A stretch of DNA of 64,000 nt, from the NCBI GenBank assembly GCA_021604865.1, contig BQJU01000026.1, forward strand, positions 1 through 64,000, given 5' to 3'. Both the position numbers and the translations under genes were made by a program. Below are positions 1 through 64,000 of this stretch, one piece after another. Source of the stretch: Saprospiraceae bacterium. GTDB taxonomy: Bacteria; Bacteroidota; Bacteroidia; Chitinophagales; Saprospiraceae. The notes beneath the pieces were generated by a model. The model searched no databases, had not been told where the DNA came from, and was given only the letters and a program-made list of their open reading frames with translations. Position 1 is the first letter of the stretch; each line of letters opens with the position of its first letter.

Positions 1-182
1 GTCGAAGCCTCCTGGCGAAGAACCTCGGCAAGCCTTACGCTTGCGCTCGAAGCTTTCTCCGGCGGCCGTAGCCTTTGGCGAAGGACTCAGCGTAGACGCA
101 TGGCGGCCGATGGGAAGCGAAAAGCGTCAATTTTTTGATGAGCCTAGTGTCATAGGCACTAGGATTAACTACCAGTTCAACT
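1..182. repeat. GC-rich intergenic element, truncated at the window edge
   Basis: This stretch has no gene. Positions about 34-60 carry a CTTACGCTTGCGCT core followed by GAAGCTTTCTCCGG. The same core occurs in the element at 8502-8578 and, on the opposite strand, in the element at 3700-3779, where the GAAGCTTTCTCCGG part is also shared. It therefore looks like the interior of another copy whose left arm lies outside the window. A 7-bp inverted repeat (143-149 with 157-163) follows. Family membership is inferred from shared cores, not from a full alignment. Confidence 0.45.
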
Positions 183-655
183 ATTGATCGAGAATTATTC
201 TATTACACCATATATGATGAAGGCAATTTATCACCTAGAGTTTTTGCAGGGCCTGTAAGTAGTTGGCTCCCAAAAATGATCAACACTACTGACAATAGTT
301 TTGTCTCTATTTCGAGTCTCGACATTTCGGAAGAAGAAAATTTATCCAATACGGATTTTCAAGTAACAAAGATTGACGATCAGGGGTACCGCTTGATATT
401 ATTGAATCTAAAAATGGCGGCTACTATGCGATAGGTGCTTCCAAGAGCTATGGATTTGGTAACTTTGATATGCTACTCATAAAATTAGATGAGTTGGGTA
501 ATGTATTGTGGCAAAACACCTACGGGACTTCAGCAAGAGAATTTGGCGGTCCTATTGTGGAAATGCATAATGGAGACCTGGTTATTGCGGGAGTTACCGG
601 AGACGAGCCGGTGTTGTTTTTTATGAGATTAGATGAACACGGCACTCCAAAATAA
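156..655 (+). pseudogene. Frameshifted fragment of a beta-propeller / delta-60-repeat-like secreted protein
   Basis: Two open frames join head to tail. One is open from 156 to about 390 with no start codon near its beginning. The second runs from about 383 to the stop at 655 and encodes GGYYAIGASKS, then DMLLIKLDELGNVLWQNTYG. Phrases of the type 'gnvlWqnTYG' are typical of repeat propeller proteins of Bacteroidota that read 'LIKLDENGNVLW'. The frames overlap at a GGGG run (383-386), so a one-base deletion there is the simplest explanation. Only about 165 codons survive, much shorter than complete members, and the 5' end is missing. The following VOC gene starts 8 bases after the stop. It is probably a decayed remnant; a sequencing error at the G run is the alternative. 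Confidence 0.6.
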
Positions 656-662
656 GATAGAT

Positions 663-1004
663 ATGCAAAACAACCACATCAATTACGTCGAGTTTAAAGC
701 AAAAGACCTCGAAGCAATTAAACAATTTTACCACCAATCTTTTGGCTGGGGCTTTACCGATTATGGGCCAACTTATGTGGCATTCTCCGATAGTGGCCTG
801 CAAGGAGGTTTTGAAAAATCGGATAAAAAAATTGTAAACGGAGCACTGGTGATTTTATATCATGAAAATTTGGCTGCCATCAAAGGCAAGATCGTAGAAG
901 CGGGCGGCAAAATTTCAAAAGATATATTTTCTTTTCCCGGCGGCCGGCGGTTTCATTTTAGGGATCCGGCAGGTAATGAACTGGCGGTTTGGTCTGATCG
1001 ATAA
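663..1004 (+). CDS. VOC-family (glyoxalase/bleomycin-resistance fold) protein
   Basis: A 113-residue protein, the usual length of a single VOC module of two beta-alpha-beta-beta-beta units. The start is read as ATG 663 (MQNNHINYVEF), because the upstream in-frame extension to 633 lies inside the end of the preceding pseudogene. The first strand is NHINYVEFKAKD, then an FYHQSFGW helix typical of the family, and the C-terminal half has RRFHFRDPAGNELAVWSD, the conserved 'fxDPdGN.l.lws' strand carrying the potential metal ligand Glu. There is no signal peptide, so it is cytoplasmic. Members include lyases, dioxygenases and drug-binding proteins, and nothing here decides among them. The next gene is an AraC-type regulator on the same strand 73 bases on, and a second VOC protein lies at 3123. 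Confidence 0.85.
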   Translation: MQNNHINYVEFKAKDLEAIKQFYHQSFGWGFTDYGPTYVAFSDSGLQGGFEKSDKKIVNGALVILYHENLAAIKGKIVEAGGKISKDIFSFPGGRRFHFRDPAGNELAVWSDR

Positions 1005-1077
1005 ACGATAACCCCATGTCGAAAAATTGCCCGATTTACGGATAAAAGGCCTATACTATTCTTCAAAAAAGCACTGA

Positions 1078-2136
1078 ATGCAAGACATTCCAATGTATAG
1101 TGTCACCATCGATCTTGTCAAGATCTTAATAGTGATTCTGGTTATTCTGGGGGGAAGCTTTTTGGCCTATTTTTATAAAATTGGTTATAAAAATAAGCCT
1201 GTTTTTATGCTGCTTATTGTAGCAATTTTGGCGCTGATCAATGTGTATGCTTTAAAATTTTATAGTTTTCCAGTTCCTGATTTTGTGACCAGCCTTGGTT
1301 TCTTATTTGGGCCGCTTTTCTATTTTTCAACCCGTTTTTTTGTAGATAAACAGTTGGCTGCAAAAAGGAACCTAATAAAACATACGCTTCTCAGTATGCT
1401 TTTATTTGGCCTGGCGCTTTTTGAACCCATTCACACCTTTTTAACCGGACTTACTTACCTACATTTTGGTGTTTATCTGATGGCCGGTGCGCTTTATTTG
1501 TTTGCCCATAAAAAGCAGATTGGTTCTATTGAAAAACGCCATCATGGGTATCACCTGCTGGGAGCAATCCTGATATCTTTTCTGTCTATCATAACGGAAG
1601 GGCTGCTGACCAGGCCTGTTTATGCATTTCGGATTTCTATAGTGGTCATTAGTTTTGGCGCGGGTTACCTGCTGATCCGATACATCCTCCTGAAAGTGCG
1701 GAAGCTTTGGAAACACTATAAAATAGCTGGCCAGGGAAACGATCAATCGCCCACAGAGAAGTACAAAGACTCCATCCTGTCCAGGCAAGAGAGTCAACGG
1801 CTGGCCAAAGCATTGGAAAGTCTGATGAAAAGAGACAAACTATATTTGCATGAAAACATCAGTTTAAACACCCTGGCCGAAAAACTGGCCATTCACCCCA
1901 AACATCTCTCCCAGGTAATCAATGAAAACTTCCAGCAAAACTTCTTTGATTTTATCAATTCCTATCGCATCGAAGCGGCCAAAGATATGCTGCGAGATGG
2001 GCAATTTAGACAGCATAAAATTTATGAAATCATGTATGCGGTAGGCTTCAACTCCCGCTCCTCCTTCAATGCTGCTTTCAAAAAATCTGCTGGACTTACT
2101 GCCAGCCAGTACCGGGAAAACTTTTTATCAACTTGA
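1078..2136 (+). CDS. Membrane-anchored AraC-family transcriptional regulator
   Basis: 352 residues. About residues 9-215 contain seven hydrophobic segments, including ILIVILVILGGSFLAYFY and LLIVAILALINVYAL. The C-terminal ~100 residues are an AraC-type double helix-turn-helix: the first HTH is around SLNTLAEKLAIHPKHLSQVI (about 262-281), and the second contains IYEIMYAVGFNSRSSFNAAFKK, ending at SQYREN. This 7TM-plus-AraC layout is common in Bacteroidota and is thought to sense a ligand in or through the membrane. ATG 1078 is chosen; ATG 1093 is an alternative start five codons in. The gene stands alone between a VOC gene and a LolA-like gene on the same strand. Its targets cannot be read from the sequence. 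Confidence 0.88.
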   Translation: MQDIPMYSVTIDLVKILIVILVILGGSFLAYFYKIGYKNKPVFMLLIVAILALINVYALKFYSFPVPDFVTSLGFLFGPLFYFSTRFFVDKQLAAKRNLIKHTLLSMLLFGLALFEPIHTFLTGLTYLHFGVYLMAGALYLFAHKKQIGSIEKRHHGYHLLGAILISFLSIITEGLLTRPVYAFRISIVVISFGAGYLLIRYILLKVRKLWKHYKIAGQGNDQSPTEKYKDSILSRQESQRLAKALESLMKRDKLYLHENISLNTLAEKLAIHPKHLSQVINENFQQNFFDFINSYRIEAAKDMLRDGQFRQHKIYEIMYAVGFNSRSSFNAAFKKSAGLTASQYRENFLST

Positions 2137-2215
2137 ATTCTGATATTTTTTGTTCGACTTCATCTATTCAAACATTACCTTCCAATATAGCCCCTAATAT
2201 TGTACCAAAAAAACA

Positions 2216-2974
2216 ATGATGATGAAAACGTTAAGCTATTTATTACTCTTTCTTCTCTACAGCTCCTATTTTTTGCAAGCCCAAAGTGCTGAAGCAATCC
2301 TCCAGCAATACACCGAAACTACCGGCGGACAAGCGCAATGGGACCAGGTGGTTTCCATGAAAGTCACCGGAATAGCAAAATTGCTTGGACAGGGCGGCAT
2401 GGAACTGCCTTATACCCGGATCATGCAAAAAGACGGTAAACAATTCACAGCCTTAAAAGTCAACGGCATGAATTATGTCGATACGGGTTTTGATGGGAAC
2501 ATTGTCTGGGGGACAAATACCCAAATGCAACTAGCCGAAAAAGATCAGGATGCCTTGGAAAATGCCAAGCTAGCGGTTTATGACTTTCCATATCCCGGCC
2601 ACAATTGGCAGCAAAATGGCTATCAGGCCAAGTACCTGGGTGAAGTCATGGTAGGTGATTTTAAAACCCATAAGATTGAACTGACCAAACGCCCACAGTG
2701 GGTCAATGGAGAGGAAATGGAAAACATCGTGTTCCTTTACATCGATGTTGAAAAAAATGTGCCCATCCTGAGAGAATCAGAAGTGTTGTCGGGCCCCAAT
2801 AAGGGTGAAATAATGAAGTCCTATCTATCCGACTATAGAAATGTAGCTGGTTATTGGTACCCTTTTGTGGTGACTATGAAATACGGCGATCAAACCTTCC
2901 AAATCCTGGAAACGGAAACGGTAGAATGGAATGCGGAAATTGATGCTTCAGTGTTTTCTATGCCGGAGAAGTAA
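2216..2974 (+). CDS. Exported LolA/LolB-like outer membrane lipoprotein-sorting fold protein
   Basis: 252 residues with a signal peptide ending near residue 23 (LLLFLLYSSYFLQAQ, cleavage before SAEAIL). The mature part opens with SAEAILQQYTETTGGQAQWD, the helix found at the start of the 'outer membrane lipoprotein-sorting protein' group of Bacteroidota, and continues as alternating strands (LPYTRIMQKDGKQF, THKIELTKRP, VPILRESEV, SDYRNVAGYWYPF). The 'sdYr.v.Gy.yPf' phrase is a hallmark of this family. It is presumably periplasmic and binds a hydrophobic ligand, but true LolA function is not implied because no lol genes are near. Three adjacent in-frame ATG codons occur at 2216, 2219 and 2222. 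Confidence 0.75.
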   Translation: MMMKTLSYLLLFLLYSSYFLQAQSAEAILQQYTETTGGQAQWDQVVSMKVTGIAKLLGQGGMELPYTRIMQKDGKQFTALKVNGMNYVDTGFDGNIVWGTNTQMQLAEKDQDALENAKLAVYDFPYPGHNWQQNGYQAKYLGEVMVGDFKTHKIELTKRPQWVNGEEMENIVFLYIDVEKNVPILRESEVLSGPNKGEIMKSYLSDYRNVAGYWYPFVVTMKYGDQTFQILETETVEWNAEIDASVFSMPEK

Positions 2975-3072
2975 TCAATTCGCAGTTTTTTTATAACTTC
3001 AATATTTGTGCAATTGATCGTTGTGATTTGAAGCTATTTAAAATTAATCAACCATTGATTTTAAAAAAATAC

Positions 3073-3111
3073 TCCGCGAAACCTCCGTGTCCTTCGTGGC
3101 TCCGCGGTGAA
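3073..3111. repeat. CTCCGTG-type low-complexity intergenic phrase
   Basis: The gap 2975-3122 holds a phrase built from repeated C-T-C-C-G and G-T-G units (CTCCGCG, CCTCCGTGTCCTTCGTGG, CTCCGCGGTG) followed by an A-rich run directly before the next ATG at 3123. Phrases of this kind (cc-tccgtg-tccttcgtgg-ctccg) recur in intergenic DNA of many bacteria and are not coding. A weaker echo (AACCTCTGTGCTGC) lies near 9987. No function can be assigned. Confidence 0.4.
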
Positions 3112-3122
3112 AAAAAACAAAA

Positions 3123-3668
3123 ATGAAAAACTTCATAAACCTCCTACTGCTCATCATTTTCACTGCAAGTTGCAATACCCCAACCAATGAAATCGACAAT
3201 AAAAATAACCTAACTGATCATCCTAATCAAAAAGAGATCATTATGAGTGACACAACACCAAAAGTGACCGGCATAGGCGGCATTTTCTTCCGCACAAAAA
3301 ATCCACAAGAAACCAGGGAATGGTATGGCAAAAACCTGGGATTGGCCATAGATGATTACGGCTCGCCATTTGAAGTCAGAAATGCCAATCGGCCTGATGA
3401 AATCAATTACCTTAGATGGAGCCCATTTGAGGAAGGAACGGATTATTTCGAGCCCTCCGAGAAAGATTTTATGATTAATTATAGAGTACAGAACATTGAA
3501 GGCCTGGTAAAAAAACTCAAAGAAAGTGGTGTGACAATTATAGACAACATTGAGGAGTATGAATATGGCAAATTTGTTCACCTCATGGACCTCGATGGCA
3601 ACAAAATTGAACTATGGGAGCCGAATGATGACTTTTTTACTCAAAAGGGGGGCGCAACGACTAAATAA
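3123..3668 (+). CDS. VOC-family lipoprotein
   Basis: 181 residues. The N-terminus has a lipoprotein signal (LLLLIIFTASC, Cys17) followed by an Asn/Lys-rich linker, then one VOC module from about residue 47: GIGGIFFRTKNPQETREWYG, then NYLRWSPFEEG, and FVHLMDLDGNKIELWEP near the C-terminus with the conserved Asp-Gly-Asn and metal-ligand-type Glu. A second in-frame ATG at 3243 (MSDTTPKV) begins exactly at the domain and would give a 141-residue soluble cytoplasmic protein. Both starts are plausible, and the lipoprotein form is preferred because the lipobox is good. Sequence similarity to the VOC protein at 663 is only at fold level. Reaction unknown. Confidence 0.8.
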   Translation: MKNFINLLLLIIFTASCNTPTNEIDNKNNLTDHPNQKEIIMSDTTPKVTGIGGIFFRTKNPQETREWYGKNLGLAIDDYGSPFEVRNANRPDEINYLRWSPFEEGTDYFEPSEKDFMINYRVQNIEGLVKKLKESGVTIIDNIEEYEYGKFVHLMDLDGNKIELWEPNDDFFTQKGGATTK

Positions 3669-3699
3669 CGGAGGAATCGGGGGAGAAGCTATCTGTGCT

Positions 3700-3779
3700 A
3701 GTGCTTGTTTGGAAGTCGGAATTGCAGACGCCCGGAGAAAGCTTCAGCGCAAGCGTAAGTTTGACCCCAAACATGCACT
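3700..3779. repeat. Palindromic intergenic element, copy A
   Basis: Imperfect terminal inverted repeats AGTGCTTGTTTGG (3700-3712) and CCAAACATGCACT (3767-3779) match at 12 of 13 positions. The interior carries, on the minus strand, the CTTACGCTTGCGCTGAAGCT core also seen at positions about 34-55. It sits between the VOC lipoprotein stop and the next gene on the same strand. It is a member of the dispersed family also present at 8502 and 53323. Confidence 0.65.
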
Positions 3780-3838
3780 TAACTGCTGAGAAATAACATA
3801 CATTGGGATTTTTAAAATTTCAATAGTAATATTCCCTG

Positions 3839-5371
3839 ATGTTTGATACAAATAGACAAAAGATTTTATTCCTGTTCTTTTGCTTACTTAACGGAATAAT
3901 TAGTCCGGCACAAATAATGGATTCCGGTGATATTTTTGACGAAATTACGGCTGTCTTATCGACAATGCCAGGAGATTCCGGTAATGAGTATACCGATCCA
4001 AGCCCCGCCCAATTAATGACTTGGGAAGCGGTTTTGAACCATTTGCTGGATGGAGACTATGCGGATGCGGCAGCCGATGCAGCCCTCATCGACTATGATC
4101 TCATTGAGTATTCAGATATCCCTTCCGGAAAAACGTATTATTTGCTTCTCAACAACAACACAAATTATTGGGGTACTTACGTTTATAATCCGGACTATTG
4201 CCGGACCTTGGTCCTACAATCGCCCCATCCACTAAAAGATTTTAATACTGGAAAACAAGGTATTCATGCCTTTAGGGAAGCAGATGCCCTATTTTTTAGC
4301 ATGGCAGGAACACATCGGTGCAACCACGAAGACGATATGCTCTCTTGTTCGGGAACGACCAAGGTTTGCGACGGTGAAGATTTTGAAAAATATAAAATAT
4401 CAGACCTGGCCCATCGTACCGGCACGCTTTTTCAGCAGGCTACCCAAATACTGTCTGCCCGATATAGCAATACCTACTTTGTTTCATTGCATGGGTTTAC
4501 TAAAAATATGGACGACCCTTATGTCATTTTAAGCAATGGTACCCGGGTGACCCCTAATCCTGATTTTATAACGCTGCTCGCTGACAATTTAGCTGTTGAA
4601 GATAACCTGCTTACCTTTGAAATACCCCACCAAAACCTAAATTGGGACAGGCTAAATGGATTCACCAATACCCAGGGAAGGCTCATTAATGCCAGTGAAA
4701 ATGTGTGTACGACCAATGCCGTAACCACCGCCGGTCGGTTTATTCACATGGAACAGGAAAAGACCAGGCTAAGGGACGATGAAAGCGGATGGGACAAAGT
4801 GGCCAGTGCTTTGATCAACACTTTTTCTTGTGCCCTGTTACCCATTGAATTGATTGCTTTTGAGGCGAAATTTGTCGATGAAGGCATGGTTCGTTGCACC
4901 TGGACAACCGCCTCAGAGGTGGAAAATGATTATTTTGAAGTTCAGCGTTCTCAACATGTTATAGATTGGGAAAAAGTGGCCATCATAAAAGGAGCTGGCA
5001 ATACTTCAAATACCTTAAATTATACCCTGATAGATAGCCTGCCTTATTTAAATACCTCCTATTATCGATTGAAACAAGTCGATTATAATGGGAATTATAC
5101 CTATTCCCCGATTAAAGCCGTTCAAATGGCTTCCGCCAGCAAAAAAGTATCGATTTATCCCAATCCCCTCTTAAATCAGTTGACCATTGAAGGAAACAAA
5201 CAGGACTTACAAGGTATTAGGATTTTTAATATTCTGGGTCAGGAATTGACAGCATCCTTACAGCTGGAAACTACAAACCCCCAAAGCCTTACCTTTAATG
5301 TATCAAACCTCAATTCGGGTGTTTATCTGTTGAAAACAGCTACTTTTGTAGGCGTTGTACTTAAAAAGTGA
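3839..5371 (+). CDS. Secreted protein of unknown function with type IX secretion C-terminal sorting domain
   Basis: 510 residues. A signal peptide (LFLFFCLLNGIISPAQ) ends near residue 25. The C-terminal ~80 residues are a type A T9SS sorting domain: KKVSIYPNPLLNQLTIEG, then IRIFNILGQEL and LNSGVYLLK, so the protein is exported across the outer membrane and probably surface-attached. Residues about 335-425 look like the fibronectin-like module that often precedes such domains (IELIAFEAKF, VRCTWTTASEVENDYFEVQR). The ~300-residue N-terminal region is not one I recognise. It has AGTHRCNHEDD, SDLAHRTGTLFQQA, VSLHGF and RFIHMEQEKTRLRDD, a spread of His, Glu and Arg that could suit a metal-dependent hydrolase, but that is speculation. 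Confidence 0.8.
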   Translation: MFDTNRQKILFLFFCLLNGIISPAQIMDSGDIFDEITAVLSTMPGDSGNEYTDPSPAQLMTWEAVLNHLLDGDYADAAADAALIDYDLIEYSDIPSGKTYYLLLNNNTNYWGTYVYNPDYCRTLVLQSPHPLKDFNTGKQGIHAFREADALFFSMAGTHRCNHEDDMLSCSGTTKVCDGEDFEKYKISDLAHRTGTLFQQATQILSARYSNTYFVSLHGFTKNMDDPYVILSNGTRVTPNPDFITLLADNLAVEDNLLTFEIPHQNLNWDRLNGFTNTQGRLINASENVCTTNAVTTAGRFIHMEQEKTRLRDDESGWDKVASALINTFSCALLPIELIAFEAKFVDEGMVRCTWTTASEVENDYFEVQRSQHVIDWEKVAIIKGAGNTSNTLNYTLIDSLPYLNTSYYRLKQVDYNGNYTYSPIKAVQMASASKKVSIYPNPLLNQLTIEGNKQDLQGIRIFNILGQELTASLQLETTNPQSLTFNVSNLNSGVYLLKTATFVGVVLKK

Positions 5372-5422
5372 GGACTACAGGACAATAGTACAAGGAAAAA
5401 CCAAACGACAAAATAATATCTA

Positions 5423-7096
5423 ATGAAAAGCAAATATGTTGTACTGATTTTGTTGGGAATATCATTGGGGCTATTTTCCTGTAGAGATATAGGCTATTCA
5501 TCTCCTAATATTGTATCTCCAAAATATTCTACAGTTTCAGAGGTGATTACTATAGGAATAAAGCCTACCGAAGCATTAAAATCTAGAAAAGCATTTTTAG
5601 CGTTAGATGGAAAAAAAGTGTCGGATTGTCAAGTAATACCATTTGAATTTGGAGAAATTGAAATAGTAGCTTTTAGGCCCATTGATTATACCTTAAGACC
5701 TAACACGTCATATACACTAAAAATAGAAACAACACTTTTTGATTATTTTTGGCACCAAAATTCAAAATATGAATTTTCTGTATTGGAAAACCAAAACTTT
5801 GTTGATGATCAGGAAATGGAAAATCTTTACGAAAAGTTATGTGCAGGTGATCTAGGTATTCAGAATTTAAAGGAGGCAAATGAATCCAGATTGATAGGTA
5901 GGTTTTTAACCGCTTTAATTAGAAAAAAAGCGGAGGATATTGATTGGGTTAATAATAAGTATTTTGGAACAGAGGCTTGTAAAGAAGCAGGTAATTATGA
6001 TAAGATTGGGCATTTTAAGCTACCTCCTGAAAGCATTAGATTTATATCCTATAATTTAAAGGAAGAAAATGACGCAGGAAATACTTTTATGCCAGATTAT
6101 GATATTAATGCCTTTAAAAATAAGCTACCATGGGGCTTTGAAATAACCGAAGGGGTGCATAAAGATTTGACTTATTGGGGGCATCTAGATGTAGACTTTT
6201 TTTCTTCCCTATCATCAACCAGCTATGAAATAGTTTCCAAATCGGGTAAGACAGGCGCAAAAGAACGCGTTGAAAGATTAGGATATGATTTAACACTAAC
6301 AGATAGAACTCTTCGAAGTAACTGGGAAAAAATCAATTTGTATTGTAGAGAATATCCAACTAGCCTTGGAATGCAAATAGAAGGCGAAAAAAGACCAGTA
6401 TTGGCAAGAAGTCTTACCTATACAAATAAAAATTTGATCCCTAACATTTTATCTTGGATGGCATCTTTTGAGACACTTCAATTTGAAGGAGAATACCATC
6501 GAACAGTGAAAGGAGAAGAGGTTAGCGAGAAATTCACAGCATTTTTAGATTTTAAAGAAAAAGACGATTTTTTAAATACAAAATTTCAGATTGGGTCCTT
6601 GGATTGGAAAGAAATATTCGATGCAACAAATTATTTTTCTCTGCTAGAAAAGAAAAAATTAGTATTGTATGAGGTGATGCCAAATAGTCAAATTGTAGCA
6701 GGATCGAATATCATGCTGACTCCCCTTTTTATAAAAAATCTTGTGGAATTAGCTGTAAAAGATGATAAAATCGATTACTCAATTGGAAGTGCAAGTATTG
6801 AGGGCGAAATCTATACAGAAATAGTAATTCCTGTTAATGATTTTTTTGCTGATGTTAATTGTACCAATGTGCAATTTACGGATGGCAAAGGTAAATACAA
6901 GATTTATTTTGAGGAAGAAAATTGGGCTCCGGTAATGCTAGAAATGTGGTCAAGAGAATTTCAATTTGTGATGAACTTTAATGATTTTCAATCCAATATT
7001 GAAAAACCAGAGATTAGTTGGAAAATTGATCAGTTTAATCCATCCTATAAAAGGATGACTTTAAAAGAATATGCTAACGAAATAGAAAACAATTAA
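5423..7096 (+). CDS. Large lipoprotein of unknown function
   Basis: 557 residues with a clear lipoprotein signal (VVLILLGISLGLFSC, Cys20). Residues about 30-115 have the look of an Ig-like beta domain (SEVITIGIKPTEAL, LRPNTSYTLKIETTLF). The remainder is mixed, with many Lys, Asn and Phe and no motif I recognise. The gene is visibly richer in A+T than the genes from 8.6 kb onward, as are the two genes after it. It is followed 61 bases on by a retropepsin-like lipoprotein on the same strand, so the two may be co-transcribed. No function is offered. Confidence 0.7.
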   Translation: MKSKYVVLILLGISLGLFSCRDIGYSSPNIVSPKYSTVSEVITIGIKPTEALKSRKAFLALDGKKVSDCQVIPFEFGEIEIVAFRPIDYTLRPNTSYTLKIETTLFDYFWHQNSKYEFSVLENQNFVDDQEMENLYEKLCAGDLGIQNLKEANESRLIGRFLTALIRKKAEDIDWVNNKYFGTEACKEAGNYDKIGHFKLPPESIRFISYNLKEENDAGNTFMPDYDINAFKNKLPWGFEITEGVHKDLTYWGHLDVDFFSSLSSTSYEIVSKSGKTGAKERVERLGYDLTLTDRTLRSNWEKINLYCREYPTSLGMQIEGEKRPVLARSLTYTNKNLIPNILSWMASFETLQFEGEYHRTVKGEEVSEKFTAFLDFKEKDDFLNTKFQIGSLDWKEIFDATNYFSLLEKKKLVLYEVMPNSQIVAGSNIMLTPLFIKNLVELAVKDDKIDYSIGSASIEGEIYTEIVIPVNDFFADVNCTNVQFTDGKGKYKIYFEEENWAPVMLEMWSREFQFVMNFNDFQSNIEKPEISWKIDQFNPSYKRMTLKEYANEIENN

Positions 7097-7157
7097 AAGC
7101 TTCTGCTAACACGGCAAGAATTCTTTTGAGTGGTGAACAATAAAAGTCAAAAATAAT

Positions 7158-8027
7158 ATGTCTGAAAAATCATTGTTAATTTTTTTTATATTGATTGTTT
7201 GTATCAGCTGTTCGACCAGTAGTAAATTTACAAAAGGAAGGGTGAAGCCGACAAAGTTTCATGTAAAGACTACCTTTTTTACGGCAAAGTCGTTAGTGGT
7301 AATTCCATGTGAGCTCGATGGCGAAAGCAAGAATTTTATATTTGATACAGGTGCTCAGGTTACAGGTGTCCAGAGAGATTCTATTTTTGGTAAGATCATT
7401 ACGGTTCGGGGAGGCACAAATAGAACGGTTGAAAATGGAAGCGAGACTATAAAATCATTCAAGATTAGTGGGGTTGATTTCATCAATACTTTTGCTACTA
7501 ATGAAAATATGATTGATTTAAAAGAAAAGATTCCGAATTTCGGAGGTGTTCTCGGAAGAACAGTAATAGATAAGGCAAATTGGCTGATAGATTACCCCAA
7601 TAAAATAATTGAATTATCAGATAAAGAACTAGCTGATGATAGCTTTATTGATATACCATTAATTCAATCATCAAAAACGCCTTATACATTTATTGAAATT
7701 GGAAACAAAAAACACAAAGCAATTATAGATTTAGGGTCCACCTCTGTTTTTAATGTGCCAGAAGACACAGAGCTTGCGAAAGAGTTGTTAAACAAATACG
7801 AATTTGTAGAAAACACTAGAGAACGGTATACCGTAGGCGGAACGCAAACGATTACTGAGCTAATTGGTACCGTACCTTTAATGAATATTGGCACTTCAGT
7901 ATTTAAAAATATACGGGTAAATATTAATCAATCTAGCCAGATTAGACTTGGCATGGCATTTTTTGAAAACTATGTAATTTATATTGACAATTCAAACCAT
8001 AGGTTGAGGATAAAAGAAATGCATTAA
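7158..8027 (+). CDS. Retropepsin-like (clan AA) aspartic protease lipoprotein
   Basis: 289 residues. The lipobox is LIVCISC (Cys18). The mature protein has two lobes, each with a pepsin-type flap-and-Asp motif: NFIFDTGAQVTGV with Asp63 in a perfect D-T-G, and KAIIDLGSTSVFNV with Asp191 in D-L-G-S. FGGVLGRTVI and IRLGMAFFENYVIYID are the 'G.lG...l' segments that normally follow. Single-chain two-lobed enzymes of this kind are common in Bacteroidota. Replacement of Thr by Leu in the second D-[TS]-G leaves catalysis uncertain. Anchored in the periplasm or on the surface. It shares the AT-rich composition of its upstream neighbour. Confidence 0.8.
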   Translation: MSEKSLLIFFILIVCISCSTSSKFTKGRVKPTKFHVKTTFFTAKSLVVIPCELDGESKNFIFDTGAQVTGVQRDSIFGKIITVRGGTNRTVENGSETIKSFKISGVDFINTFATNENMIDLKEKIPNFGGVLGRTVIDKANWLIDYPNKIIELSDKELADDSFIDIPLIQSSKTPYTFIEIGNKKHKAIIDLGSTSVFNVPEDTELAKELLNKYEFVENTRERYTVGGTQTITELIGTVPLMNIGTSVFKNIRVNINQSSQIRLGMAFFENYVIYIDNSNHRLRIKEMH

Positions 8028-8048
8028 ATGCCATTAAACTCAAACTAA

Positions 8049-8459
8049 ATGAAAAAAACAATTGGCGTAACAGATTTAAGGGAATTGATCACTAATATGG
8101 AACCTATTCTTAATGATGGAGAGTATGTTTTTGCAACGGTTTCAAATATAACATCGATTCCAAGAGAAGTTACTATTTGCGAAATAAAAGAACGAGAGGG
8201 AGTTACGGTAGTTGTTTCAAAAAAAGATGCAGAAAAACTTGGATTACCATTTGATTTTATTGCTTCTTGGATTACCTTAAATATCCATTCTTCGTTAGAG
8301 GCGACTGGTTTAACGGCGGCCTTTTCTTCGGAATTAAGCAGAAATGAAATAAGTTGCAATGTAATTGCAGGATATTATCATGATCACATCTTTGTAGATG
8401 TAAAAGACAAGGATAAGGCATTAAGTGTGCTTTGGGATATGACAAAAAAAGGTAACTAA
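8049..8459 (+). CDS. ACT-domain protein of the DUF2241 type
   Basis: 136 residues, cytoplasmic. It begins MKKTIGVTDLRELITNMEPILNDGEYVF, the strand-helix lead-in of the DUF2241/ACT_3 family, and has WITLNIHSSLEATGLTAAFS followed by ISCNVIAGYYHDHIFV and a C-terminal helix DKDKALSVLWDM. These are the two repeated ACT-type halves, with the H-S-S-L-E-A-x-G-[LF] signature of the family. Members bind small ligands, probably amino acids, but no reaction is known. It starts 21 bases after the protease gene on the same strand, and an unrelated minus-strand gene ends beyond the palindromic element downstream. Confidence 0.85.
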   Translation: MKKTIGVTDLRELITNMEPILNDGEYVFATVSNITSIPREVTICEIKEREGVTVVVSKKDAEKLGLPFDFIASWITLNIHSSLEATGLTAAFSSELSRNEISCNVIAGYYHDHIFVDVKDKDKALSVLWDMTKKGN

Positions 8460-8461
8460 TA

Positions 8462-8479
8462 TTTCCCCTCGGGGGGAAA
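8462..8479 (+). terminator. Short GC-rich hairpin after the ACT gene
   Basis: A 7-bp stem TTTCCCC/GGGGAAA with a four-base loop begins three bases after the ACT-domain stop. It lacks a T tract on the plus strand (it is followed by ACAAGG), so it is only a possible transcription terminator, perhaps acting with the longer palindromic element just downstream. Confidence 0.35.
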
Positions 8480-8501
8480 ACAAGGGGGGACATACTGTAA
8501 G

Positions 8502-8578
8502 AGCATGTTTGGAGGCCAATCTTACGCTTGCGCTGACGCCCGGGGAACGGCGATGCAAAGCCGACCTCCAAACAAGCT
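8502..8578. repeat. Palindromic intergenic element, copy B
   Basis: Arms AGCATGTTTGGAGGCC (8502-8517) and GACCTCCAAACAAGCT (8563-8578) pair at 14 of 16 positions. The interior carries the CTTACGCTTGCGCTGACGCC core. It sits between two convergent genes (ACT protein and MacB-like permease), a position where a long hairpin could act as a bidirectional terminator. Confidence 0.7.
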
Positions 8579-8634
8579 AAACATTTCCAGTAGTCACCTT
8601 CATGTCACAGCCTTTGCTGCTAAAGACCGCACTT

Positions 8635-9867
8635 CTATTCCTTCCGAATCGCCTCCACCGGATCCAGCCGTGCCGCCCGCAACGCCGGATAAGTCCCAAA
8701 AACAATCCCAATCAGTACTGCGACCAAGGCCACAATCAGCATGGTCCCCAGTGTAAATGCCGCCGAAAAAGGCACATCCACAATCATCTTTACAATGGGT
8801 ACCGCTAATAAACTCACCACTACCCCCAGGATCAACCCCATGGCGCTGCCAAGTATAGATACCGTAACCGATTCCGCCAAAAATTGCAGGATAATATCGC
8901 GTCGTTTGGCACCCATCGCCTTGCGCAGGCCGATCTCTCTGGTGCGTTCTGTGACGGAAATGAGCAGTACATTCATTACCCCGATGCCGCCCACCAGAAC
9001 AGAAATGCCCACAATCATACCCATAATAAGTCGAAAGAGCATAAAACCCTGTTCCACCTGACTGACGCGGCTTTCGCTGATTGCAAAGTTGAGGCCATCA
9101 ATCCGGTCGGGGAAATAGGTACTCAAGGCTGTACGAAGGGTGTCGCGCAATGGGTTTACCTGTTCTACATTTGCTGCCTGGAATAACAGCTGCAACTGGT
9201 TTTGTTCAAAGTAGGAGACATCCAGTAAGGTGATGGGAATAGCCGCACGGGGCGGATCATTGGCTTCCCGGTTTTTTATGATGCCGACAATCTTCAATTG
9301 AAAACTATCCATTGCCAAGGACTGGCCAACCAGCTGAGTTCCCTCTTGTTCAGGGCGGAGCAGCCTGGCCAGACTTTGATTGATAATGACCACCGGTGAA
9401 GCCTGCTGCACATCCGCAACCTCTAGAATCCGCCCACTGATCACTTCCATCGTATTGGCGCTAATGGGTACCGCAGCAGCCATGATGTAGGCCCCAACTT
9501 CAAGGGTATCTCCGGAAATAGCCACCACCCGGTTAAGGTCAACATAGGCATAAGCCTCCGTTTTCTGATCTATTTTTTCTTTTGCATGTAAAAAGTGTTC
9601 ATACGTCAGTGTAAGCACGGAGTCATTACGCACATAAACCCCATTGACCCGATCCCCGGTTTTGGCGCTAACCATCACTGCCTCCAGACTGGTCGTGCTG
9701 GAGATCTGGTCATAGGCATATTGCTCCAAGCCATCAATGAGCGACAGGATGGTCACTAATGCCCCCACACCAATCACAATGCCAAGGATAGACAAAAAGG
9801 TGTGAAAAAAATTGGTCCGTATATTCTCAATGGCCTGCCTAACTGAAACAAGGAGTGTTTTTAACAT
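8635..9867 (-). CDS. ABC transporter permease of the MacB/FtsX family
   Basis: About 410 residues; the start is set at ATG 9867 (MLKTLLVSVRQ), with ATG 9876 three codons upstream as an alternative. One N-terminal membrane helix (FLSILGIVIGVGALVTILSL) is followed by a ~210-residue periplasmic MacB_PCD-type domain, then three C-terminal helices with the FtsX signature TERTREIGLRKAMGAKRRDI and the ending LRAARLDPVEAIRKE. This is the four-helix MacB topology. Such permeases work with a cytoplasmic ATPase of the LolD/MacB type and often a periplasmic adaptor; neither lies nearby, so the partner must be encoded elsewhere. Substrates of the family include lipoproteins, peptides and macrolides. The gene converges on the ACT-domain gene. 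Confidence 0.88.
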   Translation of the reverse strand: MLKTLLVSVRQAIENIRTNFFHTFLSILGIVIGVGALVTILSLIDGLEQYAYDQISSTTSLEAVMVSAKTGDRVNGVYVRNDSVLTLTYEHFLHAKEKIDQKTEAYAYVDLNRVVAISGDTLEVGAYIMAAAVPISANTMEVISGRILEVADVQQASPVVIINQSLARLLRPEQEGTQLVGQSLAMDSFQLKIVGIIKNREANDPPRAAIPITLLDVSYFEQNQLQLLFQAANVEQVNPLRDTLRTALSTYFPDRIDGLNFAISESRVSQVEQGFMLFRLIMGMIVGISVLVGGIGVMNVLLISVTERTREIGLRKAMGAKRRDIILQFLAESVTVSILGSAMGLILGVVVSLLAVPIVKMIVDVPFSAAFTLGTMLIVALVAVLIGIVFGTYPALRAARLDPVEAIRKE

Positions 9868-10204
9868 AAAAATCATTTATGGCTGTGAAAGTTCTGAACT
9901 TTTTTCAGAGTATCAAAAAGATTGGATGAAAGCGGATATTTTGGGGATGGAGGGAATAGTTTTCAAAAAAAATATTCTTTTTTGTAACCTCTGTGCTGCT
10001 TTTGCATCAAATGAATAATTAGATTAAAATAGACTTATTTAATTCTAATTTTTATCAATTCGTCTCGGACCAGCTAAGAGCATGTCTTAAGGTGCTGCTT
10101 TCCCGCTTTGCCGAAGCATTTATTTTCATAGAAAACAATAGACAACCATGTTGTTAATGGGTGGACTTTGTGAATAAGTCAGGTTTTTTATTTCAATATT
10201 AAAA
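9868..10204. other. Intergenic region between divergent genes
   Basis: This 337-base AT-rich gap separates the minus-strand permease from the plus-strand cytochrome gene and should contain both promoters. I see no good TTG-N19-TAnnTTTG pair. GAGCATGT at about 10078 resembles one arm of the palindromic family but has no partner. No RNA gene or ORF worth reporting was found. Confidence 0.5.
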
Positions 10205-11551
10205 ATGCATAAAATGAAAAAATGGAATAGTATTTATTATTTCCTATTGCTACTGCTATTTACAATGGTTTTTGTGGATTGCAAAAAAACAGAAACGATC
10301 TTCGAAACGGTCACCGAAACAGTTACCGATACCCTGTATCTGAATCTTGACCCAGCCCTGGTAGCCGAAGGTAAGCAGACTTTTAGATACGATGCCTTTG
10401 GCGATGAAGCCTTTTGGAGTGATATTTTGCACATCGATAAAGCCATTTTAGGTGCCGATAATGGCGGCTATGGTGGCGGTGTAAGCCCTGCAACGGCATT
10501 ATCAGTGGGATTGAAAGTGGATGCTGAGGCACTACCTGCCGAATTAGTCAGTGCGATACAAGCTGGCCAAGTGGATCTAAATGATCCTTTAACCACCCTG
10601 GAGCTATTAAAATTGGACGCTGTTGTAGGCGTAAAAGGCAATTTTAGCAATGATGGCGAAATGACTTCTGTAGGCATTACCTGTGCACTTTGTCATTCTA
10701 CGGTAGACAATTCGTTTTCTGATGGCATTGGGAAACGCCTCGACGGTTGGCCCAATAGAGACTTGAATGTTGGCGTAATCATCTCACTTACTGATAATGC
10801 ACAGTTTTTAGCCGACCTCTTGCATGTGGATGCGGCAACGGTGGTGACCGTACTACAGGGATGGGGCCCCGGAAAATTCAACGCAGGCCTGACCGTAGAT
10901 GGCATTGCTTTGCGTCCTGATGGCTCCATAGCGGCCAATCTGTTACCAGCAGCTTATGGATTGCAAGGGGTCCATCTTGCCACCTATACCGGATGGGGTG
11001 ACCTCACTTACTGGAATGCATTTGTTGCCAATCTGGAGATGCATGGGCAAGGCAACTTTTTTGATGCTCGCCTCAATGATGCTGGGCAATTCCCCATTGC
11101 TGCTGAAAATAATTTTGGCAATGTGAGAAACAGCCCCGACCTGATTACCCCCAAATTACCCGGTTTACAGGCCTATCAGCTTTCCCTGACTGCACCAACA
11201 CCACCGGCAGGAAGTTTTGATGTAGCGGCTGCTGAGCGCGGTAAGGAGCTGTTTAGAGGAGATGCCATGTGCGCATCCTGCCACATATCGCCTATTTTTA
11301 CGGATGCAGGCTTTAATTTGCACTCCGCTGAAGAAATAGGCATAGATGATTTTGAGGCTAGCAGATCTCCTACAGGATTGTACCGAACCACTCCTTTGAG
11401 AGGCTTATTTGCTAGAGCAAAAGGCGGTTTTTACCACGATGGACGATTCCCGACTTTGATAGATGTAATAGACCATTATGACAACCATTTTGATCTTCAA
11501 CTGACACCAGAAGAAAAGAACGATCTGGTAGAATACCTAAAGTCTATTTAA
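10205..11551 (+). CDS. Di-haem cytochrome c lipoprotein
   Basis: 448 residues. A lipoprotein signal (FLLLLLFTMVFVDC, Cys26) anchors it in the periplasm. There are two haem-attachment C-x-x-C-H motifs: CALCH at about residues 160-164 and CASCH at about 356-360. The C-terminal part (SFDVAAAERGKELFRGDAMC to TPLRGLFARAKGGFYHDGRF, then LIDVIDHYDNHF and EEKNDLVEYLKSI) reads like the second haem domain of the di-haem peroxidase / MauG-like group, where a 'fyHdGrf.tl..Vi.hYd' segment is usual. Peroxidase activity is not proven. The stop lies 3 bases before a cytochrome c maturation gene, so the two are almost certainly one operon. A second ATG at 10214 could be the true start. Confidence 0.85.
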   Translation: MHKMKKWNSIYYFLLLLLFTMVFVDCKKTETIFETVTETVTDTLYLNLDPALVAEGKQTFRYDAFGDEAFWSDILHIDKAILGADNGGYGGGVSPATALSVGLKVDAEALPAELVSAIQAGQVDLNDPLTTLELLKLDAVVGVKGNFSNDGEMTSVGITCALCHSTVDNSFSDGIGKRLDGWPNRDLNVGVIISLTDNAQFLADLLHVDAATVVTVLQGWGPGKFNAGLTVDGIALRPDGSIAANLLPAAYGLQGVHLATYTGWGDLTYWNAFVANLEMHGQGNFFDARLNDAGQFPIAAENNFGNVRNSPDLITPKLPGLQAYQLSLTAPTPPAGSFDVAAAERGKELFRGDAMCASCHISPIFTDAGFNLHSAEEIGIDDFEASRSPTGLYRTTPLRGLFARAKGGFYHDGRFPTLIDVIDHYDNHFDLQLTPEEKNDLVEYLKSI

Positions 11552-11554
11552 ACA

Positions 11555-14344
11555 ATGCACAAAAAGATCCTGGCTTTCCTATTTTCCAATCGCCTGATGG
11601 CGGCCTTGTTTGTGCTTTTTGCACTGGCTTTGGCTGTAGGGACCTTTGTCGAAAATGCGTACAATACCGATACGGCAAGGGCCCTCATTTACAATGCTTC
11701 CTGGTTTGAAGCCATTCTGGGATTGTTTGTGCTCAATTTTTTAGGAAATATTGGAAAGTACAGGCTGTATAGAAAGAAGAAATGGCCGGTATTGATCCTT
11801 CATTTGTCTTTTATTCTAATTATTTCCGGTGCCTTTATAACCAGGTATTTTGGCCGCGAAGGTACCGTATCAATTAGAGAAGGTGAGATTGTAAATAGAA
11901 TGATTTCTGATGAAGCATATTTAACGGTTTTTATTGACTCGGAGGAGAGCGGCAAAAGAAAAGTGATTGAGAAACAACTGCTGCTCTCCCCAATTACTCC
12001 CCGAAAAAATTACTTTTTGATCAACACTACTTTTCAGGAAATACCGGTGGAAATCACCTATCTGAATTTTATGCTAAATGACCGTCCTGATAAAGAAGAA
12101 GCTAAAATGGCAGATGATACCTTGATCTTAAAAGTAAAAACGCCAAACAAGGAGAAAGAAGTGATCCTGCTAGGCAAAAAAGGAAAGCTAGGAACACCTG
12201 AAATTTTCTTTTCTGAAGGATTAAAATACACTTTTGCTTACGGTAGTAAAATATTTACGCTTCCATTTAAAATACAGCTACGTGACTTCATTGCAGAAAA
12301 ATACCCGGGAACACAGCAAAGTTATGCTTCCTTTGAAAGTAAAGTGACGGTTATGGATACTGATCAATATTTTGATGCACGCATTTACATGAACCACGTA
12401 TTGGATTATAAGGGCTATCGATTCTTTCAGGCTTCTTTCCATCCTGATGAAAAAGGGACCATCCTTTCAGTCAATCGCGATTTTTGGGGCACCTCCCTGA
12501 CGTATATTGGTTATTTTTTTCTTTACCTGGGCATGATTGCTACCCTGTTTGACAAAAATTCCCGGTTTGGAAAAATAAAAAGGAAACTAGCCCGACTTGA
12601 TGTAGATAGACCAAAGGTTATTACTGCTTTCTTAATGCTGTTTTGTTTTACTGCTTTTGGACAAGGTAAACTGGTAAATTTTGTAGACATCCAGCATAAA
12701 TTGGAGGCTATTGTTTCCGATAATGCTGTTGATAAAACGCATGCGGAAAAATTTGGACGCCTCGTTATTCAGGATGATGGAGGACGAATGAAACCCCTTA
12801 ATACCTATACCTCCGAACTGCTTAGGAAGGTGAGCAAACGGGACGAATATAATGGACTGAATGCCGATCAGGTTTTCCTGTCCATGTTGCAATTTCCGAA
12901 AGTATGGTACAACATCCCTTTGATTTATTTAAAACGCGGCAATGCCAATATTAGAACGCTGATTGACATAGATCTAGGGCAGAAATATGCCCCATTAGCC
13001 AGCTTTTTTGATGATAAGGGAAGGTATAAAATTGCCGGCCAGGTAGTTGAAGCCTACAGAGCTGCGGTGCCCAATCAATTTCAGAAAGATTTTATTGAGG
13101 CAGACAAAAGAGTTAATCTTATGCTTCGCGCGCTGGGCGGTCAAATATTTAGGATTTTTCCAATTCCGGGAGATACTATCCAAAATAAATGGATCGCTAC
13201 AACGGAGCTGGACACAACCGGTATTACAGGTAAGGATTCGCTCTTTATCAGAAATATTTTACCGCATTATTTTGAATCAATTGTTGAGGCTTCAAAAACA
13301 AACAATTATACTGCGCCAGACCTTATTCTCGACAAAATCAAAGATTATCAAGCAAAATTTGGCAGCTCCGTCATGCCAGCTGAAACAAAAATCCGTACGG
13401 AAATCCTTTATAATAAATACGATATTTTCAAGCGGCTCTTTGCCTGGTATTTGTATAGCGGACTAGTCATGTTGCTGGTCTCCGTATTGCATATCTTCAA
13501 ACAAAACAGATTTTTATCTATAAGCTTAAAGGTGTTTTATGGCTTGATCTTTTTTCTGTTCTTGATGCAAACCACCGCTTTAGCTACCCGGTGGTATGTT
13601 TCCGGCCATGCGCCGTGGAGCGATGCTTACGAGTCGATGATTTATATCGGTTGGGCCACGATGCTGTTTGGGTTGGTATTGGGCAGGAAATCAGGCCTCA
13701 CCGTTGCTTCTACAGCTTTTGTAACTTCCATGATCCTTATGGTGGCACATTGGAATTGGTTAGATCCGGCCATCGCCAATTTACAGCCGGTATTAAATTC
13801 CTACTGGCTCATGATCCACGTGGCCATTATCGTGGCAAGTTATGGCCCCTTCACCCTGGGCATGGTCCTGGGGCTGGTTTCTCTACTGCTGATGACCCTG
13901 CTGAATAAACAAAATAAATTGACCCTGGAAGTCAACCTCTCGAAAATTTTATTGATCACCGAGATGTCTTTAACCGTAGGCCTGGTCATGCTCACCATTG
14001 GTAATTTTCTGGGTGGTCAATGGGCCAATGAGAGCTGGGGACGCTATTGGGCTTGGGATCCAAAAGAAACCTGGGCATTGATCAGCATCATGGTATATGC
14101 GTTCATCATCCACATGAGGTTGGTGCCTGGCCTGAGGGGTAAATGGCTCTTTGCGCTGATGAGCGTTTTGGGGTTTTATGCTATATTAATGACCTATTTT
14201 GGCGTCAATTTTTATCTGTCCGGCCTCCATTCCTATGCTCAGGGCGATAAAGTTGTCACACCGGTTTTTGTCTATTATTCGTTGGGTGGGCTCGCTTTGT
14301 TAGCTACGGTGGCCTATTTTAAACAACGGCGGTATTTAAATTAG
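11555..14344 (+). CDS. ccsA: Fused ResB-CcsA cytochrome c biogenesis protein (system II)
   Basis: 929 residues, matching the fused CcsBA proteins of Bacteroidota. The N-terminal third is ResB-like: helices at about 10-100 (LMAALFVLFALALAVGTFVE and VLILHLSFILIISGAFIT), a long periplasmic region, and another helix near YIGYFFLYLGMIATLF. The C-terminal ~300 residues are CcsA with multiple helices, the SGHAPWSDAYESMIYIGW segment and the haem-handling WWD motif ESWGRYWAWDPKETWALIS. System II moves haem across the membrane and ligates it to C-x-x-C-H motifs. Its place 3 bases after a di-haem cytochrome gene fits a dedicated or co-regulated maturation role. The thiol-redox partner (CcsX/ResA) is not in the window. 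It ends 60 bases before a convergent sulfatase. Confidence 0.92.
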   Translation: MHKKILAFLFSNRLMAALFVLFALALAVGTFVENAYNTDTARALIYNASWFEAILGLFVLNFLGNIGKYRLYRKKKWPVLILHLSFILIISGAFITRYFGREGTVSIREGEIVNRMISDEAYLTVFIDSEESGKRKVIEKQLLLSPITPRKNYFLINTTFQEIPVEITYLNFMLNDRPDKEEAKMADDTLILKVKTPNKEKEVILLGKKGKLGTPEIFFSEGLKYTFAYGSKIFTLPFKIQLRDFIAEKYPGTQQSYASFESKVTVMDTDQYFDARIYMNHVLDYKGYRFFQASFHPDEKGTILSVNRDFWGTSLTYIGYFFLYLGMIATLFDKNSRFGKIKRKLARLDVDRPKVITAFLMLFCFTAFGQGKLVNFVDIQHKLEAIVSDNAVDKTHAEKFGRLVIQDDGGRMKPLNTYTSELLRKVSKRDEYNGLNADQVFLSMLQFPKVWYNIPLIYLKRGNANIRTLIDIDLGQKYAPLASFFDDKGRYKIAGQVVEAYRAAVPNQFQKDFIEADKRVNLMLRALGGQIFRIFPIPGDTIQNKWIATTELDTTGITGKDSLFIRNILPHYFESIVEASKTNNYTAPDLILDKIKDYQAKFGSSVMPAETKIRTEILYNKYDIFKRLFAWYLYSGLVMLLVSVLHIFKQNRFLSISLKVFYGLIFFLFLMQTTALATRWYVSGHAPWSDAYESMIYIGWATMLFGLVLGRKSGLTVASTAFVTSMILMVAHWNWLDPAIANLQPVLNSYWLMIHVAIIVASYGPFTLGMVLGLVSLLLMTLLNKQNKLTLEVNLSKILLITEMSLTVGLVMLTIGNFLGGQWANESWGRYWAWDPKETWALISIMVYAFIIHMRLVPGLRGKWLFALMSVLGFYAILMTYFGVNFYLSGLHSYAQGDKVVTPVFVYYSLGGLALLATVAYFKQRRYLN

Positions 14345-14404
14345 AGCTTCATCAAAATCATAAGCCAAATAATTCAATGCACATAACCTGAACCCTGAAA
14401 AACA

Positions 14405-15754
14405 TTACTCCTCTGCCATCCGGCTATATTCCACCCGCCTACACCATTCCTCCAGCTTAACCAGCATGGTATGGTAGCGATCTGATTCCTGCGCTGAGAG
14501 GTCGGTTTTCTCCTGAGGATCATTTTTTAAGTTGTACAATACCGGTTTTTCCACCGATTCTCCCAGAGGAACATTTCTCATTACATAAGGGCGCACCAGT
14601 TTCCAATCCCCCTCCAACATAGCCGCATTGTGTGAATAATAAGGCACACCACGGTTCCATTGCCAATACCGATATTGCGGAAGCTGGGTATGTTTATCAA
14701 AAAGCAGGCCGGCAAAACTCCCGCCATCCAGCGCCAGATCACCGGGCAGATTCAGCTGGCACATTGCTGCGAGCGTAGGCAATACATCCGTAAAATGAAT
14801 GACCTCACTATATTCCTTGGCCGCAATTTTTGTTGGCCAGTTGATCAATAGGGGAACGTGAATGCCCCCTTCGTCAACGGTGTATTTGGTCCCTTTCATT
14901 TCGTGATTAAACCGTTCGCCAACGACTGGGTCAGGGCCATTATCACTAGCAAAAATAACGATGGTATTTTCTCTGATTTTCAATTTGTCCAGTTCGGCCA
15001 TTAGCTCACCAATGCCCCGGTCCATCACTTCTATCATGGCATAAACCGAAGCCGTATTTTTATCAAAACCTTTTTTCAGATAGGCCTCAATAAGTGCTTC
15101 CGGAGCACTAAGCGGGCGATGTGGCGCATAATGAGCCAAATGCAAAAAGAAAGGTTCTTGCTGATGCCTACGTACAAAATCAATAGCGTGATCAGTCAAC
15201 TTATCCGTTAGATATTCACCACTCACTTCCTGGTAGATCCCCTGAATATCCAGGTTGTAATTAAAATAACTCTTTTCAACATCATAGCCTTTAAAACCTA
15301 CAAATTCCTGAAAGCCACGCCGCATGGGATGGTAAGCTTTTCCATCTCCAGAATGCCATTTCCCAACCAATCCCGTCACATATCCATTGGCGGTAAAAAT
15401 ATCACCCATTGTGCGTTCCTTTAAATGAATTCGGCTCAATTCCGGGAATTTTTCCATGTTCAAAGAAATGGCACCGGTTCTATGTGGATAGTGCCCGGTA
15501 AGCAATGCTGCACGCGAGGGGGTACAAACCGGTGAACCCGAATATGCTCTCGAAAACCAGGCACTTTCCTGTATCAACTGGTCAATATTTGGCGTTCGGT
15601 TCAGCCCTTGATTGTGTAGCGATATATCGCCCAAACCCATATCATCAGCAAGGATGAGGATGACATTGGGAGGTTGGTTGGCCTGTGCTGAAAGAGCATT
15701 TGGAGCATAAACAAAAAAGAGAATCAAGAGGAAAAAATGGCGGTATATCTTCAT
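14405..15754 (-). CDS. Exported sulfatase, family S1 (formylglycine type)
   Basis: 449 residues with signal peptide LLILFFVYAPNALSA. NVILILADDMGLGD supplies the metal-binding Asp pair (37-38). PVCTPSRAALLTGHYPHRTG is the sulfatase signature, with Cys77 destined to become formylglycine. KWHSG, HYAPHRPL and FASDNGPD are the further catalytic and metal-ligand segments, and YNLKNDPQEKTDLS is the usual C-terminal signature. Overall it resembles arylsulfatase A / N-acetylgalactosamine-6-sulfatase-like S1 subfamilies. It is probably periplasmic. It is the last gene of arm 1 of the polysaccharide locus, separated from the preceding gene by a GC-rich spacer, so expression may differ. The sulfate position removed cannot be read from sequence. 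Confidence 0.93.
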   Translation of the reverse strand: MKIYRHFFLLILFFVYAPNALSAQANQPPNVILILADDMGLGDISLHNQGLNRTPNIDQLIQESAWFSRAYSGSPVCTPSRAALLTGHYPHRTGAISLNMEKFPELSRIHLKERTMGDIFTANGYVTGLVGKWHSGDGKAYHPMRRGFQEFVGFKGYDVEKSYFNYNLDIQGIYQEVSGEYLTDKLTDHAIDFVRRHQQEPFFLHLAHYAPHRPLSAPEALIEAYLKKGFDKNTASVYAMIEVMDRGIGELMAELDKLKIRENTIVIFASDNGPDPVVGERFNHEMKGTKYTVDEGGIHVPLLINWPTKIAAKEYSEVIHFTDVLPTLAAMCQLNLPGDLALDGGSFAGLLFDKHTQLPQYRYWQWNRGVPYYSHNAAMLEGDWKLVRPYVMRNVPLGESVEKPVLYNLKNDPQEKTDLSAQESDRYHTMLVKLEEWCRRVEYSRMAEE

Positions 15755-15927
15755 GATTAAATTATTTTTTAAATGATTTGGGCGTATCCCTCCACAAGTT
15801 ACGGGTCGCTACGTTTCAGGGCTCGCTATTCGCTCGGCCAGCTTCCTGCGTCGCTGTCCCCTGCGGGCCCTTGCACATCGCTTACGCGGCAGATTGCATA
15901 GAAGGTCAATGCGGTGCTACCCAAGCA
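15755..15927. other. GC-rich spacer inside the polysaccharide locus
   Basis: Between about 15790 and 15915 the DNA is strikingly richer in G+C than its surroundings and contains repeated GCT-CG steps (GGGCTCGCTATTCGCTCGG, then CTGCGTCGCTGTCCCCTGCG). It is non-coding and interrupts an otherwise tightly packed series of minus-strand genes. It may be another dispersed element, but no second copy is visible here. Confidence 0.4.
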
Positions 15928-17358
15928 TCAGTCCACGCTACTACCTTTAGGTTTTAATAAAAATACCTGATAGTAGGCCGCCCCACCTGTTTCAACTTTC
16001 CGGTTATAAACGATCATTTTTCCGTCGTTTGACCAGTTGATACCCTGTAAGGCAGAAAATTTTTCACTCGGATCCGGGGAGACTTGTTTGCTCAACCCAC
16101 TGGAAATTTCTGTGACAAAAACCCGCTCCTGGCTACCATAACACAGCCATTTCCCATCAGGGCTGACATTAAAACTCGTTGCTATGGAAAAGTCATTCTT
16201 CGTAATCTGTTGAATCTCCCCACCATTGGGCGATACCCCATAAATCTGTACGATTCCACCCTCGTCTTTCATCATAAAAAAGACCACTGATCCATCTGGC
16301 GAACTACGCAGCCAGTGGCGTGGACCCTGTACTCCAGGATGTCTTCTTTTTCCGGTAAATGTCAGTCTTCTTTGTGTGGTTCCAGCAGGGGGCATTGGTC
16401 GGGTCATATTGGTCCCTTCAATCGGTTTTCCAGCTTCAGCAGCAGTGATATCATCCGGCACATCTACTACAAATACCTCACTCAAGACCTGCCCTTGATC
16501 ATCTCGCACATCGCCCAGAAAAGCAATGGCTCTCTTTTGCCGACTGCCATCTGTTTTGAGGTACCCATTGTCACCAATCCATCCATCTTCATAAGCCCGG
16601 TCGATCTGATCACTGCCTGGCTCAGGGGCTTCCACTACTTCTGTAACGACCACCGAAAACAGTTGCCCGTCAAAATTTTCTCCACTATCGTCCTGAGCCA
16701 CAGACACCGGTCCCAAAGGAGCCATGACCCCTACCATGCGCAGGTCTTTTACACTTGCATTGGGCGTTTTGGCCAGCTCAACCAATACATCATCATTATA
16801 GGTGAAAGAAACCCATTGGCCATCGGCACTCCAGGTATGGGCGTGGGTACCGCCCCGCAAAGCACCGGGTGTAAAGGGTGGTTGTACATCGCGGCCATCC
16901 ATGAAAATCGGTTTTTGAGGCTCCTCCGTACGTATGCGTACCCCCGTCCTTCTCGAAAAGTCGTAGGGTCGTAGGGAGTCGCAATTTTGTAAGCCATGGA
17001 TAAAAAGCACACTATGTTCCCGAGGATTAAAAGTTACCCCGCCAACACCGGGACCAAAGTTGGTCTGGTTTGCCGTTTGATATAAACGACGGATTTCTCC
17101 AGATGCTACATTTACCATTTCAATGCAACAGGTCCGGCTGATATGCGGATCTTCATTTCTGGTATCATAGACGATCCATTGATCATCTGGCGAAAATTGT
17201 TGAGTGGTATGGATAAAATGCCCGCTCTCTTCGAAGGTAATCTGTGTTTCTTCCATTTCTGGAAAACGAATCGGTTCAGACATAGACTGTTGATCATTTT
17301 TTTCCTGACACGCTGCCAGGGTCACTGCTAAAGCCAAGAATAAAAATAGCTGTTTCAC
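15928..17358 (-). CDS. DUF3748 / YidR-like beta-propeller lipoprotein
   Basis: 476 residues with lipobox VTLAAC (Cys17). Repeated propeller blades are visible: FSPDDQWIVYDTRNED, FNPREHSVLFIHG, WSADGQWVSFTYNDD, SSPDGSVVFFMMKDEGG, VSPDGKWLCYGSQ and WSNDGKMIVYNRK, of the TolB/WD40-like type. The N-terminal part (SGHFIHTTQQFSPDDQWIVYDTRNEDPHISRTCCIE in two pieces) recalls the DUF3748 family represented by E. coli YidR. That assignment rests on recall. No reaction is established for the family. It lies 3 bases after a sulfatase gene and is clearly co-transcribed with it. In E. coli, yidR also lies near a sulfatase (yidJ) and a sodium/solute symporter (yidK). It is a candidate uncharacterised glycan-active or glycan-binding protein. 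Confidence 0.7.
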   Translation of the reverse strand: MKQLFLFLALAVTLAACQEKNDQQSMSEPIRFPEMEETQITFEESGHFIHTTQQFSPDDQWIVYDTRNEDPHISRTCCIEMVNVASGEIRRLYQTANQTNFGPGVGGVTFNPREHSVLFIHGLQNCDSLRPYDFSRRTGVRIRTEEPQKPIFMDGRDVQPPFTPGALRGGTHAHTWSADGQWVSFTYNDDVLVELAKTPNASVKDLRMVGVMAPLGPVSVAQDDSGENFDGQLFSVVVTEVVEAPEPGSDQIDRAYEDGWIGDNGYLKTDGSRQKRAIAFLGDVRDDQGQVLSEVFVVDVPDDITAAEAGKPIEGTNMTRPMPPAGTTQRRLTFTGKRRHPGVQGPRHWLRSSPDGSVVFFMMKDEGGIVQIYGVSPNGGEIQQITKNDFSIATSFNVSPDGKWLCYGSQERVFVTEISSGLSKQVSPDPSEKFSALQGINWSNDGKMIVYNRKVETGGAAYYQVFLLKPKGSSVD

Positions 17359-17361
17359 TAA

Positions 17362-18822
17362 TTATTTAAGATTTTCATGCAATTGCTGATATAGTTTTTC
17401 TTTCCGTTTTGAATACTTAGGGTCATTACTCAGGTTATTGGCATTAAAAAGATCGGTTGAAAGATCGTACAATTCTTCTGCGATTACATGACCATCTTCC
17501 CGGTTGGTCCAGACGGTATAGCGGAAGTGTTCTTCCCGAATGGTTGACCCTATGATGTCAAAATCAGGGCCAGCATTGAGTGGCCGGGTAATTTGTGATA
17601 TGGCTTTTGATTTTATTGGGGAATCCGGCTTTTTGAGTATGGGTACAAGGGAGACACCGGCTAATTTTTTGGCTTCATTTGGTGGCGGTAGATTACATAA
17701 TTCTACTAGGGTAGGATAGAGGTCAACCAATTCGACAATGCTATTGGAAGCCTTGCCAGGTTCAGCCATATCGGGAGTTGCAATGATAAAGGGAACCCGG
17801 GTCCCCAATTCAAAATTAGTCCATTTGCCAAATTGGCCATGTTCTCCGGCATGGTAGCCGTGGTCGGACATAAAAACAATAATGGTATTTTCGCTCAAAC
17901 CCAATCGGTCAAGTTCATCAATAATCTTTCCAACCTGTGCATCGAGATAACTGATGGCGGCCAAATATCCGTGTCTTAGTTCCAGCTTTTTCTCCGCCGG
18001 AATGGGCCCGGTTTTGTCGATGTCCGTATAACTTCTGGCCTCGTTTGAGTTGACATAAGCGACTTCAGGCACGCCATGTGCAGGTCCGGGGTAACGCATG
18101 GCTGGCAGAGCATTACGGTCATACAGGTCCCAGTATTTTTTTGGTGCATTATAGGGTAAATGAGGTTTCCAAAACCCTACGGCTAAGAAAAAAGGGGTTT
18201 CCTGTAATTCTCGCAATTTGTTAATTGCCAGGTTTGTTATCCGTCCATCCAGGTACGCTTCATCAGGCACTTCTTCACATTGTACGGCAGGCCCTTTTTT
18301 TAAATCTTCATGGATTTGATAGGGCCGTCCAGGAACATACCAGTCTTGATAATGAGCGGCCCAATGATAGGCCTCAGGTGCTGACCAGGAGGGCTCATCT
18401 CCATGCATGGATTGTCCCCAATTATGAAAGATTTTGCCAATGCCAACCGAGTGATAGCCATTGTTTTTAAAATGTTGTGGCAATGTCTCAATTTTAGGAT
18501 GAATGCCTCTGAAATGAGGGTTATTAGTCCAGACTTTTAATTTGTTGGGTCGCCTGCCGGTCATGATCGATGCACGGGAAGGATTGCAAAGACTGGCCTG
18601 GCAATATGCCCGCTCAAATTTTCGCCCCCGCTCGGCCAGTTTATCCAGGTTTGGAGTGATTACGCCCTCGGCACCATAGCAGTTGAGCGTAGTAGAGAGG
18701 TCATCAGCAATAATCACCAATACATTGGTTGGTACCTCCTGAATGTTTGCCTCTTGTGCCAACACTGGATTTAAAAAGCATCCGATGCTAAAACTTAAAA
18801 TAAGTAGGTCGATCTTTTTCAT
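17362..18822 (-). CDS. Exported sulfatase, iduronate-2-sulfatase-like S1 subfamily
   Basis: 486 residues from ATG 18822 (MKKIDLLIL; ATG 18828 is two codons upstream). Signal peptide FSIGCFLNPVLAQ. NVLVIIADDLSTTLNCYG gives the metal Asp pair. QASLCNPSRASIMTGRRP is the signature, with Cys79 to be converted to formylglycine; the C-N-P-S-R variant and the following TLPQHFKNNGYHSVGIGKIFH are typical of iduronate-2-sulfatase-like enzymes. GFWKPHLPYNAPKKYWDLYD and FMSDHGYHAGEHGQFGKW are family hallmarks as well. By analogy the target would be a 2-O-sulfated sugar, but this subfamily also acts on other sulfated glycans. It is followed 3 bases later by the YidR-like gene. Confidence 0.93.
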   Translation of the reverse strand: MKKIDLLILSFSIGCFLNPVLAQEANIQEVPTNVLVIIADDLSTTLNCYGAEGVITPNLDKLAERGRKFERAYCQASLCNPSRASIMTGRRPNKLKVWTNNPHFRGIHPKIETLPQHFKNNGYHSVGIGKIFHNWGQSMHGDEPSWSAPEAYHWAAHYQDWYVPGRPYQIHEDLKKGPAVQCEEVPDEAYLDGRITNLAINKLRELQETPFFLAVGFWKPHLPYNAPKKYWDLYDRNALPAMRYPGPAHGVPEVAYVNSNEARSYTDIDKTGPIPAEKKLELRHGYLAAISYLDAQVGKIIDELDRLGLSENTIIVFMSDHGYHAGEHGQFGKWTNFELGTRVPFIIATPDMAEPGKASNSIVELVDLYPTLVELCNLPPPNEAKKLAGVSLVPILKKPDSPIKSKAISQITRPLNAGPDFDIIGSTIREEHFRYTVWTNREDGHVIAEELYDLSTDLFNANNLSNDPKYSKRKEKLYQQLHENLK

Positions 18823-18841
18823 TATCAAATAAGAAATTTTG

Positions 18842-18857
18842 ACACTAAAGTTAGTGT
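18842..18857. promoter_or_regulatory. Short dyad upstream of the iduronate-sulfatase-like gene
   Basis: ACACTAA-AG-TTAGTGT is a perfect 7-bp inverted repeat with a two-base centre, 20 bases upstream of the sulfatase start. The tight centre suits a protein-binding dyad better than an RNA hairpin. A second perfect palindrome, CAAATGATCATTTG (18882-18895), overlaps the stop of the preceding gene. Neither matches the LacI operator. Confidence 0.3.
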
Positions 18858-18888
18858 AGCCACCACCTTTCCAAACAAGCTCAAATGA

Positions 18889-20034
18889 TCATTTGCGGAA
18901 GTTTTCTACCCGAAAAAAGGTAATATAATTCGCATCATGACAATTATGTGCCTTGGTGCCGTCTGGTTCGGGATAGGCTGTTCTGATCAATGTGATGATG
19001 TCATTGCCTTCAAACTGCCAGTCCGCATATTGAAATCCGGTGTGTGCTACGTCCGGGTGTTGTAAAACAATTTTATTCACGACCCAATTTCTAAGGTCTG
19101 AAGAAGAAATTAGAGCCAGGGTATTGCGGGTGCGCTCTGGATTGTGACCTTTAAATTCTTCGGGAATATAATTAGTCAGCGACCAGTATCGCTTGGAAAC
19201 GCCATCGTAACGAATCGTGAATTTTTTGCACCCACCAGGAAAGTCGATGAAGCCATTCTCTGGATCAAAAGTGACCGTTTCTCCATATTCGGAAACTTTG
19301 ATAATACATGCTTTTCCTCCTTCGGGATGAATATCATTTCTGAGAATATTCCATATTTCCCCTTCCGGGCTGACCACAAGATTGCCTTCCAGCCAGGCTC
19401 TACCCGGCCAATCTTGATTGTACCGCAGTCGGTTGCTAACGGTCCAGCTTGATGCTTTTAACAAATCGGCATCCAGCGGTGCAGAGACAACAAATGACCT
19501 GAAGTTCACGCCCCATTTTTCCCGGGGATTGCGATCCTCCATAGCTCTGAATATGCGGCCATTGTGTATTAAGATAGGCACCGGAGCGGTATGGTATTCT
19601 TCTTCATCTCTTAAAAGACCCTGTTGTTTGTCAATTGGTTTTGTCCAGGTCTTCCCTCCATCCAGGCTTTTGCTAATGACCAATGGACCATAATGTCCTG
19701 CGGTTCCCATCAGGTACAGCTCGGTTTGGTAAACAAATAAGTTGGCCCAGGAAAAGGGTTTCATTGCAGCTATTTCCTGCCAACTTTTGCCACGGTCATT
19801 CGATGTGGCAATAAAGGTTTCTTCCTGTTTACCCAGCCGGGCCAGCTCTTTGCCGAATTTTTGATAAGCAGCGACATAAGTGCCATCATGCAAAATGACA
19901 ATCGATGGGGAGCCTATATAAATATTCGTTTCTGCTGGAGAGTGGGCCACGATTACGCCAGGCACTTCAGATTGTCCGAAAAGCCCCTGCATAAGCACCA
20001 GCAAAAAAAAGAGGATATGGATTGTCTTTTTCAT
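18889..20034 (-). CDS. Exported sialidase-like (BNR/Asp-box) propeller protein
   Basis: 381 residues with signal peptide ILFFLLVLMQGLFGQ. Asp boxes of the S-x-D-x-G-x-x-W type mark the six-bladed sialidase fold: SNDRGKSWQEI and SLDGGKTWTKP. The opening SPAETNIYIGSPSIVILHDGTYVAAY resembles the first blade of GH33-like and 'exo-alpha-sialidase' annotated proteins. I do not see the clear Arg triad and Glu/Tyr pair needed to call a real sialidase, so the substrate is open. It is periplasmic by inference. It lies 18 bases after the symporter gene. Four proteins of this fold occur in the locus, which otherwise lacks recognised glycan-cleaving enzymes. Confidence 0.8.
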   Translation of the reverse strand: MKKTIHILFFLLVLMQGLFGQSEVPGVIVAHSPAETNIYIGSPSIVILHDGTYVAAYQKFGKELARLGKQEETFIATSNDRGKSWQEIAAMKPFSWANLFVYQTELYLMGTAGHYGPLVISKSLDGGKTWTKPIDKQQGLLRDEEEYHTAPVPILIHNGRIFRAMEDRNPREKWGVNFRSFVVSAPLDADLLKASSWTVSNRLRYNQDWPGRAWLEGNLVVSPEGEIWNILRNDIHPEGGKACIIKVSEYGETVTFDPENGFIDFPGGCKKFTIRYDGVSKRYWSLTNYIPEEFKGHNPERTRNTLALISSSDLRNWVVNKIVLQHPDVAHTGFQYADWQFEGNDIITLIRTAYPEPDGTKAHNCHDANYITFFRVENFRK

Positions 20035-20052
20035 AAATATTGAAATATAAGA

Positions 20053-21525
20053 TCAGGTAGTCGGCTTCTTAATGAGCGACACCAGAAAACCAACCAGAAA
20101 AATGGCACTTGTACCAAAAACAATCGTCAGATAAGTGTGAAACTGATTGCCAATGGCATCTTCTCCTAAAAATACATTCGACAAGCTCAGCCAGACGATA
20201 ACCAGCAGTCCGACAATGACCCCTATGATGGCGCCAAGGACATTTTTTCGTTCTGAAAATGCACCCAGCAAGAACAAACCCAACATGCCGCCACTGAAAA
20301 TGGAGGCCAGTTTCCACCAGGCATCCAAAGCACTCTTTACATTTATCATGGCTACACCAATCGCAATGCCCAATACACTAATCACTACCGACGATAAATA
20401 AAGCACTCGCATGGCTTCCTTATCGGTTGCTGTTTTCTTAAAATACTTATTGTAATAATCGGTAAGGATTACGGTTGCTGAGCTATTAAAACTGGTAGAA
20501 ATGGTGCTCATGCCCGCAGCAAAGATGGAGGCCACCAATAATCCGGTAATACCAACCGGCAATTCTGTTACAATGAAATAGGGGAATATCCGGTCACTGC
20601 TATTCATATTCTGCAAGTCAGCAGGAAGGACACCCGCTCCAGATTGATAAAAAGCGAACAGGGCGGTACCAATAAATAAAAACAAGGCTGAAACTGGAAT
20701 GTATAACATACCCCCGATGAAAGCCGAACGTTTGGCATCTCGTTCCGTGCGGGACGCCATATACCGCTGCACATAATTCTGGTCAATGCCGTAATTTTGC
20801 AGATTGATAAAAATGCCGTAGATCAACACCACCCAGAAAGTGGGTTTTGACAATTCAAGGCTGAAGCTACCCAGGCTGAATTTCTCACTTTCAGCAGCGA
20901 TGGTAAATATCTGTCCCGGCCCTTCTGGCATGGCAAAAAGCAAATAAACGGCACAAACTACTGCCCCAAAGATTAATATTATGCCCTGTATGGCATCCGT
21001 CCAAACTACGGCCTGAATTCCTCCCAGCATGGAGTATATGGTCACCACAATGCCGGTCACCACAATGATCGTCGCAATATCCCAGCCAATGATCGCATTT
21101 AGCGCAAGCGCCAACAGGTATAAAATAGTCCCAATACGCATCAATTGGGTCAATAAATAACAAAACGATACATAAATCCTCGCCCAGGGGCCAAACCGTT
21201 GTTCCATATAAGTATATGCGGAAGGGCTATTGATGCGGCGATAGAGCGGCACAAAAAACTTGACGGCAATGATTGCCGCAATGGGCAGCGACAAACTAAA
21301 TACAAAGGCATTCCAATTGGACAGGTAGGCCGTACCTGGCAAGGCCAGATAGCTGATGCTGCTGACAAAGGTAGCAAAGATCGACATCGTGACTACCCAG
21401 CCTGGAATATTACTATTGCCAAGGGTAAAGGCTGCCGCTGACTTGTTTTTTTTGAAAAATGAACCCCCAAAGATGGTGATGCCTGCCATGTATAGAAAAA
21501 AAACGATTAGGTCTATGCTGTTCAT
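20053..21525 (-). CDS. Sodium/solute symporter (SSS family), copy 1
   Basis: About 490 residues from ATG 21525 (MNSIDLIVFFLYM); longer readings would run into the upstream sulfatase gene. Twelve or more hydrophobic segments are visible. SSS hallmarks include SNIPGWVVTMSIFATFVSSISYLALPGTAY (in two pieces), YMEQRFGPWARIYVSF, GGIQAVVWTDAIQG, NYGIDQNYVQRYMASRTERDAKRS and SIFAAGMSTISTSFNSSATVI. It imports a sugar, sugar acid or similar small product by sodium coupling across the inner membrane. Bacterial relatives beside sulfatases and aldolases (the NanT-like and YidK-like groups) move sialic acids or monosaccharides. It is clearly related to the symporter at 35319, suggesting the two arms import different sugars. 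Confidence 0.92.
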   Translation of the reverse strand: MNSIDLIVFFLYMAGITIFGGSFFKKNKSAAAFTLGNSNIPGWVVTMSIFATFVSSISYLALPGTAYLSNWNAFVFSLSLPIAAIIAVKFFVPLYRRINSPSAYTYMEQRFGPWARIYVSFCYLLTQLMRIGTILYLLALALNAIIGWDIATIIVVTGIVVTIYSMLGGIQAVVWTDAIQGIILIFGAVVCAVYLLFAMPEGPGQIFTIAAESEKFSLGSFSLELSKPTFWVVLIYGIFINLQNYGIDQNYVQRYMASRTERDAKRSAFIGGMLYIPVSALFLFIGTALFAFYQSGAGVLPADLQNMNSSDRIFPYFIVTELPVGITGLLVASIFAAGMSTISTSFNSSATVILTDYYNKYFKKTATDKEAMRVLYLSSVVISVLGIAIGVAMINVKSALDAWWKLASIFSGGMLGLFLLGAFSERKNVLGAIIGVIVGLLVIVWLSLSNVFLGEDAIGNQFHTYLTIVFGTSAIFLVGFLVSLIKKPTT

Positions 21526-21553
21526 TGAAAAAGCTTTGTTGCTGAGCGAATGT

Positions 21554-23086
21554 TTATTTTGGGAAAACCCCCTTCGAAACAACTCTTTTCAAAAGAGGAT
21601 CATTGATTGCTTGCATTTGTTCCCTGATTTTTTCATCAAGTACTTTTAGAATGGCTTTGATCTCTTCTCTGGAATCGTAAATCATATTGATATTTTCCTC
21701 GGGATCTTTTGCAATATTGTATAGTTCATCGCGCTCCGGGTTGAGGAAGTCTCTGACCAGCTTCCATTCCGTGGTGCGGTAACTACGCATATAGGCTTTG
21801 CAATAGTTGATCATGCTGTATTCAGCGTAAAAATCATTGTTCCAATTTTCTACCTTTCCGCCATTAAGCAGTGGGATCAGGCTATGGCCGCGAATGATTT
21901 TTTTGGCGGGCAGTTTGGCCCCAGCCATTTCAACAATAGTGGGGTACCAGTCGAGACTAGAAATATTCTCTTCGATAACCGTCCCTGCTTTGGTAACGCC
22001 TGGCCAAAAGATAATTGCGGGTACTTTCAACGAATTGTCATATAAATTGGGACGGTATTTAGAGGTGATATTTTCGGTTGCAGGAGGAAGCGTATTGGTG
22101 ATCCAAATACCATTTCCTTTGTGCTCAATTCCGTTGTGGCCCATATTGTAGCCATGGTCTGAAGAAAAAATGATGATGGTATTGTTATCGATACCCCATT
22201 GCTTTAAGCTGGCTAATATGCGCCCGACATTTCGATCGATACCACTGACGCTGGCCAGGTATTCCCGCATTTTTTGTTTGGCCTTTTCTATATTCAGATC
22301 CGGATAGTTGGGATTGGGTAGGGTGGGGTCCATTGATTCATAAGGCGCCCAGTCTTCCGGGGCTACCGGTAGGAATTTGCCGTGTGGCGCCCGATAGTTC
22401 AGGCAAAGTAAAAAGGGCTCCTGTCTGTTGTTTTCTATAAATTCGAGCGCATCATTTGTCAGGATATCAGTGGTTAATCCCTTAAATTCGCTGACCTTAC
22501 CATCCTTTTCCAACGGTGGATTTTCAGGAGAAGTACCACCGCCTGTAAGTCCCATAAAGTAGTCAAACCCGTGATTGGTAGGGTGGTATTTTTTGTCTTC
22601 ATTTTCTATCCAGTCGCCAAGATGCCATTTGCCAATCAGCCCGGTTTTATAGCCAGCTTTCTGCAAGACTTCGGCAAATGTAATACTGGCCGGATCAAGC
22701 CCTACTGGGTTATCAGGATCGTATAATTTATGGCCAGGCTGGGCAATGAAATCATGGATACCATATTCGGTAGCGTACTGGCTAGTCATAATACTCGCTC
22801 TGGCTGGGCTGCAAACAGGGGTGGTGACAAAAGCATTTTTAAAATAGGCACCTTCCTGAGCCAGGTGATCCAGGTTGGGGGTATTGGCATTGTGGTTGCC
22901 CGAAATGCCTAGCGTCCAGGCAGCCTGATCATCGGTATAGATGAAAAGGATGTTGGGTTGCTGTTTTTGACCATTAACAGAAATGGCAATCACACAGCAA
23001 AATAGTGCAATAAGTGGCAACTTTTTCAGGAATAAGCCAATGGTATGCCCTAAAATTATAGCGGTGTATTTTGATGATTTACTCAT
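21554..23086 (-). CDS. Exported sulfatase, family S1 (C-S-P-A-R type)
   Basis: 510 residues from ATG 23086 (MSKSSKYTAI); upstream in-frame codons would overlap the aldolase gene. Signal region LPLIALFCCVIAISVNGQ. NILFIYTDDQAAWTLG has the metal Asp pair. TTPVCSPARASIMTSQYATE is the signature, with Cys92 as the formylglycine precursor and the less common Ala in C-S-P-A-R. KWHLGDW, YRAPHGKFLP and FSSDHGYNMGHNG follow. ELYNIAKDPEENINMIYD is the C-terminal signature. The resemblance is to the choline-sulfatase / N-sulfoglucosamine-type S1 enzymes widespread in marine Bacteroidota. It starts 10 bases after the aldolase stop, so the two are translationally close. Confidence 0.92.
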   Translation of the reverse strand: MSKSSKYTAIILGHTIGLFLKKLPLIALFCCVIAISVNGQKQQPNILFIYTDDQAAWTLGISGNHNANTPNLDHLAQEGAYFKNAFVTTPVCSPARASIMTSQYATEYGIHDFIAQPGHKLYDPDNPVGLDPASITFAEVLQKAGYKTGLIGKWHLGDWIENEDKKYHPTNHGFDYFMGLTGGGTSPENPPLEKDGKVSEFKGLTTDILTNDALEFIENNRQEPFLLCLNYRAPHGKFLPVAPEDWAPYESMDPTLPNPNYPDLNIEKAKQKMREYLASVSGIDRNVGRILASLKQWGIDNNTIIIFSSDHGYNMGHNGIEHKGNGIWITNTLPPATENITSKYRPNLYDNSLKVPAIIFWPGVTKAGTVIEENISSLDWYPTIVEMAGAKLPAKKIIRGHSLIPLLNGGKVENWNNDFYAEYSMINYCKAYMRSYRTTEWKLVRDFLNPERDELYNIAKDPEENINMIYDSREEIKAILKVLDEKIREQMQAINDPLLKRVVSKGVFPK

Positions 23087-23096
23087 AATGAGTCTT

Positions 23097-24044
23097 TTAT
23101 CTCGAAAGTGATATCGCTTCAACTTTAACAACCTCAATTTCAAATTCAAAGGCGAGCTGCTCAAAGACCGTCTGAATGGCATCTAGTTTTGAAAGCTCAT
23201 CAATCGACATTCCCGATCTGGGAACCCGGCAAACGGAGGTAATCGGCAGGCCTCTTTTTTGCAAAAACAATTTGGCAATATAAGGGTAGTTATGGTGAAT
23301 AATCGTATCCATAATACTTAGAGTGGCCTCAAATTTTGCCTGAATGGATGCTTCCCGCCAGTGTTTAACCAGGTAACTGAAAAGCTCCGGATACAAATTG
23401 GCAGCAATGGGTGTAAGCCCTCTTGCACCAGCTTTAAGGGAAGCCAAACCCGTAGGGATATGGGCATTGTACACACTCAGGGGAGTGCCTTTCACGGCGG
23501 CTATTTTTTCTTGAATGGACTCCATCAAACAACTGGTATCCTTGTGATATAAAAAGCGACCGGTATGTGCCAGCCACCCCAACAATTCAGGGGAGAGCAG
23601 GCGCTTAAATGGAACGGGACATTCGTATAAGCCCAATGGAATATTCCCCGTTTTTGCCAACAATTCTTCCATTTTCTTTTTAAACACAGCTTCCGGCTCC
23701 AGTTCACTACACAACTGGCTGGTGCTGATAACCACGGCAGCAACACCGGTAGCATAAATCTTTTTGATAAAGGAAGCCATTTCATCAATGTCATGACCAA
23801 AGGAACCCGTACTTACCACCGGAATGCGTCCGGCGACGGTATCTACTACTGTTTTTGTAACCTGAATGCGTTCTTCGCTAGTCAATTGAAACATTTCACT
23901 AGACAGGCAATTGGCAAACAGGCCATCCGCACCAGTAGCAATATAAAATTCGGTTAGCTGTGCCAGTCCTCTCAGGTCTAGCGTATTATCCTCCTGAAAA
24001 GGGGTTAACATTACAGGCCATAACCCTTCTGGTAATTTTTCCAT
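23097..24044 (-). CDS. DapA/NanA-superfamily class I aldolase or lyase
   Basis: 315 residues, cytoplasmic, a TIM barrel of the dihydrodipicolinate synthase / N-acetylneuraminate lyase superfamily. The opening LPEGLWPVMLTPFQED is standard. The Schiff-base Lys is Lys168 in FLYHKDTSC and the partner Tyr is Tyr140 in GLYECPVPF. The usual pyruvate-binding G-[TS]-T-G-E loop is replaced by C-L-S-S-E (46-50), so the substrate may differ from pyruvate-derived ones. Family reactions include cleavage of sialic acids and of 2-keto-3-deoxy sugar acids; either would suit a glycan locus. It lies between the FG-GAP lipoprotein and a sulfatase, 10-30 bases from each. It is not called nanA because no other sialic-acid gene is present. 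Confidence 0.85.
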   Translation of the reverse strand: MEKLPEGLWPVMLTPFQEDNTLDLRGLAQLTEFYIATGADGLFANCLSSEMFQLTSEERIQVTKTVVDTVAGRIPVVSTGSFGHDIDEMASFIKKIYATGVAAVVISTSQLCSELEPEAVFKKKMEELLAKTGNIPLGLYECPVPFKRLLSPELLGWLAHTGRFLYHKDTSCLMESIQEKIAAVKGTPLSVYNAHIPTGLASLKAGARGLTPIAANLYPELFSYLVKHWREASIQAKFEATLSIMDTIIHHNYPYIAKLFLQKRGLPITSVCRVPRSGMSIDELSKLDAIQTVFEQLAFEFEIEVVKVEAISLSR

Positions 24045-24073
24045 ATTTGATATCGTTTCTTTTCGGGATTATG

Positions 24074-26119
24074 TTATTTCCCGGTGTTGTTTGGTAAATA
24101 ATAAAAAAGACCATCTTCAGCACCCAGCAATAGATCTGGTTTGCCGTTCTTGTCCCAGTCTACAGTAGTGGGACTAGTCGTATGTCCGGCAAGTTTCTCT
24201 TCCGATAAATCGCCTTTGAAGGCAAACATTACCTTGCCATCCTGTTCTCCTACATTTTCAAATAAAGCTACATTTTTGCTGTTGACAAGCAGGTCCAGGT
24301 CTCCATCCTGGTCCCAATCGACAAAACACCATTTTCTGCGGCCACTTTTTCCGTGTTTGCCGGTATTTAAACGCAACGGCCCTTGCTCTTTAACCTCGAC
24401 TTCATTTTTCCGGTCGAATTCCGATCCTTTTGTACCGTAAAAAATGCGTTTTCCTGGCATAAGCCTGAGTGCTCCTCTATCATCAAAGCGTTCGTAAAAA
24501 GTGAGGTAACCTTCATGGTCCAACATCACCAGGTCCATCATGCCATCCTTATTCCAATCTATCGTAATAGGTGTCGTTCTCCACTGGGTAGCTAGTTCGC
24601 CATCGACAGGTTCCCACCAATTCCATTCCAGGTTTTGAGGCTCGGTATCGCCCCAGGCTACTTTTACTGGTTGTGCCGCAGCCAATTTTGGGGCACCTTT
24701 TGTTCCCACGTTTTTAAACCATTCAACCTTTCCCCAGATAGAGTTGATAATGATGTCTTTGAGTCCATCACCATCCCAATCGGATACGGAAAGGGTGGTG
24801 TAGCCCCATTTTTTTTCAGCAGGCCCCTGGATAGATCCATTTTCGCCTGCCATGATTCGGATCACCTCTCCATTGGCTTCGAGCAATTTGGGGTTGGCCC
24901 AGCGAGGTGTATTGCCACCGTCCAGGTTTTCAATAAAACCAATATATCCAGCTGTATTGCCACAAATAAGGTCTTCATCACCATCGTCGTCCCAATCTAC
25001 ACTGTAAGGCGTGACTAAGGCACCAAATTTAACAAATCCGGCTTTTTGTTTGAAATAGACTGGAGACTGGAACACCGGCATTCCGGCATTCCGAGTTCCT
25101 GTATTCAACATTAACGCCACTCTACCGTCTTCGTCGCCAATTACCAGGTCGACATCGCCATCCTGATCCCAGTCGACTGCTGACGGAGTGATCATCTCCA
25201 AGTCCATTTTTATTATTCCATCGCTATTGCTCAAAAATTTGCCCGGAGCGTAAACGGGCTCCGCACGTGTTCCGGTATTTTCAAACCAGGTCAGGCGATC
25301 GACAAACTCTCCGCAGATAATATCCAGATCGCCATCACCATCAAAGTCATTCATACAAGGTGAAGGAGCGCCGTAGACATCAATGTCTTTGCCTCCTGCC
25401 TGGATTTTTCCTTTTTCAATATATTTTCCGTCTTTATTTTCCAGTAAGTATAGATATCCATGTAATGGACCATTGGTCCAATTACCATTTTCATCAAAAG
25501 CATTATCCCAGCCATAATCGCCCCAATCATCAATGCCGGCAATAAGGTCGAGATCGCCATCAGCATCATAATCGACATATTTCCATTGACTAAAGCGTAT
25601 TTTTTGGTGTTTTTTTTCCAATTGTTCTTTTGGAAACAAGTCGAGAGGTTTGTCAAAAATATTTTTCCGGAAGTCAACAAATTCCTGCCCGGGACCTAAT
25701 ACTCTGGTTTCGCCGTCAACAATAGAAAGCTGTAGGTTCTTTTTTCCCTCACCCAGCTTTACAGGTTTTTCAAAAACGGGCAGGCCGTCTTGTCCTGTTG
25801 TTTTGTTTTCAAAAAAATAGGTCCCATTAAATGGTGTATCCGGACAGGAAACCACCAGATCCATGTCACCGTCCTGATCAAAATCCATGGGTAGCGGCCA
25901 GGCCCATAAACCTACGCCAAGGTCAACTGCCAATTCCGGATTTTGATATTCCATTCTGGTAAATTGGGCAGGACTTTGCTCTTGATCCGCGTCACCTTCA
26001 GGGGCAGGTGTCTGACATTGAATAAAAAAAGTGCAGCAGAAAAGCAGAAGTATGCTTTGAAGTTGGCTTTTAATATTCGAAGCCAAAGGAAGGCGTTTCG
26101 ACTGGAATAATGTGTACAT
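24074..26119 (-). CDS. FG-GAP/VCBS-repeat surface lipoprotein
   Basis: 681 residues from ATG 26119 (MYTLFQSKR); an upstream GTG at 26155 lies inside a strong hairpin and is less likely. The lipoprotein signal is SILLLFCCTFFIQC (Cys35). Nine calcium-loop repeats of the D-x-D-x-D-G-D-x-D-L type are visible: DFDQDGDMDLVV, DYDADGDLDLIA, DFDGDGDLDIIC, DWDQDGDVDLVI, DWDDDGDEDLIC, DWDGDGLKDIII, DWNKDGMMDLVM, DWDQDGDLDLLV and DWDKNGKPDLLL. These build an integrin-alpha-like propeller. The third gene of arm 1, straight after susD1, is where a surface glycan-binding protein usually sits, so that role is inferred, though an enzymatic (lyase or hydrolase) role is possible. Confidence 0.85.
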   Translation of the reverse strand: MYTLFQSKRLPLASNIKSQLQSILLLFCCTFFIQCQTPAPEGDADQEQSPAQFTRMEYQNPELAVDLGVGLWAWPLPMDFDQDGDMDLVVSCPDTPFNGTYFFENKTTGQDGLPVFEKPVKLGEGKKNLQLSIVDGETRVLGPGQEFVDFRKNIFDKPLDLFPKEQLEKKHQKIRFSQWKYVDYDADGDLDLIAGIDDWGDYGWDNAFDENGNWTNGPLHGYLYLLENKDGKYIEKGKIQAGGKDIDVYGAPSPCMNDFDGDGDLDIICGEFVDRLTWFENTGTRAEPVYAPGKFLSNSDGIIKMDLEMITPSAVDWDQDGDVDLVIGDEDGRVALMLNTGTRNAGMPVFQSPVYFKQKAGFVKFGALVTPYSVDWDDDGDEDLICGNTAGYIGFIENLDGGNTPRWANPKLLEANGEVIRIMAGENGSIQGPAEKKWGYTTLSVSDWDGDGLKDIIINSIWGKVEWFKNVGTKGAPKLAAAQPVKVAWGDTEPQNLEWNWWEPVDGELATQWRTTPITIDWNKDGMMDLVMLDHEGYLTFYERFDDRGALRLMPGKRIFYGTKGSEFDRKNEVEVKEQGPLRLNTGKHGKSGRRKWCFVDWDQDGDLDLLVNSKNVALFENVGEQDGKVMFAFKGDLSEEKLAGHTTSPTTVDWDKNGKPDLLLGAEDGLFYYLPNNTGK

Positions 26120-26140
26120 GTAAATAAGGTTTTGCGATGA

Positions 26141-26183
26141 ATGTTCAATTAGCACCTATTGACAGCAGGTGCTAATTGAACAT
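26141..26183 (-). promoter_or_regulatory. Perfect 17-bp hairpin in the leader of the FG-GAP gene
   Basis: ATGTTCAATTAGCACCT (26141-26157) pairs perfectly with AGGTGCTAATTGAACAT (26167-26183) around a nine-base loop, 22 bases upstream of the ATG at 26119. No T tract follows on the minus strand, so simple intrinsic termination is unlikely. It could protect or define an RNA end between susD1 and the downstream genes, or hide translation signals. Confidence 0.6.
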
Positions 26184-26185
26184 TA

Positions 26186-26236
26186 CCGCCAGATGGAGAG
26201 AATGACTGAATGTGCATCAGTATTCTCTCCAGGCGG
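26186..26236 (-). promoter_or_regulatory. Long imperfect hairpin after susD1
   Basis: Stems CCGCC/GGCGG (26186-26190 with 26232-26236) and GGAGAGAAT/ATTCTCTCC (26195-26203 with 26222-26230) enclose a further ACTGA/TCAGT stem. It starts 40 bases after the susD1 stop and stands in tandem with the perfect hairpin at 26141. It is likely an RNA structure that separates susC1D1 from the rest of the transcript. Confidence 0.55.
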
Positions 26237-26276
26237 CTATGCATAAGTGTATGAAATTGTGATATAGACTATTCTA

Positions 26277-27752
26277 TTAATACCCTTCATTTTGTTCCAG
26301 TACCGGATTGGCATCCAGCGCAAATTGAGGGATAGGGTAACGGATATGATGGCTTTTGGCCGGTAATCCGCGTTCCAGAGCTCTCTTGATGAATTCATCA
26401 TGCCGGATCAGGTCATCCCTTCTTTTGTCTTCCCACCAGAACTCCCATCCTCTTTCTGCTAAAATGTGGCTGCGTAGGGCCTCTTTGGATGGGAACTCTG
26501 CCAGTTCAAGCCCGACAATACCGGCTCTGGTTCTGACCAGGTTAATCAGGTCAATAGATTCCTGATTTGGGCCATTGAGTTCATTCAAGGCTTCCGCTCT
26601 GGATAAAAGGATATCAGCATACCGGATCACTGGTACATCATTACCATAGGCAGGTCCGGCAAAATCATCGGCCGGCCAGTATTTGAAAGGCCTTGGATTG
26701 TCCGCAGGGGGCAACAGGTCGATCAGATCTCCATTAGTATTGACATACTCGGTTATGATGAGCGACTTTCTTTTGTCTTCCGGATCAAAGGAAAACCAAA
26801 ACCCGTCACGAACTCTTATCATGGTCGCAAAATTTCTACACCCGTCACAAAACTGCATCCCGGTCGGTGGATGGCTGGCAAAACTTTGTGGCCAAGCATA
26901 ATTCATAATGCTGATATTGGCTTCTCTACCCAAATCCGCTTTAGAGGTTCTTATCCAGATCAGCTCCTCATTTCGCTCATTTTTCACCTGGAATAAACCG
27001 AAGTATTCAGGGAATAAACCGTAAACATTCAGATCGATAATATCCTGAGCAGCGTCTGCACATTTCTGCCATTGTTTGGTGTTCAAATAAAATTTGGTAA
27101 GGTAACCCATTGCGGCACCTTTGTGCGCTCTTCCCCATTGCAACTCATCTCCTGGATCGGGCAAATCCGGGATGATGGCCAGGAATTCTGATTCAATAAA
27201 ACTCAGCATTTCCTGCTCTGAAGCCTTCGGCGTTTCCAACTCCTGATCGGAACTGGTGCGCAAAGGTGTCGGCCCAAAACGCAGGTAAAGTTTGTAATAA
27301 CACATGGCCCTGATAAACCTGGCCTCTGCAGCGATGAGAATCTTGGCTTCCTCACTGATATTTGCGTCTTCGATGTTTTCCAACAGGATATGTGCATTTC
27401 TGATGGCCTGGTACGAATCATTCCAGTACAAATTGTATAAACTACTTCCTACGCCATCCAGAATAAAGTCCTGAAAATTTGTGGCCCAGTTGGCAAGGGC
27501 GCCTTCCGTAGCAAAACCGATGTCCGTCATTGTCTCCGGAGCAGTAAGCGCATCCGCAGCATTGTTGCCACCCATTTCAGCTGAATTGGCATAAGCTCCG
27601 TACAATACCGCTTCAACACCTTGCAGGGAATTGAATAAATTATCCGGAGCTGTTTCCGAAAATACTTCCGGGTCCAGCACGGATTCACACCTGACAAACA
27701 ACAGGCTGGAAAGTAGAATTAAACTTCGTAAAATATATTTTAATGGTTTCAT
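26277..27752 (-). CDS. susD: SusD/RagB-family glycan-binding lipoprotein, pair 1
   Basis: 491 residues from ATG 27752 (MKPLKYILRSLILL), which places the lipobox SLLFVRC (Cys22) properly; upstream codons overlap the SusC1 end. SusD signatures: CESVLDPEVFSETAPDNLF at the N-terminus, YNLYWNDSYQAIRNAHILLENI, IAAEARFIRAMCYYKLYLRFG, WGRAHKGAAMGYLTKFYL, VIRYADILLSRAEALNEL and ILAERGWEFWWEDKRRDDLIRH near the C-terminus. It is a TPR-rich outer-membrane protein that caps SusC and binds oligosaccharide at the cell surface. It begins 34 bases after susC1. Two structured hairpins follow its stop. Confidence 0.95.
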   Translation of the reverse strand: MKPLKYILRSLILLSSLLFVRCESVLDPEVFSETAPDNLFNSLQGVEAVLYGAYANSAEMGGNNAADALTAPETMTDIGFATEGALANWATNFQDFILDGVGSSLYNLYWNDSYQAIRNAHILLENIEDANISEEAKILIAAEARFIRAMCYYKLYLRFGPTPLRTSSDQELETPKASEQEMLSFIESEFLAIIPDLPDPGDELQWGRAHKGAAMGYLTKFYLNTKQWQKCADAAQDIIDLNVYGLFPEYFGLFQVKNERNEELIWIRTSKADLGREANISIMNYAWPQSFASHPPTGMQFCDGCRNFATMIRVRDGFWFSFDPEDKRKSLIITEYVNTNGDLIDLLPPADNPRPFKYWPADDFAGPAYGNDVPVIRYADILLSRAEALNELNGPNQESIDLINLVRTRAGIVGLELAEFPSKEALRSHILAERGWEFWWEDKRRDDLIRHDEFIKRALERGLPAKSHHIRYPIPQFALDANPVLEQNEGY

Positions 27753-27786
27753 TTTAAAGCTATTTGTTAATTGGAAAATGGTGTTT

Positions 27787-30700
27787 TTAGAACCCAACGT
27801 TTAAACCAAACAAGTATGTTCTTGCTGAAGGGTAGCCGTTCCAATCAATGCGGAAATTTGCACTGCCATTTGGATTTAAGGCAGGGTCAAATCCTTCATA
27901 ATCTGATATGGTCAGCAGATTGAGGCCCGACACATAAAATTCTACAGATTTAAAGGCATTTTTTAGCAGACTTGCCGGCAAACTATAACTCAACCTGACC
28001 GTTTGCAGCTTGATGTAAGAGGCATCAACCACTGTTCTTGAATTGACAGCCAGTGCCTGTTGACCCAAACCGAGATAAGATGGCTGGTCATTTGTTGGAT
28101 TTTCAGGAGTCCACCGATTCAGGAAGGGTTCCGCAAATCTGTTGACCCGAACACCGGATCGTGGCCAGTATTGCTCTAACAAATTACCATTGATCATACT
28201 TGCACCTTGCACACCCTTGAAGAAGACATACAAACTCACGCCTTTGAATTTAAACGTATTGCCAAATCCCCACATAAAATCAGGGAAAGAGTTGCCGAGA
28301 ATGACCCGGTCATCTCCGTCTATCGTTCCATCTCCATTGATGTCGTTGAATTTGAAATCACCGGGTTGGACAACATTGGTGATCTCGGATAAATCATCCC
28401 CTTCCTGCCAGATGCCAATCACCTCATGCCCATAAAATGACTGTAGTGGTTCGCCAGGTGTGATGATGCTAACATTACCGGCGGCGGCTGAAAAACTTCC
28501 GCTAAGGATTCTGGAAATTCCGCCCAGGTCTTTAACCTCATTTTTTAATGTGGAAAAATTGAAGTCAGAATTCCAGCTGAAAGTTTTATTAGATATATTG
28601 TAGCTGGTCAAAGCTAATTCAATGCCCGTATTTTTCATGCTCCCGATATTGACCAGCTTGCTGCTGTATCCACTGGAAGTTGGAATCGGCAAATTCAGCA
28701 GCATATCGGTGGTTTCCTTGTTGTACCAATCAAAAGAACCCGAAAGCCTGCCCTGGAACAAACTGAAATCAATGCCAATGTCAATTTGTTCGGTGGTTTC
28801 CCACTGCAAGTCGGGATTGGCAATTCTGGTTGGGTTAAGGCTGGTCACAAACTGGTCATCTAAAACATAGCTGGTCCGGCTTCCGGTTGCAAAGGTAACG
28901 ATGGATTGATTGTTGCCAATTTCCTGATTTCCGGTTCTTCCCCAGCTGGCTCTTAATTTAAACATACTCACAACCTCATCCCAGACAAAAAAGTCTTCCT
29001 GATCAACTAGCCATCCCACAGAAAAAGAAGGGAAAAAGCCAAAGCGGTTGCCTTCGCCAAAACGGCTGGAACCGTCTATCCGATAAGTGGCTGTAAGCAG
29101 GTATTTGTCCATGTATTTATAATTTACCCGACCAAGGTAAGATAGCAAGGTATTGCTGGACTGGAAACTTCTATTGATCAATGTAGAACGGTCAGCCAAT
29201 GCAAAATTGGACGCTCCGGTAGCATCGGTAGTGAAGTTGTTTGCAAGCTGTTCACTTGTTCTGTTCATGAATTTCTGAGTCGTGATACCGGCAAGGGCAT
29301 TGATGGTATGGTTGCCCACACTTTCATTAAAATTCAGGGTACCCTCAATCAGATAGTTGGACTGAGTGCCGCTATAAGCAGTGGCCACACCTCCCAAAGA
29401 GTTGCCGATGATGGTTGTCCGGTCTTTATACACGCTCTTGTCTTCATTATTTACATCGCCACCGGCACGGACCTTCACTCCCAGACTTGGCAAAACAAAA
29501 TACTCTACAAAGGCAGTACCCAAATACCGGTACCGGTTGCCGGAGCTATGATTTCCGGTGATGATGGCCAGTGGGTTGTCAATATCCATAAATTCGGTAG
29601 TAATGTAATTCCCATCCTCGTCAGTAATCGCCAAGGTAGGGTCATACAGCTTTGCTGCATTGATGGCACCGCCGCGCAGGTTCACGTCAAATCCCTGAGG
29701 GACAAAAATATCTTTGATGTAGCTGGAGGTTGCACTAATGCCAAAATTCACCTTTTCGGTGCGGTGATTCAGATTGAACCGGCCGCCAAGGCGATTGAAG
29801 GAGGTATTTTCTACCAGACCTTCTTCCATGGTATTGTTAATGGATACCAGATAGCTGGTTTGTTTATTTCCCCAGGAGAAGCTCAGGTTGTGCTTTTGTA
29901 ATAATGCCTGGTCGCGATAAATGACATCCTGCCAGTTCGTACCTCCGTTTTGAATTCCAGTAACCCGTTCAGCTTCACTGCCTGCTCCTGCATCAATGAG
30001 TGAATTGATGCCCTCCATATATTGTTGAGGATTTAATAGGTCAAGTCTGTTGTGAACTTCGTTAAATCCAATGTGGCCACTGTAATCGATCTTCAATTCT
30101 CCTGCACTGCCACTCTTGGTTGTGATCAAAATTACGCCATTCGCACCTCTGGCCCCGTATATCGCGGAAGCCGAAGCATCTTTCAAGATCTCAATGGATT
30201 CTATATCCTCCGGGTTGAGAAACCCAATGGGATTCCGTGGAGACCGGGTGGGCGCCACTTCATTTCCCGTACCACTGATCAGCACTGAATTTTCTATAGG
30301 CAGACCATCCACTACATAAAGTGGAGCACTGCCTGCATTGATGGAGCCTACACCCCTGATGTCAATAGACATGCCTCCGCCAGGTTCTCCACTATTCTGA
30401 ACTACCTGAACGCCGGCTGCTTTGCCTTCAATCATTTGATCAACAGAAGAATTTACCCCTTGATTAAATGATTTGTTGTTCAGTTTGGATACAGCGCCTG
30501 TGAGATCTCGCTTGGTTTGTGTACCATAACCCACTACGACTACCTCATCCAATGACTGAACATCAGGAGCGAGGATTACATCAATCATGGATTGGTTGCC
30601 AACTTTTATCTCCTGAGTGACATAACCCACAAAGCTAAAAGTCAAAATAGCCTCATTAGAAGGCACTTTAACGGAATACGAGCCGTCATAATCGGTAATC

Positions 30701-30945
30701 GTACCCTGAGAAGTCCCTTTAACAATGACATTCACTCCGGGTAAACCCTCAGGGCTGTCTTCACTGGTCACCTTGCCGGTCACCACAGTTTCTTTTAATA
30801 CAGTTAGTCGATCTTTTTCAGTAGCGTTTGGATTGCCATTATGTGCCATTAATGTAGGTGAAAATAATAACTGAAACATAAGAGCATAACATGCAAATGC
30901 ACAGCTATTTAGAAGTCGGTGGTGTTTAGGAATTTTTGATTTCAT
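27787..30945 (-). CDS. susC: SusC/RagA-family TonB-dependent transporter, pair 1
   Basis: 1052 residues. A signal-like N-terminus (FQLLFSPTLMAHNG) precedes a carboxypeptidase-regulatory-like domain (VVTGKVTSEDSPEGLPGVNV to VGYVTQEIKV, about residues 54-118). DEVVVVGYGTQTKRDLTG and the plug segment IESIEILKDASASAIYGARG then GVILITTKSG follow. The remainder is the 22-stranded barrel ending in Phe (YLFGLNVGF), as expected for outer-membrane barrels. It imports large oligosaccharides with SusD1, driven by TonB. It is the first gene of arm 1. A perfect LacI-type operator lies about 100 bases upstream. The N-terminal part is highly similar to SusC2 (44321), pointing to duplication. Confidence 0.96.
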   Translation of the reverse strand: MKSKIPKHHRLLNSCAFACYALMFQLLFSPTLMAHNGNPNATEKDRLTVLKETVVTGKVTSEDSPEGLPGVNVIVKGTSQGTITDYDGSYSVKVPSNEAILTFSFVGYVTQEIKVGNQSMIDVILAPDVQSLDEVVVVGYGTQTKRDLTGAVSKLNNKSFNQGVNSSVDQMIEGKAAGVQVVQNSGEPGGGMSIDIRGVGSINAGSAPLYVVDGLPIENSVLISGTGNEVAPTRSPRNPIGFLNPEDIESIEILKDASASAIYGARGANGVILITTKSGSAGELKIDYSGHIGFNEVHNRLDLLNPQQYMEGINSLIDAGAGSEAERVTGIQNGGTNWQDVIYRDQALLQKHNLSFSWGNKQTSYLVSINNTMEEGLVENTSFNRLGGRFNLNHRTEKVNFGISATSSYIKDIFVPQGFDVNLRGGAINAAKLYDPTLAITDEDGNYITTEFMDIDNPLAIITGNHSSGNRYRYLGTAFVEYFVLPSLGVKVRAGGDVNNEDKSVYKDRTTIIGNSLGGVATAYSGTQSNYLIEGTLNFNESVGNHTINALAGITTQKFMNRTSEQLANNFTTDATGASNFALADRSTLINRSFQSSNTLLSYLGRVNYKYMDKYLLTATYRIDGSSRFGEGNRFGFFPSFSVGWLVDQEDFFVWDEVVSMFKLRASWGRTGNQEIGNNQSIVTFATGSRTSYVLDDQFVTSLNPTRIANPDLQWETTEQIDIGIDFSLFQGRLSGSFDWYNKETTDMLLNLPIPTSSGYSSKLVNIGSMKNTGIELALTSYNISNKTFSWNSDFNFSTLKNEVKDLGGISRILSGSFSAAAGNVSIITPGEPLQSFYGHEVIGIWQEGDDLSEITNVVQPGDFKFNDINGDGTIDGDDRVILGNSFPDFMWGFGNTFKFKGVSLYVFFKGVQGASMINGNLLEQYWPRSGVRVNRFAEPFLNRWTPENPTNDQPSYLGLGQQALAVNSRTVVDASYIKLQTVRLSYSLPASLLKNAFKSVEFYVSGLNLLTISDYEGFDPALNPNGSANFRIDWNGYPSARTYLFGLNVGF

Positions 30946-31040
30946 AACTAGCTTCTAATTGTTTTAATTTTTAAATCTGATGATACATAGTCAATAGTCA
31001 TTTGCACAATCACAAAGAGTTAATATAATAATAATAACAC

Positions 31041-31063
31041 GCTTAAACGTTTAAGCAAATAGA
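31041..31063 (-). promoter_or_regulatory. LacI-type operator with near-consensus -7 element of susC1
   Basis: GCTTAAACGTTTAAGC (31041-31056) is a perfect 16-bp palindrome between susC1 and the lacI stop. On the minus strand, TCTATTTG (31056-31063) precedes it and differs from the Bacteroidota -7 consensus TAnnTTTG at one fixed base. The operator would cover the start of transcription. No TTG at the ideal 19-base spacing is seen. Same architecture as at 32114 and 47705. Confidence 0.75.
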
Positions 31064-31079
31064 GAAAAAATTTCCTGTT

Positions 31080-32108
31080 CTAAGTTTTCAATTTCAATTG
31101 ATCAATTGTTTGGGTTTCCAGCGTTGTTCTCAGACAAACGGTATTAATTTTGGGAACCTTTTCATTGATCTGACCTATCAGTATTCTAACGGCCTCCTGT
31201 CCCATTTCCTTTATTGGTTGTTTGATATGAGGGATAAAATAATTAAAGAAATCATAGACCACATTCTGGTCAAAGGCAACTACATCCATTTGGCCGGGTG
31301 CTTTGATCCCCCAGTCAAACATTTGTTTTAAACCTTCAAGTGCCAGGGTGTTGGTGCAGAAAAAGATGGCTTCAACCTCCTCTTCATAAATTAGATTCCT
31401 CAGGGCAGCTTTAATATCGGCTTCAAAGTTGGCGTAGGTGACCTCCTGCATATATTTTGGATCCGGACTGATTCCACTCATTTCCAAGGCCTTCAGATAA
31501 CCATTTACCCTTTGTTTAAAATGGATCAGTTCAGATTTATAATGAATGATACCGATTTTTTCGTGCCCTTTTTTCAGAAGGTGATTCGTGGCATCCAGAG
31601 ATGCCTGGAAATTGTCGATAATCACATAGTTGGTCGGCAAATCTTCAAAGTATCGATCTATCAGTACAAAAGGAATCTGGCTCTTTTTAAGCTCGATTAA
31701 TGTTTCTTTGCATTCATCAGTAGGAGCGATAATAAATCCATCAACCTGACGGGTGGTCAAAAAATCCAGAACCTTCTTTAATTTTATATGATTTTCATCT
31801 GAAGATCCAAAAATGACCGTATAATTCAGGGAATGCGCTTCATCCTCGATCGTCCTGGCCAGGTTTGCAAAAAATGGATTGGAGATATCCGCTACAATCA
31901 AACCAATGGTCTGAGATCGTTTGCTTTTAAGACTTCGTGCTAGCTGATTGGGCTGATAATTGAGCTCTTTCGCTGTTTGCCTGATCTTTTGTGCTGTTTC
32001 CGGGGCCACCCTTCCTTCTTTCGTTTTATTGTTCATCACATAAGAAACAAGTGTAACGGAGACCCCGAGTGCTTCTGCAATATCCTTTAATGAAGTTCTT
32101 TTTTTCAT
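31080..32108 (-). CDS. LacI-family transcriptional regulator of the polysaccharide locus
   Basis: 342 residues, the standard LacI length. Residues 1-60 hold the DNA-binding domain: TSLKDIAEALGVSVTLVSYV (HTH), GRVAPETAQKIRQTAKELNY and the hinge-helix segment NQLARSLKSKRS. The periplasmic-binding-fold effector domain follows (TIGLIVADISNPFFANLART, ATNHLLKKGHEKIGIIHY, VDVVAFDQNV-like strand near the end). It lies between the two arms, behind arm 2 and before susC1. A GCTTAAACGTTTAAGC-type dyad overlaps its own promoter and both susC promoters, so it very probably represses itself and both arms until a sugar ligand releases it. LacI control is unusual where SusC/D loci more often use hybrid two-component, SusR-type or ECF sigma regulators. 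Confidence 0.93.
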   Translation of the reverse strand: MKKRTSLKDIAEALGVSVTLVSYVMNNKTKEGRVAPETAQKIRQTAKELNYQPNQLARSLKSKRSQTIGLIVADISNPFFANLARTIEDEAHSLNYTVIFGSSDENHIKLKKVLDFLTTRQVDGFIIAPTDECKETLIELKKSQIPFVLIDRYFEDLPTNYVIIDNFQASLDATNHLLKKGHEKIGIIHYKSELIHFKQRVNGYLKALEMSGISPDPKYMQEVTYANFEADIKAALRNLIYEEEVEAIFFCTNTLALEGLKQMFDWGIKAPGQMDVVAFDQNVVYDFFNYFIPHIKQPIKEMGQEAVRILIGQINEKVPKINTVCLRTTLETQTIDQLKLKT

Positions 32109-32113
32109 AAGTT

Positions 32114-32158
32114 GCTTAAACGTTAAAGCAAATATATTGGAAAACTTAGTACTGGCAA
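32114..32158 (-). promoter_or_regulatory. lacI promoter with overlapping operator
   Basis: On the minus strand TTG (32156-32158), exactly 19 bases, then TATATTTG (32129-32136) match the Bacteroidota -33/-7 consensus. The operator GCTTAAACGTTAAAGC (32114-32129, plus-strand reading, one mismatch from the perfect palindrome) begins at the last base of the -7 element and ends five bases before the lacI ATG. Repressor bound here would block its own transcription. Confidence 0.8.
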
Positions 32159-32255
32159 ATTATTTTCCAATTTTTTTATCTTTTTTGAAAGAATTAAAGT
32201 TCTATTGGTCTTTCTACCCATTTATATTTTGATTATCACGGTGAAAACCTAATGT

Positions 32256-33386
32256 TTATTTAAGTTTTTTGGGGTCGATAAGTACATATTTAATCCCTTG
32301 TCTTTGATAGGTATAAGTGATATGCACCAAACCATCGGGAGATTGGATAATGGCCGGATAAGAAAACTCTCCTTCCTCCCGTTCCAGGGTCATGATCGGT
32401 CTCCAATCTTTGCCATCCTCGGAGATAGCCAAATTGAGCATGGCCCGTCCAGCGGGAAATGGATTGTTGCGAACCGTATGGTTGTAGATCAACAATTGCC
32501 GGCCATCCAGTAAGGTGACCGCATCTGTTCCGGCACTGGGGTTGGGTAGGGGAGTGGGGGTCATTTTACCCCAACTTTGTCCGCCATCTTCCGACCAGCT
32601 TTGTGAGATAACATTCTGTCGGGTTCGGCACAAAATCTGCATATTTCCATTGGCATAGGTTAAAATACTGGGCTGTATGGCATCAAAGGCAACACCATCA
32701 TTGATAGGTCCGATGACTTGCCAGGTCTTACCCAGGTCCTTGGTGCTTTCGAAATGGACCTTCCAGAAAGCTTCTTCTCCTACTTTAGTTTCAGTGCTTG
32801 AAGGACATAAAATAGTTCCATCGCTCAGCTGGATCGGTTTGTTTTTTATGGGGCCTAGAATGGGACCTAATGGGCCTTCGCCCAATTTCACAGGTTCTGA
32901 CCAGGTTTCTCCCTCATCGTCAGAAGTAGTCAACATTCCCCACCATTCCCGCGGTGAAGGGCCAATTTTGTAAAACAACATCAAAGGGCCCGATTTCGGT
33001 TGGAAAAGAACGGGATTCCAGCAGGGATACCGCAAGCTTTCCGACTGAATACCATTGGCTACCTCTATGGGGGTTGACCATTTTCCGTCTTTCAGACGCG
33101 ATACCCAGATACCCACATCGGGGTTTTTTTCGTGAGTTCCGCCAAACCAGGCTGCAATGGGACCGGAAGCCGTATTTTCAATAGTTGAGGCATGACATTG
33201 AGGCGTTGGTTTATGATCCAGCGGATAAATTAATTCCCCTTTAATCATTCCATTTTTTCCCGGTTTGGTTATTTCTGTCATGTCATAAGGATTTGGTTTT
33301 AACGATGCACAACCAAAACAGAGTGGTACAAGCAGTACCAAGCCTATCATTCTTATAAAAAAGAGCTTATTAGGAAGGATTGACAT
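32256..33386 (-). CDS. Sialidase-like (BNR) lipoprotein
   Basis: 376 residues from ATG 33386 (MSILPNKLFFIRM); upstream in-frame codons lie in a palindromic element. Lipobox LCFGC (Cys26). The fold is a sialidase-type propeller with Asp boxes SDDEGETWSEP, TKDLGKTWQVI and SEDGGQSWGKM plus the degenerate SEDGKDWRPI. QCHASTIENTASGPIAAWFGGTHEKNPDVGIWVSR (in pieces) is the strongly conserved first blade of a large group annotated 'sialidase family protein' in marine Bacteroidota and Planctomycetota, for which sialidase activity is mostly not shown. It is the last gene of arm 2. It may cleave or bind a different sugar. Confidence 0.82.
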   Translation of the reverse strand: MSILPNKLFFIRMIGLVLLVPLCFGCASLKPNPYDMTEITKPGKNGMIKGELIYPLDHKPTPQCHASTIENTASGPIAAWFGGTHEKNPDVGIWVSRLKDGKWSTPIEVANGIQSESLRYPCWNPVLFQPKSGPLMLFYKIGPSPREWWGMLTTSDDEGETWSEPVKLGEGPLGPILGPIKNKPIQLSDGTILCPSSTETKVGEEAFWKVHFESTKDLGKTWQVIGPINDGVAFDAIQPSILTYANGNMQILCRTRQNVISQSWSEDGGQSWGKMTPTPLPNPSAGTDAVTLLDGRQLLIYNHTVRNNPFPAGRAMLNLAISEDGKDWRPIMTLEREEGEFSYPAIIQSPDGLVHITYTYQRQGIKYVLIDPKKLK

Positions 33387-33406
33387 AGTTTCTATTTTTA
33401 ATAGCA

Positions 33407-33492
33407 TTGTTTCGTAGGGGCCGGGCAGTGGCATGAATGGGCACTCGTTTGGAGGCCATCCGTTTTGACGATGTCAGGCCCCTGCGTAACAA
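33407..33492. repeat. Palindromic element of a second type, inside arm 2
   Basis: Arms TTGTTTCGTAGGGGCC (33407-33422) and GGCCCCTGCGTAACAA (33477-33492) match at 14 of 16 positions and define an 86-bp element directly after the fucI stop. Its interior contains CACTCGTTTGGAGGCC, one arm of the first element family, suggesting nested or related elements. TTGTTTCG plus a G run recurs at about 47613-47626 and 52415-52427. Confidence 0.55.
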
Positions 33493-33494
33493 CG

Positions 33495-35273
33495 TTAATA
33501 CAGTGGGCCATAATTTTTACAGGCTCTAAAATCAGCACCTTCCGCATCCATGCCAAAGGAAGCCCAGTCTTTTGGACGGAAAATTCTGCTATCCTCTATA
33601 TTGTGCATACACACGGGAATGCTCAGCATAGCACATAATGTGATGAGCTCATGGCCATAATGGCCATAACTAAAGGCACCGTGATTAGCCCCCCAATTGG
33701 CCATCACCGAATACACATCCTTGAAGGGACCCTTTCCGGTAAGCCTTGGCACAAACCAGGTAGTTGGCCAGGTGGGATCAGTGCGCTCGTCTAGGGTTTT
33801 GTGTACTTTTTCCGGCAATTCTACGGTCCAGCCTTCTGCAATTTGCATCACGGGCCCCAGGCCGTCAACGATGTTGATCCTGCACATGGTGACCGGCATA
33901 TTTCCTCTAGTCACAAAATGAGAGGAATACCCCCCTCCACGGAAATATTCGTAGGAAGCCGGTGGCCAATCCGTTGCATCCAGACATTTTTGTGCCTCTT
34001 CTCTTGTAATATCCCAAAATGGTTTCATGGCTGGCTGGCCTTCTATTTCCTGCTGACCGGTGCCATCCAGGGTCGAAGAACCGGAGTTAATGAGGTGGAT
34101 GATGCCGTTTTCAGCCCTGCCTTCCAATTGATGACCAGTAACCCTTTTCACCGAAGCAGGACTCCAATAGGTACGTACATCTGAAAACATCTGTGCTTGA
34201 TTGGTCAACAAATACCCAAACAACATAGAGATTCCATTAAGCGAATCATTTTCAGTAGCCATCATGAAGGGCGCGCGTATGCCATTCCAATCAAAAGAAG
34301 AATTGAGTATGGCTTCCATAAAGTCCCCGTTAGGCATAAAATCAGTCCATTGGCGTTGCCCCTGAAACCCTGCTGCAATGGCATAATGGCCCAAGGCTTC
34401 TTCCCCAAAGCCCAATGCCTCCAGTTTTGTATTGCCAATCATTAAATCCCGGCAAATCAGCGTCATTTTGACCACCATTTCCCATTCCTGATCCATGCGT
34501 TGACGGGATTTGTGTTTCTCTTTTGGGTTTAGGTTTTTGCCTTCCGTACAGTTCTTTTTAGTCCATTTCAGGGCTTTTTGAAATTCTTCCGGGTCATAGA
34601 TCTTCTGCTCCAATCGCCGTTGTACCTCACTCATATCCACAAACTCATTGCGCATGCCGAGGTAGTGCTGGAAGAAATTTTCATTGATAATAGATCCTGC
34701 GATACCCATAGATACCGATCCTATTGATAGATAAGATTTTCCTTTCATGGTGGCAACGGCTAAGCCGGCACGGGCAAATTGCAGCAGGTATTGTTGCACC
34801 TCTTCCGGAATGCTTTCATCATTACTGTCCTGCACATCCTGTCCATATATGCTGAAAGCAGGTACTCCTTTTTGTGCATGTCCGGCAAGCGCAGCGGCGA
34901 GGTATACAGCTCCTGGTCTTTCGGTACCATTAAATCCCCAAATGGCTTTGGGGTGAGTAGGGTGCATATCGATAGTTTCAGTGCCATAACACCAACAGGG
35001 CGTTACGGTAATGGTGAGCCCTACACCTGTTTTTGCAAATTTTTCTGCACACCTTTGGGCCTCAGGTACCCTGCCAATCGTGGTGTCCGCTATAACACAT
35101 TCTACCGGACTTCCATTGTAATATTTCAAGCGAGAGGATATCAGTTTGGCTACCCTTTGTGCCATACCCATGGTGCTTTCTTCCAGTGATTCTCTAATTC
35201 CACCCAAGCGAGCATCGATAACAGGCCGAATGCCCACTTTGGGCATGTTTCCCACGTGGTGATGTTGATCCAT
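33495..35273 (-). CDS. fucI: L-fucose isomerase
   Basis: 592 residues, essentially the length of E. coli FucI (591). It converts L-fucose to L-fuculose (and D-arabinose to D-ribulose) in the cytoplasm using a divalent metal. Visible family blocks: [51 protein letters not shown], and [18 protein letters not shown]. The catalytic and metal ligands correspond to Glu in [12 protein letters not shown], Asp in [11 protein letters not shown], and His in [12 protein letters not shown]. There is no signal peptide. It lies between the symporter (45 bases upstream) and a sialidase-like gene. No fuculose kinase, fuculose-phosphate aldolase or fucosidase of a recognised family is nearby, so the rest of the pathway must be elsewhere or differ. 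Confidence 0.95.
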
Positions 35274-35318
35274 TGTAATATATTTTTTATACTGAAAGCA
35301 GTTTCAGTGTTTCGAAAA

Positions 35319-36851
35319 TCATTTGTTTTTTTCTTTGTGAGGCATAGTCCAAATGGTTAAACCAGTCAGATCTTTTTCCTTTTTGGGAGATAAATAACTA
35401 ATCAATAATGCGAGGACAATAAAAAATCCGTTGACGGTAGCCCCAACCCAATAGCTGTGTATACCAAGGCTTAAGGCCGGTGGTAACCAACCAATGGATC
35501 CCAACCCGAGATAAATATTGAAAAGTATAGCCAGCACCATCGCCATTGTGGCTGCCGTTCCATCTACCCGTCGGGTAAAAAATCCGAGCATAAATAAGCC
35601 CATCAGACAGCCACCAAAAATACTGGTGACAATCAGACTGAGGTCATTCATACTTTCTTTTTCGATTCGACTGAAAATAATAGCTCCCAGTATGACGAGT
35701 AAGGTGACCACCATAGCAATTAATCTTGCAGATCGCAGGTAGTATTTATCATCCCGATCCTTTGCCAGATATGGTTTCATCAGGTCAATGACACTTACCG
35801 TAGAAATCGCATTAATGCCGGAATCCAAGCTACTCATGGCTGCCGCAAGTACAGCGGAAATAACAATGCCCGCCACGCCAGCAGGCAGGTTTTTTAGAAT
35901 AAAATAGGGCAATACCTGATCTGCTTCGAGTGCGGCAACTCCCGGGTCTGGAAAAACCGCGTAATAAGCAAAAAGGGAAGTGCCGACAAAAAAGAAAAGG
36001 GTCCACATCGGCAGCGCAATAACAGAATAGAGTGCCGTTGCTTTGCGGGCCTCCCGGGTAGAGCGGGCGGCTGCATAACGTTGCACCATATTCTGGTCAC
36101 CTCCGTAAATCATCAACCAGTTGACGACACCCAAAATGGCAACAGTCCAGAAGGTACGCTCTGCAAGGTTCCACTCAAAACTTCCCAAACTGAACTTATC
36201 CTGAGCTTTCCCAATCTCGATGATTTGCCCAAAACCTCCGGGCAGATCCAACGCAATGAGGGTAAAACACAACACCCCTCCCAGAATGAGGATGCCCGCC
36301 TGGATCACATCGGTCCAAATAACTGCTTCAATCCCACCGGCAATGGTGTAAAAAGCAATAAAGATACCCGCTCCGATAATGACCAACTCAATTGGAGCTC
36401 CAGTTAGAAATTGAATGGGCAGAGATACCAAAAAGAGGATTTGAGCCATCCGGATTAACTGCAAAGCAATAAAACTACAGGTGCCATAAATTCTTGGAGC
36501 CATTCCGTAGCGATGCCCCAGGTATTCAAAGGCCGAAGTGAGTTTACCCTGGCGAAAAAACGGTATAAATACCACAATGGCTACGATAGCCACAAACGGT
36601 AACACCAGGTTGACACTCAGTTGCCGCCAATCCAATACATAAGCAGCTGCAGGCAATGCCAGGAAAGTGGCAGAACTAATAATCGTGCCTAACATGGATA
36701 AACCTATTACCCAACCCGGGAAGGCACGGTTGCCAACAAAATACTCCTCAGTTGTATTGTTGCGGCGGCTAAAATAAGCGCCGATCAAGACCATTCCAAG
36801 CAGATAAAGGACAATGGCAGCAATATCAAGCGGCCGAATAGCTAGTTCCAT
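35319..36851 (-). CDS. Sodium/solute symporter (SSS family), copy 2
   Basis: 510 residues with about 13 hydrophobic segments. The SSS signatures match those of copy 1: RAFPGWVIGLSMLGTIISSATFLALP, YLGHRYGMAPRIYGTCSF, GGIEAVIWTDVIQAGILILG, YGGDQNMVQRYAAARSTREARKAT and AAMSSLDSGINAISTVSVIDL. It sits between a sulfatase (6 bases) and L-fucose isomerase (45 bases), so L-fucose is the obvious candidate substrate, although E. coli uses an MFS protein (FucP) for this. The C-terminus is short and charged (LTIWTMPHKEKNK). Confidence 0.92.
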   Translation of the reverse strand: MELAIRPLDIAAIVLYLLGMVLIGAYFSRRNNTTEEYFVGNRAFPGWVIGLSMLGTIISSATFLALPAAAYVLDWRQLSVNLVLPFVAIVAIVVFIPFFRQGKLTSAFEYLGHRYGMAPRIYGTCSFIALQLIRMAQILFLVSLPIQFLTGAPIELVIIGAGIFIAFYTIAGGIEAVIWTDVIQAGILILGGVLCFTLIALDLPGGFGQIIEIGKAQDKFSLGSFEWNLAERTFWTVAILGVVNWLMIYGGDQNMVQRYAAARSTREARKATALYSVIALPMWTLFFFVGTSLFAYYAVFPDPGVAALEADQVLPYFILKNLPAGVAGIVISAVLAAAMSSLDSGINAISTVSVIDLMKPYLAKDRDDKYYLRSARLIAMVVTLLVILGAIIFSRIEKESMNDLSLIVTSIFGGCLMGLFMLGFFTRRVDGTAATMAMVLAILFNIYLGLGSIGWLPPALSLGIHSYWVGATVNGFFIVLALLISYLSPKKEKDLTGLTIWTMPHKEKNK

Positions 36852-36857
36852 AAATTC

Positions 36858-38186
36858 TTATCTTTTTTCACTGGATGTAACATCCTTTTCCCAATTGGAG
36901 AAACGCTGTTGAAATCGGGTTACTTTTTTTCGTTTATTCCCAGAGAGATTATGTGTTTCTCTAGGGTCTTTTTTTAAATTAAAAAGGTATTGCCCTTCTT
37001 TATTTTTTACGTATTTCCAGTGCCCCTCGCGAATGGCATAGGCCTCGGTTTTGGTATAAAAATTATTAAACCGCCAGTAAAGCGTCCGATTTGGCAAGCT
37101 TTTACCTTGCAGCCATACTGAACTCAGATCGGTGCCATCAAAAGCTACATCTTTTGGCGGTTCAATGCCTGCCAAATGCAGAAAGGTAGGCAATAGGTCC
37201 ATTGTCATGCTAGTGGCTGCTGTTTCTGTGCCTGGTTGAATATGCCCTGGCCAATTGGCAATAGCCGGAACCCTGTGGCCGCCTTCAAAGAGGTCTCCTT
37301 TTTGGCCACGATAGGGCCCATTGCTACCAACCCACGAATAAGCCCCATTATCAGAGGTGATGAAGATCAGGGTGTTTTCCCGCAAACCTAAACGTTCCAG
37401 GGTAGCCACCGTTTCTCCTACACTGTTGTCGACAGCGATTAACATATCGCGATAAGCACGTTTGTATTCCGATTCCGGCAATGGACCATATTTGGTGTCG
37501 TGCCAGATTTTTCCAATTGTACGGTGCGGTGGGTCATCGGGACCCTGAAAAGGGAAATGACAAGCAACGTGGGAAACAAAGGCAAAAAACGGCTGATCAT
37601 GGTTTTCCTCAATAAAATCGTTGGTATGTTTGGTAATAAGGTCCGTGAGGTAACCAGGTTCTTCGTTGAGTTGTTGATTTTTAAACCAATCCAATTCTCC
37701 AACCCGGGAAACATGTGTGTGATAGTCTGGTGAATTGTTGCTAACCCAACTTTCGTCAAAACCCTGATCGTTGGGCCCAAACAGACTAACATGTCCGACA
37801 TGCCATTTTCCAAAGACGCCGCTTTTATATCCGGCCTTTTGCAGTTCCTCAGCAATCATGGTTTTAGGCAGTGCTACGCCTATTTCTTTGGTAAATCCAA
37901 TCGCACTTTCTACGCCAGACCTTTGCTGGTATTGGCCGGTCAATAGGGCCGCACGGGTCGGGCTGCATACACAACCATTGGTATGAAAATCGGTCATTAC
38001 CATGCCCTCCGCAGCGAGTTTGTCTATATTCGGTGTCGGATGAATATCATTTCCATAACACCCCATATCACCATAGCCTAAGTCGTCGATAACAATCAAG
38101 ACGATATTCGGTGTTTTCGGAGCAGAATAGGAAAATCCAGCCGTTATGGTCGTGATGACCAACAGGACAAACGTGTAAATTTTCAT
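36858..38186 (-). CDS. Exported sulfatase, arylsulfatase-like S1 subfamily
   Basis: 442 residues with signal peptide TFVLLVITTITAGFSYS. NIVLIVIDDLGYGDMGCYG has the metal Asp pair; NGCVCSPTRAALLTGQYQQ is the signature with Cys74 as formylglycine precursor. KWHVGHVS, HVACHFPFQGP and ITSDNGAYSWVGSNGPYRGQ are the other active-site segments. YLFNLKKDPRETHNLS is the usual C-terminal signature. Of the four sulfatases it is the closest in style to the GalNAc-sulfatase/arylsulfatase group that includes fucose and galactose sulfatases. The gene starts 2 bases after the preceding stop and ends 6 bases before the symporter, so it is tightly co-transcribed in arm 2. Confidence 0.93.
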   Translation of the reverse strand: MKIYTFVLLVITTITAGFSYSAPKTPNIVLIVIDDLGYGDMGCYGNDIHPTPNIDKLAAEGMVMTDFHTNGCVCSPTRAALLTGQYQQRSGVESAIGFTKEIGVALPKTMIAEELQKAGYKSGVFGKWHVGHVSLFGPNDQGFDESWVSNNSPDYHTHVSRVGELDWFKNQQLNEEPGYLTDLITKHTNDFIEENHDQPFFAFVSHVACHFPFQGPDDPPHRTIGKIWHDTKYGPLPESEYKRAYRDMLIAVDNSVGETVATLERLGLRENTLIFITSDNGAYSWVGSNGPYRGQKGDLFEGGHRVPAIANWPGHIQPGTETAATSMTMDLLPTFLHLAGIEPPKDVAFDGTDLSSVWLQGKSLPNRTLYWRFNNFYTKTEAYAIREGHWKYVKNKEGQYLFNLKKDPRETHNLSGNKRKKVTRFQQRFSNWEKDVTSSEKR

Positions 38187-38188
38187 GT

Positions 38189-39397
38189 CTATAAGTTATT
38201 CAGATCACTAATCTTTATTTTGAGCACTTCTACACTTTGTTTACCTCCCGAAAAGGCCACCATTAAATAGCCATTGTGTTCCATTACATGTGGATAATCT
38301 ACCCGCCGGCCACCAGTCAGGTAGCCCATTTTATTAAAAACCATACCATCCTCGCTAATAGAAATGGTCAACGGATCACGCTGTTTGGGATTGGCATTGG
38401 AGACCAATACAAAACGGCCGTCACTCAATTGCAGGCCATGAATTTTTGAGGTAGCATCTGGAAAGTCGGTTTGTATAGGTTTACTCCAGTTGCGGCCATT
38501 ATCCGTAGAGAAAGACCGGTAGAGATAGCCCCCTTTCCGATTGTCCCGAAACAACGCCATCAGGCTTTTGTCCGGAAGTAGCCACCAGAGTGGTTCCTCA
38601 GCAGCTAATTCGCTGTCAGAGCCGAGTACAGGATAGGATTCCCACTGGTCAATGGCATCGACTCCGCCAACCAGGAAGTGAACTTCTGTATCCTTATAGT
38701 TATAGGGCCTTCTGGACATCATCCATTCGCCGGACGGAATTTTTTGCGGAGGGAAATTATTGATGGCATCGTCATAAATAACACCGAGATCTTCCCAACT
38801 TTCCTCTACCGGATTTAGACGGAAAGCATGTAATTCCAGGCTGGGGCCAAAGAAGCCTCCTGCTTCATCCAGAGAGGCCAGGGCCAGCAGTTCTCCATCT
38901 CTTAGCCAGAATCCGCGGGAAATCCAACGCAACCCCTTGTCAGTTCTTGTTCCATAAAATTCTGAACCTATGCCGGAGTTAGGGGGTTCAGGGGTAAGAA
39001 ACTGTGGCTCGCTCCATTGCAAACAATCCATGCTTGTCGCAAATTTTACCCGCTGACCGACCCGATCCTCTATGCCGGGGCCATCACTCCACATAATCCA
39101 GTATTTGCCCTTGTGGAAGATAAGGTAATTGTGTTGATTGACCCCATCAACCGGTTTGACATCACTCACGACTACATGTTCGCTCGGCACTTTAGGCAGG
39201 CTGTCATAATTAATTTGATGGTGATCCTCCGGTACCCAGTCGCCCATGAGCATCACCTTTGACAATGGATTATTGGCGGGGTCTGGATAGTCTACTTTTT
39301 CCTCTGCTGGAGCAGGGGGATTGGCACATCCGGCAAAGAGTAAGATCATCAGCCCGGCTTTCAGGCTATTCAGGAATAATGCTTTTGGATTCATCAT
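38189..39397 (-). CDS. Sialidase-fold propeller lipoprotein, tandem paralogue 2
   Basis: 402 residues with lipobox LLFAGC (Cys24). Asp-box-like blades include SMDCLQWSEP, STDNGRNWSKP and SISEDGMVFNKMGYL. It is a close paralogue of the adjacent upstream gene: shared blocks are GDWVPEDHHQI / GDWVPEDSHQI, LPKVPSEHVVVSDV, VNQHNYLIFHKGKYWIMWSDG, NNFPPQKIPSGEWMMSRR, SFSTDNGRNWSKP and a C-terminus YLMVAFSGGKQSVEVLKIK. One insertion (GSEFYGTRTDKG) distinguishes it. Such proteins are usually annotated exo-alpha-sialidase, but the catalytic residues of GH33 are not evident. It may be a glycosidase of uncharacterised family or a glycan-binding propeller. ATG 39394 is an alternative start. Confidence 0.78.
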   Translation of the reverse strand: MMNPKALFLNSLKAGLMILLFAGCANPPAPAEEKVDYPDPANNPLSKVMLMGDWVPEDHHQINYDSLPKVPSEHVVVSDVKPVDGVNQHNYLIFHKGKYWIMWSDGPGIEDRVGQRVKFATSMDCLQWSEPQFLTPEPPNSGIGSEFYGTRTDKGLRWISRGFWLRDGELLALASLDEAGGFFGPSLELHAFRLNPVEESWEDLGVIYDDAINNFPPQKIPSGEWMMSRRPYNYKDTEVHFLVGGVDAIDQWESYPVLGSDSELAAEEPLWWLLPDKSLMALFRDNRKGGYLYRSFSTDNGRNWSKPIQTDFPDATSKIHGLQLSDGRFVLVSNANPKQRDPLTISISEDGMVFNKMGYLTGGRRVDYPHVMEHNGYLMVAFSGGKQSVEVLKIKISDLNNL

Positions 39398-39403
39398 AAT
39401 TGA

Positions 39404-40630
39404 TTATAGGTTATCAAGGTCTGAAATTTTAATTTTGAGTACTTCTACAGTTTGTTTGGCACTGGCAAAAGCTACCAATAGATAGCCTTCGTGCTCGATG
39501 ACGTGTGGATAATCGATATGACGGCCTCCTACCAGATAGCCCATTTTGTTGAAAATAATGCCATCGTCACTAATAGAAATCGCCAGAGGATCTCGCTTTT
39601 TTGGATTGGGATTTGATACCAATACGTATCGGCCATCAGGGAGACGGACCCCGCTAAATTTGGAAGTAGCATCGGGGAAATTCGTCCGTACTGGCTTGGT
39701 CCAATTGCGGCCGTTATCGGTAGAAAAAGCCCGGTAGAGGAATCCACTACGCAGATTATCCCGGAATAAACCCGCCAGTTTATTATTATCTGGCAACACC
39801 CACCAGTAGGGCTCTTCAGCTGCTAATGTGGAATCTTTGTATTCCACTATTGGAAAGGATTCCCATTCATTGTAAGCCTTTGTTCCGCCCACCATAAAAT
39901 GAACATCTCCCACACTATCCCTACGAGACATCATCCATTCCCCATTAGGCAATTGTTTTGGCGGGAAATTATTCATCGCATTGTCATAGAGAAGGCCGAG
40001 GTGATTCCATTGCACGTCGTCCCCTTCCGCTAATTCATAAGCGTGAAGCTGGAGTCCTTCTCCTCGATAACCGGGGGCATTGTAGTGGGTGACTAAGGCT
40101 AGCAACTTGCCATCTCTGATCCAGAAACCGCGAGCAAGCCAACCAAAACCTTCAGCAGGAGGACCCGTTAAATCGAAAGGTTCACTCCAGTTTAGCCCAT
40201 CTTTGCTATAAGCAAATGAAACCCGCTGTTCGGCCCGGTCATGTCCCGGTACCCGGTCCCGGTGAAGTTCTGGTTCCGTTTTCTGCACGCCGGGGCCGTC
40301 ACTCCACATCGCCCAGAATTGATCTTTGTAATACACCAGGTAGTTGTGTTGATTGACCCAATTGCCACCTCGGTCGCGCACATCGCTAACAATGGCATGT
40401 TCGCTTGGTACTTTAGGCAATTCGGCAAAATCGATCTGGTGTGAGTCCTCCGGCACCCAATCTCCCGCTAGCATAATAGAGGATTGGGAACTGGGTGTTT
40501 GTTCCGGGGAATCTGTCTTTTGATCGTTTGTACAAGACATCATCACAATCACTAAACAAATTAAAATGAATGAATGGTGATGACAAGTCCTTTTTAGGAA
40601 AGGAATAAGTTGTGGGTTTTTTATAGCCAT
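39404..40630 (-). CDS. Sialidase-fold propeller lipoprotein, tandem paralogue 1
   Basis: 408 residues with lipoprotein signal ILICLVIVMMSC (Cys33). It shares most of its length with the gene that follows 6 bases later. Blade motifs are SKDGLNWSEP, STDNGRNWTKP and SISDDGIIFNKMGYLVGG, ending LLVAFASAKQTVEVLKIK. Its own features are RDRGGNWVNQHNYL and the longer loop EPELHRDRVPGHDRAEQR, so the paralogues have diverged in loops that could line a binding cleft. It sits 16 bases after the FAD oxidoreductase and is anchored in the periplasm or on the surface. The true activity is unknown; divergence after duplication suggests two related but distinct sugar linkages. Confidence 0.78.
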   Translation of the reverse strand: MAIKNPQLIPFLKRTCHHHSFILICLVIVMMSCTNDQKTDSPEQTPSSQSSIMLAGDWVPEDSHQIDFAELPKVPSEHAIVSDVRDRGGNWVNQHNYLVYYKDQFWAMWSDGPGVQKTEPELHRDRVPGHDRAEQRVSFAYSKDGLNWSEPFDLTGPPAEGFGWLARGFWIRDGKLLALVTHYNAPGYRGEGLQLHAYELAEGDDVQWNHLGLLYDNAMNNFPPKQLPNGEWMMSRRDSVGDVHFMVGGTKAYNEWESFPIVEYKDSTLAAEEPYWWVLPDNNKLAGLFRDNLRSGFLYRAFSTDNGRNWTKPVRTNFPDATSKFSGVRLPDGRYVLVSNPNPKKRDPLAISISDDGIIFNKMGYLVGGRHIDYPHVIEHEGYLLVAFASAKQTVEVLKIKISDLDNL

Positions 40631-40646
40631 GCTCTTGGTGTTTTGT

Positions 40647-42575
40647 TTAGTCCAGGAAATATCGTTCCTCCATCTTTTTAAAATACAGTAAGAAAAAGGC
40701 TTGACATGCTTCTCCCCTCAATACAGGTAGATTGTCCTCCCTGGAATGGTATAACCAATCAGAGGGGGCTAACTCAGCGGTATCCTCGATGTTGTATTTT
40801 TTCCTTAGTTGAAAAACCAATTGTGAAAAATCGGAAATACTTACCGGCCCATTTTCAATAGTAGGCCTTTCCTCATCGGTCTCTAATTCCTGATGGAAAA
40901 GCGCCATCCATTGATTTAAGACATTGGCATTGAGCGGCTCCCGGAGCTCGGCTTTATAGGTTTTAAAAAAGCCTTTAGTACCCCAAAATTGTGCTGCCTG
41001 AAATGCTTTATCGTCAGCATCAAGATCATCGAAGTAGGTTAAGACCTGATTATTATCCAATAAAAGCTTTTGCAGGAGAGGCACAGGAACAGCATTCGTA
41101 TCGCCTTTCATTTTTAGAGACAGGTGTGCCAGCGTACCGGCCACCTGCCCTAGGCCCATCCATTGTGGTTCCATGCGAATTGTAGAATAGGCCACATGCG
41201 TTGTGGATGCAGCAACCGGTACAATCAACCGGTTAATTTTTTCAGGTAACAAGATACTCAGGGGTACCTGATAGGGCGATATAGGCAGCAGACAGATATA
41301 ACCCTCCAGAACTTTATCTTTTACGCTACGCTCTTTCGTTACGGGAAAGCTATCAATCGGAAATTCACCGGTGATGATACTGTCGGGAAAAATGGTCGAT
41401 CGCTCGGTAGAACCTTCGGGATTCAGATCATTTTCCGAAAGGGTAGATTTGCCTTTAAGCCTCCTGGCTTCCCGGACATAAAATTGCCAGGGGAAATGTT
41501 CATTGTCGACAAATTCATCCAAAGCAAGATGGTATGCATTGGCCATTTTTCGCTGATCTGCCGGTACTTCGGGATCATTTTGCGCGAAGTACACCAAGCC
41601 TAGTACCAATTCCCGATGTTTTTGAAAAATATTGGCTCGTTGTTCCCAATCGGCTTCGACATAATTCCGGTTCTCTTCCGGGAAGGGGAATGCTACCGCT
41701 CTTGGATTGATATTGACATCATATTTTCGGTTGGGAATTTCCGCGAAGGAAAACACCCGAAGTATGGTATTGAAATGGGCAGGATAATAGCCATGCCCTT
41801 CCCTAATTACTTTTGGCCCACCGAGCCTTCCGGCCTCCAGATCTTTTAGATAGTCCAGATAAATGGTTCGATCATATCCCGGAGGGGGTTGTTTGAGCAC
41901 GTAGCTGTTATCCGGATCATCGGTCATACATAACCTATAAGTGTAGGCAGTTAGGTTGTCGTCACCTTCACCGGTGCTTCCCGGTAAAAAGAGGTGATCA
42001 TCGTGGTCGAAAAAGATTTTACCTGCATGGGGTTCACCAAACTCGCTTTTACTTTCCCGGCCCAAACGATAAGCTGCTCCTGCATGTGCGTAAAGATCCC
42101 CTTCATAGGTAGCGTCCACAAAAACCTGTGCTTTTAAAGTCAGGATTTCTGCGGTATGGCGATTTTTAAAAACCGCTTCCACCAGGTTTTGCGATTCCGT
42201 TTTGGCATCCTCGATTTGCCAACCTAACAATAGCGTGATGCCAGATTCCTGCTCAATCATCTGCATGAAAACCTGCTCGGCCACGGATGGCTCGTAGTAG
42301 TATCCTACTCTACACTTTTTTTCATCTTCAGATCCCTCGCCGTATTTGTCAATATAATATTGATGAACACGTAGGGTAAACTCTTTGAATAAACCGGATA
42401 TGACTGCTTTGTTTTCGATGTCACTTTTACCCAACCCACTGGTCGACATGCCGCCAATATGGTCATGGTATTCTACTAGTGCTACTGGAGCACCTAGTCG
42501 CGCAGCTGCTATGGCAGACATGATGCCGGCAGGAGTTCCACCTACCACGACTAAATCAAAATGATCTGTTTTCAT
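40647..42575 (-). CDS. FAD-dependent oxidoreductase (FAD_oxidored type)
   Basis: 642 residues without a signal peptide. The N-terminus HFDLVVVGGTPAGIMSAI is the FAD-binding beta-alpha-beta unit, with G-G-T-P-A-G in place of GxGxxG, followed by LVEYHDHIGGMSTSGLGKSD, the usual second motif of the PF12831 group. VFVDATYEGDLYAHAGAAYR is another conserved block, and LIVPVAASTTHVAYSTIRMEPQWMGLGQ (in two pieces) is the C-terminal FAD-contact region. Reactions of this group are mostly unknown. Relatives recur in polysaccharide loci of Bacteroidota and Planctomycetota, where oxidation of a sugar ring is suspected. It is the first gene after susC2D2, across a 265-base structured spacer. Its cytoplasmic location implies action on imported sugars. 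Confidence 0.85.
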   Translation of the reverse strand: MKTDHFDLVVVGGTPAGIMSAIAAARLGAPVALVEYHDHIGGMSTSGLGKSDIENKAVISGLFKEFTLRVHQYYIDKYGEGSEDEKKCRVGYYYEPSVAEQVFMQMIEQESGITLLLGWQIEDAKTESQNLVEAVFKNRHTAEILTLKAQVFVDATYEGDLYAHAGAAYRLGRESKSEFGEPHAGKIFFDHDDHLFLPGSTGEGDDNLTAYTYRLCMTDDPDNSYVLKQPPPGYDRTIYLDYLKDLEAGRLGGPKVIREGHGYYPAHFNTILRVFSFAEIPNRKYDVNINPRAVAFPFPEENRNYVEADWEQRANIFQKHRELVLGLVYFAQNDPEVPADQRKMANAYHLALDEFVDNEHFPWQFYVREARRLKGKSTLSENDLNPEGSTERSTIFPDSIITGEFPIDSFPVTKERSVKDKVLEGYICLLPISPYQVPLSILLPEKINRLIVPVAASTTHVAYSTIRMEPQWMGLGQVAGTLAHLSLKMKGDTNAVPVPLLQKLLLDNNQVLTYFDDLDADDKAFQAAQFWGTKGFFKTYKAELREPLNANVLNQWMALFHQELETDEERPTIENGPVSISDFSQLVFQLRKKYNIEDTAELAPSDWLYHSREDNLPVLRGEACQAFFLLYFKKMEERYFLD

Positions 42576-42840
42576 AATTAAAATTAAAAGTAAACTTTCA
42601 CCCTGGTCATGAGGATGATCGGTAAGAAATAATCAAATGGTATACTTTCCGGAGAAAATGGTTTGACCGGAAGTAGTATAGAGGCAGGCTTTTACCAGAA
42701 GGGCGTGTAGTGCTGTGGACCCAAATTTGCCAAAATGAAACTTGACTGATCAATGCTTCTTTGGCGTTACAGGAGAAAATCTCGCTGCATTAAACTTTTA
42801 ATAATTGCCCAATCTGCTAAAGCTGCCTGCCTCCTTCTAT
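42576..42840 (-). other. Spacer between susD2 and the FAD oxidoreductase gene
   Basis: This is the largest gap inside arm 2. GAGGCAGGCTTTTA (42681-42694) can pair with TAAAGCTGCCTGCCTC (42818-42833) if two bases bulge, closing a loop of about 120 bases. I see no ORF or operator dyad. The position directly after susD matches the hairpin-bearing spacer after susD1. Confidence 0.4.
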
Positions 42841-44298
42841 TTAATACCCTGGATTTTGATCTCCAGGTCCCAGGGCTGGATTAGTATTGATTTCATTTTC
42901 TGGTAATGGCCAGAGCAATCTTTCTGTGAGGAAGGTTCTGCCAATGGATGAAAAATATTCTATAACACGGTTGGTGCGTTTCAAATCCCACCATCTCCGT
43001 CTCTCCAAAAGGAATTCATAATCTCTTTCTTTTAACACAGCATCCCGAAAATCCTGCTGATTCATACCGGCCGGATAATCCACTGGTGATACCGAGAATG
43101 GATCATATCCATAACCCCTTCTCTTAATGGTATTTAGCCTTTCCAATGCTGTGGCAGAAGGTCCTCCCTCAGCCTGACTGGCAGCCTCAGCATAGATCAA
43201 GAATGCCTCCGTATACCGGAATAGTGGCACACTAAAGGTTTGCTGCCCATTAGTATCGTCAATAAACTTTTTAAACAAAATGGGAGTAGTCGGTGGTAGG
43301 CTAACGGTCGCTCCACTTGCATCGACATACTCGGTATACAGGTTAAAGGATTTTCTTAAGTCATCATCATCCCAGCTGTCGCCGATAAAGGAGTTCTGAA
43401 TAGGTAACCAAGCGAAAAAACCGGAACCTGAAGGATTGTAAACCGGAACATTGGTGATGTGCAAAAAATTTGGAATTTCAGATTGAGTAGTCTCAGAATG
43501 CTGTCGGGACATGATGTCCTCAGTATGGGTTTTTTCTCTGAAAATCTGATAAAAATCATCAGGCTCATCTACCAAAACCAGGGAAAATAAAGAGCTATTT
43601 ATGACTTCATCAGCAAGGTCGCGAGCCTCGGCCCATTGTTCACGAGTGAGGTAGACCTGTGCCAATAACATTTTAGCTGCCCATTTGGAGGCACGACCTG
43701 TGCCATCATCTTGTACATCCGGCAAATCTTTTTCTGCAGCAGTTGCATCCTCAATAATCTGACTGTATACCTCATTTTCCGGAGCTCTGGGTGCTGCTAC
43801 GCCGTCCAGGCCTTTCGTTTCGGTTAGTCTCAAAGGTACCGGACCCCAGCCTCTCACCAATTCGAAATAGGCGAGGGCTCTCAAAAAGCGGGCTTCTGCT
43901 AGTATCTGAGTCTTTAAACCCTGATCCATATCCTCAATATCCGGTACATTGTCCAGAACGGCATTTGCCCGGTTGATAGCAGAATAAATCCTTCCCCAAA
44001 TACCTCCGGCGCGGTCTATATTTCGTTGGTCAAGCACCTGGTTGTAAATAGAGATAGGTCCCTGAGATCCCCTGCCATCGGCAGCTCCGCTATGCAGGAC
44101 ATTAAAAGCGTAATATTCCCAATTGCCATAATATTCATTCCCAAGGGAAGAATAAGCACCTGCAATTGCAGCCTTGGCATCTGCTTCATTTTTGTAAAAA
44201 TTGACAGAGGAAATGAGGTTCCTTGGCTCTTCTGCCAGAAAATCTGTGCAGGAAGCCATAGTAAAAACTGTGATGAGAAGAAAGAATATATTTTTCAT
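42841..44298 (-). CDS. susD: SusD/RagB-family glycan-binding lipoprotein, pair 2
   Basis: 485 residues from ATG 44298 (MKNIFFLLITVF), which puts lipobox FTMASC (Cys17) correctly; upstream codons overlap the SusC2 end. Family blocks: CTDFLAEEPRNLISSVNFYK, WGRIYSAINRANAVLDNVP, ILAEARFLRALAYFELVRGWG, KWAAKMLLAQVYLTREQW, LFRYTEAFLIYAEAASQAEG and LKERDYEFLLERRRWWDLKR. It starts 22 bases after susC2. It differs widely from SusD1, so the two pairs probably recognise different glycans or different parts of one glycan. Confidence 0.95.
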   Translation of the reverse strand: MKNIFFLLITVFTMASCTDFLAEEPRNLISSVNFYKNEADAKAAIAGAYSSLGNEYYGNWEYYAFNVLHSGAADGRGSQGPISIYNQVLDQRNIDRAGGIWGRIYSAINRANAVLDNVPDIEDMDQGLKTQILAEARFLRALAYFELVRGWGPVPLRLTETKGLDGVAAPRAPENEVYSQIIEDATAAEKDLPDVQDDGTGRASKWAAKMLLAQVYLTREQWAEARDLADEVINSSLFSLVLVDEPDDFYQIFREKTHTEDIMSRQHSETTQSEIPNFLHITNVPVYNPSGSGFFAWLPIQNSFIGDSWDDDDLRKSFNLYTEYVDASGATVSLPPTTPILFKKFIDDTNGQQTFSVPLFRYTEAFLIYAEAASQAEGGPSATALERLNTIKRRGYGYDPFSVSPVDYPAGMNQQDFRDAVLKERDYEFLLERRRWWDLKRTNRVIEYFSSIGRTFLTERLLWPLPENEINTNPALGPGDQNPGY

Positions 44299-44320
44299 AT
44301 CTTTTGATTTAAAGAAGCTC

Positions 44321-47300
44321 TTAGAATCCAACTTTTAACCCAAACGCGAAAGTTCTCGAACTAGGATAGGCGCTTTCATCAACACCGATGATCAATCTGG
44401 AACCGACATTTTGGCTATCTGTTCCCCTTGTATTTACTTCCGGGTCTGGACCAGGATAATCGGTGAAGGTGGCCAGGTTAATTATTGAGAAGTATACCTG
44501 TGCCGAATTTAACCAGGATGAAACACCTAGTTTGGCAGTTGGTAGGTTGTAAGCTAAACGTACGGTTTTAATTCTCAGGTAAGATCCATCTTCAATAAAC
44601 CGATCCGATACATCAACCTGTGTGGCACTACTTACCTTGGGGAATTTAGCATTGGGATCGGGGTTTTCAGCGGTCCAGTAGTTGCCAAACAATTCGGCAA
44701 ACTGGTTTTGTCCCCGGTTAAAGGAACTCAAGTGGGTACCGGCAGTTGCAAAGAAAATATCGTTACCGTAGGAACCTTCCAAGAAGACGTTTAAATCAAA
44801 GTTTTTATAAGAAAAATTAGAACCAAAACCCAGGAGGAAATCAGGGTGCGGATTGCCAATAATGATGCGATCCTGTGTATTGACCACTCCGTCATTGTTT
44901 TGATCTACATATTTTATAAATCCTTCGTCATCAAGGCCGTCTTCAACCAAACCATAAAACATACCCATTGGCTCGCCTTCTCTGGCAATGTTAAGGGTAG
45001 AATTAAAAGGTTGACCCAAACCACTACCTAATACATCTTCTCCTCCGGCCAGACTTACGACTTCGTTTTTATTGAAAGAGATTTGTCCGTAGGCATTCCA
45101 TTTAAAATCGCTGACCAATAGGTCGGCATCAAGACTCAATTCAATACCAGCGTTTTTAGTGGCACCAATATTTCTCAAAATCGAACCAAATCCAACAGAG
45201 GGAGGCAGTGGAACGGAAGCAAGTAAGTCTTCCGTATCTTTACGGTAATAATCGAAGGTAAATCTCAACCTATTGTCGATCAAACCCAGATCAAAACCGA
45301 TATCGAGTTGTTTGGTGGTTTCCCATCTTAAATCCGGATTGGCGATGGCCGCCGGTACAAAACCGATGACTTCAGAGCCTCCACCGTAGACAGCAGTGAC
45401 AGAGTTAAGCCTATTCAACGTTTGATAGGAATTGATACCCTGGTTGCCGGTGATCCCGTAACTAACCCGCAATTTTAGGTTGTTTACGAATTGGCTGCTA
45501 GCCAAAAAAGCTTCGTCAGAAACTCTCCAGGCAAAGGCACCGGATGGGAAATAACTCCATTTGTTATTGGGTGCAAAACGAGAAGAACCGTCTGCACGAA
45601 GACTAGCTGTAAACAAATATTTACCTTTCAGGGTATAATTGACCCGTCCCAATGCAGAGGCCAAGGTCCATTCATTGTATCCTGAAGATGGCGGGTTGAT
45701 GGTTTCTGCGGCACCTAAGTCGTAATTTTCGGTAGTGTTGTTGCTAAAACCTGAAACGCTGGCGCCTAGACTTTTAGATTTGTACTCCTGGGCTGTAAAA
45801 CCGGCAAGAAAACTAAAATCATGAGCGCTTCCAATGGTTGTATTATAGGTTAACAGGTTCTCATTTAGCCAAGAATAACTTTCAGTCCTGCTTTCAGAAG
45901 CTGAACCCCGATCATTGGCATATAAAATAGGCGTAAAGGCTTCATTTGAGGCCAGGTTGAAGTCGGCACCCCAAATGGTTTTGAAGGTCAAGCCTTTGGC
46001 TAAGGCAACATCCACATAAACATTACCGATAAAAGTATTGAGTACCCGATTGTCTTTGCGCATGGCAAATTCCATCGGATTGGTCGTACTTGGATCAATA
46101 AAAGTATAAACTTGTGAAAGTTCGGTGGGCAACCCATTTTCGTCATAAATAGGCAAGGTAGGTGGTGCCGATAAGGCTCCTGAAAGTAAATTTTGACCAA
46201 AGTGTCCATTGTCTACATTCTGATAATTGATGATACTACGTGCGAGATTTAGGTTCGTCCCAACTTTAATTAATCTATTCACTTCTGTGTCCAAATTCAG
46301 GCGTACAGAACCTCTTTTTACACCAGTATTGATCAAAATTCCTTGCTGTTCAAAGAAATTGCCTGACAGCGAATAACTTGTCTTGTCACTACCCTTAGAA
46401 AAAGAGATGGTATGGTTTTGAAGACGGGCTGTTTGATAAACCACATCCTGCCAGTTTGTTCCGGCTCCGCTTGGGATAGGATCAAAGAAAGGCTGCTGGC
46501 CATTATTCTTCAGGTATTCATTAACCACAATTGCATATTGTTGAGCATCCAGCAGCTCAAACTGATTCATGACTTCCTGAGCACCAAAGTAGGTTTCTAC
46601 ATTGATTCTGCCTGCCTGGTTTTTGCTTCCTTTTTTTGTAGTCACAATCACAACACCATTCGCTCCTCTGGATCCATAAATTGCCGTTGCAGAAGCGTCT
46701 TTTAGGATGTCTATCGATGCAATATCCGCCGGATTAATAAAAGAAATATCTCCGGTAATGGGATAACCATCCACTACATATAGTGGTTCATTGTTTCCAA
46801 TCATGGAGTTATTACCCCTTATTCTCACCTCGACACGTCCTCCTGGTCTGCCGGAGTTTTGCGTAACTTGAACCCCTGCCGCCCGGCCTTTTAAGGCTTG
46901 AGAGATTTCATACACAGGGAATTCTGCAATTTTCTCGGCATCTACCTGAGTAACAGATCCGGTAAGGTCGTCCTTTTTTACATATCCATAACCTACTACC
47001 ACTATTTCATCCAACGCCTGTACATCGGTCGCTAATGTTATATCAATAATGGATTGACCGGCTACTTTCATCTCCTGGGTATTGTACCCTACAAAACTAA
47101 AGACCAGTACTGCCTCATCTGAAGGCACTTCAATGGAATAGGCTCCATCAATATCAGTAATGGTACCCACAGAGGTACCTTTAACACTTACATTTACCCC
47201 AGGTAAACCCTCAGGGGCATCTTCACTGGTCACCTTGCCAGTAACTACTTTTTCTTTCAAAACAGTTTTCGAGTAGGTATCTGGTGCTTCTCTAGTGCCA

Positions 47301-47404
47301 GAATGAGCCATTAATACAGGTGAAAAAAACAGCAGCAACAAAAAATATAAGACCAGTTTGCTGTTTTTTTGAAGAGATCGATGGTTAGAAAATTTTGATT
47401 CCAT
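44321..47404 (-). CDS. susC: SusC/RagA-family TonB-dependent transporter, pair 2
   Basis: 1027 residues. Signal region LLLLFFSPVLMAHSG, then the carboxypeptidase-regulatory-like domain VVTGKVTSEDAPEGLPGVNV to VGYNTQEMKV, then LDEIVVVGYGYVKKDDLTG and the plug segment IASIDILKDASATAIYGSRG. The barrel ends in Phe (FAFGLKVGF). It imports oligosaccharides with SusD2 across the outer membrane. The N-terminal ~130 residues, including the odd M-A-H-[NS]-G signal end, are strongly shared with SusC1, while the barrels diverge. It is the first gene of arm 2, driven by the operator-controlled promoter at 47705-47749. Confidence 0.96.
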   Translation of the reverse strand: MESKFSNHRSLQKNSKLVLYFLLLLFFSPVLMAHSGTREAPDTYSKTVLKEKVVTGKVTSEDAPEGLPGVNVSVKGTSVGTITDIDGAYSIEVPSDEAVLVFSFVGYNTQEMKVAGQSIIDITLATDVQALDEIVVVGYGYVKKDDLTGSVTQVDAEKIAEFPVYEISQALKGRAAGVQVTQNSGRPGGRVEVRIRGNNSMIGNNEPLYVVDGYPITGDISFINPADIASIDILKDASATAIYGSRGANGVVIVTTKKGSKNQAGRINVETYFGAQEVMNQFELLDAQQYAIVVNEYLKNNGQQPFFDPIPSGAGTNWQDVVYQTARLQNHTISFSKGSDKTSYSLSGNFFEQQGILINTGVKRGSVRLNLDTEVNRLIKVGTNLNLARSIINYQNVDNGHFGQNLLSGALSAPPTLPIYDENGLPTELSQVYTFIDPSTTNPMEFAMRKDNRVLNTFIGNVYVDVALAKGLTFKTIWGADFNLASNEAFTPILYANDRGSASESRTESYSWLNENLLTYNTTIGSAHDFSFLAGFTAQEYKSKSLGASVSGFSNNTTENYDLGAAETINPPSSGYNEWTLASALGRVNYTLKGKYLFTASLRADGSSRFAPNNKWSYFPSGAFAWRVSDEAFLASSQFVNNLKLRVSYGITGNQGINSYQTLNRLNSVTAVYGGGSEVIGFVPAAIANPDLRWETTKQLDIGFDLGLIDNRLRFTFDYYRKDTEDLLASVPLPPSVGFGSILRNIGATKNAGIELSLDADLLVSDFKWNAYGQISFNKNEVVSLAGGEDVLGSGLGQPFNSTLNIAREGEPMGMFYGLVEDGLDDEGFIKYVDQNNDGVVNTQDRIIIGNPHPDFLLGFGSNFSYKNFDLNVFLEGSYGNDIFFATAGTHLSSFNRGQNQFAELFGNYWTAENPDPNAKFPKVSSATQVDVSDRFIEDGSYLRIKTVRLAYNLPTAKLGVSSWLNSAQVYFSIINLATFTDYPGPDPEVNTRGTDSQNVGSRLIIGVDESAYPSSRTFAFGLKVGF

Positions 47405-47456
47405 AACTAGCTTCAGGTTATTTAAATAATTACTTTTTTAGTGAAGAGGGAATTGA

Positions 47457-47472
47457 TGTTAAACGTTTAAGC
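47457..47472 (-). promoter_or_regulatory. Second LacI-type operator near susC2
   Basis: TGTTAAACGTTTAAGC differs from the perfect palindrome at two outer bases. It lies 53 bases upstream of the susC2 ATG and 248 bases (centre to centre) from the promoter operator at 47705. No consensus -7 element abuts it, so it is probably an auxiliary site, for looping or as a roadblock. Confidence 0.65.
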
Positions 47473-47704
47473 AAAATCGTAAAATTTAGTGTTTTTTAAT
47501 TGTTCATAGTTGTTGAGCTTAAATTTTGGTGATAAATATGATGGATTTCCAGGGATTTCCTTTTGATCGGGTAATTCTTGCCTAGTTATAATTAGGCATT
47601 GATCGGATAGCGTTGTTTCGCAGGGGACATGACATGGCTAAAGCGGATGGTTCTCCATCGCTGGTGTTCTTTTACGCGAACAGCTGCTAGATATATTATT
47701 TTTT
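47473..47704. other. Leader region of susC2
   Basis: This non-coding stretch between the two operators forms the inferred susC2 leader. It contains GTTGTTTCGCAGGGG (about 47612-47626), which resembles one arm of the element at 33407, with only a weak partner (ACGCGAACAGC, about 47685). No ORF or known riboswitch was recognised. Confidence 0.4.
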
Positions 47705-47749
47705 GCTTTAACGTTTAAGCAAACTTACTTAAAAAGCGGGAATTGGCAA
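47705..47749 (-). promoter_or_regulatory. susC2 promoter with overlapping LacI-type operator
   Basis: On the minus strand TTG (47747-47749), exactly 19 bases, then TAAGTTTG (47720-47727) match the Bacteroidota -33/-7 consensus. The operator GCTTTAACGTTTAAGC (47705-47720, one mismatch) begins at the last base of the -7 element. The transcript would carry a leader of about 300 bases before susC2. Its arrangement is the same as at the lacI promoter. Confidence 0.82.
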
Positions 47750-47912
47750 ATTTTTTTTCATTTTTTTTTGATAGAATAGAACATTTTGAACATTAATGGA
47801 TTATTCCCCCACTAATATTTTGAATTTTGCGAGCTGATGAAAGATTGTTGTGATTGAATAACGTTCCCTTACAAGGGGCATGGAGGTTAAAACGGGATTT
47901 TCTAAACAAGGA

Positions 47913-48263
47913 TTAAACAAAAGAATGCCGTTCCTCACTAAGCGCTCCCCGATCCAAAAATCCTTTAATCTTTTGGGCCCGCATTTTACTGTGAGTCATA
48001 CTGGTTTTGAATCGAAGGGGGAGGTAGGCATTGATGAGTTTGCGTTCTTCATTTGTGCTCCACATTTTGGGATTGGTATTGGCAAGATTGGCAGTGCTAT
48101 TCAGTTTGTCACCATTAAAGGTCAGGAAACCGGTAGTGCGTCGTGTTTCTGTGATATCCAGACCATACTGACCAAAATATTCGGCGAAAGCTTCGGGCAC
48201 TATTACTCTGCCGCGTTGGTTGCTAATGGCTTCATTCCTTCTTGCTAAACTCAAATTCTCCAC
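47913..48263 (-). CDS. Small ORF of unknown function, possibly a gene remnant
   Basis: 116 codons on the minus strand, overlapping the last ~32 bases of the serine hydrolase gene in another frame. The composition (many Asn, Arg, Glu, Thr and a segment GRVIVPEAFAEYFGQYGLD) looks more protein-like than the opposite-strand ORF at 47880-48248. I do not recognise a family, there is no signal peptide, and the initial residues come from the overlap, so the true start may be further in. It could be the tail of a lost gene or a non-coding open frame. Confidence 0.3.
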   Translation of the reverse strand: MENLSLARRNEAISNQRGRVIVPEAFAEYFGQYGLDITETRRTTGFLTFNGDKLNSTANLANTNPKMWSTNEERKLINAYLPLRFKTSMTHSKMRAQKIKGFLDRGALSEERHSFV

Positions 48264-49554
48264 CCCCTTGTCTCAAAATCATTTTATTTTCCTTTGGAAG
48301 AAATTCCATTTTTAACATGGCCTGGTCAAATTTAAATTGATGAAGTTCATAGGCTTCCAAGGGAAACTTAGGTTGCCCTGTCCCCTGTCCCATGAGCACA
48401 TTACCTTCTTTGGTTATCGTGATATCAATGGGGAGACTTGGGCTGCTGTATACGCCCAGATATTGATCCAGCTCTTCACTTTTAAGTTCCAGAGTCGGCT
48501 TAAATTCGGGTAGTGTGTATTCGTTGCCAAAATAAATGCTCAAAGCGCCGATCATAATATCATTCATTGGCATGACTACACCGTTTGTCGTGTAAGCTAT
48601 AGCAATACTATCTTCTGGAAAATAGGCAGCCATGGATTGGAAACCATCAATGCCCCCGGTATGCCCAAAAGCTTTCTTTTCATAGAAGGGCAACTGAAAC
48701 ATGCCAATACCAAAACCATCCACTATTTTTTTCATTTCGCTTAATGACTTATCGGAAATCAATGTGCCGGTAAATAGTTGGGTATAAAAGGAATTCAAAT
48801 CTGTCGGGTTTGACACTACAGCTCCAGCGCCTAAGGGGACACTCATATCCGTTTCTGTTGCCAATTCCCAATTTTGAAGCCTGGTATAGGATAGGGCCTC
48901 GTTTTTTAGAGGATTAATTTTATCACCGTAATAAGTATTGCTTAATTGGCAGGGAGTGCTGATGCGATCTTCGAGGATAGTGGAAAAATATTTGTCCTCC
49001 AATTTTTCAGCGATAAACGAAAGCAACACATAGTTTGTATTGGAATATTCCGCCTTTTCATTAGGTTCGAAAACAGGTTCATTTTCCATGACCCTATTAA
49101 GAAGGTCCTGCTGTGTATGAGGCTCTTCCATCCAATTGACGTATTCCTTAGAATTGGTAAAATTGTAAAGTCCACTTCGATGTCTCAAAAGCTGTTCGAT
49201 GGTTATTTCCTTTGCGTTGGGTATTTCGGGATAAAACTCAGCCAATTTGGTATTCAGACTTAACTTTTTCTCTTCAACCAATTGCATAATAATGGTTGCG
49301 GTAAACGTTTTTGAAATCGACCCGATGCGGTATTTAGTAATCGCGGAGGCTGGGAATTTATTTTCAACATCTGAAAAACCAAAAGCATTTTGATAGACTT
49401 CATGGCCCTTTTTAAAAATGGAAATACTGCCCATTCCTTTATCATTGGCTCCAATTTTGGCAAAAAAGCTATCCATTTTTGCGTTGTCAAAAGTCTGGGC
49501 GGTTAAATTAAATGCTAATAAAAGTAAAGTGATTGCAAATACGTTTTTGATCAT
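48232..49554 (-). CDS. Exported serine hydrolase, beta-lactamase / class C penicillin-binding fold
   Basis: 440 residues with signal peptide VFAITLLLLAFNLTAQ. The catalytic S-x-x-K is in RIGSISKTFTATIIMQLVEE (Ser79, Lys82). The Y-x-N motif is KAEYSNTNYVLLSFIAEKL, and the third motif is FGHTGGIDGF (H-T-G in place of K-T-G, usual in family S12). The C-terminal ~100 residues (DQYLGVYSSPSLPIDITIT) form the lipocalin-like extension of this group. Members include D-aminopeptidases, esterases and peptidoglycan DD-peptidases; the substrate is not predictable. It is periplasmic. It reads as a single gene in the same direction as, but outside, the polysaccharide locus, with no LacI operator. Confidence 0.9.
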   Translation of the reverse strand: MIKNVFAITLLLLAFNLTAQTFDNAKMDSFFAKIGANDKGMGSISIFKKGHEVYQNAFGFSDVENKFPASAITKYRIGSISKTFTATIIMQLVEEKKLSLNTKLAEFYPEIPNAKEITIEQLLRHRSGLYNFTNSKEYVNWMEEPHTQQDLLNRVMENEPVFEPNEKAEYSNTNYVLLSFIAEKLEDKYFSTILEDRISTPCQLSNTYYGDKINPLKNEALSYTRLQNWELATETDMSVPLGAGAVVSNPTDLNSFYTQLFTGTLISDKSLSEMKKIVDGFGIGMFQLPFYEKKAFGHTGGIDGFQSMAAYFPEDSIAIAYTTNGVVMPMNDIMIGALSIYFGNEYTLPEFKPTLELKSEELDQYLGVYSSPSLPIDITITKEGNVLMGQGTGQPKFPLEAYELHQFKFDQAMLKMEFLPKENKMILRQGGGEFEFSKKE

Positions 49555-49958
49555 TTTCTGGTTTGTTTTTTATTAAAATTCTTTTGGTTGAGCCGCTCTT
49601 CGCACTTGTTTGTTTTGTAAGCAAGCTCGTAAATTCCGTAAAGATACATATATGCCACGCCAGATCTAAGTGTTTTGGTCCAATTGTGTTTTTACTTCGA
49701 CAAATAACGCTGGAGGGAATCACGGCCTCCAAACCTACGCTAAAAGATAGGATTCGCAGGATTTTACATGGTTTCATCTAGTGTCTAGCCTCCTTTATCG
49801 AATACTCGGCCCTTTGATGGATAAGTTCTTTGTCAATGGTTATATTTGTTATTGCTGTGATACAGATAGGAAGCAAAAGAAATTACCCATTACGAGCTTG
49901 TTCCTGCTGATTTTCAACTAGAATCCGCTCTAAACAATTCTAAAAAACACCAACCATC
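49555..49958. other. Intergenic region between divergent genes
   Basis: This 404-base gap separates the serine hydrolase and the ABC permease. GGCCTCCAAAC (49724-49734) is a lone arm of the palindromic family. TATATTTG at 49841-49848 matches the -7 consensus on the plus strand, but the nearest TTG elements are not 19 bases away, so it is only a weak promoter candidate for the permease. No RNA gene or convincing ORF was found. Confidence 0.45.
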
Positions 49959-52412
49959 ATGAATGTAGGATTATTGATCAATCATTTAAAAATCGCATTT
50001 AGAAATCTGAGAAAAAATGGCGGATACTCCCTGATCAATATCGTGGGACTAGCATTGGGCCTTGCTGGTTGTTTGTTGGTGTTTTCCTATACCCAATTTG
50101 AAAAAAGTTACGACACCGATCATCCCGATGTCGATCGTCTTTACCGGGTCAATCAAACGAATATTTGGAACCCCGAAGGAGGTGTTATGGGCTCTAGTGC
50201 GCCACCACTGGCAGCCTTGCTTAAAGAAAAATACCCCGAGGTAGAAGCCGTTACCCGGATAAATACACCGGGTTCCCGAACGGTGAGGTATGAAAAGAAT
50301 AGCCAGGATATTATCGCTTTTAATGAAAGTGAGGTGCTGGCAGCGGATTCTAACTTTTTCGACTTTTTTGCTTTTAAACTAAAAGAAGGCGATGCCCGTA
50401 CTGCATTAAAAGGAGTCGGAAAGGTGGTTTTGTCGGACATTGCTGCTGAGAAGTATTTTGGCAAAGAGCCCGCCCTTGGCAAAATACTGGAATTAGGAGA
50501 TGAAGGAATGCCTGTAGTAGTGACGGGTGTCACGGAGCCTCAGCCAGACAACCAGCACTTTCAATTTGATTTTCTACTATCCATGCCTACCAATCCCAAT
50601 GTTGAGAAATTTGATTGGAGTTTTATATGGACTCAGGTGGTTACTTATGCCAAACTTATACCCAAAGCGGATGCCGGTTTGCTGGAGTCAAAATTCAAGG
50701 ATTTAGCAGATACTTATGTGCAACCCACCTTTTCCAGGCTGGGCATGGATTACCGTGATTTTGTCAGCGGCAAGGGTGGTTGGAACTTTTATTTGCAGCC
50801 GGTAAAGGATATCCATTTGAAATCGGTCGATATCGGTAATCGGATTGGGCTATTGGGCGATATCGCCATCGTTAATTTGTTGAGTATTGTAGCCCTGCTG
50901 ATTTTGATTATTGCCTTGCTCAATTTTATCAACCTTTCTACCGCAAGAGCCAGTACCAGAGCAAAGGAAATTGGTGTAAAAAAAACAATGGGCGCTCTTC
51001 GCAATTCCCTGGTCAGCCAGTTTTTGATTGAGTCCATTGCCGTCACAGCACTTGCTACACTACTTGCGTTGGCCATGTTGTGGCTATTACAATCCGCCAT
51101 CCATTATTTTACAGGGATATTGATTTCTACTGCATTCATTTTCAGTTTGGAATTTTTGCCTATCCTTTTATTGATCCCGCTTGTAATTGGGCTCATAGCA
51201 GGCCTGTATCCGGCATTCTACCTTTCCGCCTTCAGGCCAATTGAAGTATTAAAAGGCAATATGACTAGTGGTGTGAAAACAGTGACTTTAAGAAATGTGC
51301 TGGTAACCGTGCAGTTTACTATTTCCATTGCCCTGATGGCGGGCACTGTTCTCATTTATCAACAGATGAATTATTTGAATCAAAAGAACCTCGGGTTTAA
51401 TGAAGAAAATATTTTGGTGATCAATCACTCTGAAAAATTAGGCAATCAGTTGTCTTCTTTCCGGGAGGAGGTTCAAAATCTGCCAGGAGTTACTCATGCT
51501 GCTTTGGCTATGGATATGCCGGGTAGAGGCATGTGGGAAGATATTTTTGAGAGGGAAGGCTCCGAAATTAAATTGCCGATTAGCCAGAATAAGATAGATG
51601 AAGCATTTTTCCCGGCAATGGGCCTGACGCTTGCATCAGGCAGGGCTTATGAAAAGGGTAGACCAGCCGACAAAAATGGCGTCATCATCAACGAAACCAC
51701 TGAAAAGTTATTTGACTGGAAAGATGGCGAGGCTTTGGGCAAAAAGATCCTCTATCCGGGGTATCCCGAAGAGCTGAAAGTTATCGGAATTGTAAAGGAT
51801 TTTCATTTCCAGTCGCTGCGGGAAAGCATCACACCACTGATGTTCTTCCATGTTGATTCTGATATGTGGGGAGATCAACGGGTACTGGCTATCAAATACA
51901 CCCAAAAAGCGGAAAAAGAATTGTTGTCTCATTTGGAAAAAGCCTGGCAAAAAATGGCTCCAGATGCGCCCTTTGAATATTCCTATTATGATGAAGAACT
52001 GACCCAACTCTATACCCAGGAACGCAGCCTGTCTGGCCTCATTTCAATTTTCACCGGGTTTTCCCTCTTTATTGCCATTATTGGCCTGGTGGGGTTGCTG
52101 GCCTATTCAGCTGAACAAAGAAGAAAAGAGATCGGTATTCGCAAGGTGCTCGGGGCCTCCATTTTACAGGTGTTTTTAATGCTTAACCGACAATACCTCA
52201 AGTTGTATATATTGGCTTTATTGCTGGCCATTCCTCTTTCCTGGCATGCGATGCAGGAATGGTTGAATTCCTTTGCCTATCGAATAGACGTCAATGTATT
52301 TGTATTCCTGATAGCGGGATTTGTGGTGGTGTTTTTATCGTTTTTGAGTGTGAGTTATTTGTCACTGAAAGCTGCGTCGGTGAATTTGGCTGCTGTTTTG
52401 AAGGATGAGTAG
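49959..52412 (+). CDS. Large ABC transporter permease (two FtsX/MacB modules)
   Basis: 817 residues, the size of the duplicated permeases of Bacteroidota. Opening LLINHLKIAFRNLRKNGGYSLINIVGLALGLAGCLLVF (in pieces) gives the first helix, followed by a periplasmic MacB_PCD-like domain to about residue 290. Three helices then carry RTRAKEIGVKKTMGALRN. After a second helix-and-periplasmic-domain unit, the last three helices carry EQRRKEIGIRKVLGASILQ. The two E-I-G-[IV]-[RK]-K turns are the FtsX coupling signatures. There is no ATPase gene in the window. Members of this orphan group are often near regulators or stress genes and probably extrude hydrophobic or antimicrobial compounds; the substrate is unknown. 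Confidence 0.9.
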   Translation: MNVGLLINHLKIAFRNLRKNGGYSLINIVGLALGLAGCLLVFSYTQFEKSYDTDHPDVDRLYRVNQTNIWNPEGGVMGSSAPPLAALLKEKYPEVEAVTRINTPGSRTVRYEKNSQDIIAFNESEVLAADSNFFDFFAFKLKEGDARTALKGVGKVVLSDIAAEKYFGKEPALGKILELGDEGMPVVVTGVTEPQPDNQHFQFDFLLSMPTNPNVEKFDWSFIWTQVVTYAKLIPKADAGLLESKFKDLADTYVQPTFSRLGMDYRDFVSGKGGWNFYLQPVKDIHLKSVDIGNRIGLLGDIAIVNLLSIVALLILIIALLNFINLSTARASTRAKEIGVKKTMGALRNSLVSQFLIESIAVTALATLLALAMLWLLQSAIHYFTGILISTAFIFSLEFLPILLLIPLVIGLIAGLYPAFYLSAFRPIEVLKGNMTSGVKTVTLRNVLVTVQFTISIALMAGTVLIYQQMNYLNQKNLGFNEENILVINHSEKLGNQLSSFREEVQNLPGVTHAALAMDMPGRGMWEDIFEREGSEIKLPISQNKIDEAFFPAMGLTLASGRAYEKGRPADKNGVIINETTEKLFDWKDGEALGKKILYPGYPEELKVIGIVKDFHFQSLRESITPLMFFHVDSDMWGDQRVLAIKYTQKAEKELLSHLEKAWQKMAPDAPFEYSYYDEELTQLYTQERSLSGLISIFTGFSLFIAIIGLVGLLAYSAEQRRKEIGIRKVLGASILQVFLMLNRQYLKLYILALLLAIPLSWHAMQEWLNSFAYRIDVNVFVFLIAGFVVVFLSFLSVSYLSLKAASVNLAAVLKDE

Positions 52413-52447
52413 GCTTGTTTCGAAGGGCTATCCCTGCCGAACAAGTC
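52412..52447 (+). terminator. Hairpin after the ABC permease gene
   Basis: GGCTTGTTTCGAAGGG (52412-52427) and CCCTGCCGAACAAGTC (52432-52447) pair imperfectly around a short loop, starting at the permease stop codon. The TTGTTTCG arm recalls the element at 33407. No T tract follows, so termination is only probable. Confidence 0.4.
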
Positions 52448-52558
52448 TAGTAATTAGCCATCTTCGGGAATAAAAATTGAGGAAGTTTCAGGATTTTTCA
52501 CCATAATTCTGACTAATGCTTAATATTGCCCCAATTGTTACATTCAAAGAACCTATTT

Positions 52559-53323
52559 ATGCCAAAAGGATATTTAATTGACATGGACGGCGTCATTTAC
52601 AGTGGAGATGACCTCATTCCCGGTGCCGACGATTTTATTGCCAAGCTAAAAAAAAAAGATATACCTTTTCTATTTCTAACCAATAACAGTCAGCGAAGCC
52701 GCAGGGATGTGGTCAACAAGCTGGCCGGTCTGGGTATTGAGGTGGAGGAAAGTCATATATTTACCAGTGCGATGGCCACTGCTCGTTTCTTGGCGCGCAT
52801 GAAGCCCCATGGTACCGCTTATGTGTTGGGCGAAGGGGGATTGTTGACCAGCTTGCACCAGAATGGGTACTCCCTGGTTTCTCAGAATCCGGATTTTGTG
52901 GTGGTCGGTGAGGGGCGGAATTTTACGCTGGAAATGGTAAATCAGGCGGTAGAAATGATCCTCAATGGTTCAAAATTAATAGCTACTAACCTGGACCCTT
53001 CACCTAAAAAGAAGGGGTGGACCAACCTGGGCATCCGTGCTGTGGTGGCTATGCTGGAGGAGGCTACTGGTATTCAGGCCTTTTCTGTAGGAAAACCTAG
53101 TCCGGTTATGATGCGTGTCGCCCGGAAAGAATTGGGTCTGGCGACTGACGAAACGACCATCATTGGTGACACAATGGATACCGATATCCTGGGAGGTATT
53201 CAGGTAGGCTACCGCACCATTCTGACCCTTTCTGGCGTGTCCAAAAGAGAAGGGTTGAAAAATTATGCCTTCGCTCCGGATTTGGTCGTTAACTCCATTG
53301 CTGAAGTCGAAATTGAGGAGTAG
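52559..53323 (+). CDS. HAD-superfamily IIA phosphatase, NagD-like
   Basis: 254 residues from ATG 52559 (MPKGYLIDMDGVIY); the in-frame TTG at 52526 is not needed. All HAD motifs are present: I, LIDMDGVIYSGDD; II, FLTNNSQRSRRDV; III with the Lys in SVGKPSPVMMRVARKELG; IV, TTIIGDTMDTDILGG. The C2a cap lies between motifs II and III. This is the layout of NagD, AraL and related phosphatases that remove phosphate from nucleotides or sugar phosphates in the cytoplasm. No nag genes are near, so the gene name is withheld. It converges on the giant SprB-repeat gene across palindromic element D. Confidence 0.9.
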   Translation: MPKGYLIDMDGVIYSGDDLIPGADDFIAKLKKKDIPFLFLTNNSQRSRRDVVNKLAGLGIEVEESHIFTSAMATARFLARMKPHGTAYVLGEGGLLTSLHQNGYSLVSQNPDFVVVGEGRNFTLEMVNQAVEMILNGSKLIATNLDPSPKKKGWTNLGIRAVVAMLEEATGIQAFSVGKPSPVMMRVARKELGLATDETTIIGDTMDTDILGGIQVGYRTILTLSGVSKREGLKNYAFAPDLVVNSIAEVEIEE

Positions 53324-53394
53324 TGCATGTTTGGAGGCCATACGCTTCCGCTGTAGCAGCTTTGCGCAGCCAAAAGGTTGGCCTCCAAACATAC
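53323..53394. repeat. Palindromic intergenic element, copy D
   Basis: Arms GTGCATGTTTGGAGGCC (53323-53339) and GGCCTCCAAACATAC (53380-53394) pair at 14 of 15 compared positions. It fills the whole gap between two convergent genes and overlaps the last base of the HAD gene. The interior TACGCTTCCGCTGTAGC is a diverged form of the family core. It probably acts as a bidirectional terminator. Confidence 0.7.
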
Positions 53395-53399
53395 CAGGT

Positions 53400-56300
53400 T
53401 TAATTCAACCGCAATATCTTCACCTCCACCCGCTGATTCTTTCGTCGGCCATCAGAAGTGGCATTGCTATATTTAGGTTCCCGTTTACCATATCCTTTGT
53501 ATACTACCCGACTGGGGTCAATGCCCCGCTTCACAATGTGGAGCGCTGCAGACTTGGCACGTGCTGTTGATAAGTTGTCGCAATATTCATGAGGCGGCTG
53601 GTTGTTTGTATGGCCACCTACCTCAATGACGACCAGAGGATTCTCTTCGAGGAAATCTGCAATTTCATTGAGTACCGGATAGGAGTCAGCCGTCATATTG
53701 GTACTATCAGCTTCAAAATAGATTTGCGAAACCTGAAGCGTTTGCCCAGCACGTAATCGGCCTGCAGTTAGGTCGGGCATGATTTTTTTGCCGGTTTCAA
53801 AGTTGAGGCTGGCACTACAACCATTGGCATCTGTGACGCTGACACTATGTGCTCCCGTAGGTAGTGCATTGGCATCGGTACCGGTTTCTCCATTGTCCCA
53901 ATTTACTGTGTAACCAGCAGTTCCTCCTTTGATTGTCAGGCTGGCTTTTCCATCTTTACTATCCTCGTTAGTGGCGGGTTTGTTGGTTTTTAAGGCGACG
54001 ATCAATTCATCAGGCACACTGACGGCCAATTGTGCTTGTTGGCTTAAACCACTAGCATCGGTGACCGTAACGGCATAGTCGCCAGCACCGAGCGACCCTG
54101 CCTCTGCACCGGTTATCCCGCTGGCATTCCATTTATACTGATAAGGCGGCTTTCCTCCTTGTACCTCAACTGCAAGGGCAGCTGATTGCTCGCCAAAACA
54201 CTTGATTTTTGATGTTTGCACCAGATTAATACTGAGGGCAATAATGTTTTCAGTAATGTCAATTTCTCCGCTGACGCCGCACCCATTTTTGTCCAGGACA
54301 GTTACTTTATGTATACCGGGAGTAAGTTTAGTAGCTGTCGCAGTAGCTTCACCATTGTCCCAGGTATAATCGTAATTACCGCTACCTCCTGCTACCACCG
54401 CTTTGGCCTGACCGTCAGCATTACCGGTACTAGCCTGGCCGGATTGGCTTACTTTTAAGGTTAAAGGCTGCGGTTCGGTAATGGTAGCTTTGGCAACCTG
54501 ATTTAAGCCACTGGCATCCGTAACCGTGACCGCGAAGTCGCCAGCTGTTAGATTATTGGCTTGAGCACCACTAATATCACTGGTATTCCATTGGTACTGA
54601 TACGGAGGTTTTCCGCCCTGCACCTCAACGGCTAAGGCAGCTGTCTTTTCGCCAAAACATTTGATCACTGTTTTTTGTACCAGATTGACATTCAGGGCAA
54701 GGATGTTTTCCGTAATATCAATTTCGCCACTAATCCCACACCCATTTTTATCCAGCACCGTCACTTTATGTAAACCGGGAGTAAGTCTAGTGGCTGTTGC
54801 ATTGGCCTCACCATTGTCCCAGGTATAATCGTAATTGCCGCTACCGCCTTCTACTGAAACTTTGGCCTGGCCATCAGCATTTCCGGTACTGGCCGGGGTA
54901 GATTGTTTTACGTTTATCGATAACGGCTTGGGTTCGGTAATGGTCGTTTCAGCAACCTGGCTCAAGCCACTAGCATCCGTAACGGTAACGGATAAGTCAC
55001 CCGCAGACAGGTTATTGGGCTGTGCGCCGCTGATTTCATTAGTACTCCATTGGTATTGATAAGGAGGTTTTCCACCCACTACCTCGACTGCCAAGGCTGC
55101 CGTTTGCTCACCAGAACACTTGATATCCGATTTTTGTACCAAATTTACATTGAGGGCGAGGATATTTTCGGTAATCTCAATTTCGCCACTGACACCACAC
55201 CCGTTTTTATCCAGGACCGTCACTTTGTGTATGCCGGGAGTCAGTGTGGTAGCTGTCGCGTTGGCTTCACCATTGTCCCAGGTATAATCATAATCACCGG
55301 TACCGCCGTCTACTGAAACTTTGGCCTGGCCGTCAGCATTACCTGTGCTGGCCGGGGCGGATTGTTTTATTTTTAAGGATAAAGGTTTGGGTTCAGTAAT
55401 GTTAGCGTCAGCAGTCTTTGTGTTTCCCTCCGCATCGGTGACGGTGAGCTGGTATTTACCTGCAGCTAGTCCGGGAGCTATTTCACTAACGCCATTGCCG
55501 GCACTCCATTTGTATTGAAAGGGCGCTTTCCCTCCACTGACTTTAGCCGTAAGCGCAGCCGAGTTTTCACCAGCACATTTGATGGGGGTGCTGATGACCA
55601 ATTCCACGTCAAGTGGCAAAATATCTTCGTTGATATCAATAGTGGCAGTCGTTGAGCAACCAGCCTCGTCAGTGATCGTGACCGTATGCGTTCCGGCAGT
55701 CAGCTTTTCGGCCGTTTCGGTCGCTTCATTTGTATCCCAGCGATAGGTGAATTTTCCACTCCCTCCTTCAGCACTTACTTTGGCTTTACCATCCGCCTTA
55801 TTTGTGGTAGCTGGTGATTTGGGGCTTATGCTAGCCGTTATCGCCTTTGGGTCATTGAGGCTAATTTGGGCCGTAGCGGTATTGCCCGCTGCATCGGTGA
55901 CCGTAATTTGGTAGTCGCCCGCACTAAGGTCTATGGCTTGTGCCCCTTTGAGGTTGGCTTGATTCCATTTGTACACATACGGCCCCTGGCCACCAGTGGT
56001 TGTGGCTTTCAGTTCCGCTTCGGCAGCACCTTGGCAATTGTTGCCCTTTGTTTGTTCTAATGCCACTGACAAGGGGGCTAATGCCTCCGTTATCGTAACG
56101 GTGGCCACCGAAGTGCAGCCATTTTCTCCTGTAACAGTTACCTGATGGTCACCGGTGTTGAGCTGTTTGGCAATGCGATTTTGCTCGCCATTATCCCATT
56201 TAAAAGTGTATTTAGCATTTTCAGGAGTAACAGATATGGCAGCATGTCCGTCAGCATTGCCACCAAGGCTGGCGGGTTTTTGTTGACTGATGTTGATAAC

Positions 56301-57428
56301 CAGGCTATTGTCCTGAATAGTAGTTTGTGCCTCTACTGTATTCCCACTTTGATCGGATATGGTGACGGAGTAGGTCCCGGCACCCAGATTTTTGGGGTTT
56401 TCGCCCCTTATTCCACCCGACCAATTATAGGTATAAGGGGGCTTTCCACCACTAGCTAGCACTTTTAAAGCCGCATTTTTGGCGTTAGCTTCACACGACA
56501 ATGGGTTTTGCAGGATCAGTTCGGCCGTCATCGAAGCAGCCCGGCCAATATAATACACGCCTTTATCATTGGTGCCCACCCATAAAGCGTCATCTTGGTC
56601 AACCGCAATACAATTGACAAATTGGCTGGTAAATTCCTGCGCTGGACCAAAAAGGTCGTATTTTTCAGTATCAAAATGGTAGCGGACCACGATTTCGGAA
56701 GCTATCCATAAGTTGCCCCGACTGTCAAAGGCAATATCTTTTACCTTTCCTTCCACCATTCGGGGGGCAATTTCAAAAGCATAAAAGTCTCCTTTTCTAT
56801 CCATCACCAGGACTTCTCCATCGCTAACCACCCAAATATTACCTTCGTAATTGGCGATGGCTTCAATGCTAAAAAACTTGCCATAGGCTTTTTCTTTACC
56901 ATCCTCCACCAACAACAATCCATCATAGCTGCCAATCCATACTCTCTTTGAAGAAGTGGCCATAATCGTTTGTATGGCATTCGAGCGAAGTTTGGAGTTT
57001 TTGGTAGATAGGGTTTCTATCAGTTCCAAACTTGGATTGGTTTTGAAATGATAGACGCCGGCATTTTTAGTACCCACCCACAGTTCCTTGCGGATTTTAT
57101 CTAAATGGGCGGTTGTGATTTGGGCGAAATCATCCCCCATCAGTCGCTTCATGTCGGCCTTTGGAAAGTTTAGTTCCTCATTTCCATCAGGTACATTGAG
57201 CAGCGACCATTCTTCCGCGCCTATTTCGATGGGATTGGCAAATTCGGGGGATTGCACCAAAAATACGCCTTTGGTATCGGCAACCCACCTATTGCCTTTT
57301 TCATTTACATAAACGTTTTTAATGGCAACGTTGCGATCAATGGCTGCGGCACGCCTCACTTTCATCACCTCTTGCGCCTTGAGCGCTCCAAAACTTAGAC
57401 ATAGTAGTAAAATCAGTAATTTTCTCAT
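53400..57428 (-). CDS. Giant SprB-repeat protein with N-terminal propeller and C-terminal OmpA domain
   Basis: 1342 residues. Signal peptide LLILLLCLSFGALKAQ. Residues about 20-300 are a two-component-regulator-type propeller (NRWVADTKGVFLV, ELWVGTKNAGVYHF, RVWIGSYDGLLLV, LWVGTNDKGVYYI). About 305-1215 hold six composite repeats of 153 residues, each of two SprB-like modules: one of the type C-x-G-x-x-x-A-A-L with GGKPPYQYQW, one of the type GNADGQAKVSVEGGSGNYDYTWDNGE. About 1225-1342 are an OmpA-like peptidoglycan-binding domain (IYFEADSTNMTADSYPVL, VEVGGHTNNQPPHEYCDNLS, RGIDPSRVVYKGYGKREP). SprB is the mobile adhesin of gliding Flavobacterium, but this protein is wall-tethered and lacks a T9SS tail. 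No sprF/porP-like gene follows. It is probably a large cell-envelope adhesin or spacer. Confidence 0.88.
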   Translation of the reverse strand: MRKLLILLLCLSFGALKAQEVMKVRRAAAIDRNVAIKNVYVNEKGNRWVADTKGVFLVQSPEFANPIEIGAEEWSLLNVPDGNEELNFPKADMKRLMGDDFAQITTAHLDKIRKELWVGTKNAGVYHFKTNPSLELIETLSTKNSKLRSNAIQTIMATSSKRVWIGSYDGLLLVEDGKEKAYGKFFSIEAIANYEGNIWVVSDGEVLVMDRKGDFYAFEIAPRMVEGKVKDIAFDSRGNLWIASEIVVRYHFDTEKYDLFGPAQEFTSQFVNCIAVDQDDALWVGTNDKGVYYIGRAASMTAELILQNPLSCEANAKNAALKVLASGGKPPYTYNWSGGIRGENPKNLGAGTYSVTISDQSGNTVEAQTTIQDNSLVINISQQKPASLGGNADGHAAISVTPENAKYTFKWDNGEQNRIAKQLNTGDHQVTVTGENGCTSVATVTITEALAPLSVALEQTKGNNCQGAAEAELKATTTGGQGPYVYKWNQANLKGAQAIDLSAGDYQITVTDAAGNTATAQISLNDPKAITASISPKSPATTNKADGKAKVSAEGGSGKFTYRWDTNEATETAEKLTAGTHTVTITDEAGCSTTATIDINEDILPLDVELVISTPIKCAGENSAALTAKVSGGKAPFQYKWSAGNGVSEIAPGLAAGKYQLTVTDAEGNTKTADANITEPKPLSLKIKQSAPASTGNADGQAKVSVDGGTGDYDYTWDNGEANATATTLTPGIHKVTVLDKNGCGVSGEIEITENILALNVNLVQKSDIKCSGEQTAALAVEVVGGKPPYQYQWSTNEISGAQPNNLSAGDLSVTVTDASGLSQVAETTITEPKPLSINVKQSTPASTGNADGQAKVSVEGGSGNYDYTWDNGEANATATRLTPGLHKVTVLDKNGCGISGEIDITENILALNVNLVQKTVIKCFGEKTAALAVEVQGGKPPYQYQWNTSDISGAQANNLTAGDFAVTVTDASGLNQVAKATITEPQPLTLKVSQSGQASTGNADGQAKAVVAGGSGNYDYTWDNGEATATATKLTPGIHKVTVLDKNGCGVSGEIDITENIIALSINLVQTSKIKCFGEQSAALAVEVQGGKPPYQYKWNASGITGAEAGSLGAGDYAVTVTDASGLSQQAQLAVSVPDELIVALKTNKPATNEDSKDGKASLTIKGGTAGYTVNWDNGETGTDANALPTGAHSVSVTDANGCSASLNFETGKKIMPDLTAGRLRAGQTLQVSQIYFEADSTNMTADSYPVLNEIADFLEENPLVVIEVGGHTNNQPPHEYCDNLSTARAKSAALHIVKRGIDPSRVVYKGYGKREPKYSNATSDGRRKNQRVEVKILRLN
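53790..56510 (-). repeat. Six tandem 459-bp coding repeats
   Basis: An anchor (CCATTGTCCC or its diverged form) recurs at 53890, 54352, 54811, 55270, about 55728 and about 56188, giving a period of 459 bases (462 once), that is 153 codons. The copies around 54240-55370 are the most alike at DNA level, while the outer copies are more diverged. Confidence 0.8.
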
Positions 57429-57962
57429 CCTATTGAATCCTATTTTTTTGCAAAAATCAGCAAAATCTTTTAAAAATGGGGAGTGGATAATTATTACGTA
57501 ATTATGGTGGGCTTATTGTACAAGAGCATGCTGGGAATATAAAAAAAGCCATTCCAAACTGGAATGGCTGATCTTGGTAAAAATAAAGTCCCCCTTTAAA
57601 AACCTTTAATGGCAGGTCAAGCCAATGTTTCTAGACGCTTAGTTAGCGTTTTTCTTAAAAAATATTTTTAAGTGCATCCGGAGAAGGTCTGTCTTCCTAC
57701 CTAATTAATTGGTAGTCCGTTCATAGTTATTGTTTACAGGCAATACCTACCCAGATAAAAATTTGGGTCCATTTGATTTTAAATATGGGAGAGAATTAAG
57801 AAAGGTGGTTTTTTTATGAGGGATAACACATATCTAGAGCCCACCTAGAAAAGTGGACAGTTACCCCCCTAGGGTAAATAATTATCTGCAAGTTAGGATG
57901 ATTGCCCAAAAAGGTTGTTCGCAGATGTTGCAATTTCATTCAATATTGTTGCAAACAGGCTT
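57429..57962. other. Long intergenic region after the hybrid two-component gene
   Basis: Of these 534 bases, 57429-57546 should contain the promoter of the SprB-repeat gene. The terminator at 57540-57569 divides the gap. The remaining ~390 bases up to the regulator stop are non-coding on both strands. A weak ACGCT/AGCGT hairpin with a T run lies near 57636-57654. No known RNA family was recognised. Confidence 0.45.
57540..57569 (-). terminator. Intrinsic terminator on the minus strand
   Basis: AGCCATTCCA (57547-57556), loop AAC, and TGGAATGGCT (57560-57569) form a perfect 10-bp stem. On the minus strand the stem is followed by a run of seven T. This is a textbook rho-independent terminator for leftward transcription, most likely ending the hybrid two-component transcript about 390 bases after its stop codon. 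Confidence 0.85.
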
Positions 57963-60900
57963 TTAATTAGCTGAAGACATCCCGGCTTCCTTGGGAGAAA
58001 ACCCAAAACGCTCTTTAAAGCGGGTTGAAAAATAGGGTTGGCTACCAAATCCAATCATAAATGCTACTTCGCTAACATTTCCTTTTTGTTGTTGCAATAG
58101 CTCAATTGCTTTATCCAGTCGGTAATTGCGCAAAAATTCGGTCGCCGACTGGTTGGTCAGGGCTTTTAATTTGCGGTGTAATTGTGAACGACTCATTTGT
58201 ACCATGGTTGCCAATTGTTCTGTCGATAGCGTTTCGTCATCTATTTTTCGATCAATAGCCTGGCATAGTTCTTTAATAAATTGGTTGTCGGGAGGCGTGA
58301 AAAATGCGGTATCTTTTTTGGCTTTCCCAATTTGGGTGCTGTATCTTTCCTGAAGTTTCTTGCGGGTTGAAACCAGGTTTTCGATGTGCACCTTGAGTTC
58401 ATCCGTGTTAAAAGGTTTGGTCAAATAGGCATCTGCTCCGATTTTGAGTCCCTTCATCCTACTTTCAAAAGAAGATCTTGCTGTGAGCAAAATAATGGGG
58501 ATATGTGCTGTCTGAATGTTGACTTTGAGCTGTTTGCAAAGGCTATATCCATCCATTATAGGCATCATGATATCGGAAATAATCAAATCGGGAATAAATT
58601 TGACTGCTTTGCGCAATCCTTCGGCTCCATTCTGTGCAGTGATGATTTTAAATTTAGACTGCAATACCGATTGCATAAAATCTCGCAAATCAATATTGTC
58701 TTCTACGATCAACACAAGCGGCAATTCGGCGGCGTTCTTGTTGCTTTCCTGTTGGTTTCTTGCAACTGCCGGATTAGACTGACCCGTGTAGTTGATCACC
58801 TCTTCAGACCCTTCACCCATAACGGAGCGAGTTAGCTGTATAGGCAGGTCAATGGTGAAAACGGTTCCAACTCCTTGCTGGCTTTCTACCTGAATGGTAC
58901 CGTGCATCAGATTGACTAACTCTTTCACTAAGGCCAAGCCAATGCCTGTTCCTGATTGCTTATTTGTATCATTCAAATGGTGGTTTTCTACCTGATAAAA
59001 GCGATCAAATACCTGATCCAGATGATCGGCTTCAATGCCAATGCCATTATCTTTTATCTTGAGATGAAGCATGGGGTTTTCCTTTTCGCTAAAGGAGACG
59101 TCCAGTTCCAATTCAATATTGCCACCGTTAGGGGTGAATTTTAAAGCATTGGACAATAGATTGGAGATGATCTGCTCTATTTTATTTTTGTCAAATGACA
59201 ATTCAGTTTGTTGTCTGGACCCTTGCCAATGTAGGTTGATCCCTTTTTTATCAGCCAATGGAATAAACGACTGAAAGACTTCCCAAACAGTATCTACCAC
59301 ATTACCACTTTGCAGATATAATGGCATCTGTCTACTTTCAATTTTAGAAAGATCGAGCAGTTGATTGACCAATCGGAGCAAACGACGGGCATTGGTTTGG
59401 ATAAGTGAGGCCTTTTCACGGGACACACCCTCCTTTAATTCCTGGATCAAATGGCGAGCCGGTTCGATAATTAGCGTAAGCGGTGTTCTGAATTCATGGG
59501 TGATATTTGAAAAAAAGTTGGTTTTCATTTGGTTGAGATCAGCCAGTCGTTCTGCTTCTTTTTGTTCAAAAGCAAGTTGGTTTTTGAGCCGGATACGGTA
59601 AAGCTGAAAACGGTAGATTCCCCAGGCTATGGAAAGAAAGATTAAGGCAAAACCCAGATATGCGGGAGTGGTCTGCCACCAGGGAGGCCTGATCCTTATG
59701 TGGATTTCTGTAGGAGGGTCACTCCATACCATCGACCGGTTGGTGCCCGATACCTTGAAAGTATAATGGCCAGGAGCCAGATTGGCATAGGTCACTTCCC
59801 GGGTATAATCGGCCTCTACCCATTGCTTATCTACGCCCTCCATTTGATAGCGATACCGGTTGCGAGAAGAAACGGCAAAGTCAAGCACCGAAAATTTGAA
59901 ATGCAACAAATTTTGCTGATAACTCAAATCCAGTTGATGGGTATATTCTATTGGCTTATGTAATATTGAGGAATCCCGGAAATCCATTTTTTCATTATTG
60001 ACTTTCAAGTCGGTAATAACAACATTGGGTGGTGAGCCGGGAGTTTGAAGTTCAGTAGGTTGAAAGATATTGAAGCCATTGACACCGCCAAAGAGCAATT
60101 GTTCATCCTGTCCTATGGCGGAAGATCGGGTATTGAATTCATTGTTTTGCAATCCATCAAATGAGGTATAATTGTCGAAGGTCCCTCTGCGGTAATTATA
60201 ACAGGATAATCCTCGGTTGCTACTCAGCCACAATTGCCCACTTTTATCTGACAAAATGCTATAAATTACATCATTGGGTAAACCATCTCTAGTGGTGATA
60301 TTTGTAAACCGGGCTTTGTCTTTTTCCATCCGGTTGAGCCCGCCTCCCTTGGTGCCGATCCATAATAAATTGTCATCCAATGGATCGGGTAGGATAGACA
60401 AAATATAGTTTTCACTTAACGAATGAGGCACACCGCTCTGGTGATGGAATATTTGGAATGGTTCCTGTGCTGCTTTATCTTCGTCAAACCGCAAAATGCC
60501 AAATGGTGTACCGATCCACAATGTTCCGGATGCATCAAAAGAAAGCACGGATGAAATGATTTCTGACTTATATGCCGGTACATGGTGGGCATAACTAAAA
60601 TAAGAAAATACTTTTTTGATGGGATCAAATTTGATAATCTCCGGTCCTGCTGTAGCCATCCAGATATTGCCTTGTTTGTCTTCTGCCAAATTGGCTAGTG
60701 GATAGGGCTTTCGTTGATAATAATACTCCTGTAATTGTTTCGTCTCTGGATCGTAGTGCACCAACCTGACGCCCTCTTCGGTTATGGGATAATGAAGCCA
60801 GAAGTCCCCTTTTTTATCCTGCAACATCCAGCGGCAATCTGCAACAATTTTCGGAAATTCACGAAGGGGGGATAGCTGTTTGGTGTCAGGATCCAATAGG

Positions 60901-62048
60901 TGAAATTTGCCATTGGTCCAAACCCAGGTTCTATTTTCCTGATCCACATAAAGCTGGCGAATGCTTTTGTTTTCTGCAAAGTGATTAAAGACGGAGGCCG
61001 CAGGATTGTATTTGATCAACCCATAACCATTGGTGCCCAGCCAAAGGACACCTGTAGCATCAATACAAAAGGAGGGGAGATTATGTATACCTGTTTCCTG
61101 AAAAATGGGAGAAATGGCTTTGGATACTTCAGCCTTTGCATCAAATTGAAACAAACCGGAGGAGGCACCATAAATGGTTCCTTCTTTTCCTATGGCTAGT
61201 CGAATAGAGATGGAAGATAAGGATTCCGGCAATGGATAGGCTTGACTCACCCCTTGTTTTACTTTATAAATACTATTGCTTTGCCCAAAAATTAGCGTGC
61301 CATCAGCGGTCTGAACAATGCTGTTAACAGGACAATCAGGTTCTTCCTTACACACAAAAGCGCCATCCAGCCATTGGTGGGCTTCCTTTTCCTGACTTTT
61401 TTTCAGAAATATACCAGATTGAGTGCCCAATAATTGATCCCCATCATTTTGATTGAGGATGCAAAGGACTCGGGTTTCCATCAAATTGCCGGCTAATAAA
61501 ATGGGGGTACGAGTGATTTTGAGCGCATTGACTTGAGTCGGTTGAATGGCGGCACCTTTTTGGACTACTCCTGGAATAGTGATCTTATCCAGACCTATAC
61601 TGGTACCGACCCAGATATTACCTTGTTTATCTTCCTCAATGGCATGAATATTATTGGATTGTAGGGTGTTATTACGGCCAGGTTGGTGCATCAGGTGATG
61701 GAATTTACCGGTTTGCCGGTCGAAGAGATTCAACCCGTTATTATTGGTTCCCACCCAAAGCCAACCTCTGGAGTCTTCAAAAATAGTGTTGACGATATGT
61801 CCCGAGAGGGAAAAGGTATCCGCAGGTTGGTGGTTATAATAATCAAAACTATATCCATCATAACGGTTTAGTCCGTCTTTGGTCGCAAACCAAAGGAAGC
61901 CATCTGAATCTTGCAGTATTTTGAAAATCATACCCTGAGACAACCCATCTTCAATGGTGATCTTATCGACTTTGACGTGTTGAGCAATGATCAAACAAGG
62001 TAACATCAATACAGCTAAGAGCCCTGTAATTCGTCTTTTGTTATTCAT
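57963..62048 (-). CDS. Hybrid two-component system sensor/regulator (one-protein HTCS)
   Basis: 1361 residues from ATG 62048 (MNNKRRITGLLAVLM). Signal region LLAVLMLPCLIIAQ. A periplasmic two-bladed-propeller sensor spans about 25-730 (TIEDGLSQGMIFKILQDSDG, FLWFATKDGLNRYDGYSF, WLWVGTNNNGLNLFDRQTGK). A Y_Y_Y domain follows (RYRYQMEGVDKQWVEADY), then a transmembrane helix (LGFALIFLSIAWGIYRF). The kinase H-box is FFSNITHEFRTPLTLIIEPA (near 853), ATPase NALKFTPNGGNIEL and GIGLALVKELVNLMHG, receiver VLIVEDNIDLRDF with phospho-Asp in LIISDIMMPIMDG (near 1158), and a C-terminal AraC HTH ending PYFSTRFKERFGFSPKEAG. Most such proteins control adjacent SusC/D loci; here no susC/D is adjacent, so its target is unknown. 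Confidence 0.95.
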   Translation of the reverse strand: MNNKRRITGLLAVLMLPCLIIAQHVKVDKITIEDGLSQGMIFKILQDSDGFLWFATKDGLNRYDGYSFDYYNHQPADTFSLSGHIVNTIFEDSRGWLWVGTNNNGLNLFDRQTGKFHHLMHQPGRNNTLQSNNIHAIEEDKQGNIWVGTSIGLDKITIPGVVQKGAAIQPTQVNALKITRTPILLAGNLMETRVLCILNQNDGDQLLGTQSGIFLKKSQEKEAHQWLDGAFVCKEEPDCPVNSIVQTADGTLIFGQSNSIYKVKQGVSQAYPLPESLSSISIRLAIGKEGTIYGASSGLFQFDAKAEVSKAISPIFQETGIHNLPSFCIDATGVLWLGTNGYGLIKYNPAASVFNHFAENKSIRQLYVDQENRTWVWTNGKFHLLDPDTKQLSPLREFPKIVADCRWMLQDKKGDFWLHYPITEEGVRLVHYDPETKQLQEYYYQRKPYPLANLAEDKQGNIWMATAGPEIIKFDPIKKVFSYFSYAHHVPAYKSEIISSVLSFDASGTLWIGTPFGILRFDEDKAAQEPFQIFHHQSGVPHSLSENYILSILPDPLDDNLLWIGTKGGGLNRMEKDKARFTNITTRDGLPNDVIYSILSDKSGQLWLSSNRGLSCYNYRRGTFDNYTSFDGLQNNEFNTRSSAIGQDEQLLFGGVNGFNIFQPTELQTPGSPPNVVITDLKVNNEKMDFRDSSILHKPIEYTHQLDLSYQQNLLHFKFSVLDFAVSSRNRYRYQMEGVDKQWVEADYTREVTYANLAPGHYTFKVSGTNRSMVWSDPPTEIHIRIRPPWWQTTPAYLGFALIFLSIAWGIYRFQLYRIRLKNQLAFEQKEAERLADLNQMKTNFFSNITHEFRTPLTLIIEPARHLIQELKEGVSREKASLIQTNARRLLRLVNQLLDLSKIESRQMPLYLQSGNVVDTVWEVFQSFIPLADKKGINLHWQGSRQQTELSFDKNKIEQIISNLLSNALKFTPNGGNIELELDVSFSEKENPMLHLKIKDNGIGIEADHLDQVFDRFYQVENHHLNDTNKQSGTGIGLALVKELVNLMHGTIQVESQQGVGTVFTIDLPIQLTRSVMGEGSEEVINYTGQSNPAVARNQQESNKNAAELPLVLIVEDNIDLRDFMQSVLQSKFKIITAQNGAEGLRKAVKFIPDLIISDIMMPIMDGYSLCKQLKVNIQTAHIPIILLTARSSFESRMKGLKIGADAYLTKPFNTDELKVHIENLVSTRKKLQERYSTQIGKAKKDTAFFTPPDNQFIKELCQAIDRKIDDETLSTEQLATMVQMSRSQLHRKLKALTNQSATEFLRNYRLDKAIELLQQQKGNVSEVAFMIGFGSQPYFSTRFKERFGFSPKEAGMSSAN

Positions 62049-62326
62049 GTAATTACAAAATCTTAAATAATGGTTGTGCTGGAAACGGGGGGATTCCAAA
62101 CAGATTTAACTGCTTGTTTGCTAGTCACCTTTGAAATGATTTCGAAAAATATTTCTTGGAGATTGCAAATAAGTACCTAGGTCAACCCTAAACATTTAAT
62201 TTGGGAGAGGGAGGTAATAGTTTTGTAAGAATTACAAGTATGGAGTGTTGTGTTTTATTGGAAGGGTAAATTAATTAAATTCCCAATATTATACCCTTTC
62301 ATTTTCTTATTTTTACCAAAAAAGAC

Positions 62327-63982
62327 ATGAATTTGACTCAATTGGCATTTTTTGTTCTGTTTTTATGCTTTCACTCAATTGCGCATAGTCAGACAGATAT
62401 ATACGACACAGGGGGCCGACTTATGGCCGAGCAGGCTGCTTATGATGTGACCTATTACGATCTGGACCTTCAAATATTTCCTGAACAGCAAACCATTGCG
62501 GGAAAGGTAAATGTGGTGGCAAAAATTGTGCAACCATTACAAACTTTTGTCCTGGATCTGGATACTTTGCTGGAGATTGAAAAAATCGAAGAGCTGGGTG
62601 GCAAAGGGAAAAGTGTTGACCGCAAATTTTATAGAGAAGGTGGGAAAGTTTTTATCTCATTGGTTACCACCCACCAGCCGGGCACGACAATTAGCCTGAT
62701 TGTACAATATAAAGGAAAACCACGGGTAGCACCAATGCCGCCCTGGCAGGGTGGTTTTACCTGGGCGAAAACGCCCTCTGGTGCCCATTGGATTGCCACT
62801 ACCTGCCAGGGAGAAGGGGCCGATATTTGGTGGCCGGTCAAAGATCATGTTTCTGATGAGCCTGATTCCGTAGGTATCCACATTCGGGTGCCCGATCCAC
62901 TGGTGGTGGCCACCAATGGACGCTTCCAAAAGCAGGAAAAACATGCCGATGGTACCAGCACTTATCACTGGCGGGTTTCTACGCCCATCAATGCATATAA
63001 TATAGCGCTGAATATCGCGCCTTATCAAATAATTGAAGGGGAACTGACCAGTGTGGCAGGTGATGAATTTCCCGTGGTTTTTTATGTGCTGCCGGAAGAT
63101 TATGAAAAAGGCAAAAAATTCTTCCCCGAAATTCTTGACCACCTGCGGTTCTTTGAACATTATCTGGGGCCATATCCTTTCCGTGCTGACAAATATGGTG
63201 TTGCTCAAACCCCTCACCTGGGGATGGAACACCAGACGATTATCGCCTATGGAGCCAATTTCAACAACGGAGCCATGACGGGAGGCCAGGACTGGGGTTT
63301 TGATGCCTTGCACCAACACGAGCTGGCACACGAATGGTGGGGCAATCTAGTGACTAATGCCGATTGGAAGGATATGTGGATTCATGAAGGCTTTGGCTCC
63401 TATATGCAACCGCTTTATAAAGAATACACCGATGGAAAAGAGGCCTACCACAAATATATGAACGGTATGCGCCGGTTTTCGAACCGTATGGCCGTAGCAC
63501 CAAGGGCTTCTCAGTCGGGCAAAGAAATTTACCGCGCACCTATTTACGCCAAGGGTGCCTGGGTATTGCACACTCTCCGCTATCTTGTCGGCGATGAGGT
63601 ATTCTTCAAAGCACTGCGCCGTATGGCTTACCCCGATCCGGCTATGGAAAAAATTACCGATGGCCGCCAAACCCGCTTTGTTGCTACAGATGACTTCCTC
63701 AGTATCTGCGAAGAGGAATCAGGAAAAGAGTTGGACTGGTTTTTTGATTGTTATCTGCATCAACCCAAACTGCCCATCCTCCACTCCCGCGTAAAAGATA
63801 ATACCCTAACGCTACGCTGGGAAACACCCGATGACATGGCCTTCCCTATGCCGGTTGATGTACAGCTTGGCGATAAAATTCAAAAGGTAATTCCGACCAA
63901 AGAGGGCATCACCATTGAATTTGACAAAGGCATCAAGCCGGAGATCGATCCGCTATCCTGGGGTATGTTTGAGGTGAAGTAG
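62327..63982 (+). CDS. Exported M1-family metallopeptidase
   Basis: 551 residues with signal peptide LAFFVLFLCFHSIAHS. The N-terminal beta domain begins YDVTYYDLDLQIFPEQQTIAG, typical of family M1. The zinc site is HELAHEWWGN (His331, His335) with Glu354 in WIHEGFGSY, and Glu332 as base. The exopeptidase loop usually G-x-M-E-N reads L-G-M-E-H-Q-T, a variant seen in many Bacteroidota M1 proteins and likely to change how the free N-terminus is held. Catalytic-domain end RRMAYPDPAM and DFLSICEEESGKELDWFFDCYL are present, but the large C-terminal helical domain is absent, so this is the short form. It is periplasmic or secreted. It is divergent from the hybrid two-component gene with about 280 bases between. 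Confidence 0.92.
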   Translation: MNLTQLAFFVLFLCFHSIAHSQTDIYDTGGRLMAEQAAYDVTYYDLDLQIFPEQQTIAGKVNVVAKIVQPLQTFVLDLDTLLEIEKIEELGGKGKSVDRKFYREGGKVFISLVTTHQPGTTISLIVQYKGKPRVAPMPPWQGGFTWAKTPSGAHWIATTCQGEGADIWWPVKDHVSDEPDSVGIHIRVPDPLVVATNGRFQKQEKHADGTSTYHWRVSTPINAYNIALNIAPYQIIEGELTSVAGDEFPVVFYVLPEDYEKGKKFFPEILDHLRFFEHYLGPYPFRADKYGVAQTPHLGMEHQTIIAYGANFNNGAMTGGQDWGFDALHQHELAHEWWGNLVTNADWKDMWIHEGFGSYMQPLYKEYTDGKEAYHKYMNGMRRFSNRMAVAPRASQSGKEIYRAPIYAKGAWVLHTLRYLVGDEVFFKALRRMAYPDPAMEKITDGRQTRFVATDDFLSICEEESGKELDWFFDCYLHQPKLPILHSRVKDNTLTLRWETPDDMAFPMPVDVQLGDKIQKVIPTKEGITIEFDKGIKPEIDPLSWGMFEVK

Positions 63983-64000
63983 GGAGGGGGAGGATTAGGA

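Follow-up and report, generated by a model that had tools for sequence, protein, structure and literature searches.

One gene in the window (the whole 64 000-nucleotide stretch of Saprospiraceae DNA that was analysed) encodes a chain in which a regulator-type β-propeller, an array of SprB-like modules and an OmpA-like domain follow one another, and it raises the question of where such a protein acts, what the array does between its two ends and whether the length of that array matters.

Domain organization of the protein

The gene is an ORF of 1342 aa that starts with ATG and fills positions 53400–57428 of the window exactly; it lies on the (−) strand, as do all of the features given below. 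A signal peptide could be read from the sequence at residues 1–18 (57375–57428), followed by Gln19, which was invariant in 37 of 37 and 51 of 51 aligned rows of two overlapping sets and which fits the Bacteroidetes Q-rule as outlined in PMC5837995. Residues 20–298 (56535–57371) form a single β-propeller of the two-component-regulator type (Reg_prop, PF07494; E 1.3e-12, 46.7 bits against a cut-off of 20.4). The family profile matched HTCS sensors among known structures, with 4a2l at the top (E 5.7e-41), and the predicted fold of approximately these residues superposed on propellers with a Z of about 24. The propeller thus belongs by profile to the same family as those of the hybrid two-component sensors BT4663 (4a2l), BT3049 (3v9f) and BT4673 (3ott), but there is only one propeller of ~280 residues, with no Y_Y_Y domain and, in the Pfam search, no kinase or receiver domain. 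An origin of the propeller from the adjacent two-component gene was rejected, as only weak local matches were found (best E 1e-06).

SprB (PF13573) was matched in 11 stretches (E 3.5e-80, 263.8 bits against a cut-off of 28). The OmpA-like C-terminal domain at residues 1237–1331 (53436–53720) was identified by Pfam (PF00691; E 1.4e-17, 64.3 bits against a cut-off of 27.2), by alignment counts and by its predicted fold (pLDDT 80–94 per 10-residue block); Pfam detected no barrel domain. This C-terminal domain is shared with the OmpA-like lipoproteins YiaD, PA1041 and Pal, although all of their models scored under the curated cut-offs, and the window protein differs from them in its large N-terminal region and in having no lipid anchor. 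The union of propeller, SprB-like modules and OmpA in one chain, as put forward in a preliminary description of the locus, was therefore borne out by Pfam.

The same description had set the protein apart from SprB, an adhesin exported by the type IX secretion system (T9SS), and this contrast also held. Of the 12 other SprB-repeat proteins fetched from the window genome nine were scanned, and all nine ended in a T9SS sorting domain (six of type B and three of type A). No such domain was present in the full Pfam list for the window protein (11 families, E up to 0.01), a genome-wide TIGR04131 search gave no match at the gene, and the last 150 aa were OmpA-type in the 25 shown of 38 NCBIfam families. 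SprB and the SprB-repeat T9SS adhesins share the module family and long tandem arrays with the window protein, which differs in that its modules alternate and divide the cysteines between them, in the propeller at its head and the OmpA domain at its tail, and in the absent sorting domain.

The repeat array

Compared with itself, the protein showed 53.3 % identity at an offset of 153 residues and 46.1 % at 306, the next best offset being 78 (14.3 %); DNA identity in the array at an offset of 459 was 58.6 %, a value that compares with no more than 31.5 % in any of 1000 codon shuffles. Six composite units with a period of 459 bp (462 once) were confirmed, as were the two alternating SprB-like modules in each, A and B, whose mean lengths across the family are about 72 and 76 aa. 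Five units are of 153 aa: unit 1 (56070–56528; Cys312 and Cys438), which is a position-specific first unit, unit 2 (55611–56069; Cys465 and Cys591), unit 3 (55152–55610; Cys618 and Cys744), which is similar to units 4 and 5 in its second module, unit 4 (54693–55151; Cys771 and Cys897) and unit 5 (54234–54692; Cys924 and Cys1050). Unit 6 (53772–54233; Cys1077 and Cys1204), the position-specific last unit, has 154 aa.

The central copies had been described as nearly identical at the DNA level, but units 4 and 5, the closest pair of the array, shared only 78.4 % of their DNA (80.4 % of their protein sequence), compared with 69.9 % for units 3 and 4 and 43.1 % for units 1 and 2. Sliding identities placed the block of higher similarity half a unit out of step, beginning with the second module of unit 3 and ending with the first of unit 6. 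Between units 4 and 5 dN was 0.105 and dS 1.207 (Nei–Gojobori; dN/dS about 0.09), and on a dS of about 1.2 the recent homogenization or expansion that had been proposed for this gene was rejected. Collapse of the repeats in assembly, which had been raised as a caution, is also unlikely because the longest exact repeat within the gene is 29 bp.

Distribution and copy number in relatives

The N-terminal region was matched in 98 of 199 sampled genomes of the GTDB family of the window genome (f1), leaving 101 without a match. All genomes that matched at E ≤ 1e-30 in an order sample (47 of 298) and in a class sample (2 of 295) belonged to f1, genomes of which are themselves included in both samples; no occurrence beyond f1 was found at this threshold, which a weaker relative could escape. 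The combination, previously called unusual, is so relative to other families but is common within f1. It apparently remains undescribed: no account of SprB repeats with OmpA, with a β-propeller or in Saprospiraceae, nor of a two-component-regulator propeller combined with OmpA, was found in open-licence PMC papers, which is weak evidence of absence.

Against the named genomes the full-length protein as query gave no match, whilst the propeller alignment led to 80 loci kept of 254 relatives. Nineteen of these were cut by a contig end and left out of the complete count; three of the 61 complete relatives (L132, L142 and L197) had no in-frame OmpA match. Unit and tree analyses omitted two of 88 proteins, L146, which contains a stretch of unknown residues, and gL074, which lacks OmpA. 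Alignments A1 and A2 comprised 36 of 60 loci and 50 of 69 candidate rows, respectively, and A4 omitted L146 for its unknown residues and L179 for no particular reason. Among the 80 named loci, some of which end at contig ends, no conserved neighbour gene was found; the commonest neighbour cluster, which we take from its sequence to be a glycerol-kinase-like gene, occurred at 16 loci and the next commonest at six, and the idea of an operon or partner gene was rejected.

The distance from propeller to OmpA was quantized at 151.7 residues per unit, with a residual SD of 3.4, in 66 proteins of 2–11 units (L146 and 21 rows lacking one of the two motifs being omitted), in agreement with HMM counts. 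Every one of the 66 spacers was more than 15 aa away from a half-unit length, and 35 dereplicated proteins behaved alike. One-unit forms were 583–683 aa and two-unit forms 731–806 aa in length. On a tree of 75 proteins unit number changed at least 30 times, compared with 38–46 times in 200 label shuffles, which indicates that it is inherited but labile. Unit number varied within one genus, g55, in which seven complete genes, including those of assemblies of 7 and 9 contigs, had four, six or eight units. Cultured relatives with the gene include Phaeodactylibacter luteus (L178), with seven units, and P. xiamenensis (L163), with eight.

In 32 dereplicated proteins with at least four units, 30 of 32 first units had the first unit of another protein as their nearest match and 27 of 32 last units had another last unit, whereas for 55 of 105 inner units the nearest match lay within the same protein. 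By these nearest matches, the end units remain recognizable between proteins while the inner units turn over. Near-identical adjacent units were present in several relatives (L168, L178 and L187), with protein identities of 100 % for units 6 and 7 of L168 and 99.3 % for units 5 and 6 of L178; judged by these identities, recent unit duplication happens in L168 and L178, unlike in the window gene. Unit counts are less safe in L143, L168, L178 and L187, which have exact repeats of 128 bp or more, whilst 80 of 85 genes of relatives had no exact repeat over 60 bp.

The cysteine pair

Both unit cysteines were present in all 420 units of 86 proteins, at a spacing of 125.8 ± 1.0 aa, and 380 of the 420 units had exactly these two cysteines and no others. 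All 11 one-unit proteins had both, and four proteins (two pairs of near relatives) had no further Cys past residue 25. In the window protein the early Cys occurs only in module A and the late Cys only in module B, which excludes pairing within a module. Ordinary SprB modules of the same genome usually carry both cysteines in one module; the propeller–OmpA family has split them, one being kept by A and the other by B.

These ordinary modules also served as a control, with mixed results. Modules were detected by two schemes, and in both of them every early Cys was accompanied by a late Cys in the module directly following (77/77, Fisher p 8e-4, and 49/49, p 0.007). The opposite register, a late Cys with the early Cys of the next module, gave p values of 0.36 and 0.03, and the second scheme left 56 modules without a call. 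The array ends fitted such a rule poorly unless more modules went undetected, because with either scheme 8 of 12 proteins had the late Cys in their first detected module, and the last module carried the early Cys in six of the 12, or in seven of the eight determined under the second scheme.

In the predicted strands Cys618 lies between strands 1 and 2 of module A and Cys744 immediately before the last strand of module B; the arrangement of the domains was not confidently predicted (pTM 0.50 and 0.62). A disulfide is predicted to staple each A–B pair, leaving the joint between pairs free. Alternatively, the unit cysteines could be free or bonded between molecules, the latter being possible because disulfide-linked OmpA oligomers occur in other Bacteroidota (PMC12635249). 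No link was seen between the disulfides of SprF, PorG and GldK treated there and the window protein.

The OmpA-like domain as a possible anchor

PorE, as presented in PMC7192894, grips peptidoglycan via three side chains, Asp, Asn and Arg. In 56 aligned rows, including the window protein, the Arg was kept in all 56, the Asp was replaced by Asn in all 56, and the Asn was replaced by Cys in 39 and by Ala in 17; at these contact positions the window protein has a GHTN motif (Asn1275), Cys1283 and Arg1290. The role of wall anchor assigned earlier to this domain, which is intact, is plausible, but the anchor would not be a standard one, as two of the three contact side chains differ from those of PorE.

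A tether of adjustable length?

The reading that we favour, to which we give somewhat less than an even chance, is that the protein is a wall-tethered presenter. It would be exported by Sec into the envelope, where the OmpA-like domain would grip peptidoglycan or a close variant ligand in the periplasm, and the N-terminal propeller would be the working head, binding a carbohydrate or a protein partner. The six Ig-like A–B links would form the chain between head and anchor, each A–B junction being stapled by a disulfide from the Cys in the loop between the first two strands of A to the Cys before the last strand of B, and each B–A junction between links being left as a joint. Reach would be set in evolution by gain or loss of whole links inside the array, while the two end links, of which the first would be fitted to the propeller and the last to OmpA, are retained.

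An Ig-like module is about 4 nm long. Twelve of them would extend for nearly 50 nm, more than the usual periplasm, so that the chain would have to run alongside the wall, fold up or cross the outer membrane. This modelled reach also suits a surface appendage, in which OmpA would stay periplasmic while a partner pore lets the chain and propeller across the outer membrane, to act outside as an adhesin whose length tunes the reach to surfaces or cells. The T9SS tails of the other scanned SprB-repeat proteins are in keeping with this, and when the chain was compared with solved folds by Foldseek, fragments of GhpA, the grappling hook of Aureispira, another member of the Saprospiraceae, ranked first (E 8.6e-18 and 1.9e-12). 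However, those matches had a TM of at most 0.40 and an rmsd of 8 Å or more, with unrelated Ig chains (titin) close behind, GhpA was absent from a search of PDB chains with the array sequence (E up to 1), and GhpA is far larger (5898 residues, assembled as a heptamer; PMC13319060); the likeness seen was in the fold of the Ig-like modules only. As the window protein has neither a sorting domain nor a barrel, no neighbour gene is conserved and forms of one or two units would extend little past the membrane, an appendage seems unlikely. About as improbable is neutral expansion, with whole-unit steps produced by recombination between 459-bp repeats and a length devoid of function. Repeats do recombine in register, and the near-identical adjacent units of L168, L178 and L187 and the lability of unit number agree with it; the low dN/dS of units 4 and 5, the invariant cysteines, the retained identity of end units and the small spacer residual do not. 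Recombination may account for the whole-unit steps but not for these constraints.

Still less probable is a PorE-like role in the machinery of secretion or gliding, with the propeller docked to a component of the T9SS or gliding track and OmpA fixed to the wall. PorE, a periplasmic, wall-binding component of the Porphyromonas gingivalis T9SS with the order TPR, propeller, Ig-like CRD, OmpA in the account of PMC7192894, likewise has a propeller before an Ig-like domain and OmpA at the C-terminus. It is, though, a lipoprotein with TPR and a single CRD, whereas the window protein has twelve SprB-like modules, a propeller of another type (Reg_prop), no TPR (Pfam) and Gln rather than Cys after the signal peptide. 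The PorE model (NF052230) gave 60.0 bits, from the OmpA part alone and far below its cut-off of 600; better PorE-like proteins are encoded elsewhere in the genome (best 393 bits, still below the cut-off), and weak matches say little in any case, since sub-cut-off matches occurred in six of 14 control genomes. The lack of an N-terminal match in about half of the family genomes would also be odd for a core component.

Within the wall-tethered presenter that we prefer, a more specific version is possible, if doubtful: the disulfide-stapled Ig-like pair would be the evolutionary unit of a length-adjustable tether, in which dividing the two SprB cysteines among alternate modules would yield rigid links and free joints. 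By gain or loss of whole links between constant end links, species of Saprospirales would tune the reach of the wall-held propeller, perhaps through the outer membrane. The family offers a natural series of 1, 2, 3, 4, 5, 6, 7, 8 and 11 links joining one type of head to one type of anchor in comparable species, which makes it testable whether the length of long envelope proteins matters and is adjusted. A sequence rule for SprB modules is suggested as well, in which the early Cys of one module pairs with the late Cys of the next; if true, this rule would extend to many adhesins of Bacteroidota in which the junctions between modules are uncharted.

Domain architecture and age of the repeats

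The minus-strand gene at 53400-57428 encodes a product of 1342 residues, in which a signal peptide followed by Gln19 precedes one propeller domain (approximately residues 20-298), then six repeats (residues 301-1219) and finally an OmpA-like domain (residues 1237-1331). The propeller, SprB-like repeats and OmpA anchor of the preliminary description were all located in this one chain. Self-comparison of the protein gave 53.3 % at an offset of 153 residues and 46.1 % at 306, the next best offset reaching 14.3 %, and the claimed period of 459 bp (462 once) agreed with unit lengths of 153 residues in five units and 154 in the final one. Array DNA identity at offset 459 was 58.6 %, compared with a maximum of 31.5 % among 1000 codon shuffles.

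Central copies had also been described as nearly identical at the DNA level, implying recent homogenisation or expansion, but the closest pair (units 4 and 5) shared only 78.4 % DNA and 80.4 % protein identity. With dS at 1.207 for this pair and the longest exact repeat within the gene at 29 bp, duplication in this array was judged to be old. A dN of 0.105 against that dS suggests strong purifying selection on the units. A more similar block extended from the second module of unit 3 through the first module of unit 6.

Distribution of the family

The component parts of this protein were already known, whereas the combination appears to be undescribed, no account of it having been found in the open-licence literature searched. 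The architecture is unusual compared with other families, but it is not a one-off, as residues 1-309 found matches (E ≤ 1e-15) in 98 of the 199 genomes searched from the same GTDB family. The long type was represented by 49 genomes with matches at E ≤ 2.8e-41; the other 49 had weaker matches alone (E ≥ 3.6e-33), in open frames mostly of about 580-730 residues, and three genomes (G012, G104 and G133) had strong and weak matches together. The propeller profile at E ≤ 1e-30 identified no genome outside the family among 298 in an order sample and 295 in a class sample. Isolates carrying the gene included Phaeodactylibacter xiamenensis and P. luteus, a genus placed by the NCBI taxonomy in Haliscomenobacteraceae, order Saprospirales; most other named relatives were MAGs titled Saprospiraceae. 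The closest proteins were L125 (six units) and L124 (four units).

Spacer length

The spacer between the last propeller motif and the OmpA motif was measurable in 66 of 88 proteins, a set comprising the window's protein, 58 complete OmpA-matching genes from 80 named loci and 29 proteins from other genomes. It spanned 377-389 residues with two units, 530 with three, 681-683 with four, 827-837 with five, 981-995 with six, 1133-1143 with seven, 1281-1295 with eight and 1752 with 11, fitting 151.7 residues per unit (residual SD 3.4, n=66). None of the 66 fell within 15 residues of a half unit. Six was the commonest unit number (29/66; 16/35 after dereplication). A separate clade of 11 rows consisted of one-unit proteins of 583-683 residues, one of which (L118) showed the same three domain families as the window's protein in a Pfam scan.

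Paired cysteines

Alignment of 420 units from 86 proteins revealed two invariant columns, with cysteine in 420/420 units at a spacing of 125.8 ± 1.0 residues; 380 units had no other cysteine. Both cysteines were present in all 11 one-unit proteins, and no further cysteine past residue 25 occurred in two pairs of closely related proteins, L160 with L167 and gL110 with gL111. In the window's protein the early cysteine occurred only in module A, the first of each unit, and the late cysteine only in module B. In the standard Ig/fibronectin-like topology the strand 1-2 loop is situated at a module's far end, and the one preceding the last strand at its near end, so that an early cysteine would face the late cysteine in the module that follows. 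In the AlphaFold model, Cys618 fell in the interval separating strands 607-614 and 624-631, and Cys744 directly ahead of strand 745-752; pTM values were 0.50 and 0.62, so that the arrangement of domains is predicted at low confidence. A predicted disulfide would staple the A-B junction of each unit, leaving B-A junctions unstapled.

For a control, modules of ordinary SprB proteins from the window's genome were examined, and 91 of 129 (12 proteins, simple count) carried both cysteines. An early cysteine was always accompanied by a late one in the adjoining next module (77/77, Fisher p 8e-4; 49/49, p 0.007 under a second detection scheme that left 56 modules unscored). Support from this control was nevertheless mixed: for pairing in the opposite register the p values were 0.36 and 0.03 under the two schemes, which disagree on some modules, and the array ends bore cysteines that would fit the rule only if the arrays extend further. 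The first detected module had a late cysteine in 8/12 arrays and none in 4/12 (L207-L218), and the last an early cysteine in 6/12, or 7/8 of those scored under the second scheme. One of these proteins, L217, contained a short stretch with a split A/B cysteine pattern like that of the window's protein.

Turnover of units inside fixed ends

On a tree reconstructed from the propeller and OmpA regions of 75 proteins, all with at least two units, unit number changed at least 30 times, compared with 38-46 in 200 label shuffles. One-unit differences were already seen at 86-91 % identity outside the array, e.g. L154 (seven) and L165 (six), and among the 30 pairs with ≥85 % identity, 80 % agreed in unit number. 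Within one genus, the seven complete genes examined had four, six or eight units, some of the genomes being assembled in just 7 and 9 contigs. For 32 dereplicated proteins, each of at least four units, the closest match in other proteins was likewise a first unit for 30/32 first units and likewise a last unit for 27/32 last units; for 55 of 105 inner units the nearest was another unit of the same protein. Relatives also held recent copies, with units 100 % identical in L168 and 99.3 % in L178.

Under neutral repeat expansion, whole-unit steps would come from recombination and length would have no function, an explanation that we consider rather improbable. If A-B but not B-A junctions are stapled, this would account for gain and loss occurring by A-B pairs and never by single modules. 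That the array is a length-adjustable tether, with disulfide-stapled module pairs as rigid links and free joints between pairs, is a doubtful but reasonable candidate.

Location and anchoring

Glutamine followed the signal peptide in 37/37 and 51/51 aligned rows (overlapping sets), and is given in PMC5837995 as a feature of most Sec/SPI substrates of Bacteroidetes. In contrast, a T9SS sorting domain ended all nine scanned (12 fetched) other SprB-repeat proteins of the window's genome, indicating another route. This genome had 59 matches to TIGR04131, the T9SS type B sorting domain, of which 55 exceeded the cut-off, predicting a large set of T9SS-exported proteins.

The OmpA-like domain was highly conserved in the family, with a signature of its own. 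PorE uses the side chains Asp576, Asn584 and Arg591 (PMC7192894); at these positions the 56 rows examined, including the window's, had Asn (56), Cys (39) or Ala (17), and Arg (56). Peptidoglycan binding by this domain is plausible, though its details may differ. Our search pattern matched 11 of 20 other OmpA regions of the same genome, the first position being Asp in nine and Asn in two, one of which was L219 (= L010), a 396-residue protein with another head. L010 (contig C62, 679-1869, +) had a signal-like start and an OmpA domain 57 % identical to that of the window's protein, keeping the GHTN signature with Ala at the Cys1283 position; the head was different, and the protein gave no SprB match in Pfam. 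Complete frames with a propeller and no OmpA match in frame were found in L142 (8983-10728), L132 (5429-8596) and L197 (4015-7368), where a frameshift or true anchor loss may be responsible.

Relation to known systems and proposed working

PorE has a similar layout of propeller, Ig-like and OmpA domains, and its model scored 60.0 bits (cut-off 600) against the window's protein, in the OmpA part only. By chain fold, the top-ranked Foldseek matches were fragments of GhpA, the grappling-hook protein of Aureispira, a genus of Saprospiraceae (E values 8.6e-18 and 1.9e-12, with TM no higher than 0.40; GhpA is mentioned in PMC13319060), followed by eukaryotic Ig chains, e.g. titin (E 3.3e-10). The array sequence retrieved no GhpA chain from PDB at E up to 1. 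The propeller profile matched sensor propellers of hybrid two-component systems. Such a system (Reg_prop, HisKA, receiver and AraC-type HTH) is encoded at 57963-62099 (-) and ends some 530 bp upstream of the propeller-SprB-OmpA gene; relatives of this system lay near only four of the 80 named loci. The presence of sulfatase and L-fucose isomerase genes at 21554-23182 and 33495-35273 (-) suggests a putative locus for the utilisation of a sulfated polysaccharide that contains fucose.

Our preferred explanation, held tentatively at a little under even chances, is a wall-tethered presenter, in which the OmpA-like domain would anchor a chain of A-B-stapled links holding the propeller head to the wall. 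Relatives of the propeller suggest that this head may bind glycans or proteins. Extended, the chain would measure about 50 nm at a typical module size, longer than the usual periplasm, so that it would either lie along the wall or reach out, and its length would have been changed in evolution by whole links.
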